Below, in pieces: positions 1 through 49,873 of a DNA stretch of 49,873 nt. The notes under the pieces were generated by a model that saw only the letters and a program-made list of their open reading frames with translations, did no database searches and was not told the DNA's origin. Position numbers and translations under genes: made by a program. How positions within the stretch are numbered: position 1 is the first letter of the stretch; every line of letters begins with the position of its first letter. The stretch comes from Herbaspirillum frisingense (GTDB lineage Bacteria; Pseudomonadota; Gammaproteobacteria; Burkholderiales; Burkholderiaceae_D), in contig WNDX01000011.1 of NCBI GenBank assembly GCA_009914615.1, forward strand, positions 1 to 49,873. Reading direction: 5' to 3'.

Positions 1-250
1 AAGCGTTCTCCTCCTCCAGCCGCGCCACTTCACGTTTGAGCCGTGCATGTTCGGCCAACTCCAAGCGTTGTGCCTGATCGTCCTGGTCGTGCCGCCGCGC
101 CTGGGCGCGCCAACTGTACAGCTGGGCAGGCTGCAACCCCAGATCACGAGCCACCGTGGTTACCCCTTCTGTGGCCGCTCGCAACAGTGCCTGCTGCCTG
201 AACTCCAGGCTGAACTCCTGCCCCTTTCTGCCTGCCTTGCTCTTGGTCAT
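1..250 (-). CDS. IS3-family transposase OrfA (InsE-like), 5' part
   Basis: This is the first 83 codons of the small upstream ORF of an IS3-type transposon, truncated by the window edge. The start is an ATG preceded by AGGAGG at good spacing. The N-terminus (MTKSKAGRKGQEFSLEFRQ) leads into a helix-turn-helix: a 'FRQQALLRA...TVARDLGL' recognition region, then 'QLYSWRAQ', which matches the 'LYNWR' signature of IS3 OrfA. After that comes a charged 'ARLKREVARLEEEN' segment, the start of the leucine-zipper coiled coil. In this family OrfA binds the terminal repeats and is joined to the DDE integrase OrfB by -1 frameshifting. OrfB is outside the window, so activity cannot be judged. Confidence 0.85.
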   Translation of the reverse strand, partial: MTKSKAGRKGQEFSLEFRQQALLRAATEGVTTVARDLGLQPAQLYSWRAQARRHDQDDQAQRLELAEHARLKREVARLEEENA

Positions 251-314
251 CGTCCACCTCCTATTGCGATAGTTAATCGCTTATAGGGGTGTCCGTGAAA
301 CGGGGGCAAGATCA
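1..314 (-). mobile_element. IS3-family insertion sequence, one end (partial)
   Basis: The left edge holds one end of an insertion sequence whose body lies outside the window. Read on the minus strand, the terminus begins TGATCTTGCCC, followed by GGACAC and TAAGCGA blocks. This closely resembles the terminal inverted repeat of IS3 itself (TGATCTTACCC...GGACAC...TAAG). An IS3-type OrfA begins 64 bases inside this end. The outer boundary at about 314 is inferred from the TG/CA terminus. The target duplication cannot be checked because the other end is missing. The element lies just upstream of the cpxRA-like operon. Confidence 0.8.
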
Positions 315-347
315 CACATCGTCGCCGGAATGTTCGCGCCGGGCGCG

Positions 348-362
348 GTAAATGAATGTAAA
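348..362 (+). promoter_or_regulatory. CpxR box (GTAAA-N5-GTAAA)
   Basis: The sequence GTAAATGAATGTAAA matches the enterobacterial CpxR consensus GTAAA-N5-GTAAA exactly. A third GTAAA follows at 372-376, and an inverted copy (TTTAC) lies at 405-409. The box is about 114 bases upstream of the CpxR-like start codon, so autoregulation is the simplest reading. A -10-like TATTAG lies at 414-419, but no convincing -35 is visible, as expected for an activator-dependent promoter. The repeat is seen directly; the binding protein is inferred. Confidence 0.6.
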
Positions 363-475
363 GATGCAATTGTAAAGACGTTCTGAAACACTTCTGCAAA
401 ACCTTTTACGGCATATTAGCGACTGCCGACGCCCGGCGGCATTAATGCAGGGCAACTCAAGAATGGAATGCAGCA

Positions 476-1165
476 ATGTCTAAAGTGCTTTTGATCGACG
501 ACGATGTGGAGCTCGTCGATATGCTCAAGGAATATCTGGAGCAGGAGAAATTTGAAGTCAACGTCGCCTACGACGGCGAAGCCGGCGCCGCCGAAGCGCT
601 GACCGGCCAATACGCCATCGCCGTGCTGGACGTCATGATGCCGCGCCTGAACGGCGTGGATACCCTGCGCCGCATCCGCGCCAAGAGCAGCATGCCGGTG
701 GTGATGCTGACCGCCAAGGGTGACGACACCGACCGCATCATCGGCCTGGAACTGGGCGCCGACGACTACGTGCCCAAGCCCTGCACGCCGCGCGAGATCG
801 CCGCGCGCATCCGCGCCATCCTGCGCCGTTCCTCTTCCGAAGGCAGCGAACAATCGCCCTATTCCCCGCTGGCCGTCGGCGCGCAGTCGATGTGGCCGGA
901 ACAGCGCCGCGCCACCTGGGCTGGCCGCCCGCTGGAACTGACCAGCAGCGAATTCAACCTGCTGGAAGTGCTGGCGCGCAACGCTGGCAAACCGGTCAGC
1001 AAGCAGCATCTGTCTGAACAAGGCCTGGGCCGCCCGCTGGCGCGCTTCGACCGCAACATCGACGTCCACCTCTCCAGCATCTGCCAGAAGATCGCCGCCC
1101 TCGGCAGCGACAAGAGCTGCATCCAGACCGTCTATCGACTCGGCTATCAGTTCATCAAGGAATAA
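476..1165 (+). CDS. cpxR: OmpR-family response regulator, CpxR-like
   Basis: The protein is a 229-residue two-component response regulator. Its receiver domain (about 1-115) has the acidic pocket Asp8-Asp9-Asp10, the phosphoacceptor Asp52 in 'VLDVMMP', Thr79 and Lys101. The C-terminal winged helix (about 130-229) contains 'LTSSEFNLLEVLARNAG' and 'FDRNIDVHLSSI', which resembles the 'FDRAIDMHISNL' stretch of CpxR. It should bind DNA when phosphorylated by the kinase encoded one base downstream. A perfect CpxR box in its own upstream region supports the CpxR assignment and suggests autoregulation. No cpxP gene is visible, and an IS end occupies the place where a divergent neighbour might have been. 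RstA or another OmpR subfamily member is the alternative. Confidence 0.8.
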   Translation: MSKVLLIDDDVELVDMLKEYLEQEKFEVNVAYDGEAGAAEALTGQYAIAVLDVMMPRLNGVDTLRRIRAKSSMPVVMLTAKGDDTDRIIGLELGADDYVPKPCTPREIAARIRAILRRSSSEGSEQSPYSPLAVGAQSMWPEQRRATWAGRPLELTSSEFNLLEVLARNAGKPVSKQHLSEQGLGRPLARFDRNIDVHLSSICQKIAALGSDKSCIQTVYRLGYQFIKE

Positions 1166-1166
1166 A

Positions 1167-2582
1167 GTGGGTCGGTTATTCTGGAAGTTCTTTTTCTTCA
1201 TCGCCATCGCCCAGATCACCGCCACCTTCGGCGTGGGCGTGCTGTTCTGGATCGAAAACCTGGAGCGTACCAACCGCTCTTCGGAAATCGACCTGAGTCC
1301 CCCGGCCTCCTTCATGATCCGCTCGGCCGCCGCCACCCTGCAGTTCGGCGGCGCCGAAGCCTTGCGCAGCCTGATCAACGAAGGCCGCCAGCACCGCCTG
1401 CAGCTCTATGCCGTGGACGAGAACAACAAGGACCTGATGGGTCGCGAAGTTTCGCCCAAGCTGGTCGAGGAAGCACGCGCCCTGCTCAAGAGCGAACGCG
1501 AGCGGCGCGTGGTGGAGCTGGTCAAGGCGGCCAACGGCCATAGCTACCTGATGTTCATCCCGGCGCCGCCGGACGAATTCGGCGGCCCCGGACCGGGCGG
1601 CCGCGAGCCTCGCCACATGCGCGAACGCGGGCCGCAGCCGCTGTTCTTCCCGACCATGCCGATCGCCGTGGCGCTGGTGGCCAGCCTGGTGTTCGCGCTG
1701 CTGCTGGCCTGGTATTTCTCCTATCCGATCCGCCACCTGAAGAACGCCTTCACCCAAGCCGCCTCTGGCAATCTGGATCTGGAGCTGGAACCGGTGATGA
1801 GCTCGCGCAGCGACGAACTGGCCGACCTCGGTCGCGATTTCGACGCCATGACCGCCAAGCTGCGCACGCTGATGGAAAGCCAGCGCCGCCTGCTGCACGA
1901 CGTCTCGCATGAACTGCGCTCGCCGATCGCGCGGCTGCAGGTCGCCATCGGCCTGGCGCGCGTGCAAGACAAGGACAAGCTGGACCTGACGCTGGAGCGC
2001 ATCGAGCGCGAGAGCGTGCGCATGGACAAGCTGGTCGGCGAACTGCTCACGCTGTCGCGCCTGGAAGCCAACGTACCGGGCTCGATGGAAGAAGCCATCG
2101 CGATCCAGGCCATGCTGGCCGACATGATCAACGACGCCAGCTTCGAAGCCGGCGCCAATGGCAAGCACATCGAGGGCCAGATCGATTGCCGTGTGCAGAT
2201 CAAGGGCAATCCGGAACTGCTCTACCGCGCCATCGAGAACGTGCTGCGCAATGCCATCAAGCACACCGCGCCCGACACCACGGTGCAGATCCACACCCAG
2301 TTGGACGACATCAACAAACTGCTGCACCTGTCCATCCTGGATCGCGGCCCGGGCGTGCCGGAAGACGAGATGAACAGCATCTTCGAACTGTTCTTCCGCA
2401 GCAGCCGCACCAAGAGCAACAGCTCCGGCCACGGCTTGGGCCTGTCGATCGCGCGCCGCATCATCGAAGCCCACAACGGCTTCATCCGCGCCGCCAACCG
2501 CAACGATGGGGGCCTGCGCGTGGATATCACGCTGCCCTTCATGGCCGACGAGCCGGCCAAGGGCGAAACGCTGGAATCCTGA
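1167..2582 (+). CDS. cpxA: Sensor histidine kinase, CpxA-like
   Basis: This is a 471-residue inner-membrane sensor kinase that starts with GTG one base after the regulator's stop codon, so the two are translationally coupled. It has transmembrane helices at about 7-28 and 163-185 enclosing a periplasmic sensor of roughly 135 residues that ends in a Gly/Pro/Arg-rich stretch. A HAMP linker follows (about 186-235). The dimerisation/phosphoacceptor motif 'DVSHELRSPIARLQ' places the autophosphorylated histidine at His248. The ATPase domain has the N box 'ENVLRNAIKHTA', the G1 box 'DRGPGVPEDE', an F box 'FELFFRS' and the G2 box 'GHGLGLSIA'. Partner and domain order fit the CpxA/RstB group. The true signal is unknown; envelope stress is inferred from the CpxR-like partner. 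Confidence 0.8.
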   Translation: MGRLFWKFFFFIAIAQITATFGVGVLFWIENLERTNRSSEIDLSPPASFMIRSAAATLQFGGAEALRSLINEGRQHRLQLYAVDENNKDLMGREVSPKLVEEARALLKSERERRVVELVKAANGHSYLMFIPAPPDEFGGPGPGGREPRHMRERGPQPLFFPTMPIAVALVASLVFALLLAWYFSYPIRHLKNAFTQAASGNLDLELEPVMSSRSDELADLGRDFDAMTAKLRTLMESQRRLLHDVSHELRSPIARLQVAIGLARVQDKDKLDLTLERIERESVRMDKLVGELLTLSRLEANVPGSMEEAIAIQAMLADMINDASFEAGANGKHIEGQIDCRVQIKGNPELLYRAIENVLRNAIKHTAPDTTVQIHTQLDDINKLLHLSILDRGPGVPEDEMNSIFELFFRSSRTKSNSSGHGLGLSIARRIIEAHNGFIRAANRNDGGLRVDITLPFMADEPAKGETLES

Positions 2583-2631
2583 GCGCCGCGGCGCCAGCGC
2601 CATGACGGCGTGCGCGCATCGCCCCATGGAA

Positions 2632-2668
2632 AAGGCCCGTCCTGCCGCATGGCAGGACGGGCCTTCGT
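2632..2668. terminator. Bidirectional intrinsic terminator
   Basis: A 15-bp perfect stem (AAGGCCCGTCCTGCC and its complement) closes on the tetraloop GCAT. It lies between the convergent sensor kinase gene and the serine hydrolase gene. The plus strand continues CGTTT; the minus strand continues with TTTCC, so it can serve both transcripts. Confidence 0.85.
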
Positions 2669-2688
2669 TTGCTGCTCGGCGCAGGCGC

Positions 2689-3963
2689 TTACTTCCCGGC
2701 TTCCGGATCCGTCTTGTTGATGATGGCCGCCATCAGGCCGCGCTGCACGGCGGTCTGGAAGGCTTGCAGGTCGGTCAAGGCCTTCTCCGGCGGGTAAGGA
2801 ATCGGCAGGCGGTTGAACAGCACCGCCCACGACCAGCCGTCTTCACGCGCCTGCAGATAGCCGTAAGTGCCGGTCGTCAGCGCGCCGCTGTGCGAGAGGA
2901 TATTGACGCCATCCATTTTGGTCACTACCCAGCCCAGGCCATTGTTGTTGTCCGGCATGGCCGGATTGCGATGCTTCATCAGCGCCACGGTGGTCGGCTT
3001 GAGCAAGGCCGGCGTCTTGGACATGCCTTGCGCGGCATCGACGAAACGCACCAGATCGGCCGCGCTCGCGACCCAGCCGCCATGCGCGTCCATGGTCTGG
3101 AAGTGCAGCGAGGAATACGACTCCGGGCCGGTGGCGCCGCTGCCATCCTGGTCGGGCACCGGTGGCCAGCGCGGATCGTCGTAATAGACCGCTTCATTGG
3201 CCGCGCGCTGCACGCGGCGGTCGGCACCGACCAAGGCGTCGTCCACGTCGGCCGGCTTGAACACCAGATCCTGCACCGCCTGCTCATAGGGCTTGCCGGT
3301 CTTGTGCTCAATGATGCGGCCGAGGATGTTGTAGGCGAAATTGCTATAGTGGAATTCCGTGCCCGGCGGCACATCCAGCGAGCGCTGCGACAGCATGAAG
3401 GCGATCACGTTGCGCGCCGAGGCCGGCGCCGGCACGTTCATGGTGCGCGCGATATCGGCCAGGTCATATTGCGGATCGTAATCGGTCGCGCCCCAGCCGC
3501 TGGTGTGCTGCAGCAGGTCGCGCAGCGTCACCTTCAGCACGCGCGGATCGCGCGGATTGGCGAAATCGGGATAGGCGGCATCCGGCAGCAAGCCATCCGG
3601 CCCGAACACCTTGCGGTCCAGCGCCTGGGGCAGCTCATCCTCGAACAGCTTGAGCACGGCCACCGCCGTCACCGGCTTGGAAATGCTGGCGATGCGGAAC
3701 CGCGTCTGCGGCGTGGCCGGCGTATTGGTTTCGGTCACCGCCAGGCCGTAGCCGCGCTGATAGACAAACTCGCCCTTGTAGGCGATGGCGATGCTGGCGC
3801 CGGGGATGGGGTACTTGCCCAGCAATTGTTCCATCTGCGCATCGACGCGCCTGGCGAGCGCGTCGTCCTGGCTCTGGGCCTGCGCCGGCGACAACGCGCC
3901 GGCGGCGATGCATGCGGCGCCCAGCACCGCGGGAAGCATGCGGCGGAGTTGGCTGAAGATCAT
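2689..3963 (-). CDS. Serine hydrolase, class C beta-lactamase / DD-peptidase fold
   Basis: The protein has 424 residues and an N-terminal signal peptide ending near 'SPAQAQ' (about residue 30), so it should be periplasmic. It has the three motifs of the class C beta-lactamase/penicillin-binding fold: the nucleophile motif SISK (Ser93, Lys96), Tyr206-Ser-Asn208, and His358-Ser-Gly360 in place of the KTG triad. The HxG form is typical of esterase/DD-peptidase members rather than AmpC enzymes, so a role on peptidoglycan or small esters is more likely than antibiotic resistance. The start has a strong AAGGAG seven bases upstream. It lies 71 bases downstream of the paraslipin gene, possibly in the same transcript. 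The substrate is unknown. Confidence 0.8.
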   Translation of the reverse strand: MIFSQLRRMLPAVLGAACIAAGALSPAQAQSQDDALARRVDAQMEQLLGKYPIPGASIAIAYKGEFVYQRGYGLAVTETNTPATPQTRFRIASISKPVTAVAVLKLFEDELPQALDRKVFGPDGLLPDAAYPDFANPRDPRVLKVTLRDLLQHTSGWGATDYDPQYDLADIARTMNVPAPASARNVIAFMLSQRSLDVPPGTEFHYSNFAYNILGRIIEHKTGKPYEQAVQDLVFKPADVDDALVGADRRVQRAANEAVYYDDPRWPPVPDQDGSGATGPESYSSLHFQTMDAHGGWVASAADLVRFVDAAQGMSKTPALLKPTTVALMKHRNPAMPDNNNGLGWVVTKMDGVNILSHSGALTTGTYGYLQAREDGWSWAVLFNRLPIPYPPEKALTDLQAFQTAVQRGLMAAIINKTDPEAGK

Positions 3964-4034
3964 GTCGCTCCTTGTTCCTCGATCCGGGCGCCGTCCGATT
4001 CGGCACCGCGCCCGCGTTTGTTCTGCTATTCCTG

Positions 4035-4946
4035 TTATTTCTGCTGCTTGACGACCTGCAATGCGGAAGCGATCAGGCCGCTCATGTCCGACAGGTTGGC
4101 CGGCACGATGATGGAATTATTGGTCTTGGCCAGTTGCGCGAAGGCGCCGACGTACTGCTCGGCCACCTTCAGGTTGACGGCGTCGGCGCCGCCCGGCTCC
4201 TGGATCGCGGCAGCGGTCTTGCGGATCGCTTCGGCGCTGGCCTCGGCGATCGCCAGGATCGCGGCAGCCTGGCCCTGCGCACGGTTGATCGAGGCTTGCT
4301 TCTCGCCTTCGGACTTGGCGATGGCCGCCTCCCGCTCGCCGGTGGCGATGTTGATCTGCTCTTGCTTGCGACCTTCGGATGCGGCAATCAGCGCGCGCTT
4401 TTCACGCTCGGCGGTGATCTGCGCCTGCATCGCGTGCAGGATCTCCTTGGGCGGCGTCAGGTCCTTGATCTCGTAACGCAGCACCTTCACCCCCCAGTTC
4501 TCGGCGGATTCGTCGATGGCGCTGACGATGGCGGTGTTGATGTGGTCGCGCTCTTCGAAGGTCTTGTCCAGCTCCATCTTGCCGATCACCGAACGCAAGG
4601 TGGTCTGGGCCAGCTGGGTGATCGCGGCGATGTAGTTGGACGAGCCGTAGGAGGCGCGCATGGGATCGGTGATCTGGAAGTACAGGATGCCGTCCACCTG
4701 CAATTGCGTGTTGTCCTTGGTGATGCAAACCTGCGGCGGCACGTCCAGCGGGATTTCCTTCAAGATGTGCTTGTAGGCCACGCGATCGATGAAAGGCACC
4801 ACGATGTTCAGGCCCGGCGCCAGCGTGGCGTGGTACTTGCCCAGGCGCTCGACGACCCAGGCGTGCTGCTGCGGGACCACCTTGACCGTCTGCACGACGA
4901 ACACGATGGCGATGAAAAAAATGACCAGGGCGACGCTTCCCAGCAT
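4035..4946 (-). CDS. qmcA: SPFH/stomatin-family membrane protease-associated protein (paraslipin, QmcA)
   Basis: This is a 303-residue inner-membrane protein with one N-terminal helix (about 3-20). The SPFH/band-7 domain that follows ('VVPQQHAWVVERLGKYHATL', then 'PGLNIVVPFIDRV') spans roughly 22-190. A long Ala/Glu/Lys-rich coiled coil with 'AEREKRALIAASEGRKQEQIN' type repeats extends to about 260. This matches QmcA/paraslipin, which forms large oligomeric cages in the membrane associated with proteases such as FtsH. It is preceded 24 bases upstream by an NfeD gene, the standard stomatin partner. AAAGGAG lies at good spacing before the ATG. Its physiological role in this organism is inferred from the family only. 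Confidence 0.9.
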   Translation of the reverse strand: MLGSVALVIFFIAIVFVVQTVKVVPQQHAWVVERLGKYHATLAPGLNIVVPFIDRVAYKHILKEIPLDVPPQVCITKDNTQLQVDGILYFQITDPMRASYGSSNYIAAITQLAQTTLRSVIGKMELDKTFEERDHINTAIVSAIDESAENWGVKVLRYEIKDLTPPKEILHAMQAQITAEREKRALIAASEGRKQEQINIATGEREAAIAKSEGEKQASINRAQGQAAAILAIAEASAEAIRKTAAAIQEPGGADAVNLKVAEQYVGAFAQLAKTNNSIIVPANLSDMSGLIASALQVVKQQK

Positions 4947-4970
4947 GAGGATTCTCCTTTCGGTGGTGAT

Positions 4971-5405
4971 TCAGCGCGGCGCGACCAACAGGCGGCTGCC
5001 GCGTATCTCGCGGATGACGTAAGCGCCCGGCAAGGCGCTGTGACCGCTTTGCAGCTCCACGTCCCACATCGCGCCGCGGTATGGCACGCGCGCCACGTAG
5101 TGGCTGCCGTGCTCTTGCCAGGCCGCGACTTCCACGGTCTGGCCGATGTCGAGGATGACGTTGGGATCGCTGCCGGCATCGCCCTTGCGCAGGCGACCGA
5201 AGCGGCTGCGGCGCAAGAGCAGCACGGCCGCGATGCCGACCACGGCGGCCACCAGCAACTGCCACTCCAGCAGCGCGCCCGACAAGGCTGCTGCGCCGCC
5301 GGCCGCCAACCCCAGCGCGATCATCAACAGGTAGAAGGTTCCGGTGAACAGTTCGGCGCCGATCAGCACGCCGGCCAACACGAACCACAGGGCCCAAGCC
5401 GTCAT
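4971..5405 (-). CDS. NfeD-family membrane protein
   Basis: The protein has 144 residues. Its N-terminal half is hydrophobic (helices at about 5-25, 28-45 and 48-64). The C-terminal half is a small beta-barrel (OB-fold) domain with 'LDIGQTVEVAAWQEHG' and 'VPYRGAMWDVEL'. This is the short NfeD form, lacking the ClpP-like protease domain of long NfeD proteins. It is first in the pair with the stomatin-like gene and probably anchors or modulates the SPFH oligomer. The assignment is firm at family level; function is only known by association. Confidence 0.85.
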   Translation of the reverse strand: MTAWALWFVLAGVLIGAELFTGTFYLLMIALGLAAGGAAALSGALLEWQLLVAAVVGIAAVLLLRRSRFGRLRKGDAGSDPNVILDIGQTVEVAAWQEHGSHYVARVPYRGAMWDVELQSGHSALPGAYVIREIRGSRLLVAPR

Positions 5406-5477
5406 ATGCGATTCCCGTCAAAAATGCCTGCCGTTTTCCTGCAGGCAAGCGCGGCACTAGTCTAACCCACAATGGTG

Positions 5478-5518
5478 CAGGCAAAAACAAAGGCGCGGAC
5501 ATTTCTGCCCGCGCCTTC
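5478..5518 (-). terminator. Intrinsic terminator of ppsA
   Basis: On the minus strand AAGGCGCGG and CCGCGCCTT form a 9-bp stem around GCAGAAATGT, followed directly by TGTTTTTGCC. It lies 44 bases after the ppsA stop codon. Confidence 0.85.
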
Positions 5519-5561
5519 AGGTTCGCCTCAGCTTGACGGCGCTTGCGCGCCGCCGGGACGA

Positions 5562-7976
5562 TTACTTCTTGGCCAAATGCTGCCAGGTATCGATCACCGT
5601 GTCAGGGTTCAGCGAGATGGACTCGATGCCCTGCGCCATCAGCCACTCGGCGAAGTCCGGGTGATCCGAGGGACCCTGGCCGCAGATGCCGACGTACTTG
5701 CCCTTGGCCAGGCAAGTCGAGATGACCTTGGTCAGCAAGGCTTGCAGCGCCGGATCGCGCTCGTCGAAATCCGCCGCCAGCAGCTCCATGCCGGAATCGC
5801 GGTCCAGGCCCAGGGTCAGCTGGGTCAGGTCGTTGGAACCGATCGAGAAGCCGTCGAAGTGTTCCAGGAACTGCTCGGCCAGGATGGCGTTGGACGGCAC
5901 TTCGCACATCATGATCACGCGCAGGCCGTTTTCGCCGCGCTTCAGGCCGTACTTGCCGAGCAGACCGATGACCTTCTCCGCCTGGCCCAGGGTACGCACG
6001 AACGGCACCATTACCTCCACGTTGGTCAGGCCCATGTCTTCGCGCACGCGCTTCATGGCCTGGCATTCCATCTGGAAGGCTTCGGCGAAATCGTCGGCCA
6101 GGTAGCGGGCGGCGCCGCGGAAGCCCAGCATCGGGTTTTCTTCGTCCGGCTCGTAACGCGAACCGCCGATCAGCTTCTTGTACTCGTTGGACTTGAAGTC
6201 GGACAGGCGCACGATCACCGGCTTGGGCCAGAAGGCCGCGGCGATGGTGGCGATGCCTTCGGCCAGCTTGTCCACGTAGAAGGCCTTGGGCGAAGCGTGG
6301 CCGCGCGCCACCGATTCCACCGCCTTCTTCAGGTCGGCGTCGATGTTCGGGTATTCCAAGATCGCCTTCGGATGCACGCCGATGTTGTTGTTGATGATGA
6401 ATTCCAGACGCGCCAGGCCCACGCCGCCGTTGGGGATCGACTGGAAGTCGAACGCCAGTTGCGTGTTGCCCACGTTCATCATCACCTTCAGCGGGATTTC
6501 CGGCAGCTCGCCGCGCGCCACTTCGGTCACTTCGGTTTCCAGCAGGCCGTCGTAGATCTTGCCTTCGTCGCCTTCGGCGCAGGACACGGTCACCAGGGTG
6601 CCGTCCTTCAGCACATCGGTGGCGTCGCCGCAGCCGACCACCGCCGGCACGCCCAGTTCACGGGCGATGATGGCCGCGTGGCAGGTGCGACCGCCACGGT
6701 TGGTGACGATGGCCGAAGCGCGCTTCATCACCGGCTCCCAGTTGGGATCGGTCATGTCGGCGACCAGCACGTCGCCGGGCTGCACGCGCTCCATTTCGGC
6801 CGGGTCATTGATCACGCGTACCGGACCGGCACCGATCTTCTGGCCGATCGCGCGGCCGGTGGCCAGCACGGTACCGGAGCTCTTCAGCTTGAAGCGTTGC
6901 TGGGCGTCGGTCGCCTTCTGTTGCGACTTCACGGTTTCCGGACGCGCCTGCAGGATGTAGAGCTTGCCGTCGCGGCCATCCTTGCCCCACTCGATGTCCA
7001 TTGGACGCTGGTAGTGCTTCTCGATGATGACGGCGTACTTGGCCAGCTCGACGACTTCGGCGTCGGTCAGCGAATAGCGGTTGCGCAGTTCGACCGGAAC
7101 ATCCACGGTCTTGACGGAGCGGCCGGCCTTGGCTTCGCCGGTGAATTCCATCTTGATCAGCTTGGAGCCCAGGTTGCGGCGGATCACCGGCTGCTTGCCC
7201 AGTTCCAGCATGGGCTTGTGCACGTAGTACTCGTCCGGGTTCACGGCGCCCTGCACCACGGTTTCGCCCAGGCCATAGCTGGAGGTGATGAAGACCACGT
7301 CCTTGAAGCCCGATTCGGTATCGATGGTGAACATCACGCCGGCGGCGCCGACATCGGAGCGCACCATGCGCTGCACGCCGGCCGACAGCGCGACCTCGGC
7401 GTGGGTGAAGCCCTTGTGCACGCGGTACGAGATCGCGCGGTCGTTGTACAGCGAGGCGAAGACGTGCTTCATCGCTTCCAGCACGTTGTCGATGCCGACC
7501 ACGTTGAGGAAGGTTTCCTGCTGGCCGGCGAAGGACGCGTCCGGCAGGTCTTCCGCGGTGGCGGAAGAACGCACGGCGAACGACATCTCGCCGGTCGAAT
7601 CGGCCACCAGCTTGTCGTAGAAGGAACGGATCTCCTGATCCAGGCGCGGCTGGAACGGCGTGTCAATGATCCACTGGCGGATCTCGGCGCCGGCCTGAGC
7701 CAGTGCGCGCACGTCGTCGATATCCAGCTTTTCCAGGCGCGTGGCGATACGCGCGGCCAGGGTCGGGCCACCGTCGGCGCTGTGCTCAAGGAAATCACGG
7801 AAGGCTTGCGCAGTGGTGGCAAAACCGCCCGGCACGCGTACACCCGCGCCGGCCAGCTGGCTGATCATTTCACCCAGCGATGCGTTTTTGCCGCCGACGG
7901 ACTCGACGTCCGTCATGCGAAGAGTTTCAAAGGAGGCTACGTATACTGCCCCCTGGGTATTTACTGCGTTGGACAT
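5562..7976 (-). CDS. ppsA: Phosphoenolpyruvate synthase
   Basis: This 804-residue enzyme converts pyruvate, ATP and water to phosphoenolpyruvate, AMP and phosphate for gluconeogenesis. The N-terminal ATP-binding domain starts with '[15 protein letters not shown]'. The central swivelling domain has the phosphohistidine motif '[15 protein letters not shown]'. The C-terminal PEP/pyruvate barrel ends with '[11 protein letters not shown]' and '[13 protein letters not shown]'. The chosen ATG has AGGGG five bases upstream; an in-frame extension of 15 residues has no better signal and lacks homology. Length fits the E. coli enzyme (792). It is transcribed away from ppsR, whose product controls it by phosphorylation. 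Confidence 0.97.
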
Positions 7977-8279
7977 GACAACCCCTAGCTTGATGATAAG
8001 AAATCTTCGCGGGTGCGGCATGCGTCAGTGTATTTTTGTTATTCTGCGACGGTTGCGGCAGCAGTGGCGGCATCGGAGACGAGCCCAGAGACATCATGAA
8101 ACGCGCGCACGCACCGAGGACGTTTGCCAGTGCAAACATCGCAACATACTCGGAAAAATTACGTGGGCGAAGGATGGTCATCAGGATGAGCTTCTCGATT
8201 TGTTGCTAAGCATTGTACCGCGTGAAATCATTTTTGTTCATTGCACCACCCTTTTTTTATATTGACACAAGACAACATC
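7977..8279. other. Divergent ppsA-ppsR intergenic region
   Basis: This 303-base stretch without a gene should hold both divergent promoters. It contains a 14-base palindrome TTTGC-CAGT-GCAAA at 8123-8136 that could be an operator. TGAAACG, resembling half of a Cra (FruR) site, lies at 8097-8103. No convincing ppsA promoter was found by eye. Confidence 0.4.
8234..8262 (+). promoter_or_regulatory. Possible ppsR promoter
   Basis: TTGTTC, a 17-base spacer and TTATAT resemble a sigma-70 promoter. The predicted transcript would begin only about 10 bases before the ppsR ATG, which itself has no clear Shine-Dalgarno sequence. That would make the mRNA almost leaderless. This is weak evidence. Confidence 0.3.
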
Positions 8280-9134
8280 ATGCTCGACCCCATTCCCCTG
8301 CCGCGCCCGGCGCCGTTCATCGCCGCCAACCGTACCGTGTTCTTCGTCTCCGACGGCACCGGGATCACCGCCGAGACGCTCGGCCATTCGGTGCTGAGCC
8401 AGTTCGAGCTGCGTTTCAAGCAGGTGCGCCTGCCCTTCATCGACACGCTGGACAAGGCTCACGACGCCACCCGCAAGATCAATGAGGCCTACCAGGTGGA
8501 CGGCAAGCTGCCCATCGTGTTTTCCACGCTGGTGAAGTCCGAGCTGTCGTCGGTCATCCGCCAGGCCAAGGCCATGCACATGGATCTGTTCCAGACCTTC
8601 GTCGAGCCGCTGGAACAGGAACTGGAGATGAAGTCCACCCATACCATCGGCCGCAGCCACAACACGGCCGATTCCGAGGAATACAAGAACCGCATCGAGG
8701 CCATCAATTTCTCGCTGGCGCACGACGACGGCCAGTCCAACAAGAACCTGTCGGAAGCGGACGTGATCCTGGTGGGTGTGTCGCGCTCGGGCAAGACGCC
8801 GACCAGCCTGTACCTGGCGATGCAGTTCGGCATCAAGGCCGCCAACTACCCCCTGATCCCGGAAGATTTCGAGCGTGACAAACTGCCCAGCGGCCTGGTG
8901 ATGCACAAGAAGAAGATCTTCGGCCTGACCATTGCCGCCGAGCGCCTGGCCGAGGTGCGCAACGAGCGCCGGCCCGGCAGCAAGTATGCGGCGCTGGAGA
9001 ATTGCCGGTATGAAATCAATGAGGCTGAAAAGATGATGCGCCGCGAAGGCATACGCTGGATGTCTTCGACCGCCAAGTCGATCGAAGAGATCGCCGCGAC
9101 CATCCTGCAAGAGATCAAGCCGGAGACGCGCTGA
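8280..9134 (+). CDS. ppsR: PEP synthase regulatory protein (bifunctional kinase/pyrophosphorylase)
   Basis: This 284-residue DUF299-family protein switches PEP synthase off by ADP-dependent threonine phosphorylation and on by phosphate-dependent dephosphorylation. The family start '[20 protein letters not shown]' is intact. The P-loop '[11 protein letters not shown]' lies near residue 162, followed by '[15 protein letters not shown]'. The ATG was chosen over an upstream TTG that would add 13 residues with no homology. Divergent placement beside ppsA is the usual arrangement and supports the target. An intrinsic terminator follows about 60 bases after the stop. Confidence 0.95.
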
Positions 9135-9195
9135 GGTTGCAGACGCCCGGGAACCCGGAGGCCTGAGAGGAAAAGGCAGGCAATGCCAACAGATC

Positions 9196-9233
9196 AATGC
9201 CGTTCAGCCAACATTGAACGGCATTTTTCGTTG
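9196..9233 (+). terminator. Intrinsic terminator of ppsR
   Basis: An 11-bp perfect stem (AATGCCGTTCA and complement) with an 8-base loop is followed by TTTCGTT. The remaining 145 bases up to the next gene show only a small hairpin (ACGCTG/CAGCGT, 9309-9326). Confidence 0.85.
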
Positions 9234-9378
9234 AGAAGATGGCTGGCAGGCGTGCGGCCCACATAGTATCGCAGCGCCTCTCACGGTACACGCCCCGCGA
9301 CCCTCGATACGCTGCTCGCGCAGCGTCCCGGCCCGAACCGCGAATCGGAATCGGGGAAATCACGCTGGCCGGCCAAAC

Positions 9379-9843
9379 TCAGCCTTGGCCGCGATCCCGC
9401 ACATAGACGGTCAACACGCGCGTCCGCTTCTTCGGTCCGTTGATGAAGGTCTCCATTGTGAAACGACCCGCATCGTCCAGCGTATAGGCGGCGTTGTAGC
9501 AGTCAGGCCCGCAGAGATGATCGCCAGCCGGCGCCAGCAGATTGCCCCGCAGTGCGTAGCGCTGATAAGGCTGGCCGACGCGCTCGCCATCGGCGAACAG
9601 AACCTCGACGTCCGTCGGGTTGAAGCGATAGTCGAACACGCGGGTGAAGGGAATCGCGCGCGCGCCGGGCGGTGCGGCGAGCATGCGCAACGCGCCGTGT
9701 TCGCGATAGATCAGTTGTGCTGCCAGATCGCCGTCATCGAAGCGCCCTTCGCCGCTGGCCTGGGCCTGGGCCTGCTCGCCGCCTTCCCAGATCGTGCGCG
9801 TGAAACGCCAGCCGCCGCGAAAATAATCCGCCAGCGTGGCCAT
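9379..9843 (-). CDS. DUF6314 family protein, function unknown
   Basis: This is a 154-residue soluble protein without a signal peptide. Its pattern fits the DUF6314 family: an early 'RFTRTI' and 'GEGRF' strand, a central 'YREHGAL', then 'VEVLFADGERVG', 'DHLCGPDCYNAAY' with conserved His, Cys and Asp, and a closing 'NGPKKRTRVLTVYVR'. No catalytic role is known for this family; the barrel-like strand pattern suggests ligand binding, which is inference. The start was placed at an internal ATG, because the longer reading would overlap the upstream methyltransferase gene. No strong ribosome-binding site is visible. It is the last gene of the long minus-strand block. Confidence 0.7.
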   Translation of the reverse strand: MATLADYFRGGWRFTRTIWEGGEQAQAQASGEGRFDDGDLAAQLIYREHGALRMLAAPPGARAIPFTRVFDYRFNPTDVEVLFADGERVGQPYQRYALRGNLLAPAGDHLCGPDCYNAAYTLDDAGRFTMETFINGPKKRTRVLTVYVRDRGQG

Positions 9844-9878
9844 ATGGACGGGAAGAAAATCCGCCACGACTACCTTGC

Positions 9879-10670
9879 TCAGCGACCGACGGTGCGCTGG
9901 CGCACCTGCTCGAAAAAGCACACCGCGGCGGCAGCGGCCACGTTCAGGGATTCCATCTCGCCCAGATGCGGGATCACCACTTCATGCGAAGCGGCCTCCT
10001 GCAATTGCGGCGACACGCCCTGCCCTTCGTGGCCGAACAGCCAGGCCACATTGCCCGACAGGTCGCAGTCGTAGATCGTCTGCGCGGCATGCGAGCTGGT
10101 GGCCAGCACCGGAATCTGGCTGGACATGCACAGCGGCGCCAGGTCGGCGCCTTCGAAGATGTCCAGCACGAAATGCGCGCCCATGCCGGCGCGCAAGACC
10201 TTGGGCGACCAGGCCGCCGCAGTGCCGGATGAGCAAAACACCTGCCGGATGCCGGCCGCCGCCGCGCTGCGCAGGATCGAGCCCAGATTGCCCGGATCCT
10301 GCAGGCCGTCCAGCAGCACTGCCGATTGCGTCAACTCCTGCGGCTGCCTGGGTGCGGGCGTGGCCACCAGCAGCAGCAAGCCGACGCCGTTCTCGACCTG
10401 GCTGACCGCGCCGTAGAGGTTGTCGCTCAGCACCAGGCATTGCGCCCGGCCCTGTTCGCACTGCGCCAGGATGGGCGCGACTTCCGGGTGGTATTGCGCA
10501 CTCTCGGCCACCACGCACATCTGCGGCGCGCCACGATGCTGCAGCCAGGCCTGGGCCAGATGCACACCGTCCAGCAAGGTCTGGCCTGCGCGGCGTCGTG
10601 CCTGACTGCTGGCGGCGAGCTGCTTGAGATCCTTGAACAGCGGATTGTCTTTGGAGGTGATGAGCTTCAT
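9879..10670 (-). CDS. TrmH/SpoU-family RNA 2'-O-methyltransferase
   Basis: The 263-residue protein methylates ribose 2'-hydroxyls in tRNA or rRNA using S-adenosylmethionine through the knotted SPOUT fold. Motif 1 is 'DPGNLGSILRSAAAAG' (Asn128, Arg134), motif 2 'LFGHEGQGVS' (about 211-220) and motif 3 'SLNVAAAAAV' (about 241-250). The N-terminal 100 residues ('LITSKDNPLFKDLKQL', 'LLDGVHLAQAWL') form the RNA-binding domain of the RlmB-like/TsnR group. The start has AGGA upstream and gives the usual 'KLITSKDNP' N-terminus. It sits 16 bases after rnhB, a normal pairing in Burkholderiales. The modified nucleotide cannot be told from sequence. Confidence 0.88.
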   Translation of the reverse strand: MKLITSKDNPLFKDLKQLAASSQARRRAGQTLLDGVHLAQAWLQHRGAPQMCVVAESAQYHPEVAPILAQCEQGRAQCLVLSDNLYGAVSQVENGVGLLLLVATPAPRQPQELTQSAVLLDGLQDPGNLGSILRSAAAAGIRQVFCSSGTAAAWSPKVLRAGMGAHFVLDIFEGADLAPLCMSSQIPVLATSSHAAQTIYDCDLSGNVAWLFGHEGQGVSPQLQEAASHEVVIPHLGEMESLNVAAAAAVCFFEQVRQRTVGR

Positions 10671-10686
10671 CGCGGTTATCCTCGCC

Positions 10687-11340
10687 TTACTTGTCGGCGA
10701 AGGCACTGCCGCCGGCAATGACCGGCGCCTTGCCCGACAACAGCACCTTGACCGGCGCATACGAGCGGCGATGCACGGGCGACACGCCATGCAGTCGCAG
10801 CATCTCCAGATGCAAGGCGGTGGGATAACCCTTGTGGCGGTCGAAGCCGTAGTGCGGATAGGTATCGTGCAGCACCATCAGCGCGGCGTCGCGCGCGGTC
10901 TTGGCCAGGATGGAGGCGGCCGAGATCGCCGGCACCTTGTCGTCGCCCTTGACGATGGCTTCCGAACGGATGTTCATCACCGGGCAGCGATTGCCGTCGA
11001 TCAGCGCCAGCGTGGGCAAGGTGGCGAGGCTCTCGACCGCGCGCCGCATGGCCAGCATGCTGGCGTGCAGGATGTTGAGTTCGTCGATTTCCTGCTCGGT
11101 GCAGGAAGCGATGGACCAGGCGATGGCGCGGTCCTTGATTTCCAGCGCAAGGCCGTCGCGCGCCGCCTCGGAGAGCTTCTTGGAATCGCGCAATCCGGTG
11201 ACCGGACGCGCCGGATCGAGGATCACCGCGGCAGCGAACACCGGCCCGGCCAGCGGGCCGCGGCCGGCCTCATCGACGCCGCAGATGATCTCGCCGGCAT
11301 AGTCGAACAGGGACAAAGTCTGGGGCGCCGCCTTGGGCAT
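10687..11340 (-). CDS. rnhB: Ribonuclease HII
   Basis: The 217-residue enzyme cleaves RNA in RNA-DNA hybrids and starts removal of ribonucleotides misincorporated in DNA. The signature '[15 protein letters not shown]' supplies the catalytic Asp23-Glu24, with further acidic ligands in 'LALIDGN' and '[13 protein letters not shown]'. Length is close to E. coli RnhB (198) plus a short C-terminal tail. It follows lpxB by 53 bases, as in many proteobacterial lpx operons. Confidence 0.95.
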
Positions 11341-11393
11341 GTTGCTTTCCTTCTGGTAAATCTGAATCGCTTGGAACGGATGTCGGGAACGGC

Positions 11394-12569
11394 TTACTTC
11401 CTGCGCGCGCCGATCACTTCACAGACGGCGTTGGCGCTTTCGCGACTGGTGTCGCGCAGCAAGCTGTGATGCATGTCGGTAAAACGGCGCACCAGGCGCT
11501 GCTGATGGGCATGGTCTTCCAATTGATGCCACATGGCGTCGGCCAGCGCCTGAGGCGTGGCGTCGTGCTGCAGCAGCTCCGGCACCAGGAAATCGCGCGC
11601 CAGGATGTTGGGCAGGCCCACCCAGGGCTGATAACCCATATGGCGCATGATCTGATACGAGGCCCAGTTGACCTTGTAGGAAATCACCATCGGCTTCTTG
11701 TACAGCGCCACCTCCAGCGAGGCGGTGCCGGAAGCCACCAGCACGGCGTCGGCGGCTTCCATCGCATCATGCGAACGGCCGCGGATGACGGTGATGCCCA
11801 GATCTTCGTAGCCGCCCTGGCGGATCTGCTCCTGGAAGAAGGCCATCTGCTTCTCGCCCGCCATCGGCGTGACGAATTGCAGGCGCGCATCGCGCTGCCT
11901 CAGCAGCCGCGCCGCAGCCAGGAAACCTTCGCCATTATGCTTCAACTCGCCCATGCGGCTGCCCGGCAGGACGGCCACCACGCGGTGCTCCTGCTGCACG
12001 CCCAGCCGTGTGCGTGCAGCCGCCTGGTCGGGCTGCATCGGGATCACCTCGGCCAGCGGATGACCGACGTAGGTCACCGGCACGCCGGCATTGCGGTAGA
12101 TGTTTTCCTCGAACGGAAAGATCACCAGCATGTGCGACACGGCACGCCGGATCTTCTTGATGCGCCAGCCGCGCCAGGCCCAGATCTGCGGACCGATGAA
12201 ATGAATGGTCGGGATGCCGGCCTTTTTCAGTTGTTCTTCCAGGCCGAGGTTGAAGCCGGGATAGTCGACGCCGACGAACACGTCCGGCCGCTCGGCCAGC
12301 AGCTTGTCGCGCAATGCTTCCTGGATGCCCTTGATCTCACGGTAGCGCGGGATCACTTCGAACAGGCCGCGCACGGTCAGCTTGTCCATCGGCCAGTCGC
12401 TGGTGAAGCCTTGCGCCGCCATGTGCTCGCCGCCGATGCCGTGCAGGCGCACGTCCGGCAGGCGCTCGCGCACGCCGGCCAGCAAGCGGCTGCCCAGCAG
12501 GTCGCCGGAGCTCTCCCCGGCCACCAGCGCAATCGCCTGGCGGCGGCCCAGTTCAGCGGATGATGCCAC
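11394..12569 (-). CDS. lpxB: Lipid-A-disaccharide synthase
   Basis: This 391-residue peripheral membrane glycosyltransferase (GT19) condenses UDP-diacylglucosamine with lipid X to the tetra-acyl disaccharide of lipid A. The N-terminal '[17 protein letters not shown]', the '[20 protein letters not shown]' region with the catalytic Asp, and '[15 protein letters not shown]' and '[11 protein letters not shown]' in the nucleotide-sugar domain are all present. The first 17 bases overlap the end of lpxA, so translation is probably coupled. Length matches E. coli LpxB (382). Confidence 0.96.
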
Positions 12570-13341
12570 GGGCCGAAGCCTCGATGAATTCGCGCAGCAC
12601 GCGGATATGCTCGGCGGAATGGGCCGATTTCGCTTCCATGCGTGCCAGCTCCTGCTTGGCTTCTTCCAGCGGCAGATTGGAGCGGTAGATCACCTTGTAG
12701 GCGCGCTTGATCTCCATGATCTGCTCGCTGGTGAAACCGCGGCGCTTCAGGCCTTCGCTGTTGATGCCGGCCGGCACCGCGCGGTTGCCGGCGGCGGTCA
12801 CGAAGGGCGGCACGTCCTGGCTGACGGCGGCGGTGAACGCGGTCATCGCGTGCGCGCCGATATGACAGAACTGGTGCACGGTGGTGAAGCCGCCCAGGAA
12901 GACGTGGTCGCCCAGGTGGACGTGGCCGGCCAGCGTGGCGTTGTTGGCCAGAATGATGTTGTTGGCCAGCTGGCAGTCGTGCGCCAGGTGGACGTAGGCC
13001 ATGATCCAGTTGTCGTTGCCGACGCGGGTGGCGCCGGCGTCCTGCACGGTGCCGCGATTGAAGGTGACGAATTCGCGGATGGTATTGCGGTCGCCGATTT
13101 CCACCGTGGTCGGCTCGCCGGCGTATTTCTTGTCCTGCGGCGCCGCGCCGATGGAGGCGAACTGGAAAATCTCGTTGTCGCGGCCGATCGTGGTGTGACC
13201 CTCGATGACCACGTGCGGACCGATGCGGGTGCCGGCGCCGATGCGCACGTCAGGGCCGATCACCGCATAGGCGCCGACCTCGACCGAGTAGTCGAGCTGC
13301 GCACCCGGGGCAATCACTGCGGTTGAGTGGATCTTGGACAT
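12553..13341 (-). CDS. lpxA: UDP-N-acetylglucosamine acyltransferase
   Basis: This 262-residue cytoplasmic trimeric enzyme makes the first lipid A precursor by 3-O-acylation of UDP-GlcNAc. It is a left-handed beta-helix of hexapeptide repeats ('[20 protein letters not shown]') followed by the C-terminal helical part. His121 in 'YVHLAHDCQ' corresponds to catalytic His125 of the E. coli enzyme. The ATG with AGGA close upstream was preferred over an extension of 17 residues. It stands between fabZ and lpxB, the standard order. Acyl-chain length preference cannot be read reliably. Confidence 0.96.
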
Positions 13342-13405
13342 ATCCTGTTGTTCGCTTGAGGTTCGCTTGATGAACGCATTGCAACATGGCAACAGTTCAA
13401 TGAAT

Positions 13406-13444
13406 CAGGCCCGGCCCGATCGTTGAGATCGCCTGCCGGGCCTG
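13406..13444 (-). repeat. Intercistronic GC-rich hairpin, fabZ-lpxA
   Basis: Arms CAGGCCCGGC and GCCGGGCCTG (10 bp, perfect) enclose 19 bases that hold a second small GATC/GATC pairing. No U-run follows, so it is more likely an mRNA stabiliser, processing site or weak attenuator than a full terminator. Confidence 0.5.
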
Positions 13445-13467
13445 CCTGCAGCATGCATGGAGCCGGT

Positions 13468-13932
13468 TCAGGCGCCTTGGCTGGCGTCGGCCGCGCTGCG
13501 CATGGTGCACATCAGGTCGGCTTCGACCGCCACCTGCCCGTCCACCGTTGCCACGGCGGTGTACTTCCAGATGCCGCGCGCACGGCGGGTGATCTGGACG
13601 TCCATCTTCAACTGGTCGCCCGGTTCCACCGGACGCTTGAAGCGGGCATTGTCGATGCCGACGAAGTACACCACGGTGTTTTCGTCCGGCTTGCGGCCTT
13701 CGGTGAGGAAGGACAACAGCGCGGCGGTCTGCGCCAGCGCCTCGATCATCAGCACGCCCGGCATCACCGGCTTGTGCGGGAAGTGGCCGTTGAAGAATTC
13801 TTCATTGACGGTCACGTTCTTGATGGCGGTGATCGTCTTGCCGCTCTCCCAGTCCAGCACGCGGTCCACCAGCAGCAGCGGGTAACGGTGCGGCAGGTAC
13901 TGTTTGATTTGATTGATGTCGAGGCTATTCAT
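13468..13932 (-). CDS. fabZ: 3-hydroxyacyl-[ACP] dehydratase
   Basis: This 154-residue hot-dog-fold enzyme dehydrates beta-hydroxyacyl-ACP in fatty acid elongation and competes with LpxA/LpxD for hydroxyacyl-ACP. The motif '[12 protein letters not shown]' with His50 and 'MIEALAQ' with Glu64 form the active site. The N-terminus '[21 protein letters not shown]' is typical. The ATG chosen overlaps the end of lpxD by 8 bases, consistent with coupling; the frame is open further upstream but only as an overlap with lpxD. Confidence 0.96.
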
Positions 13933-15016
13933 TCTCTTCTTGATTCTCTGAAAACGGCGGTTGGGCCGCTTGTTCCTGTGTAAGCGCTTTGAGCGTTTTT
14001 TCCAACGCCCGGATTTTCTCACGCATCGTGCCCAGATTGCGCACCAGGGCGGCGGATTTTTCCCAATCGCGGTGTTCCGTGATCGGGTAGAAACCGGTGT
14101 ACTGCCCTGGTTCCAGGATGGAGCGCAGCGCCAGCGTGCCGGCCGAGACATGCACCTTGTCCACGATGGTGATGTGACCATGGATCATGGCCGCGCCGCC
14201 GATCGAGCAATACTTGCCGATCCTGGCGCTGCCGGCGATCCCGGCGCAGGCGGCAATGGCCGTATGCGCACCGATATGGCAGTTGTGGGCGATCTGGATC
14301 TGGTTGTCGAGCTTGACGCCCTCCTCGATCACGGTATCGGCCAGCGCGCCGCGATCGATGGTGGTGTTGGCGCCGATTTCGACGTCATCGGCAATCATCA
14401 CGCGCCCGACCTGCGGGATCTTGATCCATTGTCCGGCTTCGTTGGCGAAACCGAGGCCATCGGCGCCGATCACCGCGCCCGAATGGACGATGCCGCGCGC
14501 GCCGATCTCGCAGCCGTGATGCAGCGTGGCGCGCGCATGGAAATGCGTCTCCTCACCCACCCTGGCATTGCGGCCGATGAAGCTGCCGGCGTCGATGCGC
14601 GCCCGCGCGCCGATGACGGCACCAGCCTCGATCACGACATGCGGCCCGATCACGGCATCGGCCGCTACCGTGGCCGTGGCATCCACCACCGCGCTGGCAT
14701 GGATGCCGGGCGACGCGACCACCTCGCTTTGCGCCTGGAACAGCTGGGCGGCGCGGGCGAAATAGGCATAGGCGTTACGGGCGACGACGATGCGGGCGCC
14801 GGCATAGTTCTGTACCTGGGCGTCGTCGGCCTCGGACAGGATCAGCGCCGCCGCCTGGGTCTGGTCTGCCTGCGCGCGGAATTTGGGGTTGGAGAGGAAG
14901 GTGATATGGGTGGAACCTGCGGCGTCCAGCGGCGCAATGCCCAGGACTTCGATGTTCGCATCGCCCTTCAACTGCCCGCCCAAGCGCTCGACCAATTGCT
15001 CCAGCCGAATACTCAT
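13925..15016 (-). CDS. lpxD: UDP-3-O-acylglucosamine N-acyltransferase
   Basis: The 363-residue cytoplasmic trimeric enzyme catalyses the third step of lipid A synthesis, N-acylation of UDP-3-O-acyl-glucosamine. It has an N-terminal uridine-binding domain ('[20 protein letters not shown]'), a long left-handed beta-helix of hexapeptide repeats (about 105-310) with '[12 protein letters not shown]' carrying the catalytic His, and a C-terminal helical tail rich in Glu and Gln. A GGAAGG site lies eight bases before the ATG. An in-frame 19-residue extension was discarded. Length fits LpxD (341 in E. coli) with a slightly longer tail. Confidence 0.96.
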
Positions 15017-15103
15017 CTTGGCCTTCCGAATGATATGCGTTGCGTCTGATACGAAGGCCGCCGGCTCGCGCAAACGCTGCGCTGCGGCGGCCCTTCAAGC
15101 GGC

Positions 15104-15141
15104 ATGCGGGCGCGAAGGCGTTGCCGCCCTGGCGCCCGCAT
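15104..15141 (-). repeat. Intercistronic hairpin, skp-lpxD
   Basis: Arms ATGCGGGCGC and GCGCCCGCAT (10 bp, perfect) enclose a nested GGCG/CGCC stem. It begins 13 bases after the skp stop codon. No U-tract follows on the transcribed strand. Confidence 0.5.
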
Positions 15142-15154
15142 CGTTACGAAGCGA

Positions 15155-15664
15155 TTACTTCGCCAGTTCCTTCAGCACCTTGTCGGTGATGTCGATGCGC
15201 TTGCTGGCGTATACGGCTTCCTGGAAGACGATGTCGTACTTTTCAGCTTCGGCGATCTGACGGATCACCTTGTTGGTGCGTTCCAGCACCACGGCCAGCT
15301 CTTCGTTGCGGCGCTGGTTCAGGTCTTCGCGGAATTCACGCTGCTTGCGCTGGAATTCCTTGTCCAGGTCGGACAGATCGCGCTGACGCTTGGCACGGTC
15401 CGAATCGGACAGCACGGCAGAATCCTTGTCCAGCTTTTCCGATTGGGTCTTCAGGCGTGCGGCCATGTCTTGCAGGTCGCGGTCACGCTTGGCGAATTCG
15501 GCTTCCAGCTTGGTCTGCGCTGCCTTGGCAGGCACCGCTTCGCGGAAGATGCGCTCGGTGCTGACGAAAGCGATTTTCGAGCTTTCCTGCGCGTGCGCAG
15601 CCGAAAAACTCACCAGGCAGGCTGCCATCACGACGGTCTGCAGGGACAGGAACGATTTGGTCAT
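15155..15664 (-). CDS. skp: Periplasmic chaperone Skp/OmpH
   Basis: The 169-residue precursor has a clear signal peptide ending at 'SFSAAHAQ' (about residue 26). The mature part begins 'SSKIAFVSTERIFREA' and continues as a long charged coiled coil ('KRDRDLQDMAARLKTQSEKL', 'LDKEFQRKQREFREDL'), the tentacles of the trimeric Skp jellyfish. It ends 'DITDKVLKELAK', as usual. Skp captures unfolded outer-membrane proteins after Sec export and delivers them to BamA, encoded just upstream. The start is an ATG with GGAGAG somewhat far upstream (14 bases); a TTG 12 codons earlier is possible but would spoil the signal peptide. Confidence 0.95.
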   Translation of the reverse strand: MTKSFLSLQTVVMAACLVSFSAAHAQESSKIAFVSTERIFREAVPAKAAQTKLEAEFAKRDRDLQDMAARLKTQSEKLDKDSAVLSDSDRAKRQRDLSDLDKEFQRKQREFREDLNQRRNEELAVVLERTNKVIRQIAEAEKYDIVFQEAVYASKRIDITDKVLKELAK

Positions 15665-15711
15665 GAACTTCAAGATTGCTCTCCGTATTACAAAATTCAA
15701 TGATGACCGGC

Positions 15712-18093
15712 TTAGAAGCCGGTTCCCAGTTGGAACTGGAAGCTTTGAGACTTATCGCCGTCCTTCAGGTTCAACGGCTTGCCGAAGCTGAGCTTCAGAG
15801 GACCGATCGGCGACACCCAGCTGATACCCACACCAGCCGAATAGCGCAGGTCGTTGAGCTTGATGTTCTGGCCATCGGCGAAGACGTTGCCGCCGTCGAA
15901 GAAGGTGAACCAGCGCAACGTGCGATCCTGGCCCGAACCCGGGAACGGGAATTGTAACTCCGCATTGGCGTAGAAACGAGAGGCGCCGCCCATCGAATCG
16001 CCATACTGGTCTTTCAGGCTGCCCAGCGAGGACGCTTCGTAGCCGCGCACGGTGCCGATACCGCCGGCATAGTAGTTCTTGAACACCGGATACGGCTTGC
16101 CGCCGAAGCCGCGACCGTAGTCCAGTTCACCGTTCAGCGCCAGCGTCACCGCCTTGCTGAAGAACGGCTGGAAGTACTGGTGCTGGTAGCTGGCGCGGTA
16201 GTACTTCAGCGTACCCAGCGTGGACAGTTCCAGGTTGGCGCGCTGGAAGCGACCGGTGGTCGGCACCAGTGCGCTGTCGCGGCCGTCGCGCTGCCACGCC
16301 ACGGTCAGGGGGATGCTGGTGGTGCGGGCGCTGCCGATGCCGCAGCTGGCGCTCGAGGAAACATCGGTCACATCGCAACCTGCCGCACCGGCACCGCCAA
16401 AGTCGCGCACATACTGGCGATACAGCGAGGGGCTGGTGGTGTCGGTGCTGACGTCGGTGCTTTCGATGCCCACGCCGAAGAACACGCGATCCAGTTCCGA
16501 GAATGGCACGCCGAACTTGATGCTGCCGCCCAGGGTCTTCACGCGGTAGTCACCGGTCGCGTACACCGACGGGCGAATCGTGCGCAGATAGACTTCATAG
16601 GTGCGGCTGATGCCGTCATCGGTGAAGTAGGGATTGGTGGTGGACACCGAGATCGTGCGGTAGCGCGAGCTGGTATTGATGTCGATACCCACGGTGTTGC
16701 CGCTGCCGAAAGCGTTTTCCTGCGAGATCGAGCCGGTCAGGCTGAGCTTGTCGGATTGCGAGAAGCCGGCGCCGACCATGATGTTGCCGGTCGGCTTTTC
16801 CTCGACCTTCAGGTTGACGTCAACCTGGTCGTTGTTGCCCGGTACTTCAGGCGTATCGATGGTGACTTCCTTGAAATAGCCCAGGCGGTCCACACGGTCG
16901 CGCGACAGCTTGATCTTCTCACCGTCGTACCAGGAATCCTCGAACTGGCGGAATTCGCGGCGGATGACTTCATCGCGGGTCTTGGTGTTGCCGGCGATGT
17001 TGACGTGGCGCACGTACACGCGCTTGCCCGGGTCGATCATGATGGTGAAGGCGACTTCCTTCTTCTCGCGATCCACGTTCGGGTTGGCGTTGACGTTGGC
17101 GAAGGCGTAACCGAAGTTGCCCATGCGCTCGCCGATCTTCTTGGTGCTGTCGGTGAGCTTGGCGCCCGAATAGACATCGCCCTTCTTCAACTGCACCAGG
17201 CTGGCCAGTTCCTGATCCATGCCGAACATCTCGCCTTCGAGCTTGACGCCGGAGACGGTGTACTTCTCGCCTTCCTTGATGTTGACGGTGATGTAGATGT
17301 CTTTCTTGTCCGGCGTGATCGACACCTGGGTGGATTCGACCTGCATCTCCAGGTAGCCGCGATCCAGATAGTAGGAACGCAGGGTTTCGATGTCGCCCTG
17401 CAGCTTTTCCTTGGAATACTGGTCGGCCTTGGTGTACCAGGTGAACCAGCCCGGCGTGGTCAGCTTGATCTGGTCGCGCAGGGTGCTGTCGGAGAACACC
17501 TTGTTGCCGACGAAGTTGATCTGCTTGATGCGCGAGACCTCGCCTTCATCGACGGAGAAGGTGATCGCCACGCGGTTGCGTTCGACCGGCGTCACGGTGG
17601 TCGAGACCTTGGCGCCGTACAGGCCGCGCGACAGGTATTGACGCTTCAGCTCCTGCTCGGCGCGATCGACTTGCGAGCGGTCGAAGATGCGCGACTCGGC
17701 CACGCCGATTTCCTTCAGCGCCTTGGTCAACTGTTCCTTGTCGAATTCCTTGATGCCGGAGAAATCGACGCTGGCGATCGCCGGACGCTCGACCACCTGC
17801 ACCACCAGCACATCGCCTTCGGATTCGATGCGCACGTCACGGAAGAAGCCGGTCGCGTACAGCGCCTTGATGGCGGCAGTGCCCTTTTCATCCGTGAAGG
17901 TATCGCCCACGCGGACCGGCAGGTAGCTGAAGACGGTGCCGGCTTCGGTACGCTGGATGCCTTCGACGCGGATGTCCTTGACCACGAAAGGCGTCACGGC
18001 CATGGCTTGGCTGGAGCACAGGGCGAAGGCGGCTGCGGCGATCAGGCGACGGGAGAGAGTCGGAATGGGATGTTGCGCAGGGTGTAATTTCAT
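15712..18093 (-). CDS. bamA: Outer-membrane protein assembly factor BamA
   Basis: The 793-residue Omp85 protein inserts beta-barrels into the outer membrane as the core of the BAM complex. A signal peptide (about 1-32, ending 'SSQAMA') precedes five POTRA domains (about 35-430, starting 'FVVKDIRVEGIQRTEAGTV'). A 16-stranded barrel follows, with the lid-loop motif 'VRGYEASSLG' near 682 and the terminal aromatic strand ending '...FQLGTGF'. An extracellular loop contains two cysteines, 13 residues apart, that could form a disulfide. The translation start lacks a strong Shine-Dalgarno sequence. A terminator-like hairpin upstream suggests bamA can be expressed apart from rseP. Confidence 0.97.
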   Translation of the reverse strand: MKLHPAQHPIPTLSRRLIAAAAFALCSSQAMAVTPFVVKDIRVEGIQRTEAGTVFSYLPVRVGDTFTDEKGTAAIKALYATGFFRDVRIESEGDVLVVQVVERPAIASVDFSGIKEFDKEQLTKALKEIGVAESRIFDRSQVDRAEQELKRQYLSRGLYGAKVSTTVTPVERNRVAITFSVDEGEVSRIKQINFVGNKVFSDSTLRDQIKLTTPGWFTWYTKADQYSKEKLQGDIETLRSYYLDRGYLEMQVESTQVSITPDKKDIYITVNIKEGEKYTVSGVKLEGEMFGMDQELASLVQLKKGDVYSGAKLTDSTKKIGERMGNFGYAFANVNANPNVDREKKEVAFTIMIDPGKRVYVRHVNIAGNTKTRDEVIRREFRQFEDSWYDGEKIKLSRDRVDRLGYFKEVTIDTPEVPGNNDQVDVNLKVEEKPTGNIMVGAGFSQSDKLSLTGSISQENAFGSGNTVGIDINTSSRYRTISVSTTNPYFTDDGISRTYEVYLRTIRPSVYATGDYRVKTLGGSIKFGVPFSELDRVFFGVGIESTDVSTDTTSPSLYRQYVRDFGGAGAAGCDVTDVSSSASCGIGSARTTSIPLTVAWQRDGRDSALVPTTGRFQRANLELSTLGTLKYYRASYQHQYFQPFFSKAVTLALNGELDYGRGFGGKPYPVFKNYYAGGIGTVRGYEASSLGSLKDQYGDSMGGASRFYANAELQFPFPGSGQDRTLRWFTFFDGGNVFADGQNIKLNDLRYSAGVGISWVSPIGPLKLSFGKPLNLKDGDKSQSFQFQLGTGF

Positions 18094-18145
18094 CTATCGT
18101 TCATCAACAGTGTTTTCGCTGCGGCACTGCCTGACAAGATGCTGG

Positions 18146-18188
18146 TAAGCAATTGAAAACGGATTCCAGATCCATTGCCAATTGCTTA
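18146..18188. repeat. Inverted repeat in the bamA leader
   Basis: TAAGCAATTG and CAATTGCTTA form a 10-bp perfect pair 23 bases apart; inside them GGAT/ATCC can pair again. It lies 53-95 bases upstream of bamA. It could be an operator or an RNA hairpin in the 5' leader. It is AT-rich, unlike the other hairpins of this operon. Confidence 0.5.
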
Positions 18189-18221
18189 ACAACTGCCATC
18201 GGGGGGTCGGCCGGCAAATGT

Positions 18222-18285
18222 AAAAAATCCGGTCTTTCTTGCCGGGCCTGCGATTTTCGCCGCAGGTCCGGCAGCAGGCCGGATT
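18222..18285 (-). terminator. Terminator-like structure between rseP and bamA
   Basis: Immediately at the rseP stop codon, an outer stem AATCCGG/CCGGATT encloses a 12-bp hairpin (one G-U pair, 8-base loop, 18241-18272). The outer stem runs straight into six T residues (GGATTTTTTA). This looks like an intrinsic terminator or attenuator inside the envelope operon. Confidence 0.6.
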
Positions 18286-19658
18286 CATCCTTGGAACATC
18301 AGGCGCGCAATATCGTTGAATGCGGCAACGAGCATCAGCGCCATCAGTATTCCCAGGCCGGCGCGCTGCGCGATTTCCCCAAACCGCTCGGAAACGGGCC
18401 GCCCTGTCAAAATCTCCAGCGCATAATACAGCAAATGCCCGCCATCTAAAACCGGGATCGGCAAGAGATTCATCACGCCCAGGCTGATACTGATGAAAGC
18501 CAGGAAGCTCAGATAGCTGACCAGGCCCACGCGCGCGGTCTGCCCCGCGTAATCGGCGATGGTGATGGGGCCGGTGATGTTCTTGATCGAGACCTGGCCG
18601 ACGATCATCTTGCCGATCATCTTGATGGTCATCACGCTGGTGTCCCAGGTACGGCGCGCGCCCTTGGCCACGGCCGTCAGCGGGTCGTCGCTGACGCTGG
18701 CCATCTCCGGCGCCAGCGGCACTTCCACCTTGATGCGGCCGATGCGCTTGCCCGAGTTGCCGTCTTCCACGCTTTCCGGCACCACCGACACGTCGAACGG
18801 CGTCGCACCGCGCAGGCCGTGCAGAACCAGGTTCTTGCCGGCCGATTCGCGCACCTTTTCGACGAAGGCCAGGCCGTCCGGCACCGGCACGCCATCGATG
18901 GCGACGATCTTGTCGCCGGTCTGCAGACCGGCCGCCCTGCCCGGACCGTCCATGATCCTGCCCAGCACCGCCGGCGGACGCGCCAGCGCCAGTCCCAGCT
19001 TGGCGAGGAAATCGCCTTCCAGATCGTTGCTGCTGACGCCGTCCAGGCGCAGCCTCACGGTGTTGAGCAGCTTGCCCTGCCCGTTCGGAGAGGCACGCTC
19101 GACATCGACGCGGGCATCGGCCTTTTCCAGCACCAGCTGCATCAACTTCCAGCGCACTTCCGACCAGACGTGCACCGGCTCGCCGTTGATTGCCGTGATG
19201 CGGTCGCCGGCGCGCAGGCCGGCATCAAAGGCCGCCGTCTGCTGGGCTGCGCCGCGCAGCGTCGGCACCGGCTCCGGCACACCGTGCACATAGAGCCCCG
19301 CGAACAGCAGGATGGCCAGCAGGAAATTGGCGATCGGCCCGGCCGCCACGATGGCGATGCGGCGCCATACCGACTGGCGGGTGAATTCGCGCTTCAGATC
19401 GGCCTCGGAAATACCGTCCAGGTCTTGCTCGCGGGCATCGAGCATCTTGACGTAGCCACCCAGCGGAAGAATGGACAGCGCCCATTCGGTCTGGTCGCGG
19501 CCGAAACGGCGCGACCAGATCACGCGTCCCATGCCGACCGAAAAGCGTAGCACCTTGACGCCGCACCAGCGTGCGACCAGGTAGTGACCCAGCTCGTGCA
19601 CCACCACCAGGGTGCCCAGGGCGACGAAGAAAGCGATCAGGGTATGCAGCAGCGTCAT
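18285..19658 (-). CDS. rseP: RIP metalloprotease RseP (site-2 protease)
   Basis: This 457-residue inner-membrane zinc protease cleaves anti-sigma factor RseA after DegS and releases sigma-E. The zinc motif HELGH (His21, Glu22, His25) lies in the first membrane helix. The second catalytic motif '[12 protein letters not shown]' lies near the C-terminus. Two PDZ domains lie between ('[20 protein letters not shown]' and '[19 protein letters not shown]'). It overlaps the dxr stop codon by four bases, so translation is coupled. A terminator-like structure follows directly. Confidence 0.96.
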
Positions 19659-20827
19659 GGTGAGATCAGGGCTTCAGCGTGGGCACGCGCCTCCACATCC
19701 TCCGCCAGCAGCGCGCCGATGTCGGATGCCTGCCGGTTGGGAATGGCGGACATGACCCGCTGTATCAGTTGGTCGATCATCCTGAACCCTATCCTGCGGT
19801 CGAGGAAGGCTTGCACGGCGACTTCGTTGGCGGCGTTGAGGATGGCCGCCAGCGTACCGCCCGCGCGCAAGGCATCATACGCCAGTTTGAGACAGGGAAA
19901 ACGGTCAAAGTCAGGTTGACTGAACGACAACTGCGCGATCTGCGCCAGATCCAGCGGCGCCACACCGGATGCAATCCGCTCGGGATAGGCCATGGCATTG
20001 GCGATCGGCGTACGCATGTCGGGATTGCCCAGTTGCGCCAGCACCGAGCCGTCCGCATAGGACACCATCGAATGGATCACGCTTTGCGGGTGGATCACCA
20101 CCTCGATCTTGTCCGCCGGCGCGCCGAACAGCCAATGGGCCTCGATCACTTCCAGGCCCTTGTTCATCATGGTGGCCGAATCGACCGAGATCTTGCGGCC
20201 CATCACCCATTTCGGATGCGCCACCGCCTCCTCCACCGTGACATCGTTGAGCGTGGCCACGTCGCGCGTCAGGAACGGACCGCCGGAGGCCGTCAGCAGG
20301 ATCTTTTCGACCCCATGCGCCGGCATCGAGCGGGTGTAGCCGGCCGGCAGGCACTGGAAGATGGCGTTGTGCTCGCTGTCGATGGGCAGCAGGCTGGCGC
20401 CGTGCGCCGCCACCGCATCCATCAGCAACTGACCAGAAATGACCAGCGCTTCCTTGTTGGCCAGCAGGATCTTCTTGCCGGCCTTGGCCGCGGCCAGGGT
20501 CGATGCCAGGCCGGCGGCGCCGACGATGGCGGCCATCACCATGTCGCAGCCCTCGGCCGAGGCGATGGCGCACAGCGCCTCGGGGCCGTAGGCGACGTCG
20601 GTCGCGATGTCCTTGGCGCGCAGCAGTGCCTCCAGTTCAGCCGCCGCTGTGGCCGAGCCGACCACGGCGACTTGCGGACGGAAGCGCTCGCACTGCTGCG
20701 CCAGTTCGGCCACGCGCGCATGCGCGCTCAGCGCATGGACGCGATAGCGGTCGGGATGGCGGGCGACGACATCCAGCGTGGAAACGCCGATGGAGCCGGT
20801 GGAACCGAGGATGCTGATGGACTGCAT
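19655..20827 (-). CDS. dxr: 1-deoxy-D-xylulose-5-phosphate reductoisomerase
   Basis: The 390-residue enzyme is the first committed step of the MEP isoprenoid pathway, making 2-C-methylerythritol 4-phosphate with NADPH. The N-terminal '[18 protein letters not shown]' is the dinucleotide-binding loop. '[18 protein letters not shown]' and '[16 protein letters not shown]' carry the metal and substrate residues, and 'SGGPF' and '[12 protein letters not shown]' are also intact. The start at 'MQSISILG' was preferred over an 18-residue extension. Products feed undecaprenyl phosphate synthesis by the neighbouring uppS product. Confidence 0.97.
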
Positions 20828-20855
20828 GGAGTTTCCGGGATGAGACCGGCGGCGC

Positions 20856-21683
20856 TTAAGCGGCCGCCAGCCAGAGATCAATCAGTGCCGCCAGCGGCAG
20901 CACCGGAATGAGGGCATCGATGCGGTCGAGCACGCCGCCGTGGCCCGGCAGCAGGTTACTGCTGTCCTTCATGCCGGCGCGTCGCTTCAATTGCGACTCG
21001 AACAGGTCGCCGACCACGCTGGCCGCGACCATCACGCTCAGCACGGCAACGAAGCCCAGCCAGCCCCAGCGGCTATACAGGCGGAACTGGAAGGTCTCGC
21101 CCAGGCCCAGCGACATGGCCACCGCGGCCGAGATGACCAGCACGGCCAGCCAGCCGCCAATGGCGCCTTCCCAGGACTTGCCGGGAGAAATCGACGGCGC
21201 CAGCTTGTGGCGGCCGAAGCCCTTGCCCGAGAAGTAGGCGCCGATATCGGCCACCCACACCACCGCCATGACGGACAGCAGATACAGCGGCGAGCGTTGG
21301 AACAGATCGACGATAGCGACGAAACAGCCCAGGATGGACAGCATGTAGGTGCCGTTGAGCAGGCGATTGCCGAATGCTTCCGCCTTGGGCAGGCCCAGCG
21401 CCAGCGCTGGCGTGAAGCGAATCGCCCACAACACCACGCACAGCATGTACAGCGGACGCACGCTGGGCAGGCCGCTGAAGAACAGGATGACGGAGAATGC
21501 CAGCGTCCAGGCCACCGCCCACACTGCCGGGCGCGGGCTCTTGAACAACCGGAAGCACTCCCAGGCGCCTGCGGCGAAAAACACTAGCGCCGCCATGGCA
21601 AACGCGGGGAAATAATCGAAATACAGGATGGGCAACAGGATTGCCAGCAGGATCAACGCCGTGATGACACGCGTCTTGAGCAT
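20856..21683 (-). CDS. cdsA: Phosphatidate cytidylyltransferase
   Basis: The 275-residue integral membrane enzyme makes CDP-diacylglycerol from phosphatidate and CTP. It has about eight hydrophobic segments. The C-terminal signature '[29 protein letters not shown]' region (given here by its key parts [24 protein letters not shown]) binds metal and CTP. The ATG shares one base with the uppS stop codon (TGATG), so the two are translationally coupled. A much longer in-frame opening upstream is just uppS read in another frame. Confidence 0.96.
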
Positions 21684-22441
21684 CAGGAAGCCTTTTTCTG
21701 GTCCAGCACTTGTGCGCTGGTGCGCCCGAAGCGGCGCTCGCGTTGTTGGTATGAGGCAATGGCCAGATCGAGCGCTTCGGCGCCAAAATCGGGCCAGAAG
21801 GTCTCGGTGAAATACAGTTCGCTGTAGGCCAGTTGCCAAAGCAGGAAGTTGGAGATGCGCTGTTCGCCGCCGGTGCGGATGAACAGGTCGGGTTCAGGAG
21901 CGTAAGCCATGGCCAGATAAGGCGCCAGCGCCTCTTCCGAAAAATCCTCGGCGCCCGGGTTGGCCTTGATCATCCTGGACACCGCCTGCATGACGTCCCA
22001 GCGGCCGCCATAGTTGGCGCACACGGTCAACGTCAGCCGGGTGTTGCCGGCGGTCTGGGCTTCGGCCTTGGCGGCCATTTCCTGTAATTTTGGATCGAAT
22101 CGGCTCATATCGCCGACGATCTTCAGGCGAATGCCGTTGACGGCCATCTTGCCCACTTCTCGCTCCAGCACTGTCATGAACAGGCGCATCAGCACCGAGA
22201 CCTCGTCGGCCGGACGGCGCCAGTTCTCGGAGCTGAAGGCGAACAGGGTCAGGTATTCGATGCCGCGCACGGCGCAGGCTTCGACGATGGAGCGCACCGC
22301 GTCCACGCCCTTGGCGTGGCCCGCCACGCGCGGCAGGAATCGTTTGGTTGCCCAACGCCCGTTGCCGTCCATGATGATGGCAACATGGCGCGGAACCGCG
22401 GAAATATCCGGAACCGCAAGAGTTGAGCTTTGATGCTTCAT
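21683..22441 (-). CDS. uppS: Undecaprenyl diphosphate synthase
   Basis: The 252-residue cytosolic cis-prenyltransferase builds the C55 lipid carrier for peptidoglycan and O-antigen. '[16 protein letters not shown]' holds the catalytic Asp25 and the diphosphate-binding residues; '[14 protein letters not shown]' and '[19 protein letters not shown]' are the other conserved blocks. A sigma-70-type promoter is visible 40-68 bases upstream, so the gene may be expressed separately from frr as well as by read-through. Confidence 0.96.
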
Positions 22442-22480
22442 GAAAAATTATTTAGTGCATTGATGGCTGCGAGCCGCACC

Positions 22481-22509
22481 ATGGTAGCGGGCCAAATGAA
22501 CTTTGACAA
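22481..22509 (-). promoter_or_regulatory. Sigma-70 promoter for uppS-cdsA-dxr-rseP
   Basis: On the minus strand TTGTCA, a 17-base spacer and TACCAT resemble a good housekeeping promoter. The predicted start is about 30 bases before the uppS ATG. Confidence 0.55.
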
Positions 22510-22611
22510 ACCAGGCGGGCAAAGAGATCCGTTCCGTTTTCCTTGGCGGCATTCCCGCGCTCCCGTTGTCCGCCGCCTTGCGCACATTTCCTTCTGTTTA
22601 TGATTCTGCGC

Positions 22612-22640
22612 CGCGCGGCCGGCATGAAGACGGCCGCGCG
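22612..22640 (-). repeat. Intercistronic GC-rich hairpin, frr-uppS
   Basis: CGCGCGGCC and GGCCGCGCG (9 bp, perfect) enclose 11 bases, starting 18 bases after the frr stop. No U-run follows. The rest of the 217-base gap holds the uppS promoter. Confidence 0.5.
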
Positions 22641-22658
22641 CTGGCCCTGCAAGACGGG

Positions 22659-23219
22659 TCACACCGTCATCACTTCCTTTTCCTTGTCGCCGACCAGCTT
22701 GTCGATTTCGGCGACAAACTTATCGGTCAGCTTCTGCACCTCGTCCTGTCCACGGCGCTCGTCGTCCTCGGAGGCGACCTTGTCCTTGACCAGCTTCTTC
22801 AAGCCTTCGTTGGCTTCGCGACGGATGTTACGCACCGCGATCTTGGCGTCTTCCGCCTCGCCCTTGACCAGCTTGACCATTTCCTTGCGGCGTTCTTCGG
22901 TCAGCGGCGGCATCGGCACGCGGATCAGTTCGCCGTGGGTCGCGGGATTCAGGCCCAGGTCGGCTTCGCGAATGGCCTTTTCAACCACGGCCACCATCTT
23001 CTTTTCGTACGGCTGGACACCGATGGTACGGGCGTCGATCAGGGTCAGGTTGGCCACTTGCGACAGACCGGTGGGGCTACCGTAGTAATCGACCATGACC
23101 TGATCCAGCAGGCCGGTGTGGGCGCGACCGGTGCGAACCTTGGCCAGGATGGCCTTCAGGGTCTCGATCGACTTGCTCATCTTTTGTTCACTGTTCTTCT
23201 TAACGTCAGCGACACTCAT
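22659..23219 (-). CDS. frr: Ribosome recycling factor
   Basis: The 186-residue cytosolic protein splits the post-termination ribosome with EF-G. The sequence shows the family pattern: '[20 protein letters not shown]' in the first helix of the three-helix bundle, '[18 protein letters not shown]' entering the beta domain, and '[18 protein letters not shown]' leading into the C-terminal helices. Length is the normal 185-186. It lies between pyrH and uppS as in most proteobacteria. Confidence 0.97.
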
Positions 23220-23260
23220 GCTGCTCTCCTAACTTGATGCAATAACTTGTCTTGAATGCA

Positions 23261-23311
23261 AATGCCCCGGAAAGGGGGCATTGTAAACGGGAATCCCGGC
23301 CTTGCGGCCGG
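23261..23311 (-). repeat. Two hairpins in the pyrH-frr gap
   Basis: AATGCCCC/GGGGCATT (8 bp, 6-base loop, 23261-23282) and CCGGCC/GGCCGG (6 bp, loop TTGC, 23296-23311) follow the pyrH stop. The outer one is followed by TTTGCATTC, a weak T-rich tail. This may be partial termination or mRNA processing. Confidence 0.45.
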
Positions 23312-23331
23312 TTTCTGCGCCTGGACCGGCC

Positions 23332-24048
23332 TCAGACGTGGACCAGGGTACCTTCGTCTTCACCCATGACGACGCTCTTGAGCGCGCCCGGCTTGATGAT
23401 GGAAAATACCTTGATCGGCAGCTTCTGGTCGCGGCACAGCGCAAAGGCGGTGGCATCCATCACCTGCAGGTGCTTGGCAATCGCTTCGTCGAAGGAAATC
23501 GAGGCATAGCGGGTGGCGGAGGGATCCTTCTTCGGGTCAGCGGTATAGACGCCATCCACCTTGGTGGCCTTCAGTACGATCTGGGCGCCGATTTCCGAGC
23601 CGCGCAACGCGGCGGCGGTGTCGGTGGTGAAGAAGGGATTGCCGGTGCCGGCGGCGAACACCACCACCTTGCCTTCTTCCAGGTATTGCAGCGCCTTGGG
23701 ACGGACGTAAGGCTCGACCACCTGTTCGATGCCGATGGCGGACATCACGCGCGCCGTCAGACCGGCCTGGCGCATGGCGTCGGCCAGGGCCAGCGAGTTC
23801 ATGACGGTGGCCAGCATGCCCATGTAGTCGGCGGTCGCGCGATCCATGCCCTGGGCGCCCGGCGCCACGCCGCGGAAGATATTGCCGCCGCCGATCACGA
23901 TCGCCAGTTCCACGCCCAGTTTGCTGATTTCTGCCACATCCGCGACCATGCGTTCGATCGTCGCGCGATTGATACCGTAGGCGTCATCGCCCATCAGTGC
24001 TTCGCCGGAAAGTTTGAGGAGTACGCGCTTATAAGCAGGTGTTGTCAT
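23332..24048 (-). CDS. pyrH: UMP kinase
   Basis: The 238-residue hexameric amino-acid-kinase-fold enzyme phosphorylates UMP to UDP. '[16 protein letters not shown]' is the phosphate-binding N-terminus, '[12 protein letters not shown]' the second glycine-rich loop and '[18 protein letters not shown]' the nucleotide-binding block. The chosen ATG has GGAG eight bases upstream; the frame is open 37 codons further but without homology. Regulation by GTP and UTP is known for the family. A sigma-E-like promoter lies about 200 bases upstream. Confidence 0.97.
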
Positions 24049-24243
24049 TGCAGGGCTCCGTGTTCTATCCGATTTTGAATTGCTTGTTGGCGCGTCCGCA
24101 CCAGCTCCCGCCCTGACGAAACGGCGCACTTTCGTCGCGAGGGTGATGCCTTGACGCATATTGGGGTATTGCCGCGCCCTACTCTTGTTTTTGTAGCCAC
24201 CTGCCGCCTTATCCCGCGCGCGTGGACCGCGCAGACCATGACA

Positions 24244-24270
24244 GTAGATGCAGCTTTCCCCAAAAGTTCC
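24244..24270 (-). promoter_or_regulatory. Possible sigma-E promoter upstream of pyrH
   Basis: On the minus strand GGAACTT, a 15-base spacer and TCTAC resemble the extracytoplasmic sigma-E consensus (GGAACTT, 15-17 bases, TCTGA). It sits just downstream of the tsf terminator at the head of the segment that includes rseP, bamA, skp and the lpx genes, many of which are sigma-E targets in E. coli. The predicted leader is about 190 bases. Confidence 0.45.
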
Positions 24271-24281
24271 GGGGGCAGCTT

Positions 24282-24310
24282 AAAAAAACGGGCCTCTCGG
24301 CCCGTTTTTT
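24282..24310. terminator. Intrinsic terminator of rpsB-tsf
   Basis: AAAAAACGGGCC and its complement close on a short loop to give a near-perfect GC stem flanked by A and T runs on both sides. It lies 11 bases after the tsf stop codon. Confidence 0.9.
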
Positions 24311-24320
24311 CTAGCAACGC

Positions 24321-25208
24321 TTACTGAGCTTGTTTTGCCGCAGCCACTTGCGCTGCCACTTCCGCAGCGAAGTCGTCCTGCTTCTTCTCGATGCCTTCGC
24401 CGACAACGTACATGGCGAACGACTTGACGCTGGAATTAGCCGCCTTGAGCATCTGCTCGACGCTTTGCTTGTCGTTCTTCACGAAAGCCTGGTTGAACAG
24501 CGACACTTCCTTCAGGTACTTCTGCACCGAACCTTCGACCATCTTGGCGACGATGTCGGCCGGCTTGCCGGATTCGGCAGCCTTCAGGGAAGCGACCGAA
24601 CGCTCTTTCTCGATCAGTTCGGCAGGCACTTGCTCGGCCGACAGGGCCACCGGCTTCATGGCGGCGATGTGCATGGCCACGTCCTTGCCGACTTGCTCGT
24701 CGGCGCCGTCGAACTCCACGATCACGCCGATGCGGGTGCCGTGCAGGTAGGACACCAGCTTGGCCGGGGTTTCAAAGCGCTGGAAGCGGCGGAACGACAT
24801 GTTTTCGCCGATGCGGCCGATCAGTTCGGTGCGCAGTTCTTCCAGGGTCTTGCCGTCGGGCAGCTTGCACGCGCCCAACGCAGCGACGTCGGCCGGATTC
24901 TGCTCGACCACCAGCTTGGCGGCGGCTTCGACCAGACCGATGAACTCGTCGTTCTTGGTCACGAAGTCGGTTTCGCAGTTGACTTCCACCAGGGCGCCAA
25001 CGTTGCCGCTGATATAGGTGGAGATCACGCCTTCAGCGGTAACGCGGGAAGAGGCCTTGGAAGCCTTGCTGCCCAGCTTGACGCGCAGGATCTCTTCAGC
25101 CTTGGACATATCGCCATCGGCTTCGGTCAGCGCCTTCTTGCATTCCATCATCGGCGCGTCGGTCTTCGCACGCAGTTCGCCCACCATTGCTGCGGTAATT
25201 GCCGCCAT
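24321..25208 (-). CDS. tsf: Elongation factor Ts
   Basis: The 295-residue cytosolic factor exchanges GDP for GTP on EF-Tu. The N-terminal domain '[20 protein letters not shown]' and '[20 protein letters not shown]' form the UBA-like part. '[17 protein letters not shown]' carries the two residues (Asp-Phe) that intrude into EF-Tu. The dimerisation domain and C-terminal module follow. The start at 'MAAITAAM' is standard for this class; a 22-residue extension was discarded. It is the second gene of the rpsB-tsf operon. Confidence 0.97.
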
Positions 25209-25272
25209 ACTATTCTCCTGACTGGGAGGCGTTCCGCACCTCGCGGAACGCCTGAAACTCGAAAATTGACTC

Positions 25273-25317
25273 AAAAAAAAGGGGCCACTGCGTCAACACC
25301 CGCTGTCACCCCTTTTT
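25273..25317 (-). terminator. Attenuator between rpsB and tsf
   Basis: On the minus strand AAAAAGGGG and CCCCTTTTT pair around a 24-base interior and are followed by further T residues. It lies in the 131-base gap between the S2 and EF-Ts genes and would reduce tsf relative to rpsB transcription, as known for the E. coli operon. Confidence 0.65.
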
Positions 25318-25339
25318 GTACTACACGGAAGAAGCAGAA

Positions 25340-26080
25340 TTAAGCCTGCTCGACCTCGACGAATTCGTCGCCCTTCACTGCTTCGACAACGTCGTTCACG
25401 GCGTTGGCGCGGCCTTCCAGGACGGCATCAGCCATGCCGCGAGCGTACAGCGCGATCGCCTTGGCGGAGTCGTCGTTGCCCGGGATCACGTAGGTGACGC
25501 CTTCGGGCGAGTGGTTGGTATCGACCACGCCGATGACCGGGATGCCCAGCTTGGCGGCTTCGGTGATGGCGCCCTTGTGGTAGCCGACGTCGATCACGAA
25601 GATGGCGTCAGGAATGCCGCCCATATCCTTGATGCCGCCGATGGCCTTCTGCAGCTTTTCCTGTTCACGGCTGAACAGCAGGGCTTCCTTCTTCGACAGC
25701 TTCTCGACGGAACCGTCTTCGACCGACGCTTCCATATCCTTCAGGCGCTTGATCGAGGTCTTGATGGTCTTGAAGTTGGTCAGCATGCCGCCCAGCCAAC
25801 GCTGGTCAACGTAAGGCACGCCGGCGCGCTGCGCTTCGCCAGCCAGGATTTCGCGGGCTTGACGCTTGGTGCCGACGAACAGGATGGTGCCGCGGTTGGA
25901 AGACAGTTGGCGCACGTACTTTTGCGCTTCCTGGAACATGCCCAGGGTCTTTTCCAGGTTGACGATGTGAATCTTGTTGCGATGACCGAAAATGAAGGGG
26001 GCCATCTTGGGGTTCCAGAAGCGGGTTTGGTGACCGAAGTGGACACCGGCTTCCAGCATTTCGCGCATAGTAACGGACAT
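25340..26080 (-). CDS. rpsB: 30S ribosomal protein S2
   Basis: The 246-residue small-subunit protein binds near the 30S neck and is needed for S1 docking. '[23 protein letters not shown]' region (key parts [21 protein letters not shown]), '[13 protein letters not shown]', '[16 protein letters not shown]' and '[13 protein letters not shown]' are all classic S2 blocks. GGAG precedes the ATG by six bases. The gene has its own strong promoter and a structured leader that is probably bound by S2 itself. Confidence 0.98.
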
Positions 26081-26084
26081 GAAT

Positions 26085-26165
26085 TTCTCCAGGGTTAGGT
26101 CTGGAATCCGCTCGGTCATCCGGCTCATGCAGCCTGGACACCCTTTTAGCGAACGGATTCGCGTT
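26085..26165 (-). ncRNA. Probable S2 autoregulatory leader (rpsB 5' UTR structure)
   Basis: Just before the rpsB start, GAATCCG and CGGATTC form a long-range 7-bp stem. Within it CCAGG can pair with CCTGG that overlaps the Shine-Dalgarno region (CCTGGAGAAA), giving a pseudoknot, and GGCT/AGCC makes an inner hairpin. This architecture and position fit the proteobacterial S2 leader by which free S2 blocks its own translation. The pairing is visible; regulation is inferred. Confidence 0.6.
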
Positions 26166-26227
26166 TCAAAAAAGCAATTTTCACGAAGCCAAGCAGCGAA
26201 TATTTCCGCCAATCACCATCCGTGACC

Positions 26228-26246
26228 AACCTGACGATTTCAGGTT
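26228..26246 (-). repeat. 5'-terminal hairpin of the rpsB transcript
   Basis: AACCTGA and TCAGGTT (7 bp, perfect) with a 5-base loop lie right at the predicted start of the rpsB mRNA. It could protect the 5' end. Confidence 0.4.
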
Positions 26247-26254
26247 AGCCCGGC

Positions 26255-26283
26255 ATTCTACTCGACCCAACCCATTTGTTCAA
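26255..26283 (-). promoter_or_regulatory. Sigma-70 promoter of rpsB-tsf
   Basis: TTGAAC, a 17-base spacer and TAGAAT on the minus strand. The start would be near 26248, giving a leader of about 170 bases. Confidence 0.7.
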
Positions 26284-26348
26284 GCATCGCATGAACTCGG
26301 GAATCTCCCTCGCCCCGCCGCCCGCAAAGCCAAGTGCACCGGCCGCAA

Positions 26349-26378
26349 CCAACAGAAAATACCCCTCTCGTCTATAAT
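26349..26378 (+). promoter_or_regulatory. Promoter of map
   Basis: A perfect -10 hexamer TATAAT (26373-26378) lies 38 bases before the map ATG; the -35 region (CCAACA) is poor. It is divergent from the rpsB promoter, the two -35 regions being about 65 bases apart. Confidence 0.55.
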
Positions 26379-26415
26379 CCCTTCTTGACGATTTTCTAGC
26401 GAATTGCGATTCATC

Positions 26416-27240
26416 ATGGGCAACATCACCATCAAAACCGCCGAAGACATCGAAGGCATGCGCGTAGCCGGCCGACTGGCCGCCGAAGTGCTGGACTACA
26501 TCACCCCCTTCGTGAAACCCGGCGTCACCACCGGCGAGATCGACCGCCTCTGCCACGAGTACATGACCAATGTGCAAGGCAGCATCCCGGCGCCCCTGAA
26601 TTATTGCCCGCCCGGCTACACGCCCTACCCCAAGGCCGTCTGCACCTCGCTCAACGATGTGATCTGCCATGGCATCCCGGGCGACAAGGTGATGAAGAAC
26701 GGCGACGTGCTCAACATCGACGTCACCATCATCAAGAACGGCTACCACGGCGACACCAGCCGCATGTTCTACCTGGGCGAGCCGTCCATCCTGGCGCGCC
26801 GCCTGACCGACATCACCTATGAATGCATGTGGCTGGGCATCTCCAAGATCAAGCCGGGCGCGCACCTGGGCGACATCGGCCACGTTATTCAGCAGCACGC
26901 CGAAAAGGCCGGCTACAGCGTGGTGCGCGAATTCTGCGGCCACGGCATCGGCAAGGTCTTCCACGAAGAACCGCAGGTGCTGCACTACGGCCGTCCCGGC
27001 ACGCTGGAAAAGCTGGAAGCCGGCATGATCTTCACGGTGGAGCCGATGATCAACGCCGGCCGCCGCGAAATCCGCGAAATGGGCGACGGCTGGACCATCA
27101 AGACCAAGGATCGCAGCCTGTCGGCGCAGTGGGAACACACCGTGCTGGTCACCGAAACCGGTTTCGAAGTGCTGACGGTGTCGCCCGGCATGCCGGCACC
27201 CCCTGCCTTCATCCAGAACCAGATGACAGCGGCGGCCTGA
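26416..27240 (+). CDS. map: Type I methionine aminopeptidase
   Basis: The 274-residue cytosolic metalloenzyme removes the initiator methionine once deformylated. The five metal ligands are Asp102 and Asp113 ('LNIDVTIIKNGYHGDTS'), His176 ('CGHGIGKVFHEEP'), Glu209 ('IFTVEPM') and Glu240 ('QWEHTVLV'). The substrate-side His85 is in 'ICHGIPG'. The ATG was chosen over an upstream TTG. No good Shine-Dalgarno sequence is visible. Divergent placement from rpsB is conserved in many proteobacteria. The deformylase gene def lies 13 kb away. Confidence 0.97.
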   Translation: MGNITIKTAEDIEGMRVAGRLAAEVLDYITPFVKPGVTTGEIDRLCHEYMTNVQGSIPAPLNYCPPGYTPYPKAVCTSLNDVICHGIPGDKVMKNGDVLNIDVTIIKNGYHGDTSRMFYLGEPSILARRLTDITYECMWLGISKIKPGAHLGDIGHVIQQHAEKAGYSVVREFCGHGIGKVFHEEPQVLHYGRPGTLEKLEAGMIFTVEPMINAGRREIREMGDGWTIKTKDRSLSAQWEHTVLVTETGFEVLTVSPGMPAPPAFIQNQMTAAA

Positions 27241-27261
27241 GCCCCTCTGTCCTGACCGGCC

Positions 27262-27322
27262 CTTCGGCGGAAATTGCGACGATGCCCGCAGCGGTCATCG
27301 CAATTTCCGCCGAAGCGTTTTA
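27262..27322 (+). terminator. Intrinsic terminator of map
   Basis: An 18-bp perfect stem (CTTCGGCGGAAATTGCGA and complement) with an 18-base loop is followed by CGTTTTATG. The arms are unusually long for a terminator. The rest of the gap to glnD (about 130 bases) shows nothing clear. Confidence 0.8.
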
Positions 27323-27452
27323 TGCACTGCCACGACGCTTGCGGCGCCGGCCTGGTTCCGGCATGAAACCTGCTAAAGGCAACACGCCGCACGGGGACGC
27401 GGCACTCTGACCAGCCAGCGGCGCCCCGCCGCCCATTACCGAATCAACGCCG

Positions 27453-30005
27453 ATGCCGACTCTCGCCGTCACGCTCAAGAAACAACTCAAGGCCGCCCGC
27501 CAGCAGGCCATCGAGGTGTTCCAGACCAACCACAAGACCGAACAGCTGCTGACCCAGCTGCGCCGCAACGTTGACGAAGCGCTCACGCAAGCCTGGAACG
27601 AACTCGGCATGCCCGCCGGCGCCGCGCTGGTGGCGGTGGGCGGCTACGGCCGCGGCGAACTGTTCCCGCATTCGGACGTGGACGTGCTGATCCTGCTGCC
27701 GCACGCGCCCGACGCCGCGCAAAAGGAAAAGCTGGAATCGCTGGTGCAGCTGTTCTGGGATATCGGCCTGGAAATCGGCCACAGCATCCGCACGATCGAC
27801 GAATGCATGGATGAGTCGGCAGCCGACATCACGGTGCAGACCAGCCTGCTGGAAGCGCGCCTAGTGACCGGCAGCCGCCCTCTGTTCAAGCAATTGCAGG
27901 AGCGCTACCAGGCCGCGCTCGACCCGCTGGCCTTTTTCCAGGCCAAGACGCTGGAAATGCGCCAGCGCCATGTGAAGTACGAAGACACGCCCTACAGCCT
28001 GGAACCCAACTGCAAGGAAAGCCCCGGCGGCCTGCGCGACCTGCAGGTGATCCTGTGGGTGGCCAAGGCGGCCGGCCTGGGCGACTCCTGGAGCAAGCTG
28101 GCCGAGCACGGCATGCTGACCTCCACCGAAGCGCGCCAGCTGCGCCAGAAGGAACGCGCCTTCAAGGACATCCGCATCCGCCTGCACATCTACACCGACC
28201 GTCGCGAAGATCGCCTGGTGTTCGATATCCAGACGCCCATCGCCGAGACCTTCGGCTTCAAGACCACCGACACCCGGCGCGCCAGCGAATACCTGATGCA
28301 GCGCTACTACTGGGCGGCCAAGGCGGTGACCCAGCTCAACACCATCCTGTTGCAGAACATCGAGGCCCACCTGTTCCCGCAGCAAGCCGTGCCGCGCCAG
28401 ATCAACGAGCGCTTCAACGAGGTCAACGGCTTCGTCGACATCGCCCATGACAACGTCTTCGAAGATACGCCGTCGGCCATGCTGGAAGTGTTCCTGGTGC
28501 TGTCCGAGCACGCCGAACTGAAGGACATGTCGGCGCGCACCATGCGCGCGCTGTGGCATGCGCGCTTCAAGATCGACAACGCCTTCCGCAACGACCCGGA
28601 AAACCACCGGCTGTTCATGCAGATCATCCAGAGCAAGCGCGGCATCACGCACGCGCTGCGCCGCATGAACGCCACCAGCGTGCTGGGCCGCTACCTGCCC
28701 AATTTCCGCCACATCGTGGGCCAGATGCAGCACGACCTGTTCCACGTCTATACGGTGGACCAGCACATCCTGATGGTGGTGCGCAACGTGCGCCGCTTCA
28801 CGATGAGTGAGCACGCGCACGAATACCCTTTCTGCAGCCAGCTCATGGCCAACTTCGGCCAGCCCTGGGTGCTCTACATCGCCGCGCTGTTCCACGACAT
28901 CGCCAAGGGCCGCGGCGGCGACCACTCCAAGCTGGGGATGGACGACGCGCGCCAGTTCTGCGAACAGCACGGCATCTCGCAGGAAAACACCGAACTGATC
29001 GTGTTCCTGGTCGAGCAGCACCTGGCCATGTCGCACGTGGCGCAAAAGCAGGACATGTCGGATCCCGACGTGATCAGCGCCTTCGCCCAGCTGGTCAAGG
29101 ACGAGCGCCACCTGACCGCGCTCTACCTACTGACCGTGGCCGACATCCGCGGCACCAGCCCCAAGGTCTGGAACGCCTGGAAAGGCAAGCTGCTGGAAGA
29201 CCTGTATCGCATGACGCTGCGCGTGCTGGGCGGCGAAGCGCCGTCGGCCGACCGCGAACTCAAGAACACCCAGCAGGAAGCAATCAAGACCCTGCGCCTG
29301 TACGGCTTGCCGGCCGATGCCCACGAGCCGTTCTGGAAACAACTGGACGTGGCCTACTTCCTGCGCCACGACGCCTCCGACATCGCCTGGCAGACGCGCT
29401 GCTTCTACGACAAGGTGGACACCGGCGTGCCGCTGGTGCGCTGCCGCCTGGCACCCATCGGCGAAGGCGTGCAGGTGGCGGTCTACACGCCCGACCGCCC
29501 CGACCTGTTCGCGCGCATCTGCAGCTACTTCGACGAAAAGAGCTTCAGCATCTTCGACGCCAAGATCCACACCACGCGTAACAATTACGCGCTGGACGCC
29601 TTCCTGATCAATGCCCCGGTGTTCGCCAAGAACTACCGCGACATCATCAACCTGATCGAGCATGAACTGGGCGAGCTGCTGCAATCCGACGCCCCGCTGC
29701 CGGCCCCCTCCAAGGCGCGCCTGTCGCGGCTGTCGCGCACCTTCCCGGTCAATCCGTCGGTGGATCTGCGGCCGGACGAACGTGGCCAGTACTACCTGCT
29801 GTCGATCTCGGCCAATGACCGCGCCGGGCTGCTGTATTCCATCTCCAACGTGCTGGCCAAGTTCAAGATCAACCTGCACACCGCCAAGGTGATGACGCTG
29901 GGCGAGCGGGTGGAAGACGTGTTCCTGATCGACGGCCCGGCGCTGTCGCAGGCGCGCACGCAGATCGTGCTGGAAACCGAACTGCTCAAGACCTTGCGCA
30001 TCTGA
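27453..30005 (+). CDS. glnD: Bifunctional uridylyltransferase/uridylyl-removing enzyme
   Basis: This 850-residue glutamine sensor uridylylates PII (GlnB/GlnK) when nitrogen is short and removes UMP when glutamine is high. The nucleotidyltransferase motif '[19 protein letters not shown]' lies at about 63-81. The HD hydrolase motif '[18 protein letters not shown]' lies near 476-493. Two C-terminal ACT domains start at about 671 ('[17 protein letters not shown]') and 780 ('[18 protein letters not shown]') and bind glutamine. All parts are intact and the length fits the family (890 in E. coli). No glnB lies in the window. The start ATG has no strong ribosome-binding site. Confidence 0.97.
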
Positions 30006-30112
30006 TCCGCATGCCGCGGCCGGCGTCAATCTGGCGCGCCGGCCGCGCTGGCCGTACAATCTCACCCTCGCCGCTTGCCGGCACTCAACCGTTTCACGCA
30101 AGGCAATCCCCC

Positions 30113-30859
30113 ATGACCGAACCCGTCCGCCTCTCCAAACGCATGTCCGAACTCGGCCTGTGCTCGCGCCGCGAAGCCGACGAGTGGATAGAGAAAGGCT
30201 GGGTGCGGGTGGACGGCGTGGTGGTATCCGTGCTGGGCAGCAAGGTGCTGCCGCACCAGAAGGTTACCGTGGAGCGCCAGGCCAGCGCCGAGCAGGCGCA
30301 ACGCGTCACCATCCTGATCAACAAACCCATGGGTTACGTCAGCGGCCAGGCCGAGGACGGCTACAAACCCGCCGTGGTGCTGGTCAACGCGCAATCGCGC
30401 TGGCAGGAAGACAAGAGCGAGATGAGCTTCCATCCGAGGCAGTTGCGCAGCCTGGTGCCGGCCGGACGCCTGGACATTGATTCGGTGGGCCTGCTGGTGC
30501 TGACCCAGGACGGCCGCATCGCCAAGCAACTGATCGGCGAGGATTCCGCGGTGGACAAGGAATACCTGGTGCGCGTGCACTACACCCGCCCCGGCAAGCT
30601 GCCCGAATCCGACCTGAAGCGCCTCAACCACGGCCTGATCATGGACGGCAAGCCGCTGCGCCCGGCCAAGGTGGTGTGGCAGAACGAAGACCAGTTGCGC
30701 TTCACCCTGCGCGAAGGCAAGAAACGCCAGATCCGCCGGATGTGCGACATGGTCGGTTTGAAAGTGCTGGGCCTGAAGCGTGTGCGCATCGGCGGCGTCA
30801 AACTGGGCGAACTGCCGCCGGGGCAGTGGCGTTATTTGCGGGAAGACGAGAAGTTCTAA
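30113..30859 (+). CDS. rluF: 23S rRNA pseudouridine synthase, RluF-like (RsuA/RluB/E/F family)
   Basis: The 248-residue protein isomerises a uridine of 23S rRNA (and possibly tRNA) to pseudouridine. It has an N-terminal S4 RNA-binding domain ('RLSKRMSELGLCSRREADEW', then 'GWVRVDGVVV'). The catalytic domain has 'ILINKPMGYVSGQ', the catalytic Asp in 'AGRLDIDSVGLLVLT', 'DKEYLVRV' and 'LREGKKRQIRRMCDMVGLKV'. The closing 'LPPGQWRYLREDE' resembles RluF. RluB or RluE is the alternative; the target position cannot be read from sequence. The start gives the standard S4 N-terminus; an upstream extension lacks homology. Confidence 0.85.
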   Translation: MTEPVRLSKRMSELGLCSRREADEWIEKGWVRVDGVVVSVLGSKVLPHQKVTVERQASAEQAQRVTILINKPMGYVSGQAEDGYKPAVVLVNAQSRWQEDKSEMSFHPRQLRSLVPAGRLDIDSVGLLVLTQDGRIAKQLIGEDSAVDKEYLVRVHYTRPGKLPESDLKRLNHGLIMDGKPLRPAKVVWQNEDQLRFTLREGKKRQIRRMCDMVGLKVLGLKRVRIGGVKLGELPPGQWRYLREDEKF

Positions 30860-30934
30860 GCCCGGCCTCGCGCTTGACGCGCCCTTCTTCAGACACCTGC
30901 TCTTCCAAGCGGCTGACTTTCGGCTATCCTTCTC

Positions 30935-31041
30935 CGTCGTTCCGGCGCAGGCCGGAACCCAGCGGCGTCAAAGCCGTTTCCCTCATCACCGCCGTCGTTT
31001 GCGAAGAACGACACTGGGTCCTGGCCTTCGCCAGGACGACG
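30935..31041. repeat. REP doublet (REPIN-like), copy 1
   Basis: Two copies of a 28-base unit (CGTCGTTCCGGCGCAGGCC... ending CCCAG) stand in inverted orientation at each end of a 107-base element. Each forms an 8-bp hairpin: GTTCCGGC/GCCGGAAC at 30939-30958 and GTCCTGGC/GCCAGGAC at 31018-31037. The design is that of a REPIN/BIME, a non-autonomous element mobilised by RAYT transposases. It lies 76 bases after the pseudouridine synthase gene. Confidence 0.75.
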
Positions 31042-31173
31042 GGAGAGAGAGCAAACGGCGAGGATGGAAGAGCGAATAACGACCGAGATAGCGGCGGCGA
31101 CAGTGAGTAAGGACAAAGGGAGTAAATAGCGGCGAGTTGGATGTCAGAAGACCGGTAGCCCCAACCCCATCTC

Positions 31174-31281
31174 CGCCGTTCCGGCGCAGGCCGGAACCCA
31201 GTGGCGTCAAAGCCGTTTCCCTCACTACCGCCATCCGCATGCGACGAGCGTCACCGGGCCGTGTCCTTCCCCTGGACGATG
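31174..31281. repeat. REP doublet (REPIN-like), copy 2, degenerate right end
   Basis: The first about 60 bases match copy 1 at nearly every position, including the hairpin GTTCCGGC-GCAG-GCCGGAAC (31178-31197) and the following GGCGTCAAAGCCGTTTCCCT. The right-hand inverted unit is decayed (GTCC...GGAC only). The 132 bases between the copies hold nothing recognisable, so the 469-base gap between genes is essentially these repeats. Confidence 0.7.
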
Positions 31282-31328
31282 CGGATTTGTCCGAGCTGCG
31301 ACCGGCTCAATAACGGCGACAACCCTGC

Positions 31329-31829
31329 TTACAGGAATCGATCGAGAATCTTGCGGCTGTGCTTGTCCAGCGCCTTCTGGTCGCGGATCAGGAACTGGAT
31401 CCCGTGACTGTCCGCGATCAGCAGCGCAGGCGCCGCCAGGCGGCGGATGTCTTCTTCGCCCTTGAGCGTGAAGGTGGTGGTGCCGCGCGTGGTCTGCACG
31501 GTCCAGTCGCTGGGCGTAGCAAAGGTGGACACGCCGACGATGCGCTGGATCTCCGGCATGAATTCTCGGCTCCCCAATTCCTCTTCGATCAGCTTGCGTA
31601 CGACGGCGTCGAGCTGCTCCAGGCCGTCGATCCAGGCCAGTTCGTGACCATCGCTGCTGACCACCGACAGGCCGCGATCGGGCGAGGTGATGGGAAAGGC
31701 GCGCACCGGAATCACGTTCTCGTGCGCCACGCCGTCGGCGCCGGTGAACACCAGGCGACCGAAGCTGTTGCGGTGCAGCCGGAACGACGGCTGCTGGCCG
31801 GGGTTGGCGGTGATCGTCATGCTCTTCAT
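31329..31829 (-). CDS. DUF1854 family protein, cyanophycin-locus associated
   Basis: The 166-residue soluble protein has no signal peptide or membrane helix. Features include 'RLHRNSFGRLVFTGADGVAH', 'VRAFPITSPDRGLSVVSSDG', 'ELAWIDGLEQLD', 'EELGSREFMPEIQRI' and 'DWTVQTTRGTTTFTLKGEED'. This is the DUF1854 pattern, a family that recurs beside cyanophycin synthetase genes. The start codon overlaps the stop of the ABC transporter gene (ATGA), so the two are translationally coupled and probably work together. Biochemical function is unknown; a regulatory or accessory role to the transporter is inference. Confidence 0.75.
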   Translation of the reverse strand: MKSMTITANPGQQPSFRLHRNSFGRLVFTGADGVAHENVIPVRAFPITSPDRGLSVVSSDGHELAWIDGLEQLDAVVRKLIEEELGSREFMPEIQRIVGVSTFATPSDWTVQTTRGTTTFTLKGEEDIRRLAAPALLIADSHGIQFLIRDQKALDKHSRKILDRFL

Positions 31830-34102
31830 TCCCCCTTCTCTTCTTCGCTGACCGAGACTTCCGCCTCGCCGTCAGGATTGCGCGCCTGCGCCTGGTACAG
31901 CTTGTAATAATGGCCTTCGCGCGCCATCAGTTCTTCGTGATTACCCACTTCGACCACCTGGCCGCGGTCCAGCACCACCAGCCGGTCGGCCTTGCGCAGC
32001 GTGGACAGGCGGTGCGCGATGGCGATCGTGGTGCGGCCCTGGACCAGGTTGTCCAGCGCCTTCTGGATTTCCTTCTCGGTGGTGGTGTCCACCGACGAGG
32101 TCGCTTCGTCCAGGATGAGGATGCGCGGATCGATCAGTAGCGCGCGCGCGATCGAGATGCGCTGGCGCTCGCCACCCGACAGCGCCTGGCCACGCTCGCC
32201 CACCAGCGAATCGTAGCCCTGCGGCAGGCGCAGGATGAATTCGTGCGCGTGCGCGGCGCGGGCGGCGGCGATGATTTCCTCACGCGTGGCTTCCGGCTTG
32301 CCGTAGGCGATGTTCTCGGCGATCGTGCCGAAGAACAGGAAAGGCTCCTGCAACACCAGCCCGATGTTGCGGCGATATTCCGAGATCGGCAACGAACGGA
32401 TATCGACGCCGTCGATGCGGATCGCGCCTTCCGACACGTCATAGAAGCGGCAGATCAGGTTGACCATGGTGGATTTGCCGGAACCGCTGTGGCCGACCAG
32501 GCCGATCATCTCGCCCGGGGCGATCGACAGGCTCATGTTGCGGATCACCGCGCGGTTGCCGTAGCGGAAGCCGATGTTGCGCACCTCGATGGCGCCCTCC
32601 ACCTTTTCCAGATGAACCGGATTGGCCGGCTCGGGCACGCTGGAGACGTGATCCAGGATATCGAAGATGCGCTTGGCCCCGGCCGCCGCCTTCTGGGTCA
32701 CCGACACGATGCGGCTCATCGAATCCAGGCGCGTGTAGAAACGGCTGATATAGGCCAGGAAGGCGGTCAGCACACCCACCGTGATCTGGTTGCTGGACAC
32801 CTGCCAGATGCCGAACACCCACACCACCAGCAGGCCGACTTCGGTCAGGAAGGTGACGGTCGGAGTAAACAGCGACCAGATCTTGTTGACCCGGTCGTTG
32901 ACCATCAGGTTATGCCGGTTGGCTTCGCGAAAGCGCGCCACTTCGCGCTTTTCCTGGGCAAAGGCCTTGACCACGCGGATGCCGGGGATGGTGTCGGCCA
33001 GCACGTTGGTCACCTCCGACCAGATGCGGTCGATCTTTTCGAAGCCATGGCGCAGGCGGTCACGCACCACGTGGATCATCCAGGCAATGAACGGCAGCGG
33101 CAGCAGGATCACCAGCGCCAGCCAGGGATTGATGGAAATCAGGATGGCCGCCGTCATGATGATCATCAAGACGTCGATGGCGAAATCCAGCAGGTGCAGC
33201 GACAGGAACACGCAGATGCGGTCGGTTTCCGAACCGATGCGCGCCATCAGGTCGCCGGTGCGCTTGCCGCCGAAATATTCCTGCGACAGCCGCAACAGGT
33301 GCGAATAGGTGGTGGTGCGCAAGTCGGCGCCGATACGCTCGGACACCAGCGCCAGGATGTAGGTACGGGCCCAGCCCAGGCCCCAGGCCAGCAAGGCCGC
33401 GCCCAAGAGGCCCGACAGGTACAGCATGGCCAGATGGGTGTCGATCGGCGCGCCGTTCTGGAACGGGATCAGCACGTTATCCATCAGCGGCATGGTCATG
33501 TAGGGCGGCACCAGCGTGGCGGCAGTGGACGCCAGCGTCAGCAGGAAGCCCAGCAGCAGCGAGCCCTTGTAGGGCTTGGCGAAGCGCGACAGGCGGAACA
33601 GCGCCCAGGTCGAGGGCGGCGCTTCCTTGATTTCTGGGCAGATGGCGCAGGTTTCCTGGCCTTCCGGAATGGGCGCCTTGCATTGCGGGCAGACGTCGCC
33701 CTCTTCCTCGGCCTTCACGCCCGATGCCAGCAGGTCGCGCTGCTGCTCGAACAGCTTGATCAGGCGCAGCGCCTGCGGATTCTGGGCCAGCGTGTAACGC
33801 CAGACCGCCAGGCGGCCGGCAGCATCGCACAGCTCCAGAGCGCCCACGCCCGCGTGGTCATGGTGCTTCAGCGCGAGTTCAGGACAGTATTCCCACTCCT
33901 GCCAGACCGTCCCCTCCGGGGTATTGGCCAGCAAACGCCGTTCGGTGGCGACCACCAGCGAAGACTTGAATTGCAGTTGCGAGTCGAGATCCAGCTCCAG
34001 CCAGGCGACGATTTTCTCGTTGGCGGCCAGACGCGCGGCGATTTCCGTTTTCCAGCGTTCGGGCAGGCTGGATGGGGCGGAAGGAAGGGAGTCAGTAGTC
34101 AT
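31826..34102 (-). CDS. ABC transporter (exporter-type, fused TMD-NBD) with N-terminal zinc-ribbon region, cyanophycin-locus associated
   Basis: This 758-residue protein has three parts. The first 165 residues are unusual: a beta-rich segment with 'SSLVVATERRLLAN', then a likely zinc ribbon with Cys138, Cys141, Cys152 and Cys155 (CPQC and CAIC). A type IV exporter membrane domain with six predicted helices follows (about 175-455). The ATPase has Walker A 'GHSGSGKST', signature 'LSGGERQRISIARALL', Walker B 'ILILDEATSSVD' and switch His in 'AIAHRLSTL'. The protein resembles MsbA/lipid or peptide exporters but the N-terminal region is not typical of them. It is divergent from cphA', and the same gene pair accompanies cyanophycin loci elsewhere. 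The substrate is unknown. Confidence 0.85.
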   Translation of the reverse strand: MTTDSLPSAPSSLPERWKTEIAARLAANEKIVAWLELDLDSQLQFKSSLVVATERRLLANTPEGTVWQEWEYCPELALKHHDHAGVGALELCDAAGRLAVWRYTLAQNPQALRLIKLFEQQRDLLASGVKAEEEGDVCPQCKAPIPEGQETCAICPEIKEAPPSTWALFRLSRFAKPYKGSLLLGFLLTLASTAATLVPPYMTMPLMDNVLIPFQNGAPIDTHLAMLYLSGLLGAALLAWGLGWARTYILALVSERIGADLRTTTYSHLLRLSQEYFGGKRTGDLMARIGSETDRICVFLSLHLLDFAIDVLMIIMTAAILISINPWLALVILLPLPFIAWMIHVVRDRLRHGFEKIDRIWSEVTNVLADTIPGIRVVKAFAQEKREVARFREANRHNLMVNDRVNKIWSLFTPTVTFLTEVGLLVVWVFGIWQVSSNQITVGVLTAFLAYISRFYTRLDSMSRIVSVTQKAAAGAKRIFDILDHVSSVPEPANPVHLEKVEGAIEVRNIGFRYGNRAVIRNMSLSIAPGEMIGLVGHSGSGKSTMVNLICRFYDVSEGAIRIDGVDIRSLPISEYRRNIGLVLQEPFLFFGTIAENIAYGKPEATREEIIAAARAAHAHEFILRLPQGYDSLVGERGQALSGGERQRISIARALLIDPRILILDEATSSVDTTTEKEIQKALDNLVQGRTTIAIAHRLSTLRKADRLVVLDRGQVVEVGNHEELMAREGHYYKLYQAQARNPDGEAEVSVSEEEKGE

Positions 34103-34197
34103 TTAACGGCAACATTGGGCCCGAAGCGAGCAGTTTGGCTATTGGTGATCGATGCACAGGCCGGCACGGGCCTGAGCCCGATTGCGGGCAGCGCGCG

Positions 34198-34226
34198 ATT
34201 ATAGCGCAGCGCCCTAGCGGTCCGAT
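34198..34226 (-). promoter_or_regulatory. Promoter of the ABC transporter-DUF1854 operon
   Basis: The minus strand has a perfect -10 TATAAT in the context CGCTATAATCGCGC (34203 down to 34198), about 95 bases before the transporter start. No good -35 was found at 17 bases. Confidence 0.45.
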
Positions 34227-34605
34227 ATGAGTACATAGGAGTCCATCGCATAACGCAAGAGACGACTAAACGGTGTACGCATGAGTCCAAGCAAATTTCC
34301 CGCGGAATGCGAAATGCCGCGAATACGGGCCTTGGCGGCCTATCCATCCTGGGTTGACCGTCGTTTTTTTGGTTAATTCGCTCCACGAGCGCCGGACAGT
34401 CTGCGACAATACCGCCCAACAACATCCTCACAAGCATAATTCCAATGAGATCCGCCTCCCCATCCCGCAAAACCAACCCGTTTTCCTGCGTGAGGCGCAC
34501 CCTTTGAATTTCCTTCCGGCAAGCCAATCCTTGCCCGTTTGCCGTTCCCAGTAAACCAATCGCCGTCCAACACGTTAGGGGAGCATGCGCTATTCTGACG
34601 GAATG

Positions 34606-34636
34606 CTGACCGGGGAATTCTGTCGTAACTTATAGA
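34606..34636 (+). promoter_or_regulatory. Possible promoter of cphA'-cphA
   Basis: CTGACC and TTATAG with an 18-base spacer. The predicted leader would be about 210 bases, long enough for post-transcriptional control. This is weak evidence. Confidence 0.35.
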
Positions 34637-34853
34637 ATCCCTCACGCGGCCCGGCAGGGCTTCCTCGCACGGAAGAGCCTGGAAGCGCCCGATGCCGGGC
34701 CTGCGATGGATTTGCGAATGGCGCCGTCCTTATTCCGCGAGGTCATACGGACGACAGCCTGAAAACGTTTCACAAATAAGACAGCCCCGGCGGCAGTACG
34801 CGGGTCGGCAACATGGATACACCAACGGCACTTTACGCGGCACATCTCCAGAC

Positions 34854-37052
34854 ATGAAAAACATCGAATTCCTCCGTTTCCTGCCCTTGAAAGGTCCGAA
34901 CATCTGGACCTACCGTTCGGCCCTCGAAGTGTGGATCGACATCGGCGAACTGGAAGATTTTCCGTCCAACACCATCCCCGGATTCACCGAACGCCTGACC
35001 ACCTGGCTGCCCACGCTCATCGAGCACCGCTGCAGCTATGAGGTGCGCGGCGGTTTCGTGCGCCGGCTGGAAGAAGGCACCTGGCCCGGCCACATCCTGG
35101 AACACGTCACGCTGGAGCTGCAAAACCTGGCCGGCCTGCCCGGCGGCTTCGGCAAGGCGCGCGAAACCAATGTGCGCGGCATCTACAAGGTGGTCGTGCG
35201 CGCCCGCCACGAGACGGTCACCCGCGCCGCGCTGTACGCCGCCCGCGACCTGGTGATGGCCGCCATCGAAGACAAGCCGTATGACCTCGACGCCACGCTG
35301 ACCAAGCTGCGCCGCATGGTGGACAGGCTGTGCCTGGGCCCCAGCACCGCCTGCATCGTGGACGCCGCCGACGAACGCCGCATTCCCACCATCCGCCTGT
35401 CCGAAGGCAACCTGGTGCAGCTCGGCCATGGCTGCAAGTCGCGCCGCATCTGGACCGCCGAGTCGGACCAGACCGGCGCCATCGCCGAAGGCATTTCGCG
35501 CGACAAGGATCTGACCAAGTCGCTGCTGGAAACCTGCGGCGTGCCGGTGCCGGAAGGCCGCCTGGTCGAAAGCCCGGAAGACGCCTGGGAAGCCGCCGAA
35601 GACATCGGCCTGCCGGTGGTCGTCAAGCCCTGCGACGCCAACCACGGCCGTGGCGTCTTCATCGATCTGAATACCCGCGAAGAAATCGAAACCGCCTACA
35701 AGGTCGCGCTGGAAGAAGGCAGCGGCGTGCTGGTGGAACGCTTCATCTCCGGCCTGGAACACCGTCTGCTGATCGTCGGCGGCAAGCTGGCCGCGGCCGC
35801 CCGCGGCGAGCCCATCTTCATCGTCGGCGACGGCAAGTCCACCGTGCAGGATCTGCTTGACGAGCTCAACCGCGACCCGCGCCGCGGCCTGCTGGAGGAA
35901 CATCTGCTGGATCCCGTGCTGCTGGAACGCGAACCGGCCGCGGCACTGGAACTGCAGCGCCAGAACCTGACCACCGAATCCGTGCCGGCCGCCGGCCGCC
36001 GCATCCTGCTGCTGCGCAACGGCAACGTATCGGCCGACATCACCGACCAGGTGCACCCCAGCGTGGCGGCCGCCGCCTCGCTGGCCGCGCGCATCGTCGG
36101 CCTGGACATCGCCGGCGTGGACATCGTGGCTGAAGACATCTCGCGCCCGCTGGCCGACCAGGGCGGCGCCATCGTCGAAGTCAACGCCGGCCCCGGCCTG
36201 CTGATGCACCTCAAGCCCTCCGAAGGCGAAGCGCGCCCGGTGGGCGAAGCCATCGTCGATCATCTGTTCGGCGAAGATGAAAACGGCCGCATCCCCATCG
36301 TCGGTGTCACCGGCACCCACGGCAAGACCACCATCTCGCGCCTGGTGGCCCGCATCATCCACCTGTCCGGCAAGCACGTCGGCTTGGCTTGCGGCGACGG
36401 CCTGTATTTCGGCGAACGCCAGGTCGAGCGCGGCAACCGCGCCAACTGGGAAGCCGCGCACCGGGTGCTGTTGAACCGCGCGGTGGAAGCCGCCGTGTTC
36501 GAGAACGGCAGCGTCTCCATCCTGGCCGAAGGCCTGGCCTATGACCGCTGCCTGGTGGGCGTGGTGGCCAATATCGATCCCAACGACAGCCTGCCCGAGT
36601 ACTACATCGAGAACGCCGAGCAGATCGCCACCAAGGTCAAGCGCACCCAGGTCGATCTGGTGTTGCCGGACGGCGCCGCCGTGCTCAATGCCGACGATCC
36701 GCTGGTGGCCGACATGGCCGAGCTGTGCGACGGCGAAGTGATCTTCTTCGGCACCGATCCCGCCTCCGAACTGCTGGCTGCGCACCTGAAGGAGGGCCGT
36801 CGCGCCGTGTTCCTGCGCGGCGGCGACCTGATCCAGGCCGAGGGCGAGCGCGAATGCAAGGTCAGCTCGGTGGACGCCATCCCGCTGACCGAAAACGGCG
36901 CCGTGGCCTACCAGGTCGAGAACGTGCTGGCGGCCGTCGGCGCGGCGTGGGCGCTGGGCATTTCGCCCGAGGTGATCCGTGCCGGCATCGAACTGTTCGG
37001 CACCGAACAGGCCGAGCAGCAAGGGCTGAAGTTCAAGACCCAGGCGGCCTGA
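34854..37052 (+). CDS. cphA': Cyanophycin synthetase-like protein CphA' (C-terminally short paralogue)
   Basis: This 732-residue paralogue of the synthetase is encoded just before cphA. The N-terminal domain ('FLPLKGPNIWTYRSALEVWI') and 'RLCLGPSTACIVDAA' match the CphA layout. The ATP-grasp domain runs about 210-475 ('DKDLTKSLLETCGVPVPEGR', 'VVVKPCDANHGRGVFID', 'IVEVNAGPGLLMHLKPS'). The Mur-ligase-like domain has the P-loop 'GVTGTHGKTT' near 484. It then ends after 'QVENVLAAVGAAWALGISPE', about 130 residues earlier than CphA, so the C-terminal Mur lobe is missing. No frameshift is visible. The protein probably has a restricted or auxiliary role. The start ATG has no clear Shine-Dalgarno sequence. 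Confidence 0.88.
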   Translation: MKNIEFLRFLPLKGPNIWTYRSALEVWIDIGELEDFPSNTIPGFTERLTTWLPTLIEHRCSYEVRGGFVRRLEEGTWPGHILEHVTLELQNLAGLPGGFGKARETNVRGIYKVVVRARHETVTRAALYAARDLVMAAIEDKPYDLDATLTKLRRMVDRLCLGPSTACIVDAADERRIPTIRLSEGNLVQLGHGCKSRRIWTAESDQTGAIAEGISRDKDLTKSLLETCGVPVPEGRLVESPEDAWEAAEDIGLPVVVKPCDANHGRGVFIDLNTREEIETAYKVALEEGSGVLVERFISGLEHRLLIVGGKLAAAARGEPIFIVGDGKSTVQDLLDELNRDPRRGLLEEHLLDPVLLEREPAAALELQRQNLTTESVPAAGRRILLLRNGNVSADITDQVHPSVAAAASLAARIVGLDIAGVDIVAEDISRPLADQGGAIVEVNAGPGLLMHLKPSEGEARPVGEAIVDHLFGEDENGRIPIVGVTGTHGKTTISRLVARIIHLSGKHVGLACGDGLYFGERQVERGNRANWEAAHRVLLNRAVEAAVFENGSVSILAEGLAYDRCLVGVVANIDPNDSLPEYYIENAEQIATKVKRTQVDLVLPDGAAVLNADDPLVADMAELCDGEVIFFGTDPASELLAAHLKEGRRAVFLRGGDLIQAEGERECKVSSVDAIPLTENGAVAYQVENVLAAVGAAWALGISPEVIRAGIELFGTEQAEQQGLKFKTQAA

Positions 37053-37138
37053 GCGCAGACGCCAGACGCAACAAACCGGTAGCAACAGACAGCACACAGA
37101 CCGACTCAAGATCAAGAGACACTCAGGAAAACTTGTCC

Positions 37139-39712
37139 ATGGACGTATCCCGCATACGCGCACTGCGCGGCCCCAATCTCTGGTGCAGACACACTGCCAT
37201 CGAAGCCATCGTTTCCTGTCCCGAATCGGAACGGGTGGTGGACGACATGCCCGGCTTCGAGGTGCGCCTGCGCGCCCGTTTCCCGCAGATCGGCTTCCTC
37301 GAACCCGACGGCGGCAAGCAAATGGTGTCGATGGCCCACGCGCTGGCGGCCGCCGCCCTGGCCCTGCAATCGCAGGCCGGCTGCCCGGTGACCTTCAGCC
37401 GCACCGTCTCCACCATCGAGACCGGCATCTACCAGGTCGTGGTCGAGTACAGCGAAGAGGAAGTCGGCCGCCTGGCCTTCGACCTGGCGCTGCAACTGTG
37501 CCTGGCGGCGCAGGCCGACACCCCGTTCGACCTGACCGGCGCCCTCGCCCGCATCCGCGAACTGGATGAAGACGTGCGCCTGGGCCCCAGCACCGGCTCC
37601 ATCGTCAACGCCGCAGCCAAACGCGGCATCCCGTTCCGCCGCCTGACCCAGGGCAGCATGGTGCAGTTCGGCTGGGGCAGTCGCCAGAAGCGCATCCAGG
37701 CCGCCGAGACCAGCCATACCAGCGCCATCGCGGAGTCGATCGCGCAGGACAAGGACCTGACCAAGATGCTGTTGCACGCAGCCGGCGTGCCGGTGCCCAA
37801 CGGCCGCGTGGTCACCACCGTGGAAGACGCGCTCAAGGCCGCCGAGGAAATCGGCTCGGCCGTGGTGATCAAGCCGCTGGACGGCAACCAGGGCAAGGGC
37901 GTGGCGGTCAACATCAGCACTCCGGCTCAGATCGAACACGCTTTCGCCAATGCCGCGCGCATCAGCGACGAGGTGATCGTCGAACGCTACCTGCCCGGTC
38001 ACGACTTCCGCCTGCTGGTGATCGGCAAGACCCTGGTGGCCGCGGCCCGTCGCGATCCGCCGCAAGTCATCGGCGACGGCGTGCATACCATCCGCCAGCT
38101 GATTGACCAGGTCAACGCCGACCCGCTGCGCGGCGACGGCCATGCCACCTCGCTGACCAAGATCCGCCTGGACGATATCGCCCTGTCGGTGCTGGCCGGA
38201 CAGAATCTCGATCCGGAAGCGATTCCGGCGCAAGGCGTGCGCGTGGTCCTGCGCAATAACGCCAACCTCTCCACCGGCGGCACCGCCACCGACGTCACCG
38301 ACGACGTGCACCCCGAGATGGCCGCGCGCGCCATCGCCGCAGCGCAGATGGTCGGCCTCGACATCTGCGGCGTGGACGTGGTCTGCAACTCGGTGCACAT
38401 GTCGATGGAAGAACAAGGCGGCGGCATCGTCGAAGTCAACGCCGCGCCCGGCCTGCGCATGCACCTCTCGCCCTCGTACGGCAAGAGCCGCGACGTCGGC
38501 GAGGCGATCATCTCGACCATGTACGACGACGGCGACGACGGCCGCATCCCCGTGGTGGCCGTGGCCGGCACCAACGGCAAGACCACCACCGTGCGCCTGA
38601 TCACCCACCTGCTGGCCAAGACCGGCCTGCGCGTGGGCATGACCAATACCGACGGCGTCTATATCGATGGCCAGCGCACCGACACCGGCGACTGCAGCGG
38701 CCCGCGCAGCGCCCGCAACGTGCTGTTCCACCCCGACGTCGATGCCGCCGTCCTGGAAACCGCCCGTGGCGGCGTGCTGCGCGAGGGCCTGGGCTTCGAC
38801 CGCTGCGCCGTGGCTGTGGTGACCAACATCGGCATGGGCGACCACCTGGGCCTGTCCTACATCAGCACCGTGGAAGACCTGGCCGTGGTCAAGCGCGTGA
38901 TCGTGGAAAACGTCGCGCCCACCGGCACCGCCGTGCTCAACGCGGCCGACCCGATGGTTTCCAAGATGGCCTCGTCCTGCCCCGGCTCGGTGACCTTCTT
39001 CGCGCTCGATCCGCAGCATCCCATCATGGCAACGCACCGCGCCCAGGGCCATCGCATCGTCTATCGCGACGGCGACGCCATCGTGGCCACGCAAGGCGAT
39101 GTCGAGAAGCGCCTGAAGCTCTCCGGCATCCCGCTCACCCGTAATGGCGCCATCGGCTTCCAGGTCGAAAACGTGATGGCCTCGGTCGGCGCCGCCTGGG
39201 CGCTCAACCTGGACTGGGATCAGATCACCGCCGCCCTGACCAGCTTCATCAGCGACAGCGGCACCGCGCCGGGCCGCTTCAACCTGTTCGACTACAAGGG
39301 CGCCACCCTGATCGCCGACTACGGCCACAATCCGGACGCCATCCAGGCCCTGATCAAGGCCGTGGACGGCATGCCGGCCAAGCGCCGCTCGGTGGTCATC
39401 AGCGGCGCGGGCGATCGCCGCGACGTCGATATCACGCGCCAGACCGAACTGCTGGGCGATGCCTTCGACGAAGTGGTGCTGTACCAGGACCAGTGCCAGC
39501 GCGGCCGCGTGGACGGCGAAGTGATCGCGCTACTGCGCCAGGGCCTGGAAAAGGCCACCCGCACCAGCGACGTCAAGGAAATCTATGGCGAGTTCCTGGC
39601 CATCGACACCGCCCTGGCCTCGCTGAAGAACGGCGACCTGTGCCTGATCCTGATCGACCAGGTCGAGGAAGCGCTGGCGCACATCGCCATGCGCGTCAAC
39701 GAAAACGCCTGA
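37139..39712 (+). CDS. cphA: Cyanophycin synthetase
   Basis: The 857-residue cytosolic enzyme polymerises Asp and Arg into the storage polymer cyanophycin (multi-L-arginyl-poly-Asp) using ATP. The N-terminal domain starts 'DVSRIRALRGPNLWCRHTAI'. The ATP-grasp domain adds Asp ('DKDLTKMLLHAAGVPVPNGR', 'VIKPLDGNQGKGVAVNI', 'IVEVNAAPGLRMHLSPS'). The Mur-ligase-like domain adds Arg, with P-loop 'AGTNGKTTT' near 478 and the complete C-terminal lobe including 'LIADYGHNPDAIQAL'. The gene lies 86 bases after cphA'. AGGAAAAC lies better in front of an in-frame TTG two codons upstream of the ATG used here, so the real start may be that TTG. No cyanophycinase gene is in the window. Confidence 0.96.
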   Translation: MDVSRIRALRGPNLWCRHTAIEAIVSCPESERVVDDMPGFEVRLRARFPQIGFLEPDGGKQMVSMAHALAAAALALQSQAGCPVTFSRTVSTIETGIYQVVVEYSEEEVGRLAFDLALQLCLAAQADTPFDLTGALARIRELDEDVRLGPSTGSIVNAAAKRGIPFRRLTQGSMVQFGWGSRQKRIQAAETSHTSAIAESIAQDKDLTKMLLHAAGVPVPNGRVVTTVEDALKAAEEIGSAVVIKPLDGNQGKGVAVNISTPAQIEHAFANAARISDEVIVERYLPGHDFRLLVIGKTLVAAARRDPPQVIGDGVHTIRQLIDQVNADPLRGDGHATSLTKIRLDDIALSVLAGQNLDPEAIPAQGVRVVLRNNANLSTGGTATDVTDDVHPEMAARAIAAAQMVGLDICGVDVVCNSVHMSMEEQGGGIVEVNAAPGLRMHLSPSYGKSRDVGEAIISTMYDDGDDGRIPVVAVAGTNGKTTTVRLITHLLAKTGLRVGMTNTDGVYIDGQRTDTGDCSGPRSARNVLFHPDVDAAVLETARGGVLREGLGFDRCAVAVVTNIGMGDHLGLSYISTVEDLAVVKRVIVENVAPTGTAVLNAADPMVSKMASSCPGSVTFFALDPQHPIMATHRAQGHRIVYRDGDAIVATQGDVEKRLKLSGIPLTRNGAIGFQVENVMASVGAAWALNLDWDQITAALTSFISDSGTAPGRFNLFDYKGATLIADYGHNPDAIQALIKAVDGMPAKRRSVVISGAGDRRDVDITRQTELLGDAFDEVVLYQDQCQRGRVDGEVIALLRQGLEKATRTSDVKEIYGEFLAIDTALASLKNGDLCLILIDQVEEALAHIAMRVNENA

Positions 39713-39737
39713 TCGACCGGGTAGCGCCGGCAAGACG

Positions 39738-39769
39738 ACGGCCCGCAGCCCTGAGCTGCGGGCCGTTTT
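39738..39769. terminator. Bidirectional terminator after cphA
   Basis: A 12-bp perfect stem (ACGGCCCGCAGC and complement) with a 5-base loop CCTGA is followed by TTTTG. It separates the convergent cphA and ATPase genes; the ATPase stop codon is only a few bases away. Confidence 0.9.
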
Positions 39770-39773
39770 GCCT

Positions 39774-40379
39774 TCAGGCCGGCCGTTTCAATTGCGCCAG
39801 CACATGATCCTTGCGCTGCGCCGGACTGCCCGGCGGCACCTCCAGCAAACGGTAGCCCAGCGCCGCATAGACGGCCTTGACGGCATCATGCGTGGCAACC
39901 GCCGTCGCCCAATCCTGCCGGCGTTCGTGGTCGGTTTCGTAGATCTCCCGCCAGGGCGGCAGGATGAAGATCGGCTCCGCATATCGCCATTGCCTGGCGG
40001 CCTGATTCGCCCGCGCCAGCAGTCGGGCCGCCTGCGGCAGCCTGTCCAGACCTTCCAGTTGCATGTAGCCGAGCACATCGGGAATGCCGCGGTCGCAAAA
40101 AACCGGAGCGCCCTGCCCGGCATGCGCCTCATGCAGGCGCAATTCCGCCGCCAGCATCTCGGCGGAGAACGCCAGGCTGTCTTTCCATGGCAGCGCATCG
40201 CCGCCGGCTGCCATTTGCCGCCGGATCACGTCGCGCCCCACCTCTTCCTTGACGCCGTAGCCGGCCTCTTGCAAGGCGGCCAGCAGCGTGGTCTTGCCGG
40301 CCCCGGGGCCGCCGGTCAGGATGTGGAAATGATTCATGCGGAAGACCTCGTCTCCCGCGGGTTCGAATGCTTCTTGCAT
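39774..40379 (-). CDS. AAA-type predicted ATPase (AAA_28-like), function unknown
   Basis: The 201-residue cytosolic P-loop protein has 'FHILTGGPGAGKTTLLAAL' at about 17-35 as Walker A. 'VFCDRGIPDVLGYMQL' near 95-110 looks like the acidic substrate-side motif of nucleoside-kinase-like ATPases. The rest ('DVIRRQMAAG', 'FILPPWREIYETDHERRQDW') fits the AAA_28 family, which resembles small-molecule kinases. The first ATG was kept because it has AAGGAG at ideal distance; an internal ATG 14 codons later would also keep the P-loop. A (GAAG)6 microsatellite lies 126 bases upstream. The substrate is unknown. Confidence 0.75.
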   Translation of the reverse strand: MQEAFEPAGDEVFRMNHFHILTGGPGAGKTTLLAALQEAGYGVKEEVGRDVIRRQMAAGGDALPWKDSLAFSAEMLAAELRLHEAHAGQGAPVFCDRGIPDVLGYMQLEGLDRLPQAARLLARANQAARQWRYAEPIFILPPWREIYETDHERRQDWATAVATHDAVKAVYAALGYRLLEVPPGSPAQRKDHVLAQLKRPA

Positions 40380-40479
40380 CGAAGACTCCTTGATCGGTTC
40401 GAATGAAAAATCGGCTCCGCCACGCGGATCGAGACGAAGACTCAGGAGACCATCGGGAGATGCTGGCGCAATGGTGCTA

Positions 40480-40491
40480 GCAAGCGCTTGC
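40480..40491. repeat. 12-base palindrome GCAAGCGCTTGC
   Basis: A perfect palindrome lies about 100 bases upstream of the ATPase gene and next to the GAAG repeat. It could be an operator; no partner is known. Confidence 0.3.
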
Positions 40492-40504
40492 CATGCCTGT
40501 GGCC

Positions 40505-40528
40505 GAAGGAAGGAAGGAAGGAAGGAAG
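40505..40528. repeat. (GAAG)6 tetranucleotide microsatellite
   Basis: Six perfect tandem copies of GAAG (CTTC on the transcribed minus strand) lie between def and the ATPase gene. Such tracts can change length by slipped-strand mispairing. Confidence 0.9.
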
Positions 40529-40578
40529 ATCGTCATCTCGGCGCTGCTGGCCGGGATAAGACGCAGAGCAGCGAAAGC

Positions 40579-41115
40579 TCAGTCGTCCTGGTTGGGATCG
40601 AGATCGGGGAACAGCACCTCGGTGAAGCCGAACTGCGTGAAATCGCGTATCCGCATGGGATACAGGATGCCTTGCAGGTGATCGCACTCATGCTGCACCA
40701 CCCGCGCGTGGAAGCCATCCACGGTACGGTCAATGGCGTTGCCATCCAGATCATAGCCCTGGTAGCGCAGACGGCTCCAGCGCGGCACCACACCGCGCAT
40801 GCCCGGCACCGACAGGCAGCCTTCCCAGCCATCCTCGATCTCATCGGACAAGGGTGTCAGGATGGGATTGATCAGCACCGTTTCGGGCACCGCCGGCGCA
40901 TCCGGATAGCGCTGGTTGCTGCCGAAGCCGAAGATCACCAGTTGCAGATCCACGCCGATCTGCGGCGCGGCCAGGCCGGCGCCGCTGACGGCGCGCATGG
41001 TCTGGAACATATCGTCCACCAGGGCTGCCAGCTCGGGCGTGCGGAATTGCGTCACCGGCTGCGCCTGGCGCAGCAGGCGCGGATCGCCCATTTTCAGGAT
41101 GTCGCGAATGGCCAT
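40579..41115 (-). CDS. def: Peptide deformylase
   Basis: The 178-residue metalloenzyme removes the formyl group from nascent N-formylmethionine. The three motifs are '[10 protein letters not shown]' (about 45-54), 'EGCLSVPG' with metal ligand Cys100, and 'QHECDHLQG' with ligands His142 and His146 and catalytic Glu143. The ATG is preceded by GGAGAGCA. It is not beside fmt as in E. coli, so this is probably one of several deformylases common in Burkholderiales; that is inference. It stands alone between galU and the ATPase gene. Confidence 0.95.
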
Positions 41116-41136
41116 TGCTTGCTCTCCAAAGGACAA

Positions 41137-41158
41137 CGCCCGGCAATCACCGGGCGCC
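41137..41158 (-). terminator. Terminator-like hairpin after galU
   Basis: On the minus strand CGCCCGG and CCGGGCG (7 bp, loop of 6) are followed by TTGTCCTTTGG, a weak T-rich tail. It lies 57 bases after the galU stop. Confidence 0.45.
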
Positions 41159-41212
41159 TGCACTACATTATCGCCCATCCCCCAGGCCGCCGCAGCAGCC
41201 GGGGAACGTGGA

Positions 41213-42106
41213 TCAGACCTGCTTGCTGGCCACTTCAGTCAAGAACTCGGAGAAGGCCGGACCGGTTTCAGGGTGCTTCATGCCCATGGCCACCATGGCT
41301 TTCAGATAGCCGAGCTTGGAGCCGCAGTCATAGCGCTGGCCCTGATAGCGATAGGCCAGCACGGATTCTGCCTGCATCAGCTTGGCGATGCCGTCGGTCA
41401 GCTGGATCTCGCCGCCTGCGCCACGTTCGATGTTCTCCAGGTAATCGAAAATGCGGTTGTTCAGCACGTAGCGACCGACCACGGCCAGCGTCGAGGGTGC
41501 GTCTTCCGGCGCGGGCTTTTCGACGATGGCGTTCACGCGCTCGAGGTCGGGCTGGTAAGGCGTGGCGCTGACGATGCCGTATTGCTTGGTGTCGCTCTGC
41601 GGCACTTCCTGCACCGCCAGCATGCTCATGCCTTCGCGGTTGTAGATGTCGGTCATCTGCGCCAGCACCGGCTTGACGCCGGCGTCGGTGTCCATGAAGT
41701 CGTCGGCCAGCAGCACGGCGAACGGCTCCTCGCCCACCACCGGACGCGCGCACAGCACGGCGTGACCCAGGCCCAGCGGCGTGGACTGGCGGATGAAGAT
41801 GCAATTGACGCTCTTGGGCACCACGTTCTGCACGATTTCCAGCAGCTTCTTCTTGCCCGCGGCTTCCAGTTCGCTTTCCAGCTCGTAGGCCTTGTCGAAG
41901 TGATCTTCGATGGCGCGCTTGTTACGGCCGGTGATGAACACCATTTCGGTGATGCCGGCAGCGACCGCTTCTTCGACCGCGTAGTGGATCAGCGGCTTAT
42001 CGACGATGGGCAGCATTTCCTTGGGCTGCGCCTTGGTCGCCGGCAGGAAGCGGCTGCCCAGGCCTGCGACAGGGAAAACGGCTTTCTTGATCTTCTTGAT
42101 CATCAT
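41213..42106 (-). CDS. galU: UTP-glucose-1-phosphate uridylyltransferase
   Basis: The 297-residue cytosolic enzyme makes UDP-glucose for LPS core, exopolysaccharide and osmoregulated glucans. '[20 protein letters not shown]' with '[14 protein letters not shown]' is the nucleotide-binding loop; '[10 protein letters not shown]' carries a metal Asp and '[11 protein letters not shown]' and '[13 protein letters not shown]' are further conserved blocks. Two ATGs are adjacent; the second (42103) is better spaced from GGAG. The upstream 98 bases are AT-rich and probably contain its promoter. Confidence 0.96.
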
Positions 42107-42204
42107 GACTCCGGGGGAAAGTAATTGTTCTGAAGCGCCTGGCCTGCCGGCAATTGGAAACCGGGCGCAGTTAAATACAATTTCGACAATAAATTATGTT
42201 AGTT

Positions 42205-45611
<3,407 letters not shown>

Positions 45612-45937
45612 GCTGCGCGCTCCTTCAGTCTGGCTGGCTGGGTGGCGCCGGCATGGGCGCTGCGTGGCATGGTCGGCTCGAAAAAGCTGCTCATTGAAGG
45701 AATCCGAATCCTATAAATCCAAGAGTGCCTGAACCGCGCTCGCCGTCACGGCGGCAATCCATTGCAAATCCGCCTGCGGCGGCGCAAGCCTCCGAGGCGG
45801 TTGTCGAATTCATCGAACGGACTGGCTGCGGCAAGATCGCGGTCAAGATATTGTTATTTTTCATGGCCCGTGGGGGCCGCAAAAAGCATATCCGGCTTGG
45901 GCAAGCGCCCAGCACCGGGCTGTATGACAAGGCCTTC

Positions 45938-45966
45938 AGGGTAGTGTTCCGCCCCCTGCTTGTCAA
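45938..45966 (-). promoter_or_regulatory. Possible promoter upstream of zipA-ligA
   Basis: On the minus strand TTGACA (perfect), a 17-base spacer and TACCCT (poor). The start would be near 45931, about 320 bases before zipA. Confidence 0.4.
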
Positions 45967-45991
45967 GCCGACAAAGCCCGGCTGGTCGGGG

Positions 45992-46035
45992 TGCAATCCT
46001 GCCGCGGCCGATGTTGCCGACATGGCAAGATTGCA
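45992..46035 (-). repeat. 3' hairpin of the smc transcript
   Basis: Arms of 12 bases (TGCAATCTTGCC/GGCAGGATTGCA, one G-U pair) enclose a nested ATGT/ACAT. It begins 18 bases after the smc stop. No T-run follows, so its efficiency as a terminator is doubtful. Confidence 0.5.
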
Positions 46036-46052
46036 GCCTCGCGGCACCGGCA

Positions 46053-49000
46053 TCAGGCGGCCTGCTCCGCGCTGGAGAAGTTGGCGGCCGACTCCATGTC
46101 CACCGCCACGATGCGCGACACGCCCTGCTCCTGCATGGTCACGCCGATCAGCTGCTGCGCCATCTCCATCGCGATCTTGTTGTGCGAGATGAAGAGGAAC
46201 TGGGTATGGTCGGACATGCGCTTGACCATGTTGGCGAAGCGCTCGGTGTTGGCGTCGTCCAGCGGCGCGTCCACCTCGTCCAGCAAGCAGAACGGCGCCG
46301 GGTTCAACTGGAACATCGAGAACACCAACGCGGTCGCGGTCAGGGCCTTTTCGCCGCCGGACAGCAGGTGAATCGTCGCGTTCTTCTTGCCCGGCGGCTG
46401 CGCCATCACCTGCACGCCGGAATCCAGGATCTCGTCGCCGGTCATGATCAGCTTGGCCTGGCCACCGCCGAACAGCACCGGGAACAGTTCCGAGAAGTGG
46501 CGGTTGACCTTGTCGAAGGTGTCTTGCAACAGGTCGCGGGTTTCCATGTCGATCTTGTGGATCGCGTCCTGCAGCGTGGTGATCGCTTCGTTCAGGTCGG
46601 CGTGCTGCGAATCCAGGAAATGCTTGCGCTCGGAAGCGGTCGCCAGTTCGTCCAGCGCCGCCAGGTTGACCGCGCCCAGCGCCGCGATGGCGTTGGTCAG
46701 GCGGGTCACTTCGCCTTGCAGGTAGGACGGACGCATGTCGGACGTCAGTTTCTCGGACAGCGCCGCCTCGTCAGCCTGGGTCTGCGCCAGCGCCTCGGAG
46801 AACTGCTCCTGGTTCAGGCGCGCGGCCTGCTCCTTCAGCTGCAGCTCGGTAATGCGATCGCGCTGCGGCTGCAGGCTGCGCTCGGCTTGCATGCGGTTTT
46901 CTTCATGCGAGCGCAGTTGCTGCGACAACTGGTCCAGTTCGTGGCGGGCATCGGCCAGCGCGCGTTCCTGGTCGGTACGGCGATCCAGCAATTCCTGCAG
47001 GCCGGCCTGAGCGGCCTGATCGTCCAGGCTTTCCAGTTCCAGCGTGCCTTGCTGCATGCTCGCGAACAGTTGCGCCGCCTGTTCCAGGGCGGTTGCGATG
47101 CCGCGCTTCAATTCCTCGATCTTGTTGCGGTGCGACTTTTCGGCGAACTCGGTTTCCTGGGCCGCGCGCTCCAGCTCGCGCAGACGGGTGCGCGAATCGT
47201 TGAGCTGCTGTTCCTTGGTCAGGTAGTCGGTCTGGCCGTTCTCGTGCTGTTCCTGCAGTTCGGCCAGCTCGATATCGAGCTGTTCGAAGCGGGCTTCGGA
47301 TTCAGCCTGGACCTGCTGCTGCTCCGCTTCCTGCATGGAGATTTCTTCCAGATCAGTGGAGATCTGGGTGCTGCGCTGGTTGAAGCGCTCCTGCACCTCG
47401 GCCAGCTTCATCACTTCGATCTGCAGGCTGTGCGCCGACTGGGTGAGCGAGCCCACGCGCTGGCGCAGTTCCTGCAGGCGCTGCGAGGCCGACGACAAGG
47501 CCGCCTCGGCACGCACCGCGCGGCCCTTGGCTTCCTCGGCCAGCATGTACTGGGCGCGCTGCTGCTTGGTGATGTTCTCGATTTCCTGCTGGCGCGCCAG
47601 CATGCCGTCCTGCTCCGAATCGGAAGCATAGAAACGCACGCTGGAGTTGCCGACCACATGGCCCTGGCGCGTCACGAACATGGCGCCCAGCGGCAGCTTG
47701 GCGCGCTCGGCGAACGCGATGGCGGTGTCGTCGGCCACATAGATGTCGTTGAGCCAGTCGTTCATCAGCACGCGCAGGCCCGGGTCGTTCAACTGCAGCA
47801 GGTTGATGAACGGCTTCAGGCCATTGGCCGGCTGCGCCGGCGGCTGGGCGGCGCCGGCATTGGGCGCGTACAGCGCCAGCTTGGCCGGCGGGGCATCGCT
47901 GAAGAAGGCCTTGGCCCAGTCCAGGTTGGACATTTCCAGGGCCGACATGCGCTCGCGCAGCACCGCTTCCAGCGCGGTTTCCCAACCCTGTTCGATATGC
48001 AGCTTCTGCCACAGGCGCGGCAGCTCGGCCAGGCCGTGCTTTTCCAGCCAGGGCTGGACCTTGCCTTGCGCCTGCACGCTTTCCTGCAGTTGTTTCAACG
48101 CCGTCAGGCGGGCTTCCAACTGGGCATTGGCAGAGGTTTCCTTGCTTACCAGCTCTTGGGCGGTGCGGCGTTCCTCTTCCAGGCGCGGCATCTGCTCCTG
48201 CGCCTCTTCCAGCTGCATGTTGCCTTCTTCCAGCGAAGCCTGCTTCTCTTCCAGCTGCATGCGCAGATTGGTCAGATGCACGTCGTCCGGCATGGCCATG
48301 CCATTCTTTTCCTGCATCAGGCGTTCGCGGCGCGAGGCCAGGCCGGCCAGAATGTTGGAGGCATTGCGCTGGTGCGTCGATTGCAATTCGATCTGCTGCT
48401 GCACTTGCATGATCTTGCCGCGCGATTCGGTGGTCTTGACCTGCGATTCGCGCCAGGCCTGCTCCAGTGCCGGCAGGCGGTCGTTGATGTCTTGCACCGC
48501 ATGCTGCGCCTGCTCCACGCGCATGCCGAACTCTTCCAATTGGATCTCGGCCTCGGCCAGCTCATCCTGCTGCTGCGTGCCCTGGCGCTGCCACTGGTCG
48601 CGCTGGGCGGTCAGCGAATTCAGTTGCGATTGCAGGCGGTTGCGCGATTCGATGACGAACTTGATCTGCGCTTCCAGGCTGCCGATCTCGGAGTTGGTCT
48701 GGTACAGATGGCCTTGCGCCTGGTGCAGGCGGTCGCCGGCGCCGTAGTGAGCCTGGCGCATGTGCTCCAGCTCGGCTTCGACGTGGCGCAGCTTGGCGGT
48801 CTGTTCTTCCAGGTCGATCTGGGCGCGCTCGATCTCCTTGAAGAACTTTTCCTGCTCGGCCTTGGCCTCGTTCTTGCGCAGCAGCCACAGCAGCTTCTGC
48901 TTTTCTTCCTGGTCGTTTTGCAGCTCGTGGAATTTCTTGGCCACGGCGGCCTGGGCTTCCAGCTTTTCCAGGTTGGCGTTGAGCTCGCGCAGGATGTCTT

Positions 49001-49583
49001 CCAGGCGGGTCAGGTTTTCGGTGGTGTCGTGCAGGCGGTTCTCGGTCTCGCGGCGGCGCTCCTTGTACTTGGAAACGCCGGCGGCCTCTTCGAGGAAGAT
49101 GCGCAGCTCTTCGGGACGCGCTTCGATGATGCGCGAGATCATGCCCTGGCCGATGATGGCGTAGGCGCGCGGACCGAGGCCGGTGCCCAGGAAGATGTCC
49201 TGGATGTCGCGCCGGCGCACCGACTGGTTGTTGATGTAGTAGGAGGAGGTGCCGTCGCGCGTGAGGGTGCGCTTGACCGCGATTTCGGCATACTGGCTCC
49301 ACTGCCCCGCCGCCTTGCCGGCGGAGTTGTCGAACACCAGCTCGACCGAGGCGCGGCCCGCCGGCTTGCGGTGGGTGGAGCCGTTGAAGATCACGTCCTG
49401 CATCGACTCGCCGCGCAGCTCGGAGGCCTTGGACTCGCCCAGCACCCAGCGCACGGCATCGATGATATTGGATTTGCCGCAGCCGTTCGGTCCGACCACG
49501 CCCACCAGCTGCCCCGGAACCTGGAAATGCGTAGGCTCGACGAAGGACTTGAATCCAGATAATTTAATGGAAGTTAGACGCAC
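46053..49583 (-). CDS. smc: Chromosome segregation protein SMC
   Basis: The 1176-residue ATPase forms the core of the bacterial condensin that compacts and segregates chromosomes. The N-terminal Walker A 'GPNGCGKSN' lies at 31-38 after 'LTSIKLSGFKSFVEPTHF'. Long heptad coiled coils flank a hinge at about 500-680 ('ALEAVLRERMSALEM', 'VTRQGHVVGNSSVRFYASDS'). The C-terminal head has the signature 'HLLSGGEKALTATALVFSMF' and Walker B 'PFCLLDEVDAPLDDAN'. The length fits the canonical family. No scpA or scpB lies in the window. It is the first gene of an smc-zipA-ligA group. Confidence 0.97.
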   Translation of the reverse strand: MRLTSIKLSGFKSFVEPTHFQVPGQLVGVVGPNGCGKSNIIDAVRWVLGESKASELRGESMQDVIFNGSTHRKPAGRASVELVFDNSAGKAAGQWSQYAEIAVKRTLTRDGTSSYYINNQSVRRRDIQDIFLGTGLGPRAYAIIGQGMISRIIEARPEELRIFLEEAAGVSKYKERRRETENRLHDTTENLTRLEDILRELNANLEKLEAQAAVAKKFHELQNDQEEKQKLLWLLRKNEAKAEQEKFFKEIERAQIDLEEQTAKLRHVEAELEHMRQAHYGAGDRLHQAQGHLYQTNSEIGSLEAQIKFVIESRNRLQSQLNSLTAQRDQWQRQGTQQQDELAEAEIQLEEFGMRVEQAQHAVQDINDRLPALEQAWRESQVKTTESRGKIMQVQQQIELQSTHQRNASNILAGLASRRERLMQEKNGMAMPDDVHLTNLRMQLEEKQASLEEGNMQLEEAQEQMPRLEEERRTAQELVSKETSANAQLEARLTALKQLQESVQAQGKVQPWLEKHGLAELPRLWQKLHIEQGWETALEAVLRERMSALEMSNLDWAKAFFSDAPPAKLALYAPNAGAAQPPAQPANGLKPFINLLQLNDPGLRVLMNDWLNDIYVADDTAIAFAERAKLPLGAMFVTRQGHVVGNSSVRFYASDSEQDGMLARQQEIENITKQQRAQYMLAEEAKGRAVRAEAALSSASQRLQELRQRVGSLTQSAHSLQIEVMKLAEVQERFNQRSTQISTDLEEISMQEAEQQQVQAESEARFEQLDIELAELQEQHENGQTDYLTKEQQLNDSRTRLRELERAAQETEFAEKSHRNKIEELKRGIATALEQAAQLFASMQQGTLELESLDDQAAQAGLQELLDRRTDQERALADARHELDQLSQQLRSHEENRMQAERSLQPQRDRITELQLKEQAARLNQEQFSEALAQTQADEAALSEKLTSDMRPSYLQGEVTRLTNAIAALGAVNLAALDELATASERKHFLDSQHADLNEAITTLQDAIHKIDMETRDLLQDTFDKVNRHFSELFPVLFGGGQAKLIMTGDEILDSGVQVMAQPPGKKNATIHLLSGGEKALTATALVFSMFQLNPAPFCLLDEVDAPLDDANTERFANMVKRMSDHTQFLFISHNKIAMEMAQQLIGVTMQEQGVSRIVAVDMESAANFSSAEQAA

Positions 49584-49643
49584 GTTATCGACAAATTAAA
49601 CTGTTTGATGGAAAGCGGAAATTTTGCTTCCGGAAAGGCCGGT

Positions 49644-49652
49644 ATCATAACA
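49644..49652 (-). promoter_or_regulatory. Extended -10 promoter of smc
   Basis: The minus strand has TGTTATGAT, an extended -10 element (TGnTATAAT with one change), about 60 bases before the smc ATG. No good -35 is needed or seen. Confidence 0.4.
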
Positions 49653-49746
49653 TCGCATGCGCCTCGCAAGGCCAAAAACGGCCTCCCGACGCCGCTTTGG
49701 CTGCCATGAAAATGCGCCGGTCGGCCCTCCGACACCCGGACCTCGC

Positions 49747-49873
49747 ATCGGGATAGGGGCGGCCAGAACCTGGCCGATCCCCTCCCACACCACCCGGCGT
49801 GCGGGTCCGCACCGGGCGGTTCGAGTCGTTGAGGTCAACAGAGCCGAGGTACCCCAAGCCGGTCGAAGTAGGC
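49747..49873 (-). mobile_element. Group II intron 3' end (domains V and VI), partial
   Basis: On the minus strand a hairpin of about 32 bases (ACCGCCCGGTGCG, loop GACC, CGCACGCCGGGTGGT) has a two-base bulge on its 3' side, the shape of domain V. It is followed by a second stem (GGGAGGGG pairing with CCCCTATCCC) with an unpaired A, as in domain VI. The likely 3' splice end is ...CTATCCCGAT at 49747. The intron body and any maturase are beyond the window. The identification rests on structure and remembered similarity of this 3' end in other bacteria. Confidence 0.6.

Follow-up and report, generated by a model that had tools for sequence, protein, structure and literature searches.

The cyanophycin locus and its recurrence

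The window analysed here is the whole stretch of 49,873 nucleotides from Herbaspirillum frisingense (contig WNDX01000011.1). Two cyanophycin synthetase paralogues on its forward strand face, on the reverse strand, a gene for a 758-residue ABC protein (31826–34102) and a gene for a 166-residue DUF1854 protein (31329–31829). Gene coordinates and family matches confirm this layout, including the 4-nt overlap of the ABC and DUF1854 genes described in the initial annotation. The ABC protein is an exporter-type half transporter consisting of a PH-like domain, a zinc ribbon, a transmembrane domain (TMD) and a nucleotide-binding domain (NBD). The first synthetase gene, cphA' (34854–37052, forward strand; 732 aa), encodes an intact N domain, a G domain with an altered acceptor site and a truncated M domain. 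Its open reading frame begins at 34692, and the start at 34854 is the one supported by homology. The second, cphA (from the ATG at 37139 to 39712, forward strand; 857 aa), has largely intact G and M sites and has lost the N-domain motif.

The ABC protein scores 1461.9 bits against NCBIfam NF052233 (CphA_assoc_ABC, curated cut-off 880), and its partner scores 237 bits against NF052234 (CphA_assoc_prot, curated cut-off 150) and 178.9 bits against Pfam PF08909. Both partners are already labelled cyanophycin-associated by NCBIfam, and the window proteins lie far above both cut-offs. However, these names give an association and not a function, and the tables are silent on the PH-like domain, on the wider family and on the TMD signature described below. 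An ABC–DUF1854 pair with a cph gene in the same stretch was found at 47 further loci, and the four-gene set (ABC, DUF1854, cphA' and cphA) is complete in 64 of 80 named loci; hence, the arrangement is not due to chance. DUF1854 adjoins the ABC gene in all 48 loci of set 1. Similar clusters are known from activated-sludge bacteria, where Group 1 cphA clusters contain two cphA genes and an ABC transporter gene but no cphB (PMC10687191). The available part of that paper differs from our description in that it proposes a composite transposon, treats both cphA genes as copies and discusses neither the active sites nor DUF1854. Plasmid searches with the DUF1854 query (E-value up to 1) and the ABC query (E-value up to 1e–150) returned no match. 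A sigma-54-like (nitrogen-type) promoter in the divergent intergenic region was considered and rejected: the crude pattern was absent in 9 of 12 loci, including the window, and matched only in loci L093, L104 and L106.

Architecture of the ABC protein and its DUF1854 partner

The window ABC protein has the fused TMD (32738–33559, reverse strand; PF00664, 147.7 bits) and NBD (32096–32542, reverse strand; PF00005, 117.3 bits) of type IV ABC exporters, together with Walker A, signature and Walker B patterns, which are present in all 117 cph-type ABC proteins. Its best relatives among solved structures are ABCB proteins, followed by TM_0288 and MsbA. In contrast to these exporters, it has a PH-like domain, a zinc ribbon, a DUF1854 neighbour and charged residues at positions 306, 310 and 458. 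Structure prediction of the N-terminus, proposed in the initial annotation, yielded a PH-like domain at residues 15–127 (33722–34060, reverse strand), which in the predicted model has the seven strands, C-terminal helix and PH topology of a bacterial PH domain. The CxxC...CxxC element noted earlier was confirmed by direct reading as a zinc-ribbon-like CxxC-x10-CxxC at residues 138–155 (33638–33691, reverse strand).

The ribbon was found in 42 of the 48 loci of set 1 and in 105/117 cph-type ABC proteins, versus 16/17 Planctomycetota ABC proteins encoded beside DUF1854. Two of the 117 cph-type sequences are truncated ahead of this region; of the other 115, ten have no ribbon, and in four of those ten (L116, L137, L140, L160) a PH-like stretch can still be made out by eye. 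Planctomycetota ABC N-termini also resemble the PH-like region, as judged by eye only. The N-terminus had been proposed to sense cyanophycin or nitrogen state. What we find there is a PH-like domain and a ribbon, and given the ribbon's occurrence in Planctomycetota and its absence from some cph-type proteins we reject it as a cyanophycin-specific sensor.

The DUF1854 protein gave a predicted model with pLDDT 82.6 and no confident fold match, PH-like and polo-box folds included, among the families listed in the fold search. DUF1854 is presumably placed at the C-terminus of transporters in the Pfam text. ABC and DUF1854 are read in one frame at the Planctomycetota loci L242 and L243, which Pfam confirms for L243. 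A 981-residue frame at L201 was ruled out as a further fusion, the ABC match lying in another frame. No mention of DUF1854, alone or with cyanophycin, was found in the open-licence literature.

Distribution of the pair and the transporter signature

The suggestion that the pair accompanies cyanophycin genes elsewhere was borne out in Pseudomonadota. Among 100 relatives, all 61 DUF1854-positive genomes have a CphA-type match of at least 400 bits (counted by eye), and in a phylum-wide sample of 299 genomes DUF1854 occurs only together with cph (16/16). DUF1854 is also present in Planctomycetota (19 of 149 genomes), where it adjoins genes for related ABC proteins; 17 of these 19 genomes lack the Cph marker. 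The archaeon Sulfolobus acidocaldarius, used as a control, likewise gave a DUF1854 match. Frequent occurrence of the pair without cphA had been named as evidence against a cyanophycin role; such pairs exist in the wider family but, judging from the proteins scanned, not within the NF052233 equivalog. The scan covered four Planctomycetota ABC proteins whose loci have no linked cph (L226, L239, L243, L228), and they score 553–625 against NF052233, versus the cut-off of 880. The ABC–DUF1854 family is therefore wider than its cyanophycin link. In 20 Planctomycetota stretches, the recurrent neighbours besides ABC and DUF1854 included, in three of them, a frame that looked sulfatase-like by eye; L225 and L228 alone share several neighbour genes, and other recurrent groups resembled shadow frames.

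The two transporter groups differ in the membrane domain. Asp306 and Asp310 (33173–33187, reverse strand), in the predicted membrane segment 304–322, are each present in 117/117 cph-type transporters versus 1/17 Planctomycetota homologues. Position 458 (32729–32731, reverse strand), close to the last membrane helix, is Arg in 117/117 of the former and Pro in 17/17 of the latter. Five of the 117 cph-type transporters come from stretches without a visible cph gene (L119, L136, L153, L176, L177). These charged residues would be consistent with a ligand derived from Cph. However, the common residues may reflect ancestry and not substrate fit, because the cph-type transporters resemble one another far more than they resemble the comparison group.

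Reciprocal loss of active-site motifs in CphA' and CphA

Window CphA aligns with CphA1 structures (7lg5, 7wac and others) across the N, G and M domains, and CphA' aligns as far as the beginning of the M lid. Whereas CphA1 has three active sites in one chain, in the window they appear to be spread over two. The N-domain motif Cx19HxxEH, to which the available part of PMC9262961 assigns a primer-making, endo-cyanophycinase role, is found according to the same source in 83% of nr70 CphA1 and hence is not universal. Window CphA' carries it (C60, H80, E83, H84; 35031–35105, forward strand) and window CphA lacks it. The same distribution holds for 46/46 pairs in set 1 and 64/64 in set 2; the sets share genomes, and loci of odd architecture or with a truncated partner were excluded.

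In the G domain of TeCphA1, Arg323 and Arg458 bind Asp (PMC9427784, available part). The alignment places Gly318 (35805–35807, forward strand) and Leu450 (36201–36203, forward strand) of window CphA' at these positions. We counted G-site residues in 109 CphA' and 107 CphA sequences, taking as denominators those that reach the position. In CphA', R323 is replaced by Gly in 106/107 and R458 by Leu in 103/106, and the STGG loop occurs in none of the 106 sequences longer than 450 residues. N394 aligns to Asn in 105/107, so that one Asp contact may persist. The other G-site residues are retained in CphA' (K261 and R309, 107/107 each; D431 and E450, 106/106 each; H267, 105/107). CphA keeps K261, R309, R323, N394, D431, E450, R458 and the STGG loop wherever readable (101–103 sequences), with His267 changed to Gln in 102/104. 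Window CphA has all seven of these residues, as well as the M-domain P-loop, DYxHNP and GxGDRRD motifs (taken from alignments); window CphA' lacks both a complete M domain and the Asp-binding residues. By eye, Glu215 of TeCphA1 corresponds to Gly in window CphA' and to Ser in window CphA; hence, the G site of CphA, too, deviates from that of CphA1.

Conservation of the G domain is 0.783 in CphA' versus 0.813 in CphA, and that of the M core is 0.641 (eroded) versus 0.795. Erosion thus shows in the M core, whereas the G domain comes close to the CphA value, and simple decay does not explain the CphA' G domain. The P-loop lysine of the M domain persists in 56/109 CphA', and 24/109, Cupriavidus among them, are long forms with the Mur C-terminal region; loss of M activity thus cannot be claimed for all CphA', least of all for R. 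eutropha. Overall, the alignments suggest that CphA keeps the Asp- and Arg-adding sites, while CphA' has lost the Asp-binding residues and mostly also the Arg site. We regard this reciprocal loss as the more important part of the locus. The initial annotation is supported in its cph linkage and not in its N-terminal sensor, and it had left the reciprocal loss unremarked. No report of it was found in the open-licence cyanophycin synthetase literature. It is new here, as are the PH-like and ribbon N-terminus, the wider family and the Asp306/Asp310/Arg458 signature. Labelling both genes as cphA copies, as is done in the available part of PMC10687191, may mask two different enzymes.

Outgroup loci appear to partition the three sites differently. 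In the Chromatiaceae locus L118, one gene has the N motif and ATP-grasp and the other only Mur domains. Genes in Planctomycetota MAGs L112 and L114 combine the N motif with Mur domains without ATP-grasp; the L114 genome has a second gene with ATP-grasp and without the N motif, and the L112 genome has a single Cph-family match. These three loci are MAG contigs, for which misassembly or misbinning is possible.

Interpretation of the locus

The initial annotation was right that no cyanophycinase or dipeptidase lies nearby, as no S51, IadA or IaaA-type gene is present in the window. Genome-wide searches gave no match for Peptidase_S51/cyanophycinase (10 of 14 control genomes did) or for IadA, and one Asparaginase_2/IaaA-type gene (367.8 bits) on another contig. 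A recognisable cyanophycinase was reported in only 2.8% of 903 betaproteobacterial genomes with CphA1 (PMC10206079), a rate that raises the question of what the betaproteobacterial cph product is and how it is released.

Building on the observed motif distribution, linkage, architecture and signature residues, we propose, at about even odds (roughly 0.5), that the locus encodes a two-subunit cyanophycin synthetase together with a transporter recruited to carry a charged peptide of Cph origin. CphA would be the polymerising subunit, its G domain adding Asp and its M domain adding Arg, with the primer-making N-domain peptidase lost. CphA', with the peptidase motif kept, the M-ligase end lost in the window, near-invariant ATP/Mg ligands and replaced Asp-binding residues, would cut the polymer to yield primers or short chains and might also ligate something other than free Asp. 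The two most likely cooperate, as a heteromer or in trans. If the split is true, neither protein alone would be a normal primer-independent CphA1 but the pair together would be. The ABC–DUF1854 pair would be a transporter of the exporter type, its PH-like domain in the cytosol and conserved Asp and Arg in its membrane domain. Its most likely cargo is a charged compound that the synthetase makes as product or intermediate, and the probable direction is outward; DUF1854 would act as the constant partner of the ABC protein. Our analysis points to candidate functional residues of CphA' and the transporter and separates the question of the ABC–DUF1854 family from that of cyanophycin.

PDB entries 7ta5 (which carries the name Glutathione synthase) and 8fxh, which we take to be CphA2 structures, bring in another possible, though tentative, reading, in which the main job of CphA' is that of a CphA2-like ligase, joining beta-Asp-Arg dipeptides back into polymer, and the ABC protein would recover or redistribute these dipeptides. 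Like 7ta5, CphA' is hydrophobic at the R458 position and carries Lys four positions further along (the Lys in 94/106 CphA'), and its near-invariant ATP ligands would suit a ligase; however, Arg323, which is Gly in CphA', is retained in 7ta5, as is the SAGG-type loop that is deleted in CphA'. Our Cph tree was built without CphA2 sequences. CphA2 activity, which works through a single active site, has been described (PMC10206079).

The pair might alternatively perform no Cph transport and be a membrane anchor or regulator of the synthetase, with the PH-like domain and ribbon binding protein or polymer. PH-like folds are common binding modules, and both the predicted fold of the N-terminus and the linkage to cph in Pseudomonadota agree with such a role. 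We nevertheless regard it as distinctly unlikely: Planctomycetota ABC proteins, mostly from genomes without a Cph marker, share the ribbon and, as judged by eye, the PH-like region, the NBD motif patterns are intact in every cph-type protein, and the near-invariant differences from the Planctomycetota group sit in the membrane domain, as in a working transporter. That CphA' is a functionless decaying duplicate is suggested by its eroded M core but is very improbable given the intact N motif in all readable pairs, the near-invariant ATP ligands and the conserved G domain; moreover, Accumulibacter expresses both cphA copies evenly (PMC10687191, available part).

Rather unlikely, in our view, is a further possibility, that the betaproteobacterial locus is not a storage-granule system but makes short, cut and possibly C-terminally modified cyanophycin-like peptides that are exported via ABC–DUF1854. 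CphA' would then cut the peptides and use its altered ATP-grasp site to ligate a new acceptor. Such export would account for the missing cyanophycinase and for the finding that wild-type R. eutropha, which has two homologues, shows no cyanophycin (Adames et al. 2013, as cited in the available part of PMC11362209). The R. eutropha finding also speaks for our main proposal, against which stands the listing of Bordetella species among cyanophycin-containing organisms (PMC8560796).

Organization of the locus and of related cassettes

In the window, a complete contig (G000:C13) within a 4.7-Mb genome, the genes are arranged as the initial annotation described. The DUF1854 gene (31329–31829, minus strand) and the adjoining ABC gene (31826–34102, minus strand) overlap by 4 nt; cphA' (likely start 34854) and cphA (37139–39712, with 37139 the likely start) run divergently from this pair on the plus strand. 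An AAA_28-type ATPase gene (39774–40379, minus strand; Pfam, 140.8 bits) is convergent with cphA, and no cyanophycin connection was seen for it.

We compared 55 stretches: the window, 47 fetched DUF1854 loci and 7 fetched cphA loci without DUF1854. The ABC gene adjoins DUF1854 in 48/48 DUF1854 loci. The pair is flanked by cph genes, with the exception of locus L078 (genome G092), where ∼7.6 kb separate it from cphA'-cphA. A Magnetococcales MAG locus (L091; twin L108) has one CphA-like gene, interrupted by the contig end. All four genes are present in 64 of the 80 named loci (the best 80 of at least 489 confirmed relatives), and many of the remainder are short contigs. Four-gene loci are either divergent or co-directional, as in Nitrosospira (L109), Rhodocyclus (L121) and Accumulibacter (L170 and L184).

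Association of the ABC-DUF1854 pair with cyanophycin synthetases

DUF1854 was found in 61 of 100 surveyed relatives. By-eye counts among the matches listed gave a CphA-type match of at least 400 bits in 61/61 of these genomes, and such a match without DUF1854 only in G042 and G099. In a phylum-wide sample of 299 genomes, all 16 genomes with DUF1854 fall within the 20 that have the Cph N-domain family above cut-off; each of the four Cph-only genomes (G185, G364, G182, G389) has a single N-domain match in a long frame of 897–1355 residues. Seven outlier loci, with no cph gene in the fetched stretch or with odd architecture, all belong to genomes that contain the Cph family (7/7).

The initial annotation had taken the pair to accompany cyanophycin genes. 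This holds for a narrow family tied to cph, but not for the wide family, which often occurs without the Cph marker. Among 149 Planctomycetota genomes, DUF1854 is present in 19 and the Cph N-domain family, the sole cph model used for this count, in 13, with both in two (G396, whose cph-linked DUF1854 locus is L200, and G505). At 24/25 Planctomycetota DUF1854 loci, an ABC protein similar to that of the window is encoded either immediately upstream of DUF1854 or in one frame with it; at L204 it was not matched. Four Planctomycetota ABC proteins from loci without linked cph (L226, L239, L243, L228) score 553–625 versus the NCBIfam cut-off of 880, and the DUF1854 proteins examined from L226, L228 and L227 score 101, 92 and 134 versus 150 (no score was reported for L239). 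The cph-linked L112 exceeds both cut-offs (1137 for ABC, 201.8 for DUF1854). Linkage to cyanophycin is thus a property of the narrow family and not of the wide one. The control genome of Sulfolobus acidocaldarius also has a DUF1854 match and no Cph N-domain family match.

Overall, the ABC-DUF1854 pair is not an invention specific to cyanophycin, but the branch linked to cph goes together with an unusual, split synthetase. The proposal that the N-terminus of the ABC protein is a special cyanophycin sensor was not borne out, as far as sequence tells. NCBIfam already treats both proteins as equivalogs with names stating an association with cyanophycin metabolism, and we found no mention of DUF1854 in the open-licence literature searched.

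Two Planctomycetota cases stand apart. At L227 (G505) a similar ABC gene was not found beside the DUF1854 gene, and the Cph-family match lies ∼1 Mb away. The G396 MAG carries a cph-linked pair (L114) and a 981-residue ABC-DUF1854 frame (L243) without the charged signature.

Division of catalytic sites between CphA' and CphA

The N domain of many CphA1 enzymes has a Cx19HxxEH peptidase site, which generates primers (PMC9262961). This motif is present in CphA' and absent from CphA in all readable pairs of two overlapping locus collections with genomes in common: 46/46 versus 0/46 in set 1 (L069 and L091 left out) and 64/64 versus 0/64 in set 2 (leaving out L108, L112, L114, L118 and 12 loci with one or both partners cut off or not near). 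CphA of L084 and L090 has HALEH and lacks the Cys.

The G domain divides differently. We counted the residues named for CphA1 in PMC9427784 across 109 CphA' and 107 CphA non-identical sequences; 12 sequences that were canonical or other, and 5 that were odd, were treated separately. CphA' retains K261, R309, D431 and E450 in every sequence reaching the position (106 or 107) and H267 in 105/107, while R323 is Gly in 106/107, R458 is Leu in 103/106 and the STGG loop occurs in 0/106. N394 aligns to Asn in 105/107, so one Asp contact may be left. CphA retains the G-site residues wherever ungapped and uncut (101–103 of 107) except H267, which is Gln in 102/104 and also in the Magnetococcales gene of L091. 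At the Glu215 position, alignments read by eye give Gly in CphA' and Ser in CphA of the window. The mean majority-residue fraction is 0.783 (CphA') and 0.813 (CphA) for the G domain, and 0.641 versus 0.795 for the M core. Since the ATP-side residues are kept, R323, R458 and STGG are lost, and G is conserved relative to the M core, we read the CphA' G site as constrained, with an altered acceptor pocket. The M-domain P-loop lysine persists in 56/109 CphA', and 24/109 are long forms that keep the Mur C-terminal region (including Cupriavidus, Ralstonia, Pandoraea and Achromobacter loci; CphA' of the window is short), which suggests that CphA' proteins differ in whether M activity has been lost.

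Other partitions occur. In a Chromatiaceae MAG (L118), one gene has the N motif and an ATP-grasp with STGG, and the other has Mur domains alone above the Pfam cut-off; L189, from the same Lamprocystis genome as L123, resembles it. L112 and L114 combine the N motif with Mur domains and lack ATP-grasp. A second gene on a separate contig of the L114 genome has ATP-grasp with STGG and no motif; a single Cph-family match was found in the L112 genome. In a FastTree of 49 sequences, 39 window-kind proteins (including L189 and L198, both not physically linked) separate from 10 others with support 0.752; the betaproteobacterial-type CphA' clade has support 1.0 and that of CphA 0.713. As support is moderate, a single origin of the split proteins is likely, not proved.

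Cyanophycin turnover and irregular loci

The window's genome (estimated completeness 99.32%) has no S51 family member and no IadA match, and one IaaA-type gene lies elsewhere in it. Within searches for these three, the CphA' N domain is the only candidate cyanophycin cutter. According to PMC10206079, a recognisable cyanophycinase occurs in 2.8% of 903 betaproteobacterial CphA1 genomes. In activated-sludge bacteria, clusters are described that combine two copies of cphA with a gene for an ABC transporter and lack cphB; both copies are evenly expressed in Accumulibacter (PMC10687191). Wild-type R. eutropha, with its two homologues, is reported to show no cyanophycin, though it stores the polymer when foreign CphA is supplied (PMC11362209), so the native genes could have a non-storage product. 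Bordetella species are named among cyanophycin-containing organisms (PMC8560796), an argument against the polymer being absent from the group as a whole.

Several loci are irregular. The cassette of Polaromonas sp. P2-4 (L178) looks broken, with cphA across three frames and a partial ABC match. Two frames are spanned by DUF1854 in L060 (G048) and by cphA in L070/L141. In Cupriavidus basilensis OR16 (L180, cph-linked), both ABC and DUF1854 matches fall within one 927-residue open frame (7673–10453), either a fusion or a sequencing slip. In L095, L096, L098 and L099, a canonical cphA adjoins a second Mur-ligase-like gene (frames of 585–652 aa) without ABC-DUF1854.
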